Virus record (IMG/VR): IMGVR_UViG_3300048592_000115
Location: 1-45,616 of that record
Strand: one strand, 5' to 3'
Origin: a virus
DNA length: 45,616 nt
Shown here: positions 1 through 45,616 of the stretch, one piece after another
Layout: each line of letters begins with the position of its first letter
Position numbering within the stretch: the stretch's first letter is position 1
Made by a program: the position numbers and the translations under genes
The notes under the pieces: model-generated
The model's input: only the letters and a program-made list of their open reading frames with translations
The model's database searches: none
What the model was told of the DNA's origin: nothing

Positions 1-126
1 TTAGGATATATCCTTCTATACTCTTTGTATTTCTCTAAGTTCATTCTTCTTTTTATAAGCAATTAGCTTTTCTGTAATCTTAGCATTATTAAATTTAATG
101 CCAGCCCTAATAGCCTTTTTTAAAAG
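1..126. repeat. Left copy of 126-bp terminal direct repeat
   Basis: Bases 1-126 are identical to 45473-45598 (offset 45,472). The repeat covers the 3' end of the 120-residue gene and the start of the nuclease gene, so joining the copies restores both genes. This is best read as the overlap of a circular or circularly permuted genome rather than a biological terminal repeat, though a tandem gene duplication cannot be excluded. Confidence 0.9.
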
Positions 127-378
127 TCCTCTATCTAAAGCTATCTTACTTGGTCTAAGATAATCCTGTAACTCGGGATCTTCTAGGCTATAGTCAATAT
201 CAAAATCCTTCTTCAACATATAGTAATCACTTGAATAAACATCAGAATCTATAAATGGAAGTAACTCTTTTAATATCTTTTCCTTTTCTTCCTTATTCCT
301 TTCAAGCTCGTCTTCAAGTTCTTGCTCCTTTGCAAGGTTCGCTTTGAGCTTTTCTTTGAGAAGATAGTCTGTTGCCAT
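16..378 (-). CDS. Coiled-coil protein of unknown function, 120 aa
   Basis: The family is not recognised. Residues 1-42 are highly charged with heptad-like Leu/Lys/Glu spacing, suggesting a coiled coil; the rest is a basic helical region ending in REIQRV. It lies downstream of the ssDNA-binding-like gene and upstream of the RecB-like nuclease. On the closed circle its last 29-47 bases overlap the nuclease start, so the three genes probably form a DNA-metabolism operon. The 138 bases between it and the upstream gene hold no ATG-initiated gene. Confidence 0.75.
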   Translation of the reverse strand: MATDYLLKEKLKANLAKEQELEDELERNKEEKEKILKELLPFIDSDVYSSDYYMLKKDFDIDYSLEDPELQDYLRPSKIALDRGLLKKAIRAGIKFNNAKITEKLIAYKKKNELREIQRV

Positions 379-516
379 TTGTGTAGTTTAACAAATAAAT
401 TATTAAGCCTATTCCTAAATACAAGAAGATCCAGCTTAAATACAGTCCACCCCCAGAACAATGTTATCTGTACCCTTCCTATCCTGAATTTAACCTTTGG
501 AATATTAAGTATTTCC

Positions 517-1128
517 TCAGCCGATAATGTCACTGACCATCTTGTCAAAGTCCTCATCAGTACCCGATAAGGATTCAATCTCTTCATCCGATAGATCAAC
601 CGTTTCATGCTTGGTCTTTTCTTCTGCACTTTCTTTAAATGGACTTGCTCCTTCATATAATGCAGTTAAATCAATGTTAAGTGATTCATATTCGCTTTGT
701 ATCTCATCCGGTACCTTCTTTTTTGGAAGAGGTACTACTGCATATCTAGTTTCTCTCATCTGACCAGTCTTCTTAACTTCAACGCACATATTGGTAATAC
801 TTCCCCACTCCTCTGTAGTTATAAACTCCTCTAACTGTCTTTGTATTGAACGCTTGTCAATCTCAAGTATAGCTACTTTATTATTGTTAACATCCCATAC
901 TGCCATTGCCCAAAAGAACTTTGGTTCCTGCTCTCCCTTTGGTAAATCTTCTCTCTTCTTCGCCCTTACCGGCTTTCTCTTGCCATCTTCTTCAACCCAA
1001 ACTTCCCAGCCCCATATAAATGGAGGCTCTCCTTTGGTAAATAAAACTTGAAACTTGTTCGAGCCTTGCTCAAACTTCATGTACCTCGATTGACTTTTTG
1101 GAGGTGCATAACCCTCTGGTAATCCCAT
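517..1128 (-). CDS. Phage ssDNA-binding-like protein, 203 aa
   Basis: The protein resembles a widespread phage family often annotated as single-stranded DNA-binding. An N-terminal part (GSNKFQVL, then the aromatic stretch FIWGWEVW) is followed by KFFWAMAVWDVNNNKVAILEI, then EWGSITNMCVEV and YAVVPLP, ending in a strongly acidic tail (residues 165-203). An acidic C-terminus is typical of replication SSBs, where it recruits partner proteins. The fold and role are inferred from remembered family features. A TTGACA promoter and a structured leader of about 100 bases lie just upstream, and recombination-type genes lie downstream. It is distinct from the two OB-fold SSBs at 40-41 kb. Confidence 0.6.
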   Translation of the reverse strand: MGLPEGYAPPKSQSRYMKFEQGSNKFQVLFTKGEPPFIWGWEVWVEEDGKRKPVRAKKREDLPKGEQEPKFFWAMAVWDVNNNKVAILEIDKRSIQRQLEEFITTEEWGSITNMCVEVKKTGQMRETRYAVVPLPKKKVPDEIQSEYESLNIDLTALYEGASPFKESAEEKTKHETVDLSDEEIESLSGTDEDFDKMVSDIIG

Positions 1129-1155
1129 GTTTGTAGTGGGTAATAAATAAACTAA

Positions 1156-1214
1156 TCCTTGATCCCAGTTCTAAGTACTTGTTTAGCAATCAATTCTTCA
1201 TCCAGGATCAGGGA
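1156..1214 (-). promoter_or_regulatory. Structured 5' leader of the ssDNA-binding-like gene
   Basis: In the sense strand TCCCTGATCC (1214-1205) can pair with GGATCAAGGA (1165-1156), nine of ten positions, enclosing a loop of about 40 bases. It lies between the predicted transcription start (about 1229) and the ATG at 1128. A stem in the leader of a ssDNA-binding gene suggests translational autoregulation, as in T4 gene 32; that is inference. Confidence 0.35.
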
Positions 1215-1235
1215 ACAGCTTATTTATATACTAAT

Positions 1236-1264
1236 AGTTTATATGAATTGAGAAGAGATGTCAA
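1236..1264 (-). promoter_or_regulatory. Sigma70-like promoter upstream of ssDNA-binding-like gene
   Basis: The sense strand has TTGACA (1264-1259), a 17-base spacer and TAAACT (1241-1236); a 15-base spacer gives TATAAA. It shares TTGACATCT and ATATAAACTATT at identical spacing with the promoter at 4652-4680, which argues that both are real. Confidence 0.6.
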
Positions 1265-1268
1265 GATA

Positions 1269-1319
1269 ACTACCGGCTAGAATAATATATCCCTACATAA
1301 ATTAAAACTAACCGGTAGT
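1269..1319 (-). other. Inverted repeat with 12-base arms, upstream of promoter
   Basis: ACTACCGGCTAG (1269-1280) faces CTAACCGGTAGT (1308-1319). The single non-complementary position becomes a U.G wobble only in minus-strand RNA, so a full 12-bp stem forms in the transcript sense. It lies just before the TTGACA at 1264. It may be an operator, an origin element or part of a structured transcript end. Confidence 0.5.
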
Positions 1320-1322
1320 AGA

Positions 1323-1370
1323 GTGGAGGCCAACCTTCCCAAAGCATGCCCTCTTTGACTTGACCTCCAC
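1323..1370 (-). other. Second long hairpin between the small-gene run and the ssDNA-binding-like gene
   Basis: In the minus strand GTGGAGGTCAA (1370-1360) pairs with TTGGCCTCCAC (1333-1323), with one U.G wobble. A nested CAAAG/CTTTG stem (1340-1344 with 1353-1357) lies inside. No U-run follows, so it is not a classic intrinsic terminator. It begins six bases after the stop of the upstream gene and may be a 3' stabilising structure or part of a small structured RNA. Confidence 0.45.
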
Positions 1371-1375
1371 GCTAC

Positions 1376-1654
1376 TTATCTATATAACGAGTAGCAATTA
1401 TTTTGTTCTTGTTGATATCGTCTATCACAATTATCTGCCAGTAAGATTGGCAATTCGCAATTGTTTGATAGCCCATTCGTTTTGCAGGTTTGATTCCAAT
1501 CATCTACATAAGACTCATAGGCCTCATCTAAACAGATAGATAAATAATCTGTAGTATCTACGGATCTAAGCAAATTACCTACAACAAAAAAAGAGGTTAA
1601 ACAGCATATCGACACTACAAATACGGAGGCAATAATAATTAAGGCTGTTTTCAT
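1376..1654 (-). CDS. Membrane-anchored Cys-rich small protein, 92 aa
   Basis: Residues 4-30 form one strongly hydrophobic segment (signal anchor), followed by a hydrophilic domain with five cysteines that could form disulfides outside the cytoplasm. No family is recognised. Its ATG overlaps the TGA of the upstream 39-residue gene (ATGA), suggesting translational coupling. It is one of several tiny membrane proteins in this early region, which may be superinfection-exclusion or host-takeover proteins; that is inference. Confidence 0.7.
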   Translation of the reverse strand: MKTALIIIASVFVVSICCLTSFFVVGNLLRSVDTTDYLSICLDEAYESYVDDWNQTCKTNGLSNNCELPILLADNCDRRYQQEQNNCYSLYR

Positions 1655-1770
1655 TTGATTAAAGTACCAAGATAGAACATAGCCATACCAAATATGGAAA
1701 GAGGAAGAAGAAGTTTAACTACTTCGATCCAGTCTATGCCCCATTTAACTTTAGCTTTTGTTTTTCTCAT
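1651..1770 (-). CDS. Small single-span membrane protein, 39 aa
   Basis: A basic N-terminus (MRKTKAKVKWG) is followed by a hydrophobic helix, about residues 18-37. The stop overlaps the next start as ATGA. Coupling to the 92-residue membrane protein and the tight packing argue that it is translated. Function unknown. Confidence 0.6.
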   Translation of the reverse strand: MRKTKAKVKWGIDWIEVVKLLLPLSIFGMAMFYLGTLIK

Positions 1771-1807
1771 TTGAAAAAGATAATAAGTAAAATAATCTTG
1801 TTGGTTA

Positions 1808-1981
1808 TTAATATCGATCATTCTTTTCTAAATACTCGATCAATACAGGTGTAAAAAATATACCCATTCCAAAAGCCACTGCATAAATAAGCCCGCCATC
1901 AAGTCCATATTCTTCAAACATTAAGCAGAAGGGTGCAAGGAAAAAGACCATAAAAAAGAATAACAATGTTCGCTTCTTCAT
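1808..1981 (-). CDS. Small two-helix membrane protein, 57 aa
   Basis: It starts MKKRTLLFFF and has two hydrophobic stretches (residues 5-21 and 31-50) joined by an acidic turn, FEEYGLDGG. Its ATG directly abuts the repeated junction leader at 1980-1994, shared with three other genes, which supports the start. Function unknown; holin-like topology is possible but the true lysis cassette is elsewhere. Confidence 0.65.
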   Translation of the reverse strand: MKKRTLLFFFMVFFLAPFCLMFEEYGLDGGLIYAVAFGMGIFFTPVLIEYLEKNDRY

Positions 1982-1994
1982 AGTTAGTTATTAA
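1980..1994 (-). repeat. Gene-junction leader repeat, copy 1
   Basis: The sense sequence TTAATAACTAACTAT includes the stop codon of the upstream gene and runs into the ATG of the 57-residue protein. Exact copies occur at 2232-2246, 2816-2830 and 3018-3032. Confidence 0.8.
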
Positions 1995-2233
1995 GATTTA
2001 TCATCTTGAATCTTTTTGATGAAACCCGCTAGTTCAACACCTATAAAATTATCCCTCCTTAATTCCCCACAATATATACACTCATCTTTCGGCTCTTTAT
2101 CTACACCTTCAATTCCATAGCGACAACCTTCTAATAAACACCTTTTATATACTTTAGCTTCTGCATCTAAACAAAACTTTTTAGCCCTCTTTAATACTTT
2201 AAGAGTTGTATCAATCAGTTTTATATCTTCCAT
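1991..2233 (-). CDS. Small Cys-containing protein, 80 aa
   Basis: An N-terminal helical half (residues 1-28) is followed by cysteines in the patterns CLLEGC and CIYC, which could form a small zinc site. The ATG is preceded directly by the repeated junction leader. Function unknown. Confidence 0.7.
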   Translation of the reverse strand: MEDIKLIDTTLKVLKRAKKFCLDAEAKVYKRCLLEGCRYGIEGVDKEPKDECIYCGELRRDNFIGVELAGFIKKIQDDKS

Positions 2234-2246
2234 AGTTAGTTATTAA
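2232..2246 (-). repeat. Gene-junction leader repeat, copy 2
   Basis: The same 15-base sequence as at 1980-1994, immediately before the ATG of the 80-residue protein. Confidence 0.8.
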
Positions 2247-2248
2247 AC

Positions 2249-2422
2249 TTATATAAACTTAGACCCAGGCCTAGCCCAAGACCAAGATCTAGACCTAGAC
2301 CCAGACCAAGACCCAGACCTAGACCTAGACCTAGACCTAGACTCAAACCAAGACCAAGACTCAGACTCAGACCAAGACCCAGACCAAGATCCAGACCTAG
2401 ACCCAGACCTAGACCCGGGCAT
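2249..2422 (-). CDS. Possible Ser-X dipeptide repeat protein, 57 aa
   Basis: The open frame begins MPGSRSGSRSG and encodes alternating Ser with Arg, Gly, Trp or Glu through the hexamer tract. Most variation falls on the first base of the second codon, so nearly every difference changes the residue while the Ser codon stays TCT. That is not the pattern expected of a conserved repeat protein. The A/T-rich leader at 2423-2441 would suit a start. It may simply be an open frame through a DNA-level repeat. Confidence 0.3.
   Translation of the reverse strand: MPGSRSGSRSGSWSGSWSESESWSWFESRSRSRSRSGSWSGSRSRSWSWARPGSKFI
2263..2418. repeat. Degenerate hexanucleotide tandem repeat, 26 units
   Basis: The plus strand reads in perfect 6-base phase as 26 units of consensus ACCNAG (ACCTAG, ACCCAG, ACCAAG and variants such as ACTCAG, ATCTAG and ATCCAG), with no indels. 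It fills most of the gap between the genes at 1991-2233 and 2442-2792. The composition contrasts with its AT-rich surroundings and CTAG is locally very frequent. Confidence 0.95.
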
Positions 2423-2441
2423 AATAATTAATTGCTTAATA

Positions 2442-2792
2442 TTATTTCTGTTCATTAGGCAATTCGTGTAACCATTGGAACATATCAACTATTGAGCTAA
2501 TTGAAACCCACATATTACCTACGGGTTCTACTTCGTTTAGCCTACCATCTTTAATGGTATTCATAAATCTACCACTATCTGCTACCCAGCTTGCGTCTTC
2601 CAATTGAAAAAACCCATCTTTTAAACCTATTACTCTACCCACGCAATGATAGGTTACTGTCCTGATGAATAACTTACTACCGACTAAGCTTTCTAGTCCA
2701 TTAAAATCATTAAAGTATTCCTTTTCTTTGATACTATCTGCGGGTATATATTCTTTACCCTCAATAGTAACTTTATCTATTGATGTTTTCAT
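2442..2792 (-). CDS. Conserved phage protein of unknown function, 116 aa
   Basis: The pattern KVTIEGKEYIPADS, then LFIRTVTYHCVGRVIGL, then LEDASWVADSGRF and LNEVEP, resembles a family of small phage proteins with no assigned role. Residues 35-90 probably form a compact beta-rich domain. The leader contains the fourth copy of the junction repeat plus an A/T-rich stretch, and no Shine-Dalgarno. Confidence 0.75.
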   Translation of the reverse strand: MKTSIDKVTIEGKEYIPADSIKEKEYFNDFNGLESLVGSKLFIRTVTYHCVGRVIGLKDGFFQLEDASWVADSGRFMNTIKDGRLNEVEPVGNMWVSISSIVDMFQWLHELPNEQK

Positions 2793-2815
2793 AAGAAATA
2801 AATAAAAAAAATAAA

Positions 2816-2839
2816 ATAGTTAGTTATTAAGGTCTATCA
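2816..2839 (-). repeat. Extended 24-base junction repeat, copy 3
   Basis: It contains the 15-base leader and a further nine bases that match 3018-3041 exactly. Here it lies 24 bases upstream of the ATG of the 116-residue gene rather than touching it, so the element is not merely a start-codon context. Confidence 0.85.
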
Positions 2840-3019
2840 CTTTAACTTTTCCGATTTTATAAAACCATAATTATCTTTGTTCATATACTCGCCGTCAATC
2901 TGTTCTTGGAACTGTTTATATCTATTTGATGTTAGTATCAAATACATTTTGTTTCTTATTAGTCCATCTCTCCAACCCAATATTGTCTTCTTTGTTTCCT
3001 CTTTCTCTTTATCCTTCAT
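2837..3019 (-). CDS. Small charged protein, 60 aa
   Basis: It is rich in Lys and Glu, with a possible amphipathic helix over residues 14-45. The ATG at 3019 abuts the junction repeat at 3018-3041, which includes the previous gene's stop. No family recognised. Confidence 0.65.
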   Translation of the reverse strand: MKDKEKEETKKTILGWRDGLIRNKMYLILTSNRYKQFQEQIDGEYMNKDNYGFIKSEKLK

Positions 3020-3041
3020 AGTTAGTTATTAAGGTCTATCA
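3018..3041 (-). repeat. Extended 24-base junction repeat, copy 4
   Basis: Identical over 24 bases to 2816-2839. Part of it encodes the C-terminus and stop of the 102-residue gene, while at the other copy the same bases are read in a different frame. Duplication of a junction segment is the simplest explanation. Confidence 0.85.
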
Positions 3042-3337
3042 GTTAAACAATTGTTACAAACATAACCACCTACCGCACTATAATGAGCATCATAAAGTCC
3101 TCCCTCTGCACCACACTTAACACATTTCCATTTCCAATTATCACCAGAACCGCTAGTATAGAACTTAGTTTCCATTTCTTTCTTTAGCTTGTATTCTGCT
3201 ACTGCTAATTCCATCCACTGTTTCTTCTTCTGCTCTAGGTATTGAACTATTTCTTTAAAATCAGAAGCGTCAAAATCATCAAGCCAATTAAGTAATAAGT
3301 CGTTGAATTCTTGCACTTCTTTTTTGGTTAAGCTCAT
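3029..3337 (-). CDS. Zinc-ribbon protein, 102 aa
   Basis: The helical N-terminal half (residues 1-60) is rich in Glu and Lys. The C-terminal half has CVKCGAEG and, about 20 residues later, CNNC, a four-cysteine zinc ribbon. The start overlaps the upstream stop (ATGA). GGAGG lies eight bases before the ATG, one of the few Shine-Dalgarno-like sites here, but it also encodes Lys-Glu-Glu of the upstream protein and may be incidental. Confidence 0.7.
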   Translation of the reverse strand: MSLTKKEVQEFNDLLLNWLDDFDASDFKEIVQYLEQKKKQWMELAVAEYKLKKEMETKFYTSGSGDNWKWKCVKCGAEGGLYDAHYSAVGGYVCNNCLTDRP

Positions 3338-3549
3338 TTTTGTTCCTCCTTATAAGCTATTAGATACTTTCTCCACATAGTTGTAAAATCATTTATCATT
3401 TTAAGTAGGAATAAAATTGACACTATTATGTTCTGGCTCATCAATAGCACTATTACATCAAGCATAAATATAACCTCGTCTATCATTCCTAGTTGCCATA
3501 TTGCTCTTGCTTTAGCTTTATTAAAAGTCATTGGTTTTAGTTTGCTCAT
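3334..3549 (-). CDS. Small membrane protein, 71 aa
   Basis: Residues 24-50 are hydrophobic (MLDVIVLLMSQNIIVSILFLL), flanked by basic ends. It overlaps genes on both sides by four bases (ATGA), forming a coupled chain of three small genes (3704 to 3029). Function unknown. Confidence 0.65.
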   Translation of the reverse strand: MSKLKPMTFNKAKARAIWQLGMIDEVIFMLDVIVLLMSQNIIVSILFLLKMINDFTTMWRKYLIAYKEEQK

Positions 3550-3704
3550 TTCTCTTTGTTAAAAATTTTTGTAAATGCCATTATCGGAAACCATATTGGG
3601 CTTGTTAAAATTAATAGGGCTGTTAATAATAAAGAGCCAATTATATAGTAAAAAACTTCTAAAATATCTTTCATATCTTTAATGTTATCTAAATCTTTCT
3701 TCAT
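3546..3704 (-). CDS. Small membrane protein, 52 aa
   Basis: An acidic N-terminus (MKKDLDNIKDMKDI) is followed by a long hydrophobic helix, residues 16-44. The stop overlaps the next start (ATGA). The short length and AT-rich leader without a Shine-Dalgarno fit the other small genes here. Confidence 0.6.
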   Translation of the reverse strand: MKKDLDNIKDMKDILEVFYYIIGSLLLTALLILTSPIWFPIMAFTKIFNKEK

Positions 3705-3714
3705 TTTTGTTCTG

Positions 3715-3957
3715 TTAATTAATAGGATTAGTATTTCTTTTAGTCCATTCTAAATTAGATATTAATCGAGCATCACAATAACAATTAGGTAAACCACAAG
3801 CTACAACTTCTGCTCTATATATTTTGCCAGTACCCTTTTCTTTAACAGTAAAAATTTTTCCTTTGTTTGCCTTTCCTCTTGGAATATCTGTATCTTCTAT
3901 CTCCATACTTACTCTTTTATAATTATTCAAATTTCCTTTTAGTGGTGTAAATAACAT
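3715..3957 (-). CDS. Small protein with C-terminal Cys cluster, 80 aa
   Basis: A basic central section (RGKANKGKIFTVKEKGTGKIYRAEVV) reads like a small beta-barrel, followed by CGLPNCYC. No family recognised. Closely spaced with its neighbours in the early operon. Confidence 0.65.
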   Translation of the reverse strand: MLFTPLKGNLNNYKRVSMEIEDTDIPRGKANKGKIFTVKEKGTGKIYRAEVVACGLPNCYCDARLISNLEWTKRNTNPIN

Positions 3958-3978
3958 AATAAGAAAATAAAAAATAAA

Positions 3979-4227
3979 TTATTTACTAAACTCTTCAACT
4001 GGAACTATAAATACTTGCTTTCCCCTTATCTTCCTCAATACCTTTTCGCCATACCTTTCTACTAAGCCAAGTGCTTGATCATAAGTAATGTCAAATTTCT
4101 TCCCTTCTTTTCCAACTGTACAATGATATATACCGGCCTTCTTCAACGCTCTAGTTTCTATCCCTATACAGTAGGTCGGCTTATCAAATTGATATGCCAT
4201 AAAACCTTTCTTGATCTTGTAGTCCAT
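3979..4227 (-). CDS. Small hypothetical protein, 82 aa
   Basis: A basic, probably alpha/beta protein with no recognised domain; the segment GKEGKKFDITYDQALGLVERYG looks like a strand followed by a helix. The leader is A/T-rich and lacks a Shine-Dalgarno. Confidence 0.65.
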   Translation of the reverse strand: MDYKIKKGFMAYQFDKPTYCIGIETRALKKAGIYHCTVGKEGKKFDITYDQALGLVERYGEKVLRKIRGKQVFIVPVEEFSK

Positions 4228-4236
4228 ATTAATTAA

Positions 4237-4557
4237 TTAAAAAGTACGCTTTTTAGGAATTGCTCCAATAAAATCTGACTTCTCAAAGTACTTCCAAGGT
4301 ATGCTAATTTCGTTCTCTTTTGCCCCTTTAACCACCGTTCCACAGTCTTCAATATCTGTCGTGCTAATTTCATATTGATCAAGATTCTGCCTATCTACAA
4401 GCACAAATTTCGATACATTTAAATTGACCATCATTTCTGTAACTATGTATACCGGTAATCTATAGCCGGTCTTTTTCCATTCATTAGAATAGGTTACGAA
4501 TCTTATTAAGCTCTGATCCTTTTCGTTGAAATGATAATCCCCTTTGATTGAAGGCAT
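4237..4557 (-). CDS. Small hypothetical protein, 106 aa
   Basis: The family is not recognised; it looks like a mixed alpha/beta soluble protein. It is the first gene downstream of the promoter at 4652-4680, so it probably opens a transcript covering the small genes down to 1376. Confidence 0.65.
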   Translation of the reverse strand: MPSIKGDYHFNEKDQSLIRFVTYSNEWKKTGYRLPVYIVTEMMVNLNVSKFVLVDRQNLDQYEISTTDIEDCGTVVKGAKENEISIPWKYFEKSDFIGAIPKKRTF

Positions 4558-4625
4558 TTTTATCCAAATAAAATTTAATGATTACTAACTTAAGAAGTAT
4601 GCCAAGAAGTATGTTGATTTGCTTT

Positions 4626-4655
4626 AGCATTATGCTTAATTAACTATAAATAGTT
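4626..4655. promoter_or_regulatory. Two palindromes overlapping the 4.65-kb promoter
   Basis: AGCATTATGCT (4626-4636) is a perfect 11-bp palindrome and AACTATAAATAGTT (4642-4655) has 6-bp arms around AA. The second overlaps the -10 region and start point of the promoter at 4652-4680; the first lies in the early transcribed region. These positions suit repressor operators. Confidence 0.4.
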
Positions 4656-4680
4656 TATATCAACCATTCATAGATGTCAA
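4652..4680 (-). promoter_or_regulatory. Sigma70-like promoter within the 3' end of the NinG-like gene
   Basis: TTGACA (4680-4675), a 17-base spacer, then TAAACT (4657-4652), or TATAAA with a 15-base spacer. It matches the promoter at 1236-1264 over TTGACATCT and ATATAAACTATT with identical spacing, while the intervening bases differ. It would drive the genes from 4557 downwards. Confidence 0.6.
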
Positions 4681-5046
4681 TAGTTTTTTATATTTTTCCT
4701 CATATTCTTCTATCTTTTCTTCCCACCATCCGGGATAAGGTTTGAATACTTTTGTTCGTTCTTGTTGTAACTGTTCTAATATCCCATAACCGAATTTCTT
4801 TTCTAAGTAGATAGCATATGATTGAAGATTCCCGGAAAGATATTTATTACACCGAACACATTGAGCGTTCACATTTCGTTCATCGAAGTAGAGAGAGAGG
4901 CGAGTAACGGATTTCGGTATATAGTGTCCTGCGTTTTCGGGTGCTCCTCCACAGGTTACACATTTACCATCTCTTAACCGAATGTATTTACTGAAGATCT
5001 TCCATAGCTTTTCCCTTAATCCTTTTTTAGTTATCTTTCTTCCCAT
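4660..5046 (-). CDS. NinG-like recombination protein, 128 aa
   Basis: It resembles the lambda NinG (Rap) family: LWKIFSKYIRLRD, then CVTCG, GHYIPKS, FDERNVNAQCVRCNKYLSGN and a C-terminal helix. The paired CxxC motifs and the GHY/N residues are those of an HNH-type zinc-bound nuclease fold. Family members process Holliday-junction-like intermediates during phage recombination. It is shorter than lambda NinG because it lacks an N-terminal extension. It overlaps the upstream zinc-ribbon gene by 20 bases. Confidence 0.82.
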   Translation of the reverse strand: MGRKITKKGLREKLWKIFSKYIRLRDGKCVTCGGAPENAGHYIPKSVTRLSLYFDERNVNAQCVRCNKYLSGNLQSYAIYLEKKFGYGILEQLQQERTKVFKPYPGWWEEKIEEYEEKYKKLLTSMNG

Positions 5047-5263
5047 TTATTTTTATAGTATATTTGCAACCTGTTTTAATATAATTAGGGCAACCATAAA
5101 AATCTCCATACCTTCCTTTTATTCTTCGCATTTTCTTTCCACAAAATTTACATCTTGGTCTAGGATCAAATCCTTCACTAATAGTTATTGGTTCTCCAGC
5201 CATTTCTTCTTGATACCAATCCATTTGTTTATAATAGGTTTTCCTAAATCCATCATGTGCCAT
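5027..5263 (-). CDS. Topoisomerase-type zinc-ribbon protein, 78 aa
   Basis: Residues 37-72 contain CKFCGKKM, then FYGCPNYIKTGCKY, the four-cysteine ribbon found at the C-terminus of bacterial topoisomerase I (zf-C4_Topoisom). As a free-standing protein it may bind ssDNA or assist the NinG-like nuclease it overlaps. It is the first gene after the early promoter region. Confidence 0.7.
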   Translation of the reverse strand: MAHDGFRKTYYKQMDWYQEEMAGEPITISEGFDPRPRCKFCGKKMRRIKGRYGDFYGCPNYIKTGCKYTIKINGKKDN

Positions 5264-5286
5264 AGTAGGTCTACATAACCAACTTT

Positions 5287-5327
5287 ATTATAGCACTTAA
5301 TGAGGTATGTATACTTCACAATATACA
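5287..5327 (-). promoter_or_regulatory. Extended -10 promoter with overlapping inverted repeat
   Basis: In the sense strand TGCTATAAT gives an extended -10 with perfect TATAAT (5292-5287); no good -35 is present at 17 bases. TGTATA/TATACA arms (5322-5327 and 5308-5313, 8-base spacer) cover the -35 region, as an operator would. It lies 24 bases before the zinc-ribbon ATG and probably starts the early operon. Confidence 0.5.
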
Positions 5328-5391
5328 CTCTTTTTTAAGGTACTGGGAAACCATTTATCAGCTTAGTGAAAGTATTAAAATTCAGTATGCC

Positions 5392-5420
5392 AAAGTGTAT
5401 ATTAAGAACATACACACTTT
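5392..5420. promoter_or_regulatory. Operator-like inverted repeat
   Basis: AAAGTGTAT (5392-5400) faces ATACACACTTT (5410-5420), sharing the TGTAT/ATACA core with the repeat over the 5.29-kb promoter. Two related imperfect palindromes about 90 bp apart in the main intergenic region could bind one regulator and form a loop. Confidence 0.4.
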
Positions 5421-5460
5421 AGTTAGCTAAATTCCCGTTTCTGATTTACTTTTTACCCTC

Positions 5461-5490
5461 TTGACAAGCAGGTTTCTTTCTTATTATAGT
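5461..5490 (+). promoter_or_regulatory. Candidate plus-strand (antisense) promoter
   Basis: On the plus strand TTGACA (5461-5466), an 18-base spacer and TATAGT (5485-5490) form a near-consensus promoter, the only good one seen facing right. Its predicted start falls at about 5497, the first base of the mirror repeat, so it would give RNA antisense to the phosphoesterase gene and opposed to late transcription. Confidence 0.4.
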
Positions 5491-5497
5491 GAGCGCA

Positions 5498-5535
5498 TTC
5501 TTTCTTTTTCTTTTACCCTTTTCTTTTTCTTTCTT
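5498..5535. repeat. Perfect homopyrimidine mirror repeat (H-DNA-type)
   Basis: On the plus strand the 17-base arm 5498-5514 contains only T and C and is mirrored exactly by 5519-5535 around the 4-base centre ACCC. All 17 positions match on reversal without complementing. Homopurine-homopyrimidine mirror repeats can fold into intramolecular triplex (H-DNA). It lies between the last late gene and the early promoters. Confidence 0.9.
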
Positions 5536-5560
5536 CAGTATCTTAATACCGTTAGTAGCG

Positions 5561-6508
5561 CTACAGTAAAGAGTAAAGCCTTTCGGCACCTTCCTGAAGA
5601 TCAAGCACAGGTTCTATTAGTCTTCTATCCGGATGAAGTATCATACCAATACCTCCCATTTGTTCTCTATCTTTTCTATGGAATCCTTTCTTTTTTGAAA
5701 AGGCATCCGTTTCCTTGTAAGTACCAAGGGAGAGGAAGGAAACATCTCTGCTTTTCCCACCAAACTCTTTAACATACTGTTGAGATATAGCCTTCTGATG
5801 CATATGAGCTGTGATAAAAGCATCTCCCCCTTCTGCATCATCTCTCATTAATCTCATAGCAGCATGAGCATTATTATATATGGAGAATCCGTTATGTCTA
5901 TGACAACCCGAAATCTTATACGGTGTTTCTCCTACTGTTAGGTTTATATAGGATACCCCTTCTAAATAATGGGCTTGAAAATCACGAGCAAAATTTAAAT
6001 ATTGTGAAGCACCTATTTTTGAACTCCATCCGTCATGATCCCCATTCCAGGCACATAATAGTTTTCCTTTCATTTCCCGCAAAGCAGATTGCATATATAA
6101 TATCTGTTCGTCTGGGATTGCAATCTCGTCATATACTGCCGGAGTAAAGAAGAAGGAATCTGTTAGATCCCCTAATGCAAAAGCATAAGTATTCGGCATA
6201 TCCCTTACTATGCCTACATGTCTTCCGAAAAGTTCATAATCTACATCTTGTCCTCCGGCATGAACATCACCGAAACTATATAACATTATAGGTTTATCTG
6301 TATTGATCTTGATGTCTACTACTTCTGGAGTACCGATACTTTCTTTTCTTCTTTGCTGTTCTGATTGCATTCTTTCCTGCCACCAGGCAAAGTCTTGAGG
6401 GGCTGAATGAAGAGGGGTAGTAAATTCTATTTGAGGGTGTGTTACATTGCGTGCTTTAATTTGATCTGCAGATTGATAGCTGCCATCTGGATAGTATAGT
6501 CCACTCAT
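5561..6508 (-). CDS. Calcineurin-like metallophosphoesterase, 315 aa
   Basis: The metal-binding motifs of this superfamily are in order: GDVH (80-83), GDLTD (113-117), NGDHD (155-159, the usual GNH(D/E) with Asp for Asn), GCHRH near 204 and AHMH near 238. Such enzymes cleave phosphomonoesters or diesters with a dinuclear metal centre; the substrate cannot be told. The N-terminal 70 residues lie outside the domain. It is the last gene of the late transcript, downstream of the lysis genes. Confidence 0.85.
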   Translation of the reverse strand: MSGLYYPDGSYQSADQIKARNVTHPQIEFTTPLHSAPQDFAWWQERMQSEQQRRKESIGTPEVVDIKINTDKPIMLYSFGDVHAGGQDVDYELFGRHVGIVRDMPNTYAFALGDLTDSFFFTPAVYDEIAIPDEQILYMQSALREMKGKLLCAWNGDHDGWSSKIGASQYLNFARDFQAHYLEGVSYINLTVGETPYKISGCHRHNGFSIYNNAHAAMRLMRDDAEGGDAFITAHMHQKAISQQYVKEFGGKSRDVSFLSLGTYKETDAFSKKKGFHRKDREQMGGIGMILHPDRRLIEPVLDLQEGAERLYSLL

Positions 6509-6528
6509 ATTTAGTTTTCTAATCTAGG

Positions 6529-6714
6529 TTAATATCTTTTCTTCTTCAACCGGTTCCGTTTTTTCTGCTGAAGATCCTTATAGTAATCCGTTATGGAATT
6601 GAATAACCTTTCATAATCTACCCTGCTTGGAACTCTTTTAATTTCTTGAATGTCTTTTTGATACACTCTCTCATTATTGATTAGCTGTAATAGCTCATCT
6701 CCATAATGTATCAT
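6529..6714 (-). CDS. Small basic protein, 61 aa
   Basis: It is helical and charged, ending in a strongly basic tail (QQKKRNRLKKKRY) that could bind nucleic acid. No family recognised. Tightly spaced between the phosphoesterase and a zinc-finger gene. Confidence 0.6.
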   Translation of the reverse strand: MIHYGDELLQLINNERVYQKDIQEIKRVPSRVDYERLFNSITDYYKDLQQKKRNRLKKKRY

Positions 6715-6731
6715 AGTTACCTTTTAAAAAG

Positions 6732-6941
6732 TTAAGTACGCATACTACGCCTTAGCTTTTTCTCAAGCTTAAGATAGGCCTTGCTTAATACATGCTGAGC
6801 CTTCTCGCCCCTATTATTAAATTGAGCATAAAAAGATGCAGACTCTCTTCTATAACAGGGCTTGCAGTAAGTATGCGTTTTATAGTCCATAACATAAATG
6901 CTAGCTGGACTATCTTGTTCGTGGCATAGTTCACATTCCAT
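6732..6941 (-). CDS. Small zinc-finger protein, 69 aa
   Basis: CELCHEQD at the N-terminus and CKPCYRRE about 23 residues later form a CxxC...CxxC zinc knuckle, followed by a basic helix. No specific function. It abuts the holin-like gene, sharing one base (6941). Confidence 0.65.
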   Translation of the reverse strand: MECELCHEQDSPASIYVMDYKTHTYCKPCYRRESASFYAQFNNRGEKAQHVLSKAYLKLEKKLRRSMRT

Positions 6942-7159
6942 TAGAATCTTGTTAATCCTCCCTCTAATGTTGTATTGCCAGCTTCTTTACCATAATCGTG
7001 CAGGATCTTATCAATTGCCCTAAGCACAATTACAGTTAATGTAATAAACTCAGTATTCCAGGGTTGCCCAGAAAGCCAGTTTATTAAAAGGGGAATGAGA
7101 GCAATAACAAGAATCCTTAATGGCTCCTTGATTGCTTCCCATAATGCAGACTTGCTCAT
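6941..7159 (-). CDS. Holin-like membrane protein, 72 aa
   Basis: Two hydrophobic segments (residues 14-29 and 36-46) are followed by a charged C-terminal tail containing DKILHDYGKE. This small-protein pattern recurs beside phage endolysins and is often annotated as holin-like. Its position two genes below the M23-like lysin supports a lysis role; homology to a named holin family is not certain. Confidence 0.55.
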   Translation of the reverse strand: MSKSALWEAIKEPLRILVIALIPLLINWLSGQPWNTEFITLTVIVLRAIDKILHDYGKEAGNTTLEGGLTRF

Positions 7160-7175
7160 ATAAATAATATAAAAA

Positions 7176-7397
7176 TTAATCTATTATATTCTTTCCCACA
7201 TGCACTCTAACCTGATTCTTTTGCCTCCAAATTTCGGGTTCACATTGTTCTACAGCAGGGCATCCTTCACATAGTTGAGAGATGGTGCTTAGTTTAAATC
7301 CTACCACAGTTAGGAAATCCCCACATTTTCTACGGGCTATTTGTTCAACATTGCAAATCCCATCCCAATTGGGTGGGTATTGATCAAGATTATCCAT
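7176..7397 (-). CDS. Small Cys-containing protein, 73 aa
   Basis: It has five cysteines, with CEGCPAVEQC forming a likely metal or disulfide cluster. It lies between the lysin and holin-like genes and its start abuts the lysin stop. No family recognised. Confidence 0.6.
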   Translation of the reverse strand: MDNLDQYPPNWDGICNVEQIARRKCGDFLTVVGFKLSTISQLCEGCPAVEQCEPEIWRQKNQVRVHVGKNIID

Positions 7398-8215
7398 TAC
7401 GCTTTGATGTAATAAGTTATTGGTTTATAAGAAGCTAATTCTGCATTAGCTTTTTCAAGATCAGTTTCTAAGGAAAGTATCTTGGCCTCTGCCAAGGCTA
7501 GTTTGGTTTCACATTCGTTACAATTTGCAGGAGTGCTAACATCCGTCATGTATTCTCCACTTACCCAGCCAGATCCGTATTCAAACCAGATAGGTTGACC
7601 ACCTACTTCTTCTCCACATACTATCCTACTGCATGAGAACTTCGTTTTGGGAGGAAGCTTTCCTACTATTGCCGAACCAGTATTAGGTTCTTTCCTTACA
7701 TTCATTTCAATAGTATTTGTGGACTGGATTGTTAATGGCGTACTAAAAGTAAATATATCCTTCATAATATCAGAGTAATAAATAAGATGACGATCAGTAT
7801 ATGTTTCCCAGTTAGTCCACTTAAAATGCTTCTGTCCTTTTTGCCAGAAGAAAAGTTCTGCCGTTCTATCTGCATAATCCAGATATACTTTCCAACCATT
7901 ATAATATAAAGCTACATGAATATGATCTCCCTTTGCCGTTCCCAACTTCACACCCTTCTTATGATTATATGTATCTGTCGGAGTGAAGTGTACGAACTGA
8001 ACATAGGCATCCTTAACTCCGTTTATCCAGTACTCGCAACCACCATCATAGTCTTGTGACCATTTCCTTTTAAATGTTAAATCTGCTGGAGCATAAACCC
8101 CTTTATCGTTATATCCAAGATATCCAAAATCAAAAGCACAAAAGGCCTGAGCAGCACCATGATTTGTTTGAGTAATTATATACAGGGGATCCTTATAGAA
8201 GCTACCTAATTTCAT
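7397..8215 (-). CDS. M23-like (LytM-type) lysin with SH3-like domain, 272 aa
   Basis: Residues 15-105 show the metallopeptidase layout: H19 and D29 in the first motif, a lone H76 (VHFTP) and HIH at 98-100, with YAPAD in between. M23 enzymes cut peptide cross-bridges of peptidoglycan. The first motif is a loose version of HxxxD. Residues 167-215 look like a bacterial SH3 wall-binding domain (MNVRKEPNTGSAIVGKL to GWVSGEYM), followed by a coiled coil (225-258). No signal peptide is visible, so it would need the holin. Confidence 0.65.
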   Translation of the reverse strand: MKLGSFYKDPLYIITQTNHGAAQAFCAFDFGYLGYNDKGVYAPADLTFKRKWSQDYDGGCEYWINGVKDAYVQFVHFTPTDTYNHKKGVKLGTAKGDHIHVALYYNGWKVYLDYADRTAELFFWQKGQKHFKWTNWETYTDRHLIYYSDIMKDIFTFSTPLTIQSTNTIEMNVRKEPNTGSAIVGKLPPKTKFSCSRIVCGEEVGGQPIWFEYGSGWVSGEYMTDVSTPANCNECETKLALAEAKILSLETDLEKANAELASYKPITYYIKA

Positions 8216-8257
8216 ATAATCATATTAACGAATTATATAAATACAGTATATCACAAC

Positions 8258-9007
8258 TTAATACTTAACAATATAGTTTAAGGTAATGTATGGATTCATA
8301 ATCGATAATGCCGTACCACTACCTCCCAAACTATGAGTATGGGCAGATTCGTTTTGGTTTGTGGCCGTAGTATTTTCCACCCATTGTCCTGCATCTTTAT
8401 ATGTTCCAGAAGCCCCATCCGGAATATGAAGACTACCAGATGCTGCCGATGCTGCAAACTGAACTCTATGTCCATGAGCATTTTGGGTATGAGTATGTGC
8501 AGTTCCAGCACCAGTTGATATATTGGGAAGATTCGCTTGGGCAATAGTTGCTGTTTTAGCTCCACCAGTTTCTCCAAGAGCGTCAAAGCTTCCATCTGCT
8601 GAATCGTATCCTACTGGAACCTTACCTTTTAAGTTAGGTAAAGTAAATGTGGTACTGCCATCTCCGGTACCATAAGTAGTTCCTATCACTTGGAAAAGAT
8701 CTTTATATACAGTTCTACTTACTGTACTACCATCACAAATAAACCAACCCGTTGGTGCTGTACTACCGGCAAACATTGTAATAGCTCCTACTGGATTGGC
8801 ACTACTTCCCGATATACCATAGGTATTATTATCCAACTTTCCTATCTCTAATACTACTTCATCTCCGTCTTTGACTACAAGATTGCCATCCTTAACTGCA
8901 ATAAAATCTCCTACATTTCCACCATGTATTAAACTTCTTTCCTTTTGTTCCTCTACTGGTAAAGGTCTTCTAAGCTCTTTGTTAAATCCGGCTTCCTGTA
9001 TTTCCAT
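8258..9007 (-). CDS. Tail-collar domain fibre protein, 249 aa
   Basis: Residues 75-125 are a phage tail collar domain: GAITMFAGSTAPTGWFICDG, then YKDLFQVIGTTYG and FTLPNLKGKVPVGYD. The C-terminus carries the HTHTQNAHGH and SAHTHSL metal-binding knots and ends in MNPYITLNYIVKY, typical of trimeric short tail fibre tips. It probably binds the cell surface. Its start overlaps the stop of the upstream tail protein at base 9007. Confidence 0.88.
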   Translation of the reverse strand: MEIQEAGFNKELRRPLPVEEQKERSLIHGGNVGDFIAVKDGNLVVKDGDEVVLEIGKLDNNTYGISGSSANPVGAITMFAGSTAPTGWFICDGSTVSRTVYKDLFQVIGTTYGTGDGSTTFTLPNLKGKVPVGYDSADGSFDALGETGGAKTATIAQANLPNISTGAGTAHTHTQNAHGHRVQFAASAASGSLHIPDGASGTYKDAGQWVENTTATNQNESAHTHSLGGSGTALSIMNPYITLNYIVKY

Positions 9008-11871
9008 TATATTGGTTTAAGATTGCTACTATTAGTTTCTTTTAGATATATCTCTAGACCATAAAGTATAAATGCATCTTCTCCACTAAACTGTATCGAG
9101 ATGGATTTCAAATTAGCATCTCCAAAAGGTGCTACTAATTCTCTATGAAACTTTTTATTGTCAGGCGTAGTACTAGTAGTTGTCCAATAGTTATACTCAT
9201 TATCTCCATCCCTAGCATAGGATATTATAGTTCCATCCTTTGAATATAATTTAAGATAAAGTTCTTTAAGTATTTTATCCAGCTCTATTTGTCCAGACTC
9301 TAATTCTTTAGTCCGGAAGTAATAAGTATAAGAAGAAGAAGATCCATCGCTTGCATCATCAGTAAACTTATTTCTAGTATACATTTTGTAAAGACTCATA
9401 TCATCTCTACTACCACCTATTACTATCTTTCCTAAAACAGTACTATCAAATACTCCAAATACAGTTCCCAATCCAGATTGAGGATAACCTTCTACAGTAA
9501 ATGATTGTTGATCTAAATTGTAAACAATCAAGCAATCTTCAATATTTAAACCCCTGGATATTATATACGAATTGTCACCAACAGAAACATAATACTTATT
9601 GTTATAGGTAAAGGCTGCGGCTTCGGAAAAGTTATTAGGATTTATTCCATTCCAGATACCCTTAAAAGTTACATTGTTTTCTATGGGTAAGGATATCTTT
9701 ACTGGTTCCGTCATACCTATACCGAACCTGTACATTCCATCCTTGTTTATCCAGAAAGCACTTCCCCTTAATACTTTAATGCTTCTGTGAGAAGAACATC
9801 CGTAATTGCCAAGCAGTCTTGAGTTAAGAGAATTAGGATCAAATAAATATGCATGGTTTTCAGTAAAAGCTAGAAATGGATTCTGATCCCCAAGTGATAC
9901 AAGCCCTGTACATTTACCATCTAGGTCAAAATAGTTTGAACATAAATAAATAACATCTTCATGCGCCCAGGCGTGAGTTCCTGATGCAGTACTAATGGTC
10001 ATGGTATCGGCATCAGTTATGGTTTCTATAGTTGCTACCTGTGATTTAGTAGAATTCCAAACATCCCAGCCCACCATATCAGAAGTTAATATCGCCTCAT
10101 CTATATTGACTGTGGGATAGCTTCCTATCGTTGCATTACCAGTTACCTTCTTGTATAAGAATATATCAGTTCCAGCTTCGGAATAGAACACCCTTCTTGG
10201 AAAAAGAGAAGATCCAGAAAAGAGAAGTCTTCCATTGCCTGCTGTAAGATACTTTGCTTCTAACCCATTAGTACTATCTACGGCAGATACTGTTGGGATA
10301 TCAGTATCAGATACTTTATATAAAGAATAAGCAGGAGTAGATGTGGCCTGAGTTACTGATATTTGGTAATCTCTGTCTATGACAATTGTGTGTGTACCAG
10401 CCCCAGCACCAGTTGTTGCTATCTTAGTTCCAGCTATGGCATTAGCATAACTTGTTGCCAGATTAAATGTATTTGCGGTTGCATATATAACATAATAAGT
10501 TGTCCCCGTACTCAATCCTGTTGGTAGAGTATCAGTTGTGGTAAAAGACACCTCATCTCCTGTTGCAAACCTATGTGCTGTTCTAGTTACTACACAAGGA
10601 TTAGCATTTGAAATGCTAGTTGCAGCACCAGGGTTACACCAAGTTATACTACTAAAGTTGTTGCCTGGATCTACAGTTTCACTTTCCCCAAACTCTGCCG
10701 AGTGATTAGCATTGTGAGAAGCATAAAGATTCAATAGGCTATAATCCCAATGTGCTCTATTTTCTGTGCCGGTAGTAGTATTATCATCACAGTCAATGAG
10801 CATTACTAAATGATATTTCGTATTGGCTTCAATTGGAATACTTAGTCCAGATACTGTAACAGTTGTTCCAGTAGTACAGGTCATACTTGGGAAAAGACCA
10901 TTAGCTATAATGGTGGATCCCGGTACTCCAGAGTTATCATTAACTATCCACCATTGTCTAATATAGTCTTCTCCGGCCCCTGCATTGCTACAATAATATG
11001 GATTACCATCAGACATCTTAATTGAAAAAGAAGATATTGGAGTGGCTCCAGTAGCATAAGTAGTGAACGCTTGAGAAGCATACATAAAAACTCTATTAGT
11101 TCCAGTTGTTTTTACTTGTGTAACGCCTCCATAACTTGTGCCATTACTATTAGTAGCATAGGCACGCATATAATAAAGAGTACCGGAAGTTAATCCTGTT
11201 ATAGACGCACTAAATACTCCGGTCTGCACATCCGTTCCAGCAGCCGTACTATCGGCAGTTGTTGGTGTACTTGTGCTTGATGAATAACAAATACCTCTTG
11301 CTGTAATGGTTTCCCCTCCAGTAGAGGTTATATTACCACCCATTGTGCAGGTAGTTTTATTTAAAGCACCTGCCGCTACATCAGATAATACCGTAGGAGT
11401 TGTAGTAGCTGGAGCGTATAAATACCCATAAGCTATAAAAGAAAAATCAACATTATAATTAGCCCCATTTAAATATCCTTGTCCTAAGGAATATCCAGGA
11501 GAATTGCTACACCACCAATTTATCATGTTTGTGTAAGCTACTGTATTATCTACTTTTTTAATACAATATTTAGCACCTGGAGTTACTGTAATTGGAGTAA
11601 AAGAAAAGCTATACCAATGAGCTGAAGTAGAAACACTATTAGCAGACATGCTTGCACTAGCCAATGCACTTCCTGTGGGAGCATCTCCAGAACAAGCATA
11701 AATATATATATCAATATTTCCAGATACGCTATTAGTTCTACTTAACAAAAGATCGACCTGATCTAATCGGTCATATCCAGATGGAATAGTAAATGACATA
11801 GAGAAATCACCAACGGCCCATCTATATGTTTCTTGTTTATCCCAAACAGCAATTTGTCCACCTGCACTCAT
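9007..11871 (-). CDS. Multidomain tail protein: jelly-roll, Fn3 and propeller-like domains, 954 aa
   Basis: The N-terminus (1-140) resembles a choice-of-anchor/galactose-binding-like beta domain (DQVDLLLSRTN, PTGSALASAS, GAKYCIKK). Residues 150-255 are an Fn3-like module (ATTTPTVLSDVAAG to YYMRAYATNSNGTSYGG). A second anchor-like domain spans about 260-390. A short module ending AIAGTKIATTGAGAGTHTI follows. The C-terminal half (540-900) is repetitive and propeller-like (GRLLFSGSSLFPRRVFYSEAG, AYLFDPNSLN, GSAFWINKDGMYRF). It is probably a tail or host-contact protein sharing modules with the next gene upstream. Confidence 0.65.
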   Translation of the reverse strand: MSAGGQIAVWDKQETYRWAVGDFSMSFTIPSGYDRLDQVDLLLSRTNSVSGNIDIYIYACSGDAPTGSALASASMSANSVSTSAHWYSFSFTPITVTPGAKYCIKKVDNTVAYTNMINWWCSNSPGYSLGQGYLNGANYNVDFSFIAYGYLYAPATTTPTVLSDVAAGALNKTTCTMGGNITSTGGETITARGICYSSSTSTPTTADSTAAGTDVQTGVFSASITGLTSGTLYYMRAYATNSNGTSYGGVTQVKTTGTNRVFMYASQAFTTYATGATPISSFSIKMSDGNPYYCSNAGAGEDYIRQWWIVNDNSGVPGSTIIANGLFPSMTCTTGTTVTVSGLSIPIEANTKYHLVMLIDCDDNTTTGTENRAHWDYSLLNLYASHNANHSAEFGESETVDPGNNFSSITWCNPGAATSISNANPCVVTRTAHRFATGDEVSFTTTDTLPTGLSTGTTYYVIYATANTFNLATSYANAIAGTKIATTGAGAGTHTIVIDRDYQISVTQATSTPAYSLYKVSDTDIPTVSAVDSTNGLEAKYLTAGNGRLLFSGSSLFPRRVFYSEAGTDIFLYKKVTGNATIGSYPTVNIDEAILTSDMVGWDVWNSTKSQVATIETITDADTMTISTASGTHAWAHEDVIYLCSNYFDLDGKCTGLVSLGDQNPFLAFTENHAYLFDPNSLNSRLLGNYGCSSHRSIKVLRGSAFWINKDGMYRFGIGMTEPVKISLPIENNVTFKGIWNGINPNNFSEAAAFTYNNKYYVSVGDNSYIISRGLNIEDCLIVYNLDQQSFTVEGYPQSGLGTVFGVFDSTVLGKIVIGGSRDDMSLYKMYTRNKFTDDASDGSSSSYTYYFRTKELESGQIELDKILKELYLKLYSKDGTIISYARDGDNEYNYWTTTSTTPDNKKFHRELVAPFGDANLKSISIQFSGEDAFILYGLEIYLKETNSSNLKPI

Positions 11872-11887
11872 ATTAATTCAATAATAA

Positions 11888-12589
11888 TTATCTATCTGTA
11901 ACATTAAATACATCTGTACCATCTCTAGTCCAAGTAATACCAGACGGAACTGATGTTGAATTAGTACCTAAACCAAGGTAATATAACCTTCCCTGAAAGC
12001 TACAGAAATCAATCTTATATCCATCAGTTACTGCATCCGTATATTTATAAAGACTATGGGTGCCAGAACCTGCACTAGATGTAGCAATCTTAGTACCGGC
12101 AATAGCATTATCATAAGAAGTTGCTAAATATATTTCATCTGCATCTTTATAAATAGCCCAGTACTTTGTACTTGCAGTTAATCCAGTAGGTAATTCTCCA
12201 TCTGTTGTTAGATACACATCATCTCCAGTTGCCAATCCATGAGCCGAGGCACTGATAACTACTGCGTTTGCACCATTGCTTACTGTTGCGGTAGCAATTA
12301 ATGCTGATATTTCATTTATATAGGAAGCGTTATTATAATAATAAAGATTACCATTAGCACTCCAGAAAAGCCTTGGTAAACCAGTTACCCTTTCTTGTAC
12401 TCCTAATCCTTTTACATCTCCGGTACCAGATACATTCACTAAAAGGTCTGTGCCAGTTCTTGTGGCAACATTTCCATCCTGATCTAGGTTACAATTTAAT
12501 ATAAGTGGGGATTGATTGTTAGCTATTAAGTCGGGGGAACTGTGTTGATTCATACCTCCGGACAAATCCACTAGGTTAATTGTTGCCAT
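11888..12589 (-). CDS. Propeller-type tail protein, short, 233 aa
   Basis: It begins with GGMNQHSSPDLIANNQSPLILNCNLD, a pattern common at the start of phage propeller proteins of the tail tube or stabilisation type. Residues 105-190 carry the GLATGDDVYLTTDGELPTGL to AIAGTKIATSSAGSGTHSL module also found in the 954-residue protein. It ends at GRLYYLG to TRDGTDVFNVTDR, which parallels the downstream protein's GRLLFSG to SEAGTDIF. It may be the N-terminal half of a propeller whose remainder lies in the next gene. Confidence 0.6.
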   Translation of the reverse strand: MATINLVDLSGGMNQHSSPDLIANNQSPLILNCNLDQDGNVATRTGTDLLVNVSGTGDVKGLGVQERVTGLPRLFWSANGNLYYYNNASYINEISALIATATVSNGANAVVISASAHGLATGDDVYLTTDGELPTGLTASTKYWAIYKDADEIYLATSYDNAIAGTKIATSSAGSGTHSLYKYTDAVTDGYKIDFCSFQGRLYYLGLGTNSTSVPSGITWTRDGTDVFNVTDR

Positions 12590-15500
12590 TATTGAGAAGC
12601 CATATTAGAAATAATATCCTCTAAGTCTTGAGCCATTTGCTCATTACTTTTCTTTGCATCTGCATATACATTTCTTTCTCTAATCTTCCCCCCTAACACT
12701 CCCAATAAATTCAGTATACCAGAAACAGGATCGTTCTTGATAGATGCTGCGTTCCTTGCCTGATGCACTACTGGGGATATGAAAGGCATGGTTTGCAAGG
12801 CGTATGATTGATATGGATGTACTGTATTAGTAGTAATTACTCTTCCATTTTCTGCTATCTTATCACCACTTTTCCATCCTAAAGCCTTACGAAGAGGAAG
12901 GGGGAAGTCTTTCCAGAAAGAACCTCGTACACCTTCTTTAATAGGTTGTTTTTTAAATGCAGAATATCCAGTAGTCATCTCTATAGGGAACTTAATAATA
13001 GGCGTTACTTGAGATGCTAATGCAAAGAAAAATTCTTGAGGGCTATTAATGTTTATCAATTCATTTAATGCTTGTGTCGGTTCTCCAAACCCACTCATCA
13101 ATTTTACATTTCCATTCTCATTCTTACTAATAGGTATTACCATACCATCCGTAATCCAGTCGGGCATATTGTTCCACTCCTCATCTGTTATCTCTCCACC
13201 TGCTAATACCTTTTTTAAATTCTTGAATATCTTTTCTTGAATTAGCAGAGGCTTGTGTGATTTGCTAAGTACACTTAACTGATGCTCCATATTTGTTTTC
13301 ATAAAGCCATAGAAAGGTATAAGTCTTTTTACTCCTTGCCTTTCAAAGTTAGTCATTTTGGCAAAGTCTAATGAAGATTGTTTTGCCAGTCTTGCTGCAT
13401 TGTTTGGAGCATGATCGTTTAATTTGTCCAGGAAATTGGTTACCCTCATAAAATCTTCTCTCCAAGCCAGACTACCTACTACATTTCTAGTCCACCAATT
13501 ACCAGCATCCCTAAACTTTACATCCTGCGTAAACCTACCAAGATCATCTCCAAGCTGACTAAACTTGCCAGATATTATTGAGTACTTCCTTATAAGTTTA
13601 GCCTTCATTAAAAGATCGTCTGCCTTATCTCCAAACTTTTCCATTGCTTTTTTAAGGCCATCATTTTCTATAGACTTAAAGAAATCCATCATTTCTAAAC
13701 CCTCTTCAAAAGACCTATACATACGAGCTGGATTACCACCACCAAAACCTCCTAATAATACATTGATAAAATCACCTACTGCATTTCTAGCTCCGTAGCC
13801 GGGAGTCCAGGGAGAATAGGTAGTTACTATCTTCTTCCAATTATTATTTACCTTATCCCAGAACGCTGCAAATCTAGCAGCTCCCGGATGACTAAATGGT
13901 TTGGGATTAAAAGCTTTGTAATATTCATCCAGCATATCCGCTGCCTCTTTAGGAATGTAAAATCCGTTAAGGGAAGAGTTGTTAGTTATCTTTACATATC
14001 CTTTTCTTGGTTTAGTAAATACTATAGATTCTCCTTTTTCGTTTTTATATCTTTTTATCTGATCCTCAATCGCTATGTTCTGCTTTACCCTTTCTATTTG
14101 CAATTTCTTTTTAAACAATCTTTCCAAATTCTCCTCATAGGTTTTCTTATCGTCATACCACATTTCTTTTTTGCCAAATCTTTCTGCCAATTCTCTACTA
14201 TCTTCGAATTGCATCTTATATTCTGGTACAGAAATATCGTCACCTATTACACTCTTAACTGGTTGAGGTTGTAGTTTCGGTTTTGTTTCGGGTATTTTAA
14301 CCCCATTTTGAGTAGATGCCTTAATTTCTTTCTGTGATGCCTCTTGCATTAATTGCTCTTTATTATAAGGCTTCAGTGCCTCTTCCCTCATTATCTTCAA
14401 TTTATCCTCCCATACAGCTCGATTTTCTTTAACATCAATATCTAATTTCTCTGGTATTTTATTCTCTTTTAGTATTTTCTTATAAGCAGGATTTTTAACT
14501 AATTGATTTCTCTTTTCTACAAGTTCAAGTTTCTTTTTTAAGTACTCGGCCTTTCTACTTCCAGAAGATTTATTATATAGTTTAGTAAGTTCGTTTATTC
14601 TTCTATCCAAATCTTCCTTGTTCTTTAATACTATATTTTTATTACCTTCCATTGCATCAATTAATTCTTGGAGTGGATCTTCGCCACCTGCTTTTGTAGC
14701 GAATGTACTTTCGGTTTCGGATAATACCTTCTTTGCTGCGGCCGTTCTACCAAGCAATTCATCAGCATATTCTTTTCCAGACATCATTAGTGTCTTTCTT
14801 ACATAATTGTAAATACCCTGAGAATTACCTTCCTCTATCATCTTTTGAAGGGCCGGAGTCGGGGACTTGAATTTTCTTAAAAGGAAATCAACAAGATTAT
14901 TTTCAGTATCAAATACATTACTTATCTTTTCACCTGTCTTCGGATCCATCTCCTTTTTGAATTTACTGGCAAGCTCAGTTGCCTTCTTATTTATAGTTGG
15001 TCTAAAGGCAGAAAGCACCTCGTCTATTTCGTCGGGTTTTACCTCTCCTCTAGACATATATTTTTGAAGAGTTATTATATTATCTTTGCTTAATAATCTA
15101 CCCTTTCCTTCACTATACAGTTTCGGTTTTATTTCGGTAAGTGGAATATGAGTACCCTTTTTATCAAGCTTTCTAAAGTATGTAATATAATTACCAGGTT
15201 CGTAAGATTTATTAATCCTTCCCTTCATGGCATCTACTGTCCAGTTTTCTGTCTTCTCTAACGCCTTAAACTCTCTATCGGTAAGAGGCTTTTCTATCTT
15301 TCTTACATTAACTATTTGCACTGGTAGTTCGCCTTCTATCTCTACAATATCTCCAATCTTTCCTAATGGATACGATCTTGCAGTAGATGTTTTTTCCCCC
15401 AAACCTACAGCTTCAAGAGTTGATTTTCTACCAGTAATAGACTCACCTTTTTTCATTAAGAAATTCATTTTAGCTGGAGGGGCGAAGCTATCTGCAACAG

Positions 15501-16842
15501 TATCAAAATCATATAGTTTATCAGGATCGAATTCTTTTTCTGCTAACATTGCAGGATAAAGTGTTTTACCTTCCGGAGTTATTATGTAATCAACAAAAGG
15601 TTTACTGTTTTTATATCCTTTTTGAGAAGGCTTGGTCATTATTTCCTCTTTTATTTGACTCTCACCAGCGTTAAGTATTTCCTCCATTTCTCTATATTTC
15701 TTGCTTATATCTTTAGGCAAGTTAGGGCTAATCTTTTCTGGGAAAGGATATGCTCTACCATCAAAATACAATACCTTGCTTGATTTATGTCTATTAATAG
15801 CATTCTCTATTGGATCTATAGTCTTTAATACCTCTTTAACCTTTTCTATCTTCTCTGGTTGCACAATATCCTCAACTGCTTCTGCCACCTTCGACTTCTT
15901 TGCCATCTCTTTTAATTCAACATTAAACTCTTTCATTATCCTGTTGTATTGTTGTTTGGTTATTGGTTTCCCCTTCCCAACAGTAGCTATTTTTTCTTCC
16001 AACTTTCTTCTAGCAGCACCAGTAGTATCATGTGATAATATATCATATAAATGCCTAGCCTCCTCTCCAAGTCCGGCATCCTCTGCATTTCTACCTAACA
16101 TGAACATACTATTAAACTTCTTTCTCAACTTCTCTGTCTGTTCTGGAAAGTATCTATTAGCTCCTTTACCTATTAATCCAGCCCCTTCTGCTATTGGATT
16201 TAATAACATATTTACAGCAGTAGCTACCTTTGGATCTTCAGTCAACTTCTTCTCTCCGATATCACTTAGTAATGTCTTGACCTCCTTAACATCAGCTTTG
16301 GCTACAGCTTTGGAAAGGTAACTAGAAGCCGAAATATCCCCAGCTTTAAACAGTTCGTCTACACCAGCAGATACTCCACGCTTACTTAATTTATCTATAA
16401 GCTTTTCCTTATTACTTACCGTGAATTGTTTAGCAACATCATCTGCTATCTTAATAGCATCCTTTTTCAAAAGAGCTTTAGGAGCAGAGAAATACATGGT
16501 AGGATCTAGAGCAATATCTCCAGCAAGTGATACTCCTAGGTTAGCAATTCTGGAAGGTAGTGATTTTCCTTGTAGTATATTTGCCTGTTTAAGAAGATCT
16601 GTGGTGGTCTTTAGATCAGAATGTTTAGTACCAGTTATTGTAGTATCTAAACCTCTAGCTACATTTTTTAAATACTTAAGAGGATCTTTGTTATATATGA
16701 CATCTGGTATAGAACCAAGGGCAATAGGAAGGGCAAGGATACGAGATAGAAATGGTACCTTTTTCTTTCTTTCGAGTTGCTTTCCAGCTTGTATTTGTAC
16801 CCTAGGATTCTGTGCATATCGTATTAATTCGTTTGGATCCAT
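12589..16842 (-). CDS. Very large internal/ejection-type virion protein, 1417 aa
   Basis: This is the largest gene. The first 140 residues contain a Gly/Ala-rich possible membrane-inserting region (ALGSIPDVIYN to VSLAGDIALDPTMYF) that is paralogous to the 153-residue protein upstream. The middle is long, charged and probably coiled. The region about 1010-1230 (SPWTPGYGARNAVGDFIN, WWTRNVVGSLAWREDFMR, FYGFMKTNMEHQL) resembles large internal proteins of podovirus-like phages that are ejected with the DNA. No enzymatic motif is certain. Confidence 0.6.
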   Translation of the reverse strand: MDPNELIRYAQNPRVQIQAGKQLERKKKVPFLSRILALPIALGSIPDVIYNKDPLKYLKNVARGLDTTITGTKHSDLKTTTDLLKQANILQGKSLPSRIANLGVSLAGDIALDPTMYFSAPKALLKKDAIKIADDVAKQFTVSNKEKLIDKLSKRGVSAGVDELFKAGDISASSYLSKAVAKADVKEVKTLLSDIGEKKLTEDPKVATAVNMLLNPIAEGAGLIGKGANRYFPEQTEKLRKKFNSMFMLGRNAEDAGLGEEARHLYDILSHDTTGAARRKLEEKIATVGKGKPITKQQYNRIMKEFNVELKEMAKKSKVAEAVEDIVQPEKIEKVKEVLKTIDPIENAINRHKSSKVLYFDGRAYPFPEKISPNLPKDISKKYREMEEILNAGESQIKEEIMTKPSQKGYKNSKPFVDYIITPEGKTLYPAMLAEKEFDPDKLYDFDTVADSFAPPAKMNFLMKKGESITGRKSTLEAVGLGEKTSTARSYPLGKIGDIVEIEGELPVQIVNVRKIEKPLTDREFKALEKTENWTVDAMKGRINKSYEPGNYITYFRKLDKKGTHIPLTEIKPKLYSEGKGRLLSKDNIITLQKYMSRGEVKPDEIDEVLSAFRPTINKKATELASKFKKEMDPKTGEKISNVFDTENNLVDFLLRKFKSPTPALQKMIEEGNSQGIYNYVRKTLMMSGKEYADELLGRTAAAKKVLSETESTFATKAGGEDPLQELIDAMEGNKNIVLKNKEDLDRRINELTKLYNKSSGSRKAEYLKKKLELVEKRNQLVKNPAYKKILKENKIPEKLDIDVKENRAVWEDKLKIMREEALKPYNKEQLMQEASQKEIKASTQNGVKIPETKPKLQPQPVKSVIGDDISVPEYKMQFEDSRELAERFGKKEMWYDDKKTYEENLERLFKKKLQIERVKQNIAIEDQIKRYKNEKGESIVFTKPRKGYVKITNNSSLNGFYIPKEAADMLDEYYKAFNPKPFSHPGAARFAAFWDKVNNNWKKIVTTYSPWTPGYGARNAVGDFINVLLGGFGGGNPARMYRSFEEGLEMMDFFKSIENDGLKKAMEKFGDKADDLLMKAKLIRKYSIISGKFSQLGDDLGRFTQDVKFRDAGNWWTRNVVGSLAWREDFMRVTNFLDKLNDHAPNNAARLAKQSSLDFAKMTNFERQGVKRLIPFYGFMKTNMEHQLSVLSKSHKPLLIQEKIFKNLKKVLAGGEITDEEWNNMPDWITDGMVIPISKNENGNVKLMSGFGEPTQALNELININSPQEFFFALASQVTPIIKFPIEMTTGYSAFKKQPIKEGVRGSFWKDFPLPLRKALGWKSGDKIAENGRVITTNTVHPYQSYALQTMPFISPVVHQARNAASIKNDPVSGILNLLGVLGGKIRERNVYADAKKSNEQMAQDLEDIISNMASQ

Positions 16843-16845
16843 TGC

Positions 16846-17307
16846 TTACCATGAGCCATTTGTAAAATAATCACTAAGTCCAGATGCTCCAGCTCCCAAT
16901 CCTCCTAATATACTACTATACTTTGCTGCATTGCCAATCTTGCCAATAGTTCCAGCACCACCCAAATACATTAAGGGATCAAGCATCATATCGCCAGCCA
17001 TACCCACACCAAAATCAATATTTTTATTACCGGTACTAAAGTTCTCCTTCTGCATTAAATCACTAAAAGTTTTAAATTCAGGAGCGTCAATGGGTAACAT
17101 CTGACCAGCAGCCCCCTTCAATATATTTAATAAATATCTGGGGCCAACCGATAACATAGATAAAGGGTCTTTTCTATCAGTATTATAAAGTACATCAGGT
17201 AATGAACCTATACCAGAAGCCGTTGAGAAGAGTTTATTAAGATGCCACAACGGATCTTTTAAATCTTCTTCTGTCATAAACGCATCTGCTAGTGAGTTGC
17301 CATTCAT
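16846..17307 (-). CDS. Paralogue of the N-terminal module of the 1417-aa protein, 153 aa
   Basis: Residues 33-118 (IGSLPDVLYN to GVGMAGDMMLDPLMYLGG) align with residues 42-120 of the next gene (LGSIPDVIYN to GVSLAGDIALDPTMYF). It then ends in a Gly-rich hydrophobic tail. It may be a truncated duplicate or a partner subunit for the same membrane-penetrating assembly. It starts within four bases of the upstream gene's end. Confidence 0.65.
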   Translation of the reverse strand: MNGNSLADAFMTEEDLKDPLWHLNKLFSTASGIGSLPDVLYNTDRKDPLSMLSVGPRYLLNILKGAAGQMLPIDAPEFKTFSDLMQKENFSTGNKNIDFGVGMAGDMMLDPLMYLGGAGTIGKIGNAAKYSSILGGLGAGASGLSDYFTNGSW

Positions 17308-17627
17308 TTTATTTTTTTAACAATTTTATCCAGCTCAATTTCTTTTCTTTGTTCTGGAGTTAATTTGGTACCCTGTATCATGCTATGCGCTATCTGATTC
17401 AATCTATCTACAGCTTCTGTACTTCCACTACCAGGCATCTTTGTTTTTCTGGCAGATAGCTTTTTAGTGATCAAGGTCTTTAAAGTATTAGCAGTAGATG
17501 AACCGACTACCAATGGTTCTCCACCACCAAATTTGATGGTAACCGTACCATCCTCATTGTCTTGAAAATAACTTTCAATATTCTGTTTAATATAACTGTT
17601 GAGTTTGGCTCCCATAGTAATCTTCAT
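17304..17627 (-). CDS. Small virion-associated protein, 107 aa
   Basis: Basic; the N-terminal half contains FQDNEDGTVTIKFGGGEPLVV, a strand-rich motif. A second ATG at residue 5 (17615) is equally possible and shortens the 41-base overlap with the upstream gene. Function unknown; the position implies a virion or ejection component. Confidence 0.55.
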   Translation of the reverse strand: MKITMGAKLNSYIKQNIESYFQDNEDGTVTIKFGGGEPLVVGSSTANTLKTLITKKLSARKTKMPGSGSTEAVDRLNQIAHSMIQGTKLTPEQRKEIELDKIVKKIK

Positions 17628-17994
17628 ATTCTGGCTCTGAAGTTAAACTGTCAAGGGCACTTAATCCTCCAAGTCCTAGTCCGCCAGCAACTACGCCTTT
17701 CCTAACTTGGGGAGTATTTAACCTTTTTAAAGCAAGGAGTAGCTCATCTACTTCAGGCATTTGAGATAGTTTCATTAGATTCGCACTCTTCCCTCTAGCA
17801 GCCCTTAACAAATCGGCCAACCTTTTCACACCCTTGCTTAATACCTTATCATCTAAAGCTGCCATACCACCCCTTACTGCGCTTGTGCCTTCATTTAAAA
17901 GTCCAGCTCCCTTAACACCTAGACTGGCTCCTTTTGCTCCTACCTTGGCTCCACCTTTAAGGAGCTTCATTAAAGTTTGTGTTACTTTGTCCAT
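17587..17994 (-). CDS. Gly/Ala/Lys-rich virion-type protein, 135 aa
   Basis: I chose the ATG at 17994 (MDKVTQTL) because it overlaps the upstream stop as TAATG; the longer frame runs back inside the neighbouring gene. The protein has a repetitive Gly-Ala-Lys segment (KGGAKVGAKGASLGVKGAG), a glycine-rich hydrophobic stretch (VVAGGLGLGGLSALDSL) and a Tyr/Gln-rich acidic tail. The Gly-rich amphipathic segments suggest membrane interaction during DNA ejection. Function unproven. Confidence 0.6.
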   Translation of the reverse strand: MDKVTQTLMKLLKGGAKVGAKGASLGVKGAGLLNEGTSAVRGGMAALDDKVLSKGVKRLADLLRAARGKSANLMKLSQMPEVDELLLALKRLNTPQVRKGVVAGGLGLGGLSALDSLTSEPEYEDYYGSQTQQLY

Positions 17995-18440
17995 TAATCG
18001 TCTGATAAAATATAACCTCCCAGTGCACCAGCACCTGCTGCACCGATTGTAACTTTGTGCTTTTTCAACCAAGCCTTAACCTTATTCCAATTACCTTCTT
18101 TAACTGCATCCTTAATAACTTTCGGAGCTTCTGGCAATGGGGGGGTTTTAGTTGGTTTAGCTATATTTGGATTAACCGTAATCTTACCCATAAGTCTAGT
18201 TGCAGAAGCTGCACCTGACCCTGCTTTAACTTTAAAGACCCTTGTTGTAAACTTCTTACTCGCATCATCCCAAACATGATAACCCTCAAAACCCTTGTTA
18301 CCTACTACCTTGATGGCAATATCATCTCCTATCTTAAAAAAGCTTTTACCAACACGCTTGAAATTCTTCATGTTGCTGATATATTTCTCAGCCGCTTTCG
18401 CTATGTCATCGGAAACGGACTTTAATATTTGTACCTGCAT
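17994..18440 (-). CDS. Hypothetical virion-type protein, 148 aa
   Basis: Basic, with a C-terminal glycine-rich hydrophobic helix (VTIGAAGAGALGGYIL) similar in style to the neighbour's tail. The stop overlaps the next ATG. A role in the ejection apparatus is inferred from position only. Confidence 0.6.
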   Translation of the reverse strand: MQVQILKSVSDDIAKAAEKYISNMKNFKRVGKSFFKIGDDIAIKVVGNKGFEGYHVWDDASKKFTTRVFKVKAGSGAASATRLMGKITVNPNIAKPTKTPPLPEAPKVIKDAVKEGNWNKVKAWLKKHKVTIGAAGAGALGGYILSDD

Positions 18441-18445
18441 TTTAT

Positions 18446-19057
18446 TTACTGATAAATACTATTATATAAATTATTATAATCTTCGTTTACATTATAAAGA
18501 TTCCCAAGGTTGGTAATATCTCCCTGCTTTAACTGTTGCTGACTACCAAGCATTGACCTAATAATATAATCGAGATTGCCTTGATCGGGACTTGTTTTCA
18601 TTACACCGTAACTTGCTGGTGATTCCCAGGCGTTAATTGCACTACCAATATCTTTTTGGCTTAATGCAGCAAGTAATCTTTCAATTCCTTGAGGTTTTCT
18701 AGCTTTTGGTATTTTACTTTTAATGCTTTCCGGTAAAGATGCTTTCCCATAAAACTTTTGTGTTGCAGCATCTCCCAGTTGTCCATATAATTGAGAAAGC
18801 TGTAGGTTTTGCATCTGCTTATTTAACCTGGACTCTCTTTCTTGTTCAAGGAAATTTGTACCCATTAGATTTAAAAGCAATTCATTTGTTTCTGCTCCAG
18901 TAAGTGCACCTTGTTTCGCCATATCCTGAATCATGTTTATTCGTGCAACACTTTCCGGTGTCTGATTTGCCCAGGCTCCTTCGTAATATGGCAGATCAAC
19001 ACCTCTTTGAGCAGGTACATAATTCTTATCTATAATATTATAAAAATCCGTTGCCAT
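18446..19057 (-). CDS. Hypothetical virion-type protein, 203 aa
   Basis: Gln- and Asn-rich and helical, with LNKQMQNLQLSQLYGQLGDAA in the centre. Composition and length resemble the two following structural genes, forming a trio of Gln/Asn/Tyr-rich proteins of the kind found inside podovirus capsids. No specific homologue recognised. Confidence 0.6.
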   Translation of the reverse strand: MATDFYNIIDKNYVPAQRGVDLPYYEGAWANQTPESVARINMIQDMAKQGALTGAETNELLLNLMGTNFLEQERESRLNKQMQNLQLSQLYGQLGDAATQKFYGKASLPESIKSKIPKARKPQGIERLLAALSQKDIGSAINAWESPASYGVMKTSPDQGNLDYIIRSMLGSQQQLKQGDITNLGNLYNVNEDYNNLYNSIYQ

Positions 19058-19066
19058 TTTATTACT

Positions 19067-19798
19067 TTAAAAAAGTGAATTAAACCAGTTAGACAATTGA
19101 TTATTACCATAATCCCAAGTTGCACCTATTCTTTTAAATGGATCATTACCAGCAGCATTCCAAGCATTCATATAATCAATATCCGCTTGCAATTTAGGGG
19201 TATAACCATTAGTACCGTTGGGGTCTACATAACCACCTTTAACATAATCTTTTACATCTCCACTTGTTGTAAGTGTTTTATTTCGCCATGGCTCTTTAGT
19301 AGGAACTGGTGTACCAGGATTATATGGGTTTCTATTTTGATTATTTAAAGCAGCTCTCTGTAATGCTAGTTGCTTCTCAGCCATAGCTCTTTGCCATGCC
19401 TGCTGTTCGGCTTCGTTTTGTAATTGATATGCTTGTAACGCACCCTGTTGTCCTAGCTGCATCTGTTCTGATAACCTATTTATCCAATCGTTAATTGAAG
19501 TTCCCCAATATTGTCTTAAAGCTTTATTCTGATTTAAATTATTCATAGCTTCAGCACCTTGAAATTGAGCATTGGCTATCCTTGCAGAAGGTGACATACC
19601 TCTTGCATCTCCCTGACCTACAAAGGCCTGTGCAAAATCCCCATACGCTTTAGGAGCCAGTGTACTAGCATCTCTCATCAATCCGGATATTGTGGGCTCA
19701 TTGATAGTCTTTACTCTCTTTTCCAAATCAGCTTTTAATGCAGCTGGATCACTGTATGTTGTTAGATAGTTATTTAATAGTTCTTGTGCTGTTGCCAT
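19067..19798 (-). CDS. Gln/Ala-rich internal virion-type protein, 243 aa
   Basis: The N-terminal 170 residues are an extended Ala/Gln helix (AYQLQNEAEQQAWQRAMAEKQLALQ), followed by a Pro/Asn/Gly-rich tail. Similar in composition to the proteins on either side, consistent with an internal core or ejection component. Confidence 0.6.
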   Translation of the reverse strand: MATAQELLNNYLTTYSDPAALKADLEKRVKTINEPTISGLMRDASTLAPKAYGDFAQAFVGQGDARGMSPSARIANAQFQGAEAMNNLNQNKALRQYWGTSINDWINRLSEQMQLGQQGALQAYQLQNEAEQQAWQRAMAEKQLALQRAALNNQNRNPYNPGTPVPTKEPWRNKTLTTSGDVKDYVKGGYVDPNGTNGYTPKLQADIDYMNAWNAAGNDPFKRIGATWDYGNNQLSNWFNSLF

Positions 19799-19807
19799 TT
19801 CTAAATA

Positions 19808-20329
19808 TTAATAATTATATCCTCTAAATGTTCCCTGTAATGGGGAATATCCAGCAGACAAGGGATTGCTATTTAAACTTTGTCCAAGCTGATTATTTAA
19901 ACTCCTGAACGCTTCTGGATTTAAATTCTTATATTGTTCTACAAAGCTAGCAACATACCCTGCATTTGGATCTTCATTATAATCCTGTTCATATTGTCTA
20001 TAAGTAGCACCAAGATTGCCAGCCATTAAATTCCTAAACTGTGACAGTTCATCTTGCCTTTGTCTTTCGTATTGATTTAAAGTATTCTGTCCTATCTGTT
20101 TTGCAGCCCCAAATCTATTCCCACCGGAACCATATAAAGAACCCATTGTATTTCTATATCCAGATGCTGCTCTTGCATAGGCATCATTGTTTACCTGCTC
20201 GTTTGCAAATTGATCTATTAGCCCAGGATTAACCACATTCTCCCAGGGAACAAGTTCCCGAAAGGTGGTATTGATAGGCTTCATCTGGTCTAGATACGGA
20301 CTTAATATTGAATCTACTACATTTGCCAT
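19808..20329 (-). CDS. Tyr/Asn-rich internal virion-type protein, 173 aa
   Basis: It contains YRNTMGSLYGSGGNRFGAAK and RQRQDELSQFRNLMAGNLGATYRQYEQDY, a helical and glycine-hinged pattern seen in virion core proteins of podovirus-like phages. It lies directly below the adaptor-like gene. Role inferred from position. Confidence 0.6.
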   Translation of the reverse strand: MANVVDSILSPYLDQMKPINTTFRELVPWENVVNPGLIDQFANEQVNNDAYARAASGYRNTMGSLYGSGGNRFGAAKQIGQNTLNQYERQRQDELSQFRNLMAGNLGATYRQYEQDYNEDPNAGYVASFVEQYKNLNPEAFRSLNNQLGQSLNSNPLSAGYSPLQGTFRGYNY

Positions 20330-20331
20330 AA

Positions 20332-21255
20332 TTAATAATCCCTATTTTTAATATTTTTTAAATGACTTTGAATGTCCCTTTTAGGTTTAAGATTTCTCAA
20401 AGGTCTAAAACTAGCCAATAACCTTGCCCTTCCTTGTTCATATTTTTGTTGTGCATACTGTGCCAAACCAGTATCTTTCCGAGCAATAGCCCCCTCCTCT
20501 ACCGCCTTCCAGTAGAGAAAGGATTGATGATTCAAAGGTAATTTAGGTACATCCGATGAAGCTGACAAGGCTGTTGGCATTTGTAAATATCTCATCTTTA
20601 TCGCCTTCGTATCATTCTCTTCAAACAATGGATATATGCTAAACCCATTTGTGGGTACATCAGAAACTGAAAATGTTTTTAGAATATATTTAGGATCGCT
20701 CTGATCAAAAGTTTCATATCCCGTTTTGAAAAGGTCATCATGCAATTTCATAGTAGCTGGAATATATGTTCCATCAGTTCCATACCTTACCCAAACAGAA
20801 AGGTTCTCTATATAATCAGTAGCATCCCCACCAAATGTATAATCCCTGTCAAGAATGTAAATTGTATCTCCAGCCTCCCAAGTTGCCACACTTGCAGCCA
20901 TGGTTACTTGAGTAGTTGAAGAATAAGTTTCTATTGTTTCATACTCCTCCTTATCTGCATTATAAACATTACAACCTTCGTGACCAGTAACAAAATAAGC
21001 ATCGCTTATTATAAGAGTAGTAGTTGATACGCTAGATACTGTACTACTATAAGTATAATTGGGAGCATAAGCTTCCACTTCATAAAGGAAAGGATACTGT
21101 TCTGCTAAAGCTCCAACAACATCATGGAGATAAGCATCATTAATGGAGTCTTCTATTTGAGATTCCGAAATATCCCTTCCAGAAAGAAATGCTAAAGAGC
21201 TATCAAGAAGATTTAATTCCTTACCTGCTCTCTTTTTTAGTTCAGTAAATGTCAT
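20332..21255 (-). CDS. Possible head-tail adaptor/connector protein, 307 aa
   Basis: The N-terminal 55 residues are helical (FTELKKRAGKELNLLD...SQIEDSINDAYLHDVVGAL), a middle beta-rich insert contains two TTTLIIS/TQVTMAA strands, and a C-terminal helix follows (FLYWKAVEEGAIARKDTGLAQYAQQKYEQG). Helical ends around a beta insert resemble podovirus connector proteins that dock under the portal, but sequence support is weak. Confidence 0.45.
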   Translation of the reverse strand: MTFTELKKRAGKELNLLDSSLAFLSGRDISESQIEDSINDAYLHDVVGALAEQYPFLYEVEAYAPNYTYSSTVSSVSTTTLIISDAYFVTGHEGCNVYNADKEEYETIETYSSTTQVTMAASVATWEAGDTIYILDRDYTFGGDATDYIENLSVWVRYGTDGTYIPATMKLHDDLFKTGYETFDQSDPKYILKTFSVSDVPTNGFSIYPLFEENDTKAIKMRYLQMPTALSASSDVPKLPLNHQSFLYWKAVEEGAIARKDTGLAQYAQQKYEQGRARLLASFRPLRNLKPKRDIQSHLKNIKNRDY

Positions 21256-21257
21256 GT

Positions 21258-21524
21258 TTAGTATGAATAATCAACAAAGGATTTAGTACTACTTAATATA
21301 TCTTCGACCTTTAATAATGGTGTTAATAAAACATCATTTAAAATCAATTCCCCTATACACATTGTGTTTACATTGCTATCATAACTATTCCTTTCTTGAA
21401 TAGTCTGATTATCTATAAGGGAAAAGGTTTTGTCGTTATGACTAATATCAGTATAACTTGTAGATCCTCTATTGGATTTGATGAAAGAAGTAGAGATTTT
21501 TGTTATGTCGCTAAAGCTAGACAT
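21258..21524 (-). CDS. Hypothetical protein, 88 aa
   Basis: Ser/Thr/Asp-rich, probably beta-structured (STSFIKSNRGSTSYTDISHND). It overlaps the end of the glycosyltransferase gene by eight bases and lies between it and the adaptor-like gene. No family recognised; possibly a small structural protein. Confidence 0.55.
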   Translation of the reverse strand: MSSFSDITKISTSFIKSNRGSTSYTDISHNDKTFSLIDNQTIQERNSYDSNVNTMCIGELILNDVLLTPLLKVEDILSSTKSFVDYSY

Positions 21525-22716
21525 ATCTATTTAACCAGTTTAAGTCCTTTCTTTCGGTAATCCTGCTCCAACCTTTTTTGGATGGATCCCTACTACTTTC
21601 ATATAAATAATATAACATATCAAACCATTCTGCAAACATTTCATTAACATGCTCCATTGAAAAATTCTTAACTGCATATTCTCTGCAGGTTTCGGGTTTT
21701 ATTCGGTCTATATTCTTAGCTGCCCATACAAACTGATCTAGAGTCTGACATCTATATCCTACCACTCCATGCGCTATAGTTTCTGGAAATACTCCATAGT
21801 TACTAACAATAACCGGTGTGCCACAGAATAAACTCTCAATAGATGTTCCACCAAATGGTTCTAGATATTCTGTTGCCAACCAGGTAGCTTTAGCATTGCT
21901 CATTAAATCACTTCTTTTCTTCTTATCTGCAAACCCTACATACTCCATATTGTCATAGGTAGCAGAAAAGTCTTCGCCATAAACTGTATTACCTTCTTGT
22001 CTGCCACCTTGTCCAGCTAGTATTAACTTAGCTCCAATGGCTCTACAAGTTTCTATTGCGATTAATATGCCTTTCCTTCTTATCATTCTTCCAATATATA
22101 GAAAGTAATCCTGCTTTTCCTTCTTGAATTCAAAATCGTTTGGATCAAAGTAATTAGGTATTACCACATCATAATTATTACCATTAGCACTCTTGCCATC
22201 ATACTTCCAGCCATAAGTATAGTTTTGAATAAACGAAGATTCAAATGCTTTGAAATTAGCATAACTTCCCCTGTACCCAACACCAGGTTCCACAGTTAAA
22301 TATAAATTTACCTCGTCTGCGATTGGCTTGTTATTAGCTCCCATTGAGCAAAGTAAAAAGTGGTCATCTGCTTTCCGTTTATTAATTTCTTTTATAGCAT
22401 TTTTAAAAAACTTCTGGCTTGCTTTATTATAGGGAGGATCAAAATTATGCTTAAAAAACGAGCTAGTATGGTCATAGCCGAGCTCAAACCTATTATCTCC
22501 TACTCCATACTCATCTCTAATATCATTCAAATCTAGTACCTTTACATACTCAGTACAAACAGGATCACCACCTTCTACTCCATATACATAAACCGTATGA
22601 CCTGCTTCAGTTAACATTTTGCTTAGCTTCCAAACTTTCTGTGTAAAAGCACAGCCGGGAAACCTCTCTGATACTGGTAAATGGGTAAGTCCAAGGAAAT
22701 GAAAGGTATAGCTCAT
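21517..22716 (-). CDS. GT4-type glycosyltransferase, 399 aa
   Basis: GT-B fold of family GT4: an N-terminal Rossmann-like half (SKMLTEAGHTVYVYGVEGGD), then YFLYIGRMIRRKG, AKLILAGQGG, YVGFADKKKRSDLMSNA and EPFGGTSIESLFCGTPVIVSNYGVFPE, the nucleotide-sugar site with its Glu. The enzyme transfers a sugar from a nucleotide donor. Lying inside the virion gene block, beside a Thr-rich collagen-like fibre, it may glycosylate virion proteins or modify the host surface; the acceptor is unknown. Confidence 0.85.
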   Translation of the reverse strand: MSYTFHFLGLTHLPVSERFPGCAFTQKVWKLSKMLTEAGHTVYVYGVEGGDPVCTEYVKVLDLNDIRDEYGVGDNRFELGYDHTSSFFKHNFDPPYNKASQKFFKNAIKEINKRKADDHFLLCSMGANNKPIADEVNLYLTVEPGVGYRGSYANFKAFESSFIQNYTYGWKYDGKSANGNNYDVVIPNYFDPNDFEFKKEKQDYFLYIGRMIRRKGILIAIETCRAIGAKLILAGQGGRQEGNTVYGEDFSATYDNMEYVGFADKKKRSDLMSNAKATWLATEYLEPFGGTSIESLFCGTPVIVSNYGVFPETIAHGVVGYRCQTLDQFVWAAKNIDRIKPETCREYAVKNFSMEHVNEMFAEWFDMLYYLYESSRDPSKKGWSRITERKDLNWLNRYV

Positions 22717-23237
22717 TGTCTAAAATATGTTGGTAAAGGCGATATTGGTTTACCATATAAATAAAATATTACATCACGATCCAAATTGTTTAAGGTCCAG
22801 CTTCCATCCGTGTTTTGATAAACTAAATTACCAGCATGCGAGGGGGATTCATTGTCTACCCATAGTGAAGTAAAATTGCTATCTGGACTGATTGAATACA
22901 AACCAAAGAAGTAGACACCATTTCTTTCTATCTTAACTATATTTTCGCCAGAGAATGTAAATTCAACTAAGCTCCGATCTTGTGAAATATCACCGTAAGA
23001 AACAGTATTTGAAGTCGCTAACAAAGTCTGACTATCACCCAGGTATATTTGAGCATTAAGAACATGTGCCGGATCAATGTCTTCCAACCTAAACTGCTCA
23101 ATATAAAACTTGATACTTGTTATATACGCAGAAAATGGAACTTCAATTTTCTGACCTGCGAATTTATTGGTTACACCAACAGGTAGACCGTTATTTGAAA
23201 AATTGGATTCTGGATAAGAATCAAGTAATATTGCCAT
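22713..23237 (-). CDS. Beta-rich structural protein, about 174 aa
   Basis: I chose the ATG at 23237 (MAILLDSYPES) rather than an upstream ATG at 23282, because it leaves only a 17-base overlap with the methyltransferase. The sequence (FAGQKIEVPFSAYITSIKFYIEQ, LNAQIYLGDSQ, GVYFFGLYSIS) resembles jelly-roll choice-of-anchor domains found in phage adhesion proteins, like those of the 954-residue tail protein. Confidence 0.6.
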   Translation of the reverse strand: MAILLDSYPESNFSNNGLPVGVTNKFAGQKIEVPFSAYITSIKFYIEQFRLEDIDPAHVLNAQIYLGDSQTLLATSNTVSYGDISQDRSLVEFTFSGENIVKIERNGVYFFGLYSISPDSNFTSLWVDNESPSHAGNLVYQNTDGSWTLNNLDRDVIFYLYGKPISPLPTYFRQ

Positions 23238-23865
23238 TAAAAATTCCGTAATAACATAAACCGTTTGCACCCTTAGTGCCATCTAACCTTTCTACCTTTC
23301 CATATCCACCCAACCATTTATCTAAATCTTTCTTTGTTAGATTATGAATATGTCCAGGAGTAATTCCAATTTCTATCCATTCAAATACTCTTACTATCTT
23401 TCCCGCCTTTAAAGCGTTGTGGCATATCTTCTCTGGGTCTTCAGTGTGTTGAAGTACATTGTAGAACCAAACCTCATCAAACCCTTTTAATTCTGGGTAG
23501 GATATATCAGAGTAAGTATCTATATCCTCAGCTTTAATGTTTATAAATGCAATGCCCTTTTCTTTATATCTATCCTTTACCCATTCAGGATAAGAGCAGG
23601 GATCAACTACTACACAACCTTCCGGCTTCTCCACTTTGAGTAGCATTGAAACTTCTCCACCACCTATATCTAATACCTTTCCATAATTCTTAATATTATA
23701 TGGTGTATAGGCGTTACGATAAACTTCAATACCCATCTTAGAGGCATAGACGAATTGCTTTTCTTCTTCATGGAAAGTATTAGCACCTATCGTTTCGTGC
23801 CAGTTTTTCTCGTATATCTGTGCTTTATCCCATTCTAAAATATTCACCTTTGAGTTGTTGTCCAT
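23221..23865 (-). CDS. Class I SAM-dependent methyltransferase, 214 aa
   Basis: Motif I VLDIGGGEVSM (about residues 65-75), the acidic end of strand 2 (VVVDP) and motif IV (FDEVWFYNVLQH) mark a Rossmann-fold methyltransferase of the small-molecule/sugar type rather than a DNA methylase, as no (D/N)PPY is seen. Adjacent to the glycosyltransferase, it may modify the same glycan. The start lies inside the 3' end of the HNH gene. Confidence 0.78.
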   Translation of the reverse strand: MDNNSKVNILEWDKAQIYEKNWHETIGANTFHEEEKQFVYASKMGIEVYRNAYTPYNIKNYGKVLDIGGGEVSMLLKVEKPEGCVVVDPCSYPEWVKDRYKEKGIAFINIKAEDIDTYSDISYPELKGFDEVWFYNVLQHTEDPEKICHNALKAGKIVRVFEWIEIGITPGHIHNLTKKDLDKWLGGYGKVERLDGTKGANGLCYYGIFNGNIT

Positions 23866-24313
23866 GTTTAATATATAAAAGAAATGCTTCTTCGGCGGTT
23901 TTACAATACCCTAAGAATATTCTTTTCCCTTTATAATATATTCTTGATTGCCAGCGCTTACCACAACGATTCACACCCTTAAACCCGCTCGTATTATTCC
24001 TAGCTATTTTTGCGTTAGCCATGTTCTGTTCTGCTGTAACGATTCTTAAATTCTTTTTACGATTATCTAACCGGTCGCCATTAATATGATCAACAAATCT
24101 ATCGTCACCCAAATTCAAAACCTCTCTGTGCATCATTATTTTGCCTTTCCATGTCCCTCTTTTTATGCGCCTACCTCTATTAGCATATCCCCTGGAACTC
24201 ATATACCAGCCATGTTTATTTATCCTTTCAAAATCTTCATCATCTACAATGGCTAATTTTCTGCCCTTAGTAACCCTTTCTTTTAAAAGTATTAATTTCA
24301 TATTAATAAGCAT
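23825..24313 (-). CDS. HNH homing endonuclease with AP2-like DNA-binding end, 162 aa
   Basis: The N-terminal half shows GRKLAIVDDEDFERINKHGWYMSS; the HNH core is MMHREVLNLG, VDHINGDRLDNRKKNLRIVT, AEQNMANAK; the C-terminus has the AP2-like SGFKGVNRCGKRWQSRIYYKGKRIFLGYCKTAEEAFLLY. This is a typical free-standing mobile endonuclease. A second ATG at 24301 is possible. It overlaps the methyltransferase by 41 bases, so it probably inserted between the fibre block and the sugar-modification genes. Confidence 0.9.
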   Translation of the reverse strand: MLINMKLILLKERVTKGRKLAIVDDEDFERINKHGWYMSSRGYANRGRRIKRGTWKGKIMMHREVLNLGDDRFVDHINGDRLDNRKKNLRIVTAEQNMANAKIARNNTSGFKGVNRCGKRWQSRIYYKGKRIFLGYCKTAEEAFLLYIKHGQQLKGEYFRMG

Positions 24314-24349
24314 TAATTATCTCAAATTGTTGTGCCTGTTCCCATTCGT

Positions 24350-24793
24350 TCATTTAACTGTAAATGGTTCGGTATAAAAATTATACTCTATTGTTCTTCC
24401 CATTGTAAGTTTATAAATTACCCTGCATGTATACCTATATGTTTCTGGTACTAAACTCACAGGGACATCAACCGCCCTTACTTCATTATGATCTCCTACT
24501 GTATTATTATTTGATCTTTCCGAAACCTGGTAAATGATTCCATCCTCAAAGGCACACTGCATTGTAGCTGGAATATTCATTAGTTTGGTGAAGTCCGATC
24601 TATACATTAAGATTCCACCATTCTCAACCTCTGGTGTAAGAACTTCGTATACACCATTACCGTTCTTATCAACCTTATCAAATTTCAGTATTTCAAAAGG
24701 GTAGTAGCTCATATAGGCATAAAATATCATTATGCCAAAAGCTAGTAATAATACTAAGTAGCTGAAGTAATCTAATAAATCTTTAAATTTCAT
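24350..24793 (-). CDS. Membrane-anchored protein with external beta domain, 147 aa
   Basis: Residues 10-30 form a transmembrane helix (YLVLLLAFGIMIFYAYMSYY), followed by a soluble domain with VYEVLTPEVENGGILMYRSDF, VPVSLVPETYRYTCRVIYKL and a C-terminal strand pair. The architecture suits an inner-membrane spanin-like or envelope protein. It overlaps the upstream XhlA-like gene by four bases, so the two may act together in lysis or entry. Confidence 0.6.
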   Translation of the reverse strand: MKFKDLLDYFSYLVLLLAFGIMIFYAYMSYYPFEILKFDKVDKNGNGVYEVLTPEVENGGILMYRSDFTKLMNIPATMQCAFEDGIIYQVSERSNNNTVGDHNEVRAVDVPVSLVPETYRYTCRVIYKLTMGRTIEYNFYTEPFTVK

Positions 24794-24981
24794 AGTTGTA
24801 ACCCCCTTGTTAAAGCGGTAACAACCGCAGTTAAAATTAATCCTATCACTCCATATACAAGTTTCTGAATGGTAGATAGTCGTTCATTAAGTATCTCACA
24901 CTTCGTAGTTAGCTTGGCTACCTTTTCTGAAAGTTCTCTAATTGCTTCTGTGTTGTCCCTTGTGTCTTGTGCGTTACTCAT
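24790..24981 (-). CDS. XhlA-like coiled-coil membrane protein, 63 aa
   Basis: A heptad coiled coil (residues 6-40, IRELSEKVAKLTTKCEILNERLSTI) is followed by a C-terminal transmembrane helix (VYGVIGLILTAVVTALT). This is the layout of XhlA/hemolysin-type holin partners. It is far from the lysin gene but could still be part of the lysis machinery. Confidence 0.6.
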   Translation of the reverse strand: MSNAQDTRDNTEAIRELSEKVAKLTTKCEILNERLSTIQKLVYGVIGLILTAVVTALTRGLQL

Positions 24982-25424
24982 TATGCAGCTTCATAAGTAA
25001 ATGTTCCAAACACCTCATCATCATCGTCTTGCGTAACTGGTACTGCATGTGTCATACTGCCCTTTGTTGCGTATGTTCCATCGGTTGATGTTACAAAAAA
25101 TCCCCCTGTTGATAATATGTCTAATTGGGTATATACACCACCAGCACTATTATCCCTCAAATATGCTGCCCCAATAAAGTTCGGCCTACTTCCATCAGTC
25201 GCCCTAGCTGCTACTGGCAAGGCAAAGCTAATTGCTCCAGATGCACTTGTAGTACTTCCCCACTTATAATATATACGCCCGAACACCGTCTTGCCTATTT
25301 GACAATAATATCCAGCAGTTGTCCCATTTCCTATTGTTAAATTAGTCCAAGTCGGGGTGAAACTATTCCACGCATCTAAGTCTACACTTGTAAATGCTTG
25401 ATTCTTTAAAACTGTAGCTGCCAT
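24981..25424 (-). CDS. Stand-alone fibre-tip domain protein, 147 aa
   Basis: From residue 15 to the end ([36 protein letters not shown]) it is paralogous to the C-terminal 130 residues of the collagen-like fibre at 26039-29350 ([36 protein letters not shown]). It appears to be the same beta-structured receptor-binding tip, present as a separate small protein. Confidence 0.75.
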   Translation of the reverse strand: MAATVLKNQAFTSVDLDAWNSFTPTWTNLTIGNGTTAGYYCQIGKTVFGRIYYKWGSTTSASGAISFALPVAARATDGSRPNFIGAAYLRDNSAGGVYTQLDILSTGGFFVTSTDGTYATKGSMTHAVPVTQDDDDEVFGTFTYEAA

Positions 25425-25440
25425 AAGTTTAGTTTAATAA

Positions 25441-26022
25441 TTAAGCCGCACTAACGAGATATCCAGTAAAATAATTGTTGTAAGCTGATACAACTAATGC
25501 TAAGGCAGTCCCACCATAAGCCCTTATATCTGCTGTTTTTGTCGCCGCCATATATATTAATGCAGAACCAGTTGATACATACACCTTAGATGCTCCTACC
25601 TCCATTTCACCACCTCTTGCCTTTTCCGAACCATCATAAAACAGTGAACTAATTACATATCTTGCAGAGCCATCAGCTGTTGTGGCTATTTGCCAATCAA
25701 AATGATAATAACCATTAACAGGCGCAGTAAATGTCCCATTAGATACATCGTTCCCAGTGTCAAACACTTCGGTATCATGTTGAACTTGTGCGAAAGCCCC
25801 ACTGCCTGTATTAGCCGCTGCGTTTCTATAAACATGAAACCTTATATTTAAAGTTGGAGCCGAATCAGTATAGTTTATAACTGGATTAGTTAATGTCTTA
25901 TTAGTTAATGTCTGTGTATCACTTGTTCCTACTACATCACCTGCTGGCATTGTCTTGCCATACCCGCCAATATATTCCCATGTGCTAGTTGCGTTATTGT
26001 ATATTTTTAATCTTCCCGCCAT
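25441..26022 (-). CDS. C1q-like domain fibre protein, 193 aa
   Basis: Residues 58-193 match a C1q/TNF-like jelly roll: IRFHVYRNAAANTG, VFDTGNDVSNGTFTAPVNGYYHFDWQ and a final strand before SAA. The N-terminus (RLKIYNNATSTWEYIGG, DTQTLTNKTLTNP) is a common phage fibre adaptor. C1q heads often cap collagen-like stalks, and this gene lies directly next to one. A trimeric surface-binding tip is inferred. Confidence 0.75.
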   Translation of the reverse strand: MAGRLKIYNNATSTWEYIGGYGKTMPAGDVVGTSDTQTLTNKTLTNPVINYTDSAPTLNIRFHVYRNAAANTGSGAFAQVQHDTEVFDTGNDVSNGTFTAPVNGYYHFDWQIATTADGSARYVISSLFYDGSEKARGGEMEVGASKVYVSTGSALIYMAATKTADIRAYGGTALALVVSAYNNYFTGYLVSAA

Positions 26023-26038
26023 TTTAAGTGTTTAATAG

Positions 26039-29350
<3,312 letters not shown>

Positions 29351-29366
29351 TTTAGGTTGCTAAGAA

Positions 29367-29735
29367 TTAATATTCGATATATACATAAGCACTATGTGTG
29401 CCATCTGTTGTTTCCGTTGCAGTAATCTTTATATCTTTAAAAGCAAAATAATCAAGATCCAATGCATAGATTTTATCTGCATTTGCAGTACCTGTATCAT
29501 AGCTTGCTACCCTTGTTATCCCTTCTGAAATTGCATTTGCTACATTATCTACCAAGAGATTGTAAGCATGATAAGTGGTTCCATCTAAAGATGCTGTTAC
29601 TGTAAATACGGTCTTTCCCGAACTATGGTTTGTTCTTACAAATCTGCATACCACCTTCTTCGCACCCTCGATATTAATAGCATTTGATGTTGTAGTTGCT
29701 GTTACTGCATTTAGTGCTGTTACTAATGTTGTCAT
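29367..29735 (-). CDS. Beta-rich structural protein, 122 aa
   Basis: Thr- and Ala-rich with alternating strands (KKVVCRFVRTN, KTVFTVTASLDGTTYHAYNLL, FKDIKITATETTDGTHSAYVYIEY). This type of small beta-sandwich is common next to phage capsid genes. No exact family; probably a virion decoration or fibre-attachment protein. Confidence 0.55.
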   Translation of the reverse strand: MTTLVTALNAVTATTTSNAINIEGAKKVVCRFVRTNHSSGKTVFTVTASLDGTTYHAYNLLVDNVANAISEGITRVASYDTGTANADKIYALDLDYFAFKDIKITATETTDGTHSAYVYIEY

Positions 29736-29758
29736 TTATCTTTTCTAAAAAGTATTTA

Positions 29759-29786
29759 TTGGAAGGGAGTGCTCGCTCCCTCCCAA
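29759..29786 (-). terminator. Strong hairpin between structural genes
   Basis: In the sense strand TTGGGAGGGAG pairs with CTCCCTTCCAA through one G.U pair, with a 6-base loop. It is followed by TAAATAC and a short T-run (CTTTTTA). It may act as a weak terminator or mRNA 3' stabiliser below the capsid genes. Confidence 0.5.
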
Positions 29787-29794
29787 TTCCAAAT

Positions 29795-30337
29795 TTAAGC
29801 CGGTAATACTCTATAAGCCACATGAACTTTGAGTGTGCCAGCTGCTGTACCCGGCTGGGTATAAGCTGTTCCATACAAATTCAATGTACTATTAGCAGTC
29901 AATTTAATATCAGCTGCTGAAAGAGCTGCTACAAAAGCAATATCATCTTCTGTATCTTTTAACAAATCTGCATCTGCAATAGCCGCTGAAACCGCTGTGG
30001 TTCCTTGCCTAATTACTAGGTCATTGTTTCCACCAGTATAAGCCGCAGTATTAAAATCATAAGATAGAGTCGCACTAATGAACTCTAAAATATATCCCGC
30101 ACCAGGAGCTGCTACTAATGGGGCACCCGCTGTATGACCAATATCACCAGCATCTGTACCGACAATATTAGCTGCTGTCAAAGTTACAGTTGCATACTGA
30201 ATAACCTTAGGATCAATCTCACTTGAACCGACAGAGGCTGCAGTTGCAGTTAAGTTACCACTAGAATCGATTACCTGAGTTCCACCGACATAATACCCAT
30301 CAGCAGAATCTACTCCAGAAAAATGTGTGTTTGCCAT
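29795..30337 (-). CDS. Head-fibre or surface structural protein, 180 aa
   Basis: The N-terminus HFSGVDSADGYYVGGTQVIDSSGNLTA is a motif seen in phage head fibre or decoration proteins. The C-terminal 120 residues form a beta-rich, Ala/Thr-rich domain (YILEFISATLSYDF, LKVHVAYRVLPA). It lies one small gene away from the major capsid protein. The A/T-only leader has no Shine-Dalgarno. Confidence 0.6.
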   Translation of the reverse strand: MANTHFSGVDSADGYYVGGTQVIDSSGNLTATAASVGSSEIDPKVIQYATVTLTAANIVGTDAGDIGHTAGAPLVAAPGAGYILEFISATLSYDFNTAAYTGGNNDLVIRQGTTAVSAAIADADLLKDTEDDIAFVAALSAADIKLTANSTLNLYGTAYTQPGTAAGTLKVHVAYRVLPA

Positions 30338-30411
30338 AATTTTAATTTTAAAAACCCTAAATATTTTCCCTGTTTTAACCTAACAGGTCTAACGGGTTGT
30401 TAAGGAAGAGG

Positions 30412-30627
30412 CTAACTCTTATGACCTGTATGTTTATACTTATTGTAAAAATCAATGGTTTGCTTACGAAGGGTGCTGATTCGCTGTGCTTCCTCTGGGG
30501 TATCTGCCTTTTTTGCAGCTTCCCCAAGTCTATCCATGCGATTCTCAAAAGCCTTACCTTTTAAGTTGTGTGCGTGCCAATCATTTCGATTAAGCACATT
30601 TTCAACATCAGCACCCTCGTAATTCAT
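30412..30627 (-). CDS. Small helical protein, 71 aa
   Basis: Charged and helical (ENRMDRLGEAAKKADTPEEAQRISTLRKQTIDFYNKY). It starts six bases after the major capsid stop, so it is expressed with the capsid genes. Function unknown. Confidence 0.6.
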   Translation of the reverse strand: MNYEGADVENVLNRNDWHAHNLKGKAFENRMDRLGEAAKKADTPEEAQRISTLRKQTIDFYNKYKHTGHKS

Positions 30628-30632
30628 TGTTT

Positions 30633-31598
30633 TTAACTATAAACAGCACCATCACCTTTGGAACCCCAGAATCCTCTCCAGTCGCTCCAGCCGGTTGATG
30701 CCATAAATCTTACTTTCCAGTACATCACATCATTTTTGAATCCAACACTATCATCCTTTTCAACGGAGATCTTGTCGGCCCACTTGAATTTCAGTTGATG
30801 ATTTCTACTATCCTGCAAGAACCAAGCAGTATCACTACCACCAGCAAATGCGCCTAGTCTCTTCCAGACGATTATTGTTGGAATTGTTCCACCAGCAATT
30901 TTGTTCATGGATGCATTATAAACATTCATGTCATTGTCAGCGGTTCCACTTCTAAGATCAGATTTGGTAATTATCAAAGCCTCTTTTCTAAGTGCTAAAG
31001 GAACGATAAGCTTGTCTGCAAAAATGCCAAGTACATTACCTCTATCAGATAATGCCTCTTCCATTGCAATCAGTGCAGTTTCCAAATTTGCTTCAGTAAG
31101 GGTTATACCACTTGCACTAGCATTTGATTGTGCAGTTCCACCATCGGCTCTATTGTGAGAAGGATCGCAAAGACTATCATTATCACCATAGCTTGTGTAA
31201 GCACCAAATGCATTTCTCAAAACTGAGGCGGCAATATCCTCTTCTTTCCAAGCGGCTGCTTTACCAGCTTCTCTTGGAACTTTAGAAACTAAATCCATTC
31301 TCTCGAATAGTTTGGTTTCGTAAGAAATTGCTACTAAGCCTGAGTATTTGGTTGGTGTGTAGGTTGTTGCATACTGCTCAATGAAGCTATCTTCGGGAAT
31401 TGTTTGTCCCTCAGTTACGCTACCGATCATTGCTAAACCAGCATAAGTCATTTCTTTATCGTTGTACACATCTTGTGATTCAACTTTAAAGACATTTTCC
31501 AATTTTGGAGCTTCCTCTGAATATGCTTCGAGTACATGCTTCTGCACAGCAGGATCTATAAGATTGCTAAACTGTGCAATTGTCATTGGACTTGCCAT
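30633..31598 (-). CDS. HK97-fold-type major capsid protein, 321 aa
   Basis: It has major capsid protein features: TPTKYSGLVAISYETKLFERMDL, a central helix region (KVPREAGKAAAWKEEDIAASVLRNAF), then LIVPLALRKEALIITKSDLRSG and a C-terminal part (DTAWFLQDSRNHQLKFKWADKISVEKDDSVGFKNDVMYWKVRF) resembling the Mu gpT/HK97-fold group. Its place after the scaffold-like and decoration-like genes fits the usual order. No maturation protease gene is seen. Confidence 0.8.
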   Translation of the reverse strand: MASPMTIAQFSNLIDPAVQKHVLEAYSEEAPKLENVFKVESQDVYNDKEMTYAGLAMIGSVTEGQTIPEDSFIEQYATTYTPTKYSGLVAISYETKLFERMDLVSKVPREAGKAAAWKEEDIAASVLRNAFGAYTSYGDNDSLCDPSHNRADGGTAQSNASASGITLTEANLETALIAMEEALSDRGNVLGIFADKLIVPLALRKEALIITKSDLRSGTADNDMNVYNASMNKIAGGTIPTIIVWKRLGAFAGGSDTAWFLQDSRNHQLKFKWADKISVEKDDSVGFKNDVMYWKVRFMASTGWSDWRGFWGSKGDGAVYS

Positions 31599-31622
31599 GT
31601 TCGTTTAATCCCTATTCAAAAA

Positions 31623-32087
31623 TTAATTAAAGACATGCTCATAAAGCACATACTTTCCAATTGAGGTATCACTGTCTACCCCAAAACCTTTGGGATTATA
31701 CTCCAGACAAAACAAAGTTGCCTCTGTAGTATCTGAATGTGAACTAGTATCTATCCCCATCTCTCCTGTTGCACCAATAGCGTCTGCATACTCTCCAACA
31801 TGAGTTGCTGCGAAAGTAGTACCGACATTATCGTTGTCTGCAATTACCATTAAAAAGGGTGTTACATTGACTTGTACTCCAGTTGAACTTGCGGTGGCTG
31901 CTTCTAAAGCAACACCAATATTTTCGGGATCACCAGCATCAGAGATGACTAATTCTCCACTACCATCAAATGTCAACAGGTCATACTTTGCGAATGTTCC
32001 ACCACCATTGAATTCAAGGATCACATCGGAAACTCCCAAGAGAGAACCGACTGGCCTGAACCCATAGAATGTTCCTGAAAATGCCAT
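31623..32087 (-). CDS. Capsid decoration-like protein, 154 aa
   Basis: Residues 28-60 (NGGGTFAKYDLLTFDGSGELVISDAGDPENIGVALEAA) resemble small capsid cement/decoration proteins of the DUF2190-like beta-fold. A second beta half follows. Gene order scaffold, decoration, capsid is standard. Confidence 0.65.
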   Translation of the reverse strand: MAFSGTFYGFRPVGSLLGVSDVILEFNGGGTFAKYDLLTFDGSGELVISDAGDPENIGVALEAATASSTGVQVNVTPFLMVIADNDNVGTTFAATHVGEYADAIGATGEMGIDTSSHSDTTEATLFCLEYNPKGFGVDSDTSIGKYVLYEHVFN

Positions 32088-32108
32088 TTCTATTAAATTA
32101 AAAAATAT

Positions 32109-32957
32109 TTATCTTTTGTATTTGGCGTACTCCTGTTCGGTCATACCTAGTTTAGCCGCCATGCTCCGTTCCTGCTGACTTAAATTTGCAGATACGGCTT
32201 TAGCAGGTTCTCCAGACATTTCACCAAAAGAAGTAGCATTGTCTGCGTTCTTCTCTGCTAACCCTTCTAAATAACCTTCTTCTTTCTCCGATCCTCTTCC
32301 TCCTTGCAATTGTGCCAGAAGCGTATTGTATGAACTTACCAACGCATCCTTGTAGGATAGTGGTTGCACCTTCATTAAAGCTTTTGCTAGAAAGTCTACC
32401 TTATCAGCAAACTCTGCTACCAATTGCCTGTCTTCCGGTGACGCATCCATATAATTTTTAGGATTCATTTCCGGTACAGCTTCCATGAACTCTAGTTGAG
32501 ATTGCTTGACATACTGGTCAAGTGTCATTTCATCCCGTATCTCCTTCTTTATCTTGTTGATATCGATTGGAACATCGGGTTTCTTTTGCCCATCCTCAAC
32601 CTTAACTCCCTCTTCTTTCTTTTCCCAAATGCCTGGTCGTGATTCTCTTATTCGGTTTAAAGCATCAGTTACCTGTTGCTCATCCAGTCCCTGCGACTTT
32701 AAATAGTCGGTAGTCCTGCCTTCATCCTTTAAGAGCCACTCCCCATAAGTTTGTAATTGCTTTTGATATTGGGAGTTCTGAGATTCCAGTTGCTGTGACT
32801 TTTTCTGTAATCTTTCAAAATTTATAGCTTCTTCTGGTTCCTCTTCGTGAGCCTCGCTATCGGGCTGGGAAGCTTCTTCGGATTCCTCTGTCGTATCAAG
32901 AACTTCTTCTTGAGGGATTTCGGTTTCCTCTGATGGAACAAGGTTTTCCTCGTTCAT
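32109..32957 (-). CDS. Scaffolding-like protein, 282 aa
   Basis: The N-terminal 45 residues are extremely acidic (EETEIPQEEVLDTTEESEE), then a coiled coil (FERLQKKSQQLESQNSQYQKQLQ), a helical centre and a basic C-terminal end (LSQQERSMAAKLGMTEQEYAKYKR), typical of scaffold proteins that bind capsid subunits through their C-terminus. It lies between portal and capsid genes. Confidence 0.75.
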   Translation of the reverse strand: MNEENLVPSEETEIPQEEVLDTTEESEEASQPDSEAHEEEPEEAINFERLQKKSQQLESQNSQYQKQLQTYGEWLLKDEGRTTDYLKSQGLDEQQVTDALNRIRESRPGIWEKKEEGVKVEDGQKKPDVPIDINKIKKEIRDEMTLDQYVKQSQLEFMEAVPEMNPKNYMDASPEDRQLVAEFADKVDFLAKALMKVQPLSYKDALVSSYNTLLAQLQGGRGSEKEEGYLEGLAEKNADNATSFGEMSGEPAKAVSANLSQQERSMAAKLGMTEQEYAKYKR

Positions 32958-32973
32958 ATTAAATTGTCTAAAT

Positions 32974-33012
32974 TAAAAAAGCTGTGGCTCCATTAAGGAA
33001 TTACACAGCTTT
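32974..33012 (-). terminator. Intrinsic terminator upstream of the scaffold gene
   Basis: Sense arms AAAGCTGTG (33012-33004) and CACAGCTTT (32986-32978) enclose a 17-base loop and lead into a six-base T-run. It follows the promoter-like element at 33025-33053, so it would end or attenuate a very short transcript, or end readthrough from the portal genes. Confidence 0.6.
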
Positions 33013-33024
33013 ATGCTTAAGTAA

Positions 33025-33053
33025 AGGATATAATATATCTGTATATATGTCAA
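33025..33053 (-). promoter_or_regulatory. Candidate promoter before capsid genes
   Basis: TTGACA (33053-33048), a 17-base spacer and TATCCT (33030-33025). It starts four bases after the upstream stop codon. The -35 is perfect and the -10 matches at four of six positions. Confidence 0.35.
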
Positions 33054-33056
33054 TTA

Positions 33057-33332
33057 TCACTTCTTTTTCTTCTTCTTTGATTTCAGTTCTATAAAGTTCT
33101 TTACTATCTTTTTCAACTCCTTGTCCCTTTCCCAGGCCATATAATGTCCCAACTGTACTGCGTGCTGTATCCTATCTTCCTCTTTAATGGGAACCACCCT
33201 AAAGCTTAGATCTTTCATCTCTTTTATGATAAGGTCGTGCAGCTTTTGCAAAACATGAAAATCCGGATTATCTGCTAAGTTAAGCAGGATTTGTAATTCA
33301 GTTTCATTTAAACTGTTGAGGTTGTCCTCCAT
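33057..33332 (-). CDS. Small basic-tailed protein, 91 aa
   Basis: Helical with a C-terminal lysine run (ELKSKKKKKK). It overlaps the portal gene's 3' end by 29 bases. No family recognised; the position suggests a head-assembly accessory. Confidence 0.55.
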   Translation of the reverse strand: MEDNLNSLNETELQILLNLADNPDFHVLQKLHDLIIKEMKDLSFRVVPIKEEDRIQHAVQLGHYMAWERDKELKKIVKNFIELKSKKKKKK

Positions 33333-35661
33333 TATTTTGCTGATAAGAAGTAGGATTATTCATATTCTTTGGCATAGATGGAGGCATTGGCACCTGCTGT
33401 TGTTGTGGCTGTTGTTGCTGTGGGGGCTGTGTAAAGTCCCTAGTAGCCATTAAAGCCTGTGCTTCCCTCTCGGTTGCTGGTAATATGTCTACGGATAAGT
33501 GGTCTGCTAAACTCCTTGCCACCTGTGTTAATTGGTTATACTGCTCCATTAACATTGGATTTATCATGGGCTGTCCCATCATGCCGGTCATAGGATCTAT
33601 TTGAGGAGGCATGGCTGTCTTTTCCATTTCCTTTTGTAATCCTACTATCTTTTCGTTCAATCCGTCTAAGAAGTTCTTCTCGTATAGATTATGCCTTTCT
33701 GACCTACCAGCTACCCCTGCTACCCATTGTCCGTTTATTATAGACTGTACATCCTCTATGGCGATCTCCACATCTTCCTTATCGTCAAATCCCCAAGACA
33801 ATGAAGTTTCTGGAGGTAGGCTCATTAGTTTTACCCACTCCTTAGCTAGTATTCTAGCATCATACAGCTTTACTCCGGGCATCATCTTGCTATTAGGATC
33901 GGATGGATCTATAGCAAAGGGCATCATTTGAGCCATTGCCATCTGCATCCTTTGTATCTCAGTAGCCCTGTCTTTCATCTGTAAAGCATGGGGAGCTATT
34001 CTAATATCTAAATCTCCTACGGTCTGCATCAAATCTGGGGTTAGTTCTATGGTTGAGTACTTATCCCAAACCTTTCTCAATTTGATTTCATTCTCCTTGT
34101 TCTCCACCTGATATCCCTGGATAGGAACACGATGGTACTTCTTTAAATACTCTACCTCTCCAGATTCTCCGACAGACTCTACTATTCTAGGTATGCTCCA
34201 CTTTTGTTTGATCATGCTCCAGGTCTGATCCCCTATATATTTATACGCCCAGCCTGCATTCTTTAAGAAAGAATTGACCGCAGCCTCCATTATTAGAGCA
34301 GATTGTTGTGTTGCAGTTGCAGAGATGTTGGTCTTTTGTAAGTTCATTTGAGCAGGATCTATTAGCGTAGCTATAGTTCCGTATCTTCCTAATGTGGAAA
34401 GTATCTGGAAGCTGTCCTGATTGACAAACTCATTATCTAAAGGAGCTATCTTGCTGGATAATGCTCTACCATCTACTGTATTTACCGGTATGAATTGGGT
34501 ATCTTCTTGAATTAACTGCTCGGTAAACTCTCCGTAAATCCCGGATTCTATTAAAAACTTCTGGTTCAATCCTCGATACACCTTGTCTATCATCATATTC
34601 AAGAGTATCTCGCTTGTGGATTGCAAATTCTCTAATAGATCGGCTATACCTATACCATTAAAGCTATCGTGCTTTTTAATACAGTCTATCTTGTGGAAGG
34701 TGTATCCTTTATGATTATAAGGAAGGGGAGCATCTATTATAAGAACATCATTGGCTACTACTATGTACTGGTCGTTCTTTACGCTTTCATACTCGTATAC
34801 CATTACTACATCTTTGGCTCCAATGTCGGGGGCTTTTGTAAAAGTGCTATCCTCCTCCTTGAAATCATCATCCTCTCCCTTTACTTTATCTACATTCTTG
34901 GCTTGAGGATTGTTCTTAAACTCCTCCTTGAACGCTTCCAAGCTTAACTTCCTTCTCCAGATCACATAATCTACCAGCTTATCGTTTCCCTGTAGCTCTG
35001 TACCTTTTGGAGATTCGTAAAACTCATGCCTGGGAATTGGTCTTAAAACAAATCCTTCAAATATAGTCTTCTTTTCTGGAGCTGTATATACTACTCCACC
35101 CTCCTTGACCTTTTCTGCTTCCTTTTCGTCAAAACCCTTGGTCTTTATAAACCTGACATTCCTTTCTATCTTCTTATATATCCATCTGGCAATCCCAGTT
35201 CCATGAATTAGTGCATCCCTATGCCAATCCGAAGCCTTTTGTGCAAAATCAGACTCGTATATGGCCCTGTCTATAGCAGAACTGGCGATTATGGCCTTGT
35301 CCTCATCTTCTGCTGTGTCCGGGACTGCAGTAAATACTACAGACGCATTCCTAACTCCGTTTAAAAGAGCTTCCACTCTTCCTGTAGTTTCTGGTAGCTT
35401 AACATTGCTTTTCCAAACATCAGAATCTATCGGTTTGTACCAGCCCAGCCATTGCTTTAGCTGTTTATCCCATCTTTTTAGCCAGTCCATGCCTCCGTTC
35501 CCACCATCTGCACCATGATAGCAGCTGGTTCCTCTGTAATCATTAGCACGATCAAAGTCTTTTAATACCTTTCTTGCCTTTTCATACTGGTCTTTGCTGT
35601 CCTTATTATCTTTTAAGCTATATTTATCCAGATAGCTTTTGTAATTTTCCTTATTCTTCAT
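33304..35661 (-). CDS. P22-type portal protein, 785 aa
   Basis: Length and layout fit podovirus portals: VKLPETTGRVEALLNGVRNASVVFTAVPD, SDWHRDALIHGTGIARWIYKK, RPIPRHEFYESPKGTELQGNDKLVDYVIWRR, DCIKKHDSFNGIGIADLLENLQSTSEILLNMMIDKV and NLQKTNISATATQQSALIMEAA, followed by a helical barrel and a Gln/Pro-rich tail (residues 750-785). The dodecameric portal forms the DNA entry channel. It lies below the terminase block and above the scaffold. Confidence 0.82.
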   Translation of the reverse strand: MKNKENYKSYLDKYSLKDNKDSKDQYEKARKVLKDFDRANDYRGTSCYHGADGGNGGMDWLKRWDKQLKQWLGWYKPIDSDVWKSNVKLPETTGRVEALLNGVRNASVVFTAVPDTAEDEDKAIIASSAIDRAIYESDFAQKASDWHRDALIHGTGIARWIYKKIERNVRFIKTKGFDEKEAEKVKEGGVVYTAPEKKTIFEGFVLRPIPRHEFYESPKGTELQGNDKLVDYVIWRRKLSLEAFKEEFKNNPQAKNVDKVKGEDDDFKEEDSTFTKAPDIGAKDVVMVYEYESVKNDQYIVVANDVLIIDAPLPYNHKGYTFHKIDCIKKHDSFNGIGIADLLENLQSTSEILLNMMIDKVYRGLNQKFLIESGIYGEFTEQLIQEDTQFIPVNTVDGRALSSKIAPLDNEFVNQDSFQILSTLGRYGTIATLIDPAQMNLQKTNISATATQQSALIMEAAVNSFLKNAGWAYKYIGDQTWSMIKQKWSIPRIVESVGESGEVEYLKKYHRVPIQGYQVENKENEIKLRKVWDKYSTIELTPDLMQTVGDLDIRIAPHALQMKDRATEIQRMQMAMAQMMPFAIDPSDPNSKMMPGVKLYDARILAKEWVKLMSLPPETSLSWGFDDKEDVEIAIEDVQSIINGQWVAGVAGRSERHNLYEKNFLDGLNEKIVGLQKEMEKTAMPPQIDPMTGMMGQPMINPMLMEQYNQLTQVARSLADHLSVDILPATEREAQALMATRDFTQPPQQQQPQQQQVPMPPSMPKNMNNPTSYQQNNGGQPQQFK

Positions 35662-35896
35662 TTTGTAACAGATATAAAGTATTTCTATTCCTGTGAGTTA
35701 TGGATACATCAATATATTCTGATGTATGTTTGTACTTCACAGCTTCAAATGTACCAAATCTAGCAGTTCTTAGCCAGTTTAAGTACCTCAGCACCTCGGT
35801 CAGTTCCGATTCGGTTACATAGACCTCGCTTATTATTATGCTGTCTGGATATATTTGCTGAATTATCAGTTTATTTTTGGCTGCCGTTTTATCCAT
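35651..35896 (-). CDS. Small hypothetical protein, 81 aa
   Basis: It overlaps the portal start by 11 bases and the upstream zinc-finger gene by 31. Predicted alpha/beta (IIISEVYVTESELTEVLRYLNWLRTARFG). No family recognised. Confidence 0.6.
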   Translation of the reverse strand: MDKTAAKNKLIIQQIYPDSIIISEVYVTESELTEVLRYLNWLRTARFGTFEAVKYKHTSEYIDVSITHRNRNTLYLLQNEE

Positions 35897-36084
35897 TGTC
35901 GTATTTTATGCTTCTTTTCCTTGTCAAGGTCAAGAAAATTGATCTCATACTCTGCAAATCTCTTGTAACAGGTAGGGCAAAGCAGGAATTCTTTTCCCGT
36001 TAGCTTTCCCCCCTTCCGTTCCAGCACCTTGATCGTTTGCAGGTTGGTTATTTTTTTATGGCAATACTCACACTCGATTATCAT
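35866..36084 (-). CDS. Small zinc-finger protein, 72 aa
   Basis: CEYCHKK near the N-terminus and CPTCYKRF at residues 37-44 form a four-cysteine zinc site, followed by a basic tail (KEKKHKIRQWIKRQPKIN). Probably nucleic-acid or protein binding. Its start overlaps the upstream stop (ATGA). Confidence 0.65.
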   Translation of the reverse strand: MIIECEYCHKKITNLQTIKVLERKGGKLTGKEFLLCPTCYKRFAEYEINFLDLDKEKKHKIRQWIKRQPKIN

Positions 36085-36560
36085 TTCTTCTTTTTATTGT
36101 CCAATGCTATTATCTCCTCTTCTGTTAATGGCTCTATCTCTAAAAATCCTTCGTAATTTATCTTGGCTTTTGTTTCTCCAGGGCGTAAGGTCTGCTTGAT
36201 CTCCTTCTTTTCAAACCTCTTTAGTTCCAGCATGATCTTTTCCGAAACAATAGACTCTCCTTTTGGTAGGCAGAACTTGTTCTGAGGAGTGTATCCGGTT
36301 GGTATCTGTGTTTCCTCACCACTCCTTATCTTATCTTGAACCGGATCGGAACCTAAACCCTTGGCTGTAGCCCATCTTTGTAGTCTTACAGCTTCTACAT
36401 CCCGTTTTAAAAACCTTATCTCCTCTTCGCTTTTGCCTTTTACCTCCTCTGCTTTATAATCTTCCCAGTCCTTTGATTGGGCTTCAGTTAAAAGACCTTT
36501 TGTAAAAGGTACATACAAGTCTATCGGGCTTGTTATCCGGTACATCTTTGGCTTATCCAT
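36081..36560 (-). CDS. Hypothetical protein, 159 aa
   Basis: Charged soluble protein (LTEAQSKDWEDYKAEEVKGKSEEEIRFLKRDVEAVRLQRWATAKG) ending in a Lys tract. No domain recognised. In the head-packaging block between terminase and portal. Confidence 0.6.
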   Translation of the reverse strand: MDKPKMYRITSPIDLYVPFTKGLLTEAQSKDWEDYKAEEVKGKSEEEIRFLKRDVEAVRLQRWATAKGLGSDPVQDKIRSGEETQIPTGYTPQNKFCLPKGESIVSEKIMLELKRFEKKEIKQTLRPGETKAKINYEGFLEIEPLTEEEIIALDNKKKK

Positions 36561-36577
36561 TTAAGATAAATAAAAAA

Positions 36578-36859
36578 TTAAACTTTTCTGAATATTTTCT
36601 TTAATATCTGCATAAGCTTGCTCTGGCTCACTCCTGCTTTTACAGCTCTTGCAGTCTGCTTTCCTTTTAATCCGATCTTACCGCCACCCTTTTTTAAGGT
36701 GGATACTAAATTATCTGCCTTGTCCGGTATCCTTCTGGTCACAGCATCATCTATGTTCCAGACAGCATTCCGTACTTTCTTTTTGGCTGCAGATACGCCT
36801 TTGGCAATATCCCTATTGCCTTTGTTTGCCCAGTCCTTTGGGCCATATGATCTCTCCAT
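36578..36859 (-). CDS. Small basic protein, 93 aa
   Basis: The ATG at 36859 (MERSYGPKDW) begins two bases after the terminase stop; an in-frame ATG at 36880 would overlap the terminase. Rich in Lys, Gly and Ala (GVSAAKKKVRNAVWN, KKGGGKIGLKGKQTARAVKAG), it could bind DNA. Role unknown. Confidence 0.6.
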   Translation of the reverse strand: MERSYGPKDWANKGNRDIAKGVSAAKKKVRNAVWNIDDAVTRRIPDKADNLVSTLKKGGGKIGLKGKQTARAVKAGVSQSKLMQILKKIFRKV

Positions 36860-36861
36860 AT

Positions 36862-38190
36862 TTAATGCGTATAATCCCACATGGACTTCTTCTTCCTCTG
36901 GATGTTAGCTCCGGAAGGAACATAAGAAAACCTTGCAGGTGAAATTAAATTAAGCTTAGTTTTAGAATGCATTAGTACAATATATCTCATAGCATCAATT
37001 AGATGGTCTAGCTCCTTTTCCGGCTCGTCTATTGCAGAGTCGGATCGCTGCTCCTTCCAGCGATACCTCTCCATCTCCATTATAAGATTAACACAATTTG
37101 GATGTATAAACAATTTAGGTTCCTTAGTAACGGGATTTATCTTTAACCTTTCTGCTATCCTGTCTATTGAAGTGATCACGCTCTTCCTGTCCTTGTAGAC
37201 TGGAGTTATGAACCAGCCATACCTGCTGTACTCTGCTATGGCACTACTGTCCTCACTATCCCCATATACTGCTCGTAAGCTATTCGGATACCTTTCCCTC
37301 TGAGCTCTTATGCTTCCAGCATGCTCAAAGATAGTCCGGTTGGCCCAGTAATACTCATCAAAAATATACCAGTTGTCATCCTCATCAAAATAACTGAATA
37401 GTACTGCAGTAGGATTGGTGTATCCAAAATCGTGCCCCAGCTCCAATGGGAACCTGGTCTTGACCTCAAACGCCCTTACATGAATTCCCCTTTCAAAATC
37501 CTTAAATACCAGCCCGGTATGCTTTCTAAAATCAGCTCCGTACTCCTGCATATAGCTGTCCTCGGTCATGGTGTCCTTTAACCTTTGTAGCTCCCGCTGT
37601 CCATCTTCGCTTAAAGTCCAGAAGTTGCCACTATCCTTAGTCGGTATCTGCCATCCTTTCCAGTCCGGCTCCCCGCTTTGAGAATATTGAAATAAGTCAA
37701 AGAAGAAGTTGTACCCCTTCGGAGTACCTATGAATACAGCCTTTCCTAACTTATCAGAAAGAGAAGGGAGAAGTATTTCCTCCCAGATCATCTTGGCATT
37801 CCTCGTACTAGCCACCTCATCCCAAATCAATAAGTCCAGTCCGGATCCTCTTAAACTCTCAGGCCTTTCTGCAGACTTTAACTGTAAGACGCTACCGTTG
37901 TGAAACTCTATCATTAGCTCCACATCGTTCTTCTTCTTGTACATCTGCTTGGTCAAGTACCTCGTGATGTCACTTCCCCTCCAGTAAACATCCCTGGCCT
38001 GTGGATATGTCGGTACCAAAATCCAGACCTTCTGGTTCTCCTTCTCTAAACAGGTGGCTATCGCCTCATTGAATGCGTATGTGCTTTTGCCACTACGCCT
38101 ACCCACTACCACTACCTTGAACCTGGTAGGATCACTGTGCAGCATCCTCTGCATCTCAGTCGGCTCATACTTGTATTGTATCTTCTCCAT
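36862..38190 (-). CDS. Terminase large subunit, 442 aa
   Basis: The packaging ATPase-nuclease. Walker A is GRRSGKST (30-37), Walker B LLIWDE (120-125) and the coupling motif FIGTPKG (153-159). The RNase H-like nuclease shows D254 (GHDFGYTNP), D311 (VYGDSED) and D395/D400 (DHLIDAMRY). Full length for the family. It overlaps the small subunit by 26 bases, and a purine-rich stretch in that overlap precedes its ATG. Confidence 0.95.
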   Translation of the reverse strand: MEKIQYKYEPTEMQRMLHSDPTRFKVVVVGRRSGKSTYAFNEAIATCLEKENQKVWILVPTYPQARDVYWRGSDITRYLTKQMYKKKNDVELMIEFHNGSVLQLKSAERPESLRGSGLDLLIWDEVASTRNAKMIWEEILLPSLSDKLGKAVFIGTPKGYNFFFDLFQYSQSGEPDWKGWQIPTKDSGNFWTLSEDGQRELQRLKDTMTEDSYMQEYGADFRKHTGLVFKDFERGIHVRAFEVKTRFPLELGHDFGYTNPTAVLFSYFDEDDNWYIFDEYYWANRTIFEHAGSIRAQRERYPNSLRAVYGDSEDSSAIAEYSRYGWFITPVYKDRKSVITSIDRIAERLKINPVTKEPKLFIHPNCVNLIMEMERYRWKEQRSDSAIDEPEKELDHLIDAMRYIVLMHSKTKLNLISPARFSYVPSGANIQRKKKSMWDYTH

Positions 38191-38554
38191 CTATTACTTG
38201 CCTCTCTGGCGGCCTCGGTATGTTAAATATTATATTGGTTCCCCCTCCCTTGCTCTCCCCTAAATATCCTCCGTACTTCTTCTGCATAGCCTCCCAATAC
38301 CGGAAATCGGTCTTGGCATTCTCTAACCCGATCTTGTCCAGATATACCATCGCATCCTTCATCCCCCTCGCCCACTCCCTATTCCACCACTCTATGAACT
38401 TCTCGCTCCTCTTCCACTTCTGCCACATGGCCGGATTTACCTCGGCCTTCTTACACCACTCAGCTATCACATTTCCAGTGCTGGGACTCAATGCAGCTTC
38501 CAGTACTCGCTGCATCCCCTCACTGGGCTTCCATACCATTAGCTCCTTCCCCAT
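38165..38554 (-). CDS. Terminase small subunit, 129 aa
   Basis: A helix-turn-helix N-terminal half (MQRVLEAALSPSTGNVIAEWCKKAEVNPAMWQKWKRSEKFIEWWN) resembles the phBC6A51-type homeodomain small subunit that recognises the packaging site. The C-terminal portion should oligomerise and contact the ATPase. Order and overlap with the large subunit support the call. Confidence 0.8.
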   Translation of the reverse strand: MGKELMVWKPSEGMQRVLEAALSPSTGNVIAEWCKKAEVNPAMWQKWKRSEKFIEWWNREWARGMKDAMVYLDKIGLENAKTDFRYWEAMQKKYGGYLGESKGGGTNIIFNIPRPPERQVIDGEDTIQV

Positions 38555-38694
38555 ATCGCGTATGTAATAACTACTAGTACCTTATCCCCTTGAAACTTCA
38601 CATATACCCTCGCATTCGTCTTCCCTACTAACTTCTCGTTTGTCGCTTCCTCTGCCTCCTCCAATCCATCATATAAGTCCATCTCTACCTTCAT
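38539..38694 (-). CDS. Small acidic protein, 51 aa
   Basis: An acidic first half (MKVEMDLYDGLEEAEEATNE) and a beta-like second half (NARVYVKFQGDKVLVVITYAIW). Its stop lies 16 bases inside the small terminase gene, which implies coupled translation. It lies in an otherwise empty gap with an A/T-rich leader. Function unknown. Confidence 0.6.
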   Translation of the reverse strand: MKVEMDLYDGLEEAEEATNEKLVGKTNARVYVKFQGDKVLVVITYAIWGRS

Positions 38695-38723
38695 TTAAAT
38701 AAATATAAAATTTATTTTAAACC

Positions 38724-38870
38724 TTATCTTCGTAATACCTCTATCCGAGTCCTCCTAATAAGTATCCTGAAATAATTAGCCATGCTTATACCCAACTTCT
38801 CACACGCCTCCCTCACCATCTCCCTCTCCTCCTCCGTTAATCTCACTATTACTTGTATGTTCCTCTTCAT
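38724..38870 (-). CDS. Second ribbon-helix-helix protein, 48 aa
   Basis: This is a minimal Arc/CopG-like fold: strand NIQVIVRLT (4-12), helix EEEREMVREACEKLG (13-27), the turn and helix ISMANYFRILIRRTRIEVLRR (28-48). It would dimerise and insert the antiparallel strand into the DNA major groove. Its ATG overlaps the stop of the larger RHH gene (ATGA), so the two are translationally coupled and may regulate together. Confidence 0.75.
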   Translation of the reverse strand: MKRNIQVIVRLTEEEREMVREACEKLGISMANYFRILIRRTRIEVLRR

Positions 38871-39319
38871 TCGTAATACCTTATTAAACTAGGATTTGCC
38901 ACTAGCTCCTCCGCCTGTGTTTCAATTACCGAATTCTTTATGTAAGGATCTGGATTCTTCTGATACCACCTTTTTACTATCCCCAACGCCTGTGCTTTAG
39001 TATAGGTATTACCTAAATTCTCGTTAGGTATTACCTGCTTTTTATCAACAAGAGCTTGAAGATTCGCGATTTCTTTTAATTTAGGTGTTACCTTTATGGG
39101 TACATTTTTAGGTGTTACCTGCTCCTTTTTAGGTGTTACCTCGTTAGGTGTTACCTGCTTAGGTGTTACCTTCATCCCATCTTCATCACTCTCCACACAT
39201 GCCATTATCGCCTCCACTACATATCCGTTCCTGCTCTCTGCATAATGCTTTACACACTTCTCTAGCCTCTCAAAATCCCCCTCTTCTATCTTTACTGTAA
39301 ATGTCTTGAACTTCTTCAT
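38867..39319 (-). CDS. RHH DNA-binding protein carrying an internal operator array, 150 aa
   Basis: Residues 1-45 form a ribbon-helix-helix domain: strand FKTFTVKI, helix EGDFERLEKCVKHYAES, helix NGYVVEAIMACVES. Residues 48-97 are a low-complexity linker with repeated VTP(K/N) encoded by the palindromes AGGTGTTACCT. The C-terminal 50 residues form an alpha-helical domain (TKAQALGIVKRWYQKNP). It is probably an autoregulated transcription factor controlling the late operon it heads. No ParA-like gene is present, so plasmid-type partition is less likely. Confidence 0.75.
   Translation of the reverse strand: MKKFKTFTVKIEEGDFERLEKCVKHYAESRNGYVVEAIMACVESDEDGMKVTPKQVTPNEVTPKKEQVTPKNVPIKVTPKLKEIANLQALVDKKQVIPNENLGNTYTKAQALGIVKRWYQKNPDPYIKNSVIETQAEELVANPSLIRYYE
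39004..39171. promoter_or_regulatory. Seven palindromic operator-like sites within the RHH gene
   Basis: AGGTGTTACCT occurs at 39083, 39110, 39131, 39146 and 39161, and the symmetric variant AGGTATTACCT at 39004 and 39026 (each 11 bp; positions are first bases). Six are read as Val-Thr-Pro or Val-Ile-Pro, but the 39004 copy is read in another frame as Gly-Asn-Thr. Conservation of the DNA word in two frames indicates selection on DNA rather than protein. Confidence 0.85.
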
Positions 39320-39372
39320 AGGTGTTACCTAAATATTAAGGTGTTACCTAAATATACACTTAGGTGTTACCT
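39320..39372. promoter_or_regulatory. Three operator sites overlapping the late promoter and start codon
   Basis: AGGTGTTACCT lies at 39362-39372 (inside the -35/-10 spacer), 39339-39349 (predicted transcription start) and 39320-39330 (touching the ATG). Bound protein at these sites would block polymerase and initiation. Confidence 0.85.
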
Positions 39373-39379
39373 TTGTCAA
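39351..39379 (-). promoter_or_regulatory. Late operon / RHH gene promoter
   Basis: Perfect TTGACA (39379-39374), exact 17-base spacer, TATATT (39356-39351). A Bacteroidota-type reading (TTTG, then TATATTTA) also fits. The spacer contains a complete operator palindrome. Confidence 0.7.
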
Positions 39380-39708
39380 ATACCCCTTATAGCTTATAGA
39401 TGCACGCGTTAGTATACAATTTTTCAGGAGTCACAATGGCGTGGGGGGTAAACCCCTGACACCCTCCCTCTTAGTACCCTTCTTAATGCCGATTCAAGCT
39501 TTCATGGCTCTCTCTGCGTTGGCATGATGTCGCGTATGATCGCATTTTAGTTGATTGAAAGGGTAGAGTTGACTGCTGGTAATAGGGGTAGAATGAGAAG
39601 GACTTACTATCTTTTCTAATAGGTGGTAGTAAAGGAATGTATAACCTTTCTGGGATAGGGTTTGTAACTGATATCTTAATACTATCTTAATACCCTTTTG
39701 GGGGACAT
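39380..39708. other. Gene-free region between early terminator and late promoter; possible packaging site
   Basis: No gene of plausible length occurs on either strand. The section 39434-39472 is unusually G/C-rich for this genome, with GGGG-TAAA-CCCC able to pair. Being just above the terminase operon, it is a candidate cos or pac site; that is positional inference. The rest shows no clear structure. Confidence 0.4.
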
Positions 39709-39738
39709 AAAAAAAGAGGGAGTTGTTAGCTCCCTCTT
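39709..39738 (-). terminator. Intrinsic terminator of the early operon
   Basis: Sense AAGAGGGAG (39738-39730) pairs with CTCCCTCTT (39722-39714), nine base pairs with a 7-base loop, running into a run of seven T. It follows the last early gene stop by five bases. Confidence 0.88.
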
Positions 39739-39743
39739 AATGT

Positions 39744-39926
39744 TTATCCTTCTTTTTGTTTTTCTCTTTCAGCTTCTAAAACTTCACACAAACCTCTTGA
39801 AATACATTTGCAAGCTTCGTCAACTGAGTTAAAAAGCTCTAATGCTTCTGCACCTTTGTAAAAAGCTTCTATCATCTCTGCACAGCTAAATAGTTTAGTT
39901 TCATCCCAATTTATCTCACTATTCAT
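39744..39926 (-). CDS. Small acidic protein, 60 aa
   Basis: Helical (CAEMIEAFYKGAEALELFNSVDEACKCISRGLCEVLEAEREK) with four cysteines. It is the last gene before the early terminator. Function unknown. Confidence 0.65.
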   Translation of the reverse strand: MNSEINWDETKLFSCAEMIEAFYKGAEALELFNSVDEACKCISRGLCEVLEAEREKQKEG

Positions 39927-39951
39927 AATGAAATTTTTAAAAAGTTAATTA

Positions 39952-39998
39952 CCCTTCTAATAGCGAGTGAAGCGAGCGTTCTCTTTTCTTAATACCGG
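39952..39998 (-). repeat. Intergenic leader element, type A copy
   Basis: Contains GCGAGTGAAGCGAGCGTTCTC followed by TTCTTAAT on the plus strand. A closely related copy with GCGAATGAAATGAGCGTTCTC lies at 40284-40332. Both lie just upstream of a gene leader and just below an intrinsic terminator. Confidence 0.65.
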
Positions 39999-40009
39999 AT
40001 CTTTGACAT

Positions 40010-40043
40010 AAAAAATAAGGGGATTCCATTAGAGAACCCCCTT
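40010..40043 (-). terminator. Intrinsic terminator after the 68-aa gene
   Basis: Sense AAGGGG and CCCCTT arms with an inner TTC/GAA stem, then ATTTTTTA. It follows the stop at 40051 by eight bases. Confidence 0.75.
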
Positions 40044-40050
40044 ACTTTTA

Positions 40051-40257
40051 TTAAATGTACTCTATCTTCTCAATCCCATACAATTGAGAGAAACCGTACA
40101 TTTCCTCGTTTAATCTTATTTTTTCTGCATCCTTGATTACTACGATTGGATTAGAGCTTTTTATGGAAAGCACTTTATAACCCAAATCTTCCATCTCCTG
40201 AGCTACGGAAGTTATCATCTCTTCCGGAACATCATCTAATGTTATTTTTACTTGCAT
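40051..40257 (-). CDS. Small hypothetical protein, 68 aa
   Basis: Alpha/beta ferredoxin-like pattern (MQVKITLDDVPEEMITSVAQEMEDLGYKVLSI, then NPIVVIKDAEKI). No family recognised. It has its own terminator and an upstream leader element, so may be a single-gene unit. Confidence 0.65.
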   Translation of the reverse strand: MQVKITLDDVPEEMITSVAQEMEDLGYKVLSIKSSNPIVVIKDAEKIRLNEEMYGFSQLYGIEKIEYI

Positions 40258-40283
40258 GGCAGTAAAATATAAAAAATTATACT

Positions 40284-40332
40284 AACCTTGTAGCGAATGA
40301 AATGAGCGTTCTCCCTTCTTAATTCGGGATTT
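40284..40332 (-). repeat. Intergenic leader element, second type A copy
   Basis: Related to 39952-39998 with substitutions in the GCGARTGAARYGAGC core; it precedes the 68-residue gene. Confidence 0.65.
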
Positions 40333-40352
40333 TAATGCCCTCTTTGGATACA

Positions 40353-40384
40353 ATAAAAAAGGGAAGGTATTTCTACCCTCCCTT
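40353..40384 (-). terminator. Intrinsic terminator after the first OB-fold SSB
   Basis: An 11-bp stem (AAGGGAGGGTA with TACCTTCCCTT, one G.U pair), 4-base loop and a T-run. It follows the SSB stop by eight bases. Confidence 0.85.
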
Positions 40385-40392
40385 GATTATGT

Positions 40393-40749
40393 TTATAGCT
40401 CACTCTTTTTAGATTTGGTCTTTTCTTGAGGTTTGCTATCTAAGCAATTCCACATAGTAGCACTGATATCAATGCTTTTCTGAAGATTGCCCTCTTTATC
40501 ATTGTAAGCATTAGCTTGAGGAATACCTTCTACTAATACTCTGCTACCCTTTTTAATGTATTCAACTACATTATCTTGAGTAACTTTACTGAACACCTTA
40601 ACACGATAGAAATTAACTCTATCTGTATCTCCAGCTCTATAATTACAAGCTAGATTGAACTGTGCCCAGCTTACCTCACCGTTCTTTGAGGTTTTTATCT
40701 CTGGCTCCGTTGAAGCCCTACCTAAAACGGTAAATCTTTGCATATCCAT
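40393..40749 (-). CDS. ssb: Single-stranded DNA-binding protein, OB fold, 118 aa
   Basis: The SSB pattern is visible: MQRFTVLGRASTEPEIKTSKNG, AQFNLACNYR, VNFYRVKVFSK, VVEYIKKGSRVLVEGIPQANAYNDKEG. It binds ssDNA in replication and recombination. The C-terminus ends in KSKKSEL rather than the acidic DDDIPF tip that recruits host partners. A second ATG at residue 3 is possible. It is paralogous to the 101-residue SSB upstream. Confidence 0.85.
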   Translation of the reverse strand: MDMQRFTVLGRASTEPEIKTSKNGEVSWAQFNLACNYRAGDTDRVNFYRVKVFSKVTQDNVVEYIKKGSRVLVEGIPQANAYNDKEGNLQKSIDISATMWNCLDSKPQEKTKSKKSEL

Positions 40750-40770
40750 AATTGGATAAATAAAAAATAA

Positions 40771-40810
40771 TTACCAACGAAATAGGGGCTGCAGAGCAGC
40801 CCCGTATTCT
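40771..40810 (-). promoter_or_regulatory. Leader hairpin element, type B copy 1
   Basis: GGGGCTGC (40785-40792), AGA loop, GCAGCCCC (40796-40803), framed by the shared flanks AATAG and GTATTC. It lies about 35 bases above the SSB ATG and just below another gene's stop. No U-run follows, so it is more likely a 5' leader structure than a terminator. Confidence 0.7.
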
Positions 40811-40813
40811 TTC

Positions 40814-40993
40814 TTATTTCTTTTCTACATCGATTGTTACGATTGAGAAACTGTATCTTTGGAGTGGATTTTTTCCTGTGTTTTTCTCCAATGCCAATCT
40901 GCCAGCTTCTTTTAAAGCTTCATCGTAATTTGTAAATGCTTTGATTAATTCCTTTTGGAATAACCTTTCTGCAACTAAAATGTATACTTCCAT
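40814..40993 (-). CDS. Small hypothetical protein, 59 aa
   Basis: MEVYILVAERLFQKELIKAF, then NYDEALKEAGRLALEK and YSFSIVTIDVEKK form a likely beta-alpha-alpha-beta fold. It lies between the two SSB genes, six bases after the upstream SSB stop. Function unknown. Confidence 0.65.
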   Translation of the reverse strand: MEVYILVAERLFQKELIKAFTNYDEALKEAGRLALEKNTGKNPLQRYSFSIVTIDVEKK

Positions 40994-40998
40994 CTTAA

Positions 40999-41304
40999 TT
41001 ATTTTAATAATTTAAATCTATTAGCTTTGATTACTAACTCTGTCTTAACCTCACCCTCGTTTGATAGCCAGCCTCTTGATCTGGCTTCTCCATCTACCAT
41101 TACTAAATCACCCTTCTTAATTTCTTTTACCTTTTCTAAAGTCTTGTTGAATACTTCAATTGAATAGTATTTGGTAGATTCTCTATCCGGCCCGTAAGTG
41201 TTTACAGCTACCGAAAAGATACCGAAATCTTTGCCTTCCTTGGTCTGGATTATCTTTCCAGCTCCTGTGGAACGGCCCATAATTAAAGTTTGTTGCATAT
41301 TCAT
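40999..41304 (-). CDS. Second OB-fold single-stranded DNA-binding protein, 101 aa
   Basis: It has MQQTLIMGRSTGAGKIIQTKEGKDFGIFSVAVN, KYYSIEVFNKTLEKVKEIKKGDLVMVDGEARSR and ELVIKANRFKLLK, a minimal SSB OB fold with no acidic tail. I chose the ATG at 41304; a TTG two codons earlier is less likely. Two short SSBs in tandem suggest specialised or heteromeric forms. Confidence 0.8.
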   Translation of the reverse strand: MNMQQTLIMGRSTGAGKIIQTKEGKDFGIFSVAVNTYGPDRESTKYYSIEVFNKTLEKVKEIKKGDLVMVDGEARSRGWLSNEGEVKTELVIKANRFKLLK

Positions 41305-41324
41305 ATGCAAAATAATAAAAAATA

Positions 41325-41365
41325 TTACTAACAGAATAGGGGGAGCAAAGCTCCCCCGTATTCCC
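41325..41365 (-). promoter_or_regulatory. Leader hairpin element, type B copy 2
   Basis: GGGGGAGC (41339-41346), AAA loop, GCTCCCCC (41350-41357), with the same flanks (AATAG, GTATTC). Stem bases differ from the 40.79-kb copy but pairing is kept. Confidence 0.7.
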
Positions 41366-41384
41366 TCTTACTGCCGATCTTTCT

Positions 41385-41570
41385 TTATCTTATCTCTAAG
41401 CTTATCTTTACCCTTTTGAGATACTCCTTAAGCTTGATACCCTCACTTGTCTTTGCCATCCAGAAGTTCTCAAAGATGGCTGCCATTGCTTCCTTGAATC
41501 CAGAATAATTAGCTTCAAGCTGAAGATTGTTAGACTGGTCAAGATATTTAACACGAATCGTAGTATCCAT
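41385..41570 (-). CDS. Small hypothetical protein, 61 aa
   Basis: TTIRVKYLDQSNNLQLEANYSGFKEAMAAIFENFWMAKTSEG suggests a strand pair and helix. No family recognised. Confidence 0.6.
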   Translation of the reverse strand: MDTTIRVKYLDQSNNLQLEANYSGFKEAMAAIFENFWMAKTSEGIKLKEYLKRVKISLEIR

Positions 41571-41587
41571 TTATTCATTTCTAATAA

Positions 41588-42499
41588 TTAAATATGGCAA
41601 TCTACTACCGTTATTAATTGATCGTCATCTATCTCATGCCAAATCTTCATAAACTCTTCATCCCAGTTAGGTTTATCATTTGTTGATATACCAAACCAGC
41701 CCATGTCACCATTAGAATAGTATTCACCATCCTTTACAATTCCATAAGGAACAAAGGAGTTAAACTTATTCTTTTCCACATACTCTTCACGAGTACAATT
41801 AAAGCTCTCAAAATCAGTACCCCATAAGCCTAATTTATTAAACTCAGCTATTGAAGGTTGTGCATGATATTGCTCTCTTGCCTTATCTATATCTCCATTG
41901 TTCAACTTGACAAGTTTTTCAAAACTTTTAGCTGTTTTAGGAATTACATTAACCTTGTCATATAACTTTCCAGCTTTTTCTGCTTGTTCCTTTATCATGC
42001 CATGTACATCAATATCACCCTTTAATGCAATACTGGCTCTATCTTTTGGAAATTTTTCTTCTTCATTAGCCCATGATAACTCGCCAAGTTCGCCTTTTTT
42101 GCCGGGCTTTAATTTAAAGTAACCAGCCCATCTACCACCTACCTGGTACCAATCCCAAAAAGCGGCATTGTTGTAATAATATCCCCAATCACCTTCTGGG
42201 CTCATCTTATATCCTTCTAAGGCAAGTAACTCCTCATAATCTTTACTAATTGCAGCTTCATATCTTTTTACAAAGTAACTGCCAGCTTCTTTTTCATACC
42301 ATTTCCAACCTTTTGTTCTTAATTCTTTATCTAAATCCTCAAAGGTCTTAGTGCAGTAATCTTTAATCTCATCCTTTCTAACTTGAACTTCAAATTCTAA
42401 ATCATCTAGATCCAAACCAGCTACTTCTAAATCCTCACAGAAAGGTGATAATTGACCATCAACATCCTCACCTATTACAAAAATTGCGAAATGACTCAT
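41588..42499 (-). CDS. Conserved phage protein of unknown function, 303 aa
   Basis: It begins MSHFAIFVIGEDVDGQLSPF, with a central aromatic motif YYYNNAAFWDWYQVGGRWAGYFKL that recurs in many unrelated phage early regions, and a C-terminal MGWFGISTNDKPNWDEEFMKIW. No catalytic motif or function is known to me. It is the largest early protein in the window. Confidence 0.75.
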   Translation of the reverse strand: MSHFAIFVIGEDVDGQLSPFCEDLEVAGLDLDDLEFEVQVRKDEIKDYCTKTFEDLDKELRTKGWKWYEKEAGSYFVKRYEAAISKDYEELLALEGYKMSPEGDWGYYYNNAAFWDWYQVGGRWAGYFKLKPGKKGELGELSWANEEEKFPKDRASIALKGDIDVHGMIKEQAEKAGKLYDKVNVIPKTAKSFEKLVKLNNGDIDKAREQYHAQPSIAEFNKLGLWGTDFESFNCTREEYVEKNKFNSFVPYGIVKDGEYYSNGDMGWFGISTNDKPNWDEEFMKIWHEIDDDQLITVVDCHI

Positions 42500-42501
42500 A
42501 A

Positions 42502-42729
42502 TTATTTATTTACAGAATTAAAACTATATACTTCCTCTTCATCTTTAATGTCTAATTGCCTATCACAATATGGACAAAATAGATCGGTTAAATCTGTTTC
42601 AAAGGTATCTCCATTCCAATTGACTAAACCGTCATCATCAATACCTACATCTCCGTATTCCGTTACCTTAGATTCATAACGCAATTCATCTAGAACCTTT
42701 TTACAGCCCGGACAAGTAAATGTTCTCAT
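42502..42729 (-). CDS. Zinc-ribbon protein, 75 aa
   Basis: CPGCKK at residues 5-10 and CPYCDRQ at about 52-58 form a zinc ribbon with an acidic insert between. The leader contains the TGTAGATAAATAA element shared with its neighbours. Confidence 0.7.
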   Translation of the reverse strand: MRTFTCPGCKKVLDELRYESKVTEYGDVGIDDDGLVNWNGDTFETDLTDLFCPYCDRQLDIKDEEEVYSFNSVNK

Positions 42730-42746
42730 TTTATTTATCTACAAAA

Positions 42747-42944
42747 TTAATCTAACTTAAATACTTCCTCGAATTGAAACTGTCGGCCTGGATATAGTAT
42801 GAATGCAACATTACCCTTTTTGGTGTCTGCACTACTCCAAGATTCAATCTCACCAAAAGCATTACCCTCTTCATCTGATGCTAGGTAAACCTCTACATCA
42901 TTAGGGATTGCTTTTAATGCATTAGCTAAATCTATTACTTTCAT
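42747..42944 (-). CDS. Small hypothetical protein, 65 aa
   Basis: VIDLANALKAIPNDVEVYLASDEEGNAFGEI resembles small phage proteins with a helix-strand pattern and an acidic loop. No assigned function. Its leader matches that of the next gene. Confidence 0.65.
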   Translation of the reverse strand: MKVIDLANALKAIPNDVEVYLASDEEGNAFGEIESWSSADTKKGNVAFILYPGRQFQFEEVFKLD

Positions 42945-42953
42945 TTTATTAAT

Positions 42954-43202
42954 CTACAAAAATAAATTAGCTTGCTCCTTTTGAGCTTTAACCTCATCTG
43001 TGTAATACTCATCTTCCAACTCTTGAGCTATCTTTTCTAAATCACTTTCTCCAAAATGAGAAAAGAAACTTTGATAACCTGTTGGACTGATAGTATCACC
43101 CCAGAAAGCTGCGTGATCTATTACACCACCGTACAAATCCGAATCATATTCTATTCTTACTGCCTTTCCACTTCTCAATACAAAGTGAAACTCTTTCATC
43201 AA
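42954..43202 (-). CDS. Small acidic protein, 82 aa
   Basis: Beta-rich start (EFHFVLRSGKAVRIEYD) and helical acidic end. It overlaps the upstream stop by four bases (ATGA). No family recognised. Confidence 0.6.
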   Translation of the reverse strand: MMKEFHFVLRSGKAVRIEYDSDLYGGVIDHAAFWGDTISPTGYQSFFSHFGESDLEKIAQELEDEYYTDEVKAQKEQANLFL

Positions 43203-43414
43203 TAATCCTCTGGTAACATAGCTGTATAATCTCCAGTTTCATTCCTGGCTACAAAGATTTTGAACGGCTTATCTAGAACAAAGAACTCTTTATCATCTCC
43301 GCCATCTGTAGTATGGTCTGGTAATCTCGATAACTTATCGAAATAAGCACTTAAAAACATTGTATGGTCTAACTCATTGGTTAGTTTGCTTTGTAAATTG
43401 CTTGTTATGTACAT
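43199..43414 (-). CDS. Small hypothetical protein, 71 aa
   Basis: Contains FFVLDKPFKIFVARNETGDYTAMLPEDY, a beta hairpin-like end. Coupled to the following gene. Function unknown. Confidence 0.6.
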   Translation of the reverse strand: MYITSNLQSKLTNELDHTMFLSAYFDKLSRLPDHTTDGGDDKEFFVLDKPFKIFVARNETGDYTAMLPEDY

Positions 43415-43439
43415 CTTTCTTAATGCTAAAAGTTAAAAA

Positions 43440-43739
43440 TTATTCCCAATTCTCATCATCTTCCATAAACTCGTTCCTTCTGATTTTGTTAGCTGTATCA
43501 CTAACTGCTGTTATATATTCTCTTTGCTTATCTGAATATTTATTCCACCAATTAGCTAATAGCTTTTCCAATTCTTCTAAAAACTCTAGCCTTGAAGCCT
43601 CCGTATCATCATCAAATTCTATTGGTTCCTTAAAAAAGAACCCTACCTGTAATGGTCTATTATCTGATTCACCTACGGATCTATCTCCAAGCTCCCAAAC
43701 TGTAAACCTTTCTATATAAGGGAATGTTTCTTTTTCCAT
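43440..43739 (-). CDS. Acidic hypothetical protein, 99 aa
   Basis: Strand-rich N-terminus followed by a long helix (RLEFLEELEKLLANWWNKYSDKQREYITAV) and an acidic tail. Function unknown. Confidence 0.6.
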   Translation of the reverse strand: MEKETFPYIERFTVWELGDRSVGESDNRPLQVGFFFKEPIEFDDDTEASRLEFLEELEKLLANWWNKYSDKQREYITAVSDTANKIRRNEFMEDDENWE

Positions 43740-43744
43740 CCTTG

Positions 43745-43843
43745 TTAAATAAAAAGTAATTTACACATAAACAACACTAAAAATAGTGCCATTATCAGTA
43801 CTGGAACTAAACATCCAGCACCAAAAATCATAATGTTCTTCAT
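43745..43843 (-). CDS. Tiny membrane peptide, 32 aa
   Basis: One hydrophobic helix (MIFGAGCLVPVLIMALFLVLFMC) over nearly its full length. It fits exactly between two genes and ends five bases before the next ATG. Translation is plausible but unproven. Confidence 0.45.
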   Translation of the reverse strand: MKNIMIFGAGCLVPVLIMALFLVLFMCKLLFI

Positions 43844-43846
43844 AAC

Positions 43847-44122
43847 TTAAACATAATAATTATTATCATCATCATCCACTTCACTGCGTGGATCTTGAAC
43901 TTCATAATATCCACATCTGGGACACTCTAAAGCATATTCTGAATCGGTAAATACCTCTACTAATTCCTGAACTGTTTGTTCCTCTTTACATTTAGGACAA
44001 TTCAAAGTATCGTTTGGAGGTATTAAACCCATCTCGTCACCGTCTACCCATAGCTCACTTGAATTAAGCTTCGCTATTAAATAAACATCACTAACTTTAA
44101 TTTCTTTATCTATTCTTAACAT
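43847..44122 (-). CDS. Zinc-ribbon protein, 91 aa
   Basis: CPKCKEEQ at about 38-45 and CPRCGYYEV at about 67-75 form a C-terminal zinc ribbon; the end is very acidic (SEVDDDDNNYYV). Function unknown. Confidence 0.65.
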   Translation of the reverse strand: MLRIDKEIKVSDVYLIAKLNSSELWVDGDEMGLIPPNDTLNCPKCKEEQTVQELVEVFTDSEYALECPRCGYYEVQDPRSEVDDDDNNYYV

Positions 44123-44144
44123 AGCAGTAATTTAATAATTAAAA

Positions 44145-44441
44145 TTATTCTCCCTTTTCTCTAGCTTCATTTTTCTTTAATATCTCCTCAATTGACTTAT
44201 CCCAATCTTCTTTTGTTTCCCACTTCTCAATTACTGCATAATCTAAATGCAATTGAGCATCACTAAAGTGTATTAAAGCTCCCTGTTTACAAGCCTTTTC
44301 TACTCTGTCTAGATCTTCTAAGAATCTAAACTCTAAAATCTTATCGTCATTAATTCTCATATGTACTTCCATATACCACTCTGTTAATTGAGCTTTAACT
44401 ACTTTTCCTAAACCTGAAAAGAAATGATATGGTTTATTCAT
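44145..44441 (-). CDS. Hypothetical protein, 98 aa
   Basis: I chose the ATG at 44441 (MNKPYHFFSGLG) because it overlaps the stop of the 43-residue gene; an ATG at 44468 lies deep in that gene. The fold looks like a small beta-alpha domain (VVKAQLTEWYMEVHMRINDDKILEFRFLEDLDRVEKAC). Function unknown. Confidence 0.6.
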   Translation of the reverse strand: MNKPYHFFSGLGKVVKAQLTEWYMEVHMRINDDKILEFRFLEDLDRVEKACKQGALIHFSDAQLHLDYAVIEKWETKEDWDKSIEEILKKNEAREKGE

Positions 44442-44562
44442 CGCTATCTTTGTAAAAATTAAAATCATTTAGCTGCTCGGCCTCTATCTCCTGCCGATAT
44501 AACTCTTGGAGAAATTCAAATTTCTCTTCCTGAGTCATAGACTCGATATCTTCCTCATCCAT
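44434..44562 (-). CDS. Small acidic protein, 43 aa
   Basis: MDEEDIESMTQEEKFEFLQEL begins a highly acidic helical peptide. It is the first gene after the 44.68-kb promoter and the 44.6-kb leader hairpin, and its stop overlaps the next start, which supports reality despite the size. Confidence 0.6.
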   Translation of the reverse strand: MDEEDIESMTQEEKFEFLQELYRQEIEAEQLNDFNFYKDSDE

Positions 44563-44589
44563 ATTTTGTAGGGATAAAAAATAAAATAA

Positions 44590-44630
44590 TTACAAACAAG
44601 ATAGCAAAGCAAAGCTTTGCGTATTCGGGA
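44590..44630 (-). promoter_or_regulatory. Leader hairpin element, type B copy 3
   Basis: GCAAAGC (44604-44610), AAA loop, GCTTTGC (44614-44620), with the flanks ATAG and GTATTC common to the copies at 40.79 and 41.34 kb. The stem sequence differs entirely but pairs fully. Confidence 0.65.
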
Positions 44631-44673
44631 ATTCTTAATACAGTTCTTATGATTGATTGGTTAATATAGGAAG

Positions 44674-44703
44674 ATTATATATCAACAATTGATATATTGT
44701 CTA
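44674..44703 (-). promoter_or_regulatory. Promoter with palindromic operator in the spacer
   Basis: TAGACA (44703-44698), an 18-base spacer and TATAAT (44679-44674). A perfect inverted repeat ATATATCAA-CAA-TTGATATAT (44677-44697) fills the spacer. It would drive the 43-residue gene and those below it. Confidence 0.6.
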
Positions 44704-44722
44704 TCGAAATTATGCCGAAAAC

Positions 44723-44935
44723 TTAAACGAGGATTCTCTTTTTGAAGCGTTTCATTTTCTCCTGGGCTCTAATCTTTTCTGTCCAGCCGATAGCTGTTAC
44801 ATACTTGATCCCAGTACCCTTGATACATTGTCTGAGGTTTGCCACCTTTTCTTCAGCCATATCTAGCCTGTAATTTATCATCTTTCTGATTCTACTTTTT
44901 ACAAGAGATACATTTGGCCCTGTTAGTTTCTTCAT
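44723..44935 (-). CDS. Small basic protein, 70 aa
   Basis: Very basic (SLVKSRIRKMINYRLDMAEEKVANLRQCIKGTG, then KIRAQEKMKRFKKRILV), possibly nucleic-acid binding. Its start overlaps the nuclease stop by four bases (ATGA), so it is probably a partner expressed with the nuclease. Confidence 0.65.
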   Translation of the reverse strand: MKKLTGPNVSLVKSRIRKMINYRLDMAEEKVANLRQCIKGTGIKYVTAIGWTEKIRAQEKMKRFKKRILV

Positions 44936-45516
44936 AGCATTTCTAAATAACGGTTTAAATATTTAAGATGATTAATAATATCATTAGCCATTTCTTCTAA
45001 TCTATACTCCCAATCACTAGCATACTTAGACCTTTCATATTCTTTAACTCGTTTCAAAACTACACCTTTAATGGATTCCCCTTCCCAAATACTGTCTATC
45101 TCTGCAAGCAATCCTTTGTTACACTTATCACCAATAGTCCACATATACAATTGCAACTGCTGTTCATAGCCATTACTGTGACCGGTCTTCCAATCTAATA
45201 CTAAACTACTATCGTAAAGGTCTGGTCGTGCTACTATTATATGACTCTCCCTTTCTATCTCTATTGTCTTTTCCTGCTTATACCTTTTCTTTGTTAAGTA
45301 TTTAGCAATCCCATCCACCGACTGCCAACCATTATCTTCTATCCAGGTATGTACGATTTGACCGTCTACTTGTTTTTGAGTGCCAGCAGTCTTAATATCG
45401 GTAAGGTATTGCCATACTGCCAGCCAATCTTTCTTAACCCAAAGCTTATACAAAGACCAAGAGGAACGAATTTTAGGATATATCCTTCTATACTCTTTGT
45501 ATTTCTCTAAGTTCAT
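44932..45516 (-). CDS. RecB/Cas4-type PD-(D/E)XK nuclease, about 194 aa
   Basis: Numbering from the alternative upstream ATG at 45534: motif I is G58...H62...E66 (VDGQIVHTWIE), then RPDL with D105, the core LVLDWKTG with D114 and K116, and motif III YEQQLQLYMW (123-132). This is the Cas4/RecB exonuclease arrangement; no C-terminal Fe-S cysteine cluster is apparent. It would process DNA ends in recombination. The ATG at 45516 follows AAGAAGA; either start overlaps the 120-residue gene on the closed circle. Confidence 0.85.
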   Translation of the reverse strand: MNLEKYKEYRRIYPKIRSSWSLYKLWVKKDWLAVWQYLTDIKTAGTQKQVDGQIVHTWIEDNGWQSVDGIAKYLTKKRYKQEKTIEIERESHIIVARPDLYDSSLVLDWKTGHSNGYEQQLQLYMWTIGDKCNKGLLAEIDSIWEGESIKGVVLKRVKEYERSKYASDWEYRLEEMANDIINHLKYLNRYLEML

Positions 45517-45598
45517 TCTTCTTTTTATAAGCAATTAGCTTTTCTGTAATCTTAGCATTATTAAATTTAATGCCAGCCCTAATAGCCTTTTTTAAAAG
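45473..45598. repeat. Right copy of 126-bp terminal direct repeat
   Basis: Exactly identical to 1-126. After 45598 the sequence departs from 127 onwards by transitions only, over the last 18 bases. Confidence 0.9.
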
Positions 45599-45616
45599 CT
45601 TTTTATTTAAAGCTAC
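45488..45616 (-). CDS. Partial second copy (variant allele) of the 120-aa protein
   Basis: The last 42 codons and stop of the gene seen complete at 16-378, cut by the window edge. The end is identical, but the first visible codons differ (VALNKK here, IALDRG in the complete copy). Conservative changes and transitions only suggest an allele from a related phage strain. Confidence 0.75.
   Translation of the reverse strand, partial: VALNKKLLKKAIRAGIKFNNAKITEKLIAYKKKNELREIQRV

Follow-up and report, generated by a model that had tools for sequence, protein, structure and literature searches.

In the CopG/MetJ/Arc/SvtR-type systems known to us, operators lie at promoters, and pSK41 Rep is a plasmid replication initiator with a fold other than RHH. 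Two lines of published work bear on the locus described here. RHH repressors bind cooperatively to operator repeats that cover the promoters of their own genes, and they oligomerise along the DNA; SvtR represses the promoter of a virion-protein gene as well as its own (PMC5569661); cooperative binding of an RHH protein to repeated sites over its own promoter has also been described elsewhere (PMC9499535). In addition, arrays inside the gene of the very protein that binds them are already known for replication initiators: gene O of lambda contains four iterons beside a 38-bp AT-rich stretch (PMC3349717), and the N-terminal domain of pSK41 Rep binds four Rep boxes located centrally in rep, the ori-encoded central domain of the protein being a linker (PMC5703833). 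Since both of these genes hold sites for their own products, the original prediction that no described phage regulator has such an arrangement needs to be qualified. The single elements are already known, while their combination, a probable RHH late-operon regulator with most of its sites in its own gene, was not found described in the open-access literature.

The window, by which we mean the whole stretch of DNA analysed, is the single virus record IMGVR_UViG_3300048592_000115 (45,616 bases). Its bases 1-143 and 45473-45615 form a direct repeat with 96.5% identity, and it is thus probably a near-complete phage genome, either circular in map or terminally redundant; the mismatches between the 143-bp end repeats suggest strain variation. 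The phage is tailed, with recognised genes for TerL, portal and capsid. It also carries a hexamer repeat, TAGACC, in about 26 copies (2260-2415) inside an ORF (2252-2455) whose product is of low complexity and rich in Ser, Arg, Gly and Trp.

A whole-genome pattern count returned ten exact copies of AGGTRTTACCT on the plus strand of this 45.6-kb genome, every one within 39004-39372 and none outside, just as originally claimed; the sites are not dispersed. The gene strand reads AGGTAAYACCT at these sites, all ten of which share one orientation. The earlier description of the word as a palindrome holds for the AGGT and ACCT half-sites but not for the 3-nt centre that they flank, which is non-palindromic. 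Three copies lie upstream of an ORF for a 150-aa protein and seven within it (Table 1), including three held in a 15-bp tandem triplicate (39129-39171), which may not be independent of each other. Helical phasing of the sites at 10.5 bp was not significant (p about 0.07 and 0.28). Outside the array, sites with up to two mismatches number about 45 in the whole genome against 26 expected from shuffling, an excess that probably reflects codon and strand bias. Two identical near-copies, AGGTATTACGA, flank the neighbouring gene for a 48-aa RHH protein.

Table 1. Features of the array locus in the window, in its own coordinates.
Feature	Position	Strand	Remarks
Terminator-like hairpin and T-run	39714..39738	-	between upstream SSB-side genes and the operon of the 150-aa gene
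Sigma-70-type promoter, TTGACA-17-TATATT	39351..39379	-	11/12 matches
Site in -35/-10 spacer	39362..39372	-	directly after TTGACAA; same position in G001 (284-294)
Site just 3' of -10	39339..39349	-	over probable transcription start
Site abutting ATG	39320..39330	-	its AGG also at Shine-Dalgarno-like distance; G001 counterpart 317-327, 1 mismatch
150-aa gene	38867..39319	-	ORF
Intragenic site	39161..39171	-	frame K-V-T-P
Intragenic site	39146..39156	-	frame Q-V-T-P
Intragenic site	39131..39141	-	frame E-V-T-P
Intragenic site	39110..39120	-	frame Q-V-T-P
Intragenic site	39083..39093	-	frame K-V-T-P
Intragenic site	39026..39036	-	frame Q-V-I-P
Intragenic site	39004..39014	-	other frame, L-G-N-T-Y
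Near-copy AGGTATTACGA, 2 mismatches	38871..38881	-	150-aa/48-aa gene junction (48-aa gene start); possibly chance
48-aa RHH gene, NikA/MobA-like	38724..38870	-	overlaps end of 150-aa gene; Pfam PF21983, E 2.4e-8, above cut-off
Near-copy AGGTATTACGA, 2 mismatches	38730..38740	-	48-aa gene end; possibly chance
Probable TerS	38165-38554	-	from position and sequence style alone
TerL	36862-38190	-	PHROG, E 9.5e-42

The promoter at 39351-39379 is, from 5900 to 44703 on the strand of the gene, the sole promoter-like site with at least 11 of 12 matches. One copy of the word falls in its 17-bp spacer, one after the -10 and one at the ATG, in agreement with the placement at spacer, transcription start and start codon that had been proposed. 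The 150-aa gene is followed by the 48-aa RHH gene, a 51-aa ORF, a probable TerS gene and TerL, these last two being the first packaging genes of the operon (36862..38554, minus strand), and so on to the portal gene, with no intergenic gap above 29 bp. Taken together, the promoter-like sequence, the upstream terminator and the tight gene spacing as far as the portal indicate, on sequence grounds, that the promoter heads the packaging/structural operon, which supports the predicted placement at the start of the late operon. An uninterrupted A/T stretch of 29 bp (38693-38721), the longest in the genome, lies between the 48-aa and 51-aa genes.

A second example of the array comes from the phage contig IMGVR_UViG_3300020048_000233 (44,558 bases; hereafter G001), which came up when viral contigs were scanned at the DNA level for two sites close together; protein-based homologue searches of viral contigs, phages and plasmids returned nothing or G001 alone. 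Its ORF at 328-810 codes for a homologue of the 150-aa protein (pairwise E 4e-9, with 35% identity across 80 residues), and its array comprises eight copies, six of them exact matches to AGGTRWYACCT and two with one mismatch, at -277, -215, -44 and -11 upstream of the ATG and at +125, +142, +166 and +211 in the gene, with no further copies elsewhere on the contig. As in the first phage, one copy (-44; 284-294) directly follows TTTGACAA, here in the spacer of TTGACA-18-TAGATT, and another (-11; 317-327, one mismatch) abuts the ATG. Both phages thus have repeats, putative operators, over the gene's own promoter, and 17 of the 18 pooled sites share an orientation. The capsid and portal proteins are 35% and 28% identical between the two phages, and neither TerL nor TerS shows BLAST similarity; judging by these comparisons, the phages are related but deeply diverged.

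G001 shows that the arrangement is not a one-off, and the layout of an array over both promoter and own coding sequence is known from these two genomes. Among 54 capsid-relative loci scanned, some of them too short to span the region, no similar array was seen except that of G001, and more distant capsid relatives without a 150-aa-type gene were also without the array. The sequence of the closest portal relative, L063, is truncated inside TerL, leaving the array locus outside it. Other pattern matches proved unrelated: those at L051, L158 and L032 fall in low-complexity proteins, that at L189 is a chance match to the promoter-site word inside a long gene, two-copy matches are due to chance and, among the matches listed, those in bacterial genomes are interspersed repeats; a further bacterial or prophage homologue may exist beyond the matches listed. 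As a side observation, the RecT gene of G001 (L191:4500-6455) encodes 652 aa, of which about residues 171-542 match profiles of primases and of the terminase large subunit; this part is perhaps a segment of intein or homing-endonuclease type common to such genes, and the TerL genes of G001 (L043:1648-3621) and L063 (2-3262) have intein-like interruptions, as judged by sequence style alone.

An important question is whether selection acts on the DNA word or on the peptide that it encodes. As had been claimed, the seven internal copies of the first phage are read in two frames (six as V-T/I-P, one as G-N-T), and so are those of G001 (three as V-I-P, one as G-N-T). We resampled the codons of the same protein with each phage's codon usage in 20,000 trials. 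The exact word AGGTRWYACCT, observed 7 times in the first phage and 3 times in G001, reached maxima of 4 and 2 in the recoded sequences, such that 0 of 20,000 trials attained the observed count in either phage; for the looser AGGTNNNACC, the 7 observed in the first phage compare with a recoded maximum of 6, and the 4 in G001 were reached once in 20,000. Furthermore, the centre codon differs between the phages (Thr versus Ile, VTP to VIP) while the half-sites are unchanged. Given the two frames in both phages, the outcome of the recoding and this substitution with half-sites kept, we conclude that it is the DNA word that is under selection. Along with the promoter copies, these results uphold the original prediction that the word is kept independently of the peptide; in G001, the single homologue found, we looked for a retained peptide with recoded DNA and did not see it.

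One could still argue that what is selected is a K/Q/E-V-(T/I)-P linker repeat spread through tandem duplication, with DNA identity as a by-product. The V-x-P frame of six of the seven internal copies in the first phage and three of the four in G001 fits this explanation, as does the 15-bp tandem that makes up three of the first-phage copies. It is nevertheless very improbable and already largely refuted, given the seven non-coding upstream copies (three in the first phage, four in G001), the G-N-T-frame copies in both genes, codon choices that are improbable under synonymous recoding and the persistence of the half-sites through the change from VTP to VIP. Tandem duplication could account for three first-phage copies, but it explains neither why the rest are unevenly spaced, nor the use of two frames, nor the copies at the promoter. 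An RNA-hairpin reading was ruled out by the copy that both phages have in the -35/-10 spacer: as the spacer copy is untranscribed, the target there is DNA and not RNA or protein.

The 150-aa protein is predicted to consist of an RHH-like part (residues 1-46), a low-confidence linker (about 47-79) and a helical C-terminal part (about 80-150). In the AF2 model, built from a two-sequence input, residues 1-13 are extended and followed by helices at 15-29 and 34-46 (pLDDT 72), and a low-confidence stretch up to about residue 104 precedes C-terminal helices with pLDDT near 70. Alignment to CopG by hhalign covers residues 6-37 (32 ungapped columns, 25% identity, probability 31%, E 5e-4 as a single comparison), and in PHROGs the protein weakly matched a family of transcriptional repressors (E 0.012). 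A Pfam search with the protein gave no match, and Foldseek with two models returned no RHH structure and nothing usable. RHH is therefore put forward as the best reading of the modelled fold, plausible but weakly supported. Most of the array encodes the linker, and its low-confidence character may be the reason why the gene can carry the array.

Neither Pfam, PHROGs nor NCBIfam contains an initiator family that matches the protein, and we know of no RHH initiators. This is relevant to the possibility of an intragenic replication origin, in which the sites would be iterons and the protein an initiator or accessory factor, binding with its N-terminal part and recruiting replication proteins with its C-terminal part, while the upstream copies would repress its own promoter. 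Such a modular plan is that of pSK41 Rep (PMC5703833) and lambda O (PMC3349717), and the common orientation of 17 of 18 sites, the proximity of the longest A/T-only run to the array in the first phage and the lack of a recognised helicase loader in that genome would all be in keeping with it. On the other hand, a DnaD-like helicase loader is encoded separately in G001 (32417-33127), on the recombination-gene side and far from the array; the G001 array is without a comparable adjacent AT-rich element, no DnaA-box cluster was found, and the 150-aa gene sits at the head of a packaging operon. We regard an origin as the chief competing explanation, though an unlikely one.

The gene and the array have been kept together while TerS and TerL are unrelated, and relatives without the gene are also without the array; the encoded protein is therefore, on this comparative evidence, the likely ligand of the sites. 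In the first phage, the 48-aa RHH protein, for which blastp found no counterpart among G001 ORFs, could be a ligand or partner. The same comparison bears on the idea that the array is a pac- or cos-proximal recognition region upstream of the terminase genes and the protein a packaging accessory. While the array does lie directly upstream of TerS/TerL and the G001 contig starts 50 bp before its first copy, the array is kept though the terminases are unrelated by BLAST, the 143-bp end overlap makes a circular map likely, in which the array is distant from the contig ends, and the placement of sites at promoter and start codon is left unexplained, all of which makes a packaging site distinctly improbable. 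A centromere, also suggested originally, would require the protein to be an RHH centromere-binding protein of a phage-plasmid. RHH ParB proteins do have binding repeats that extend over the promoters of their own genes (PMC9499535), but site spacing here is irregular and neither genome encodes a ParA-type ATPase or a tyrosine integrase (14/14 control genomes were positive); the absence of ParA from both genomes disfavours this suggestion, which we consider extremely improbable.

On balance, it is somewhat probable that the 150-aa protein is a CopG-type autorepressor of the packaging/structural operon promoter, the linker-coding part of its gene carrying an additional operator array. The copies that follow TTTGACAA in the promoter spacer and end at the ATG in both phages support such a model. 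The protein, of CopG (RHH) type, would bind AGGTAAYACCT and, from the sites at spacer, start site and start codon, would shut off its own promoter, which lies at the operon head. The internal sites, some 150-370 bp further downstream, would form another cluster for binding, which could raise cooperativity through bridging or through oligomer growth towards the promoter, and could hinder elongation into the operon. Late transcription would thereby be controlled sharply and in a titratable way. Binding and repression by this protein, the direction of control and the role of the internal cluster are what we infer from the layout, and repression of the promoter of the operon to which the gene belongs does not alone explain the timing of late-gene turn-on.

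A bolder reading, which we offer tentatively as falling a little short of probable, is that of a late-operon regulator whose coding sequence is itself a selected operator array. The gene would be at once messenger, linker peptide and titration or nucleation platform, occupancy of the gene body and not of the promoter alone would set late transcription, and the arrangement would be kept across deep divergence by site turnover in a disordered linker. If true for a transcriptional regulator, this would mean that the coding space of a disordered linker can double as a regulatory array in the DNA, and it would represent a compact design for switch-like control of late genes in phages.

Each of the known systems shares part of this arrangement. 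As in lambda O, the encoded DNA-binding protein has its sites within its own gene (PMC3349717), but lambda has four 18-bp iterons and an AT-rich element, whereas here the sites are of 11 bp and also occupy the promoter and the start codon, packaging genes adjoin and G001 has another helicase loader. The succession of N-terminal DNA-binding domain, site-encoded central linker and C-terminal domain recalls pSK41 rep (PMC5703833), although no sequence relationship was seen between pSK41 Rep and the 150-aa protein. The stoperators of mycobacteriophage L5 are likewise repeated repressor sites, found at promoters and also away from them, whose orientation follows that of transcription (PMC9283540), but they are spread genome-wide in short intergenic spaces, whereas the present sites occupy one locus and are mostly coding. 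The pSM19035 Omega/parS system also pairs an RHH protein with a set of repeats that overlap the promoter of its gene (PMC9499535), using contiguous 7-bp heptads and a ParA partner in place of irregular 11-bp sites with ParA absent. With CopG, MetJ, Arc and SvtR the locus shares a short, probable strand-helix-helix N-terminus and, across its own promoter, short (pseudo)palindromic repeats, here putative operators; it differs from them in that most copies lie in the regulator's own coding sequence and in that the 150-aa protein has an additional linker and a C-terminal helical part.
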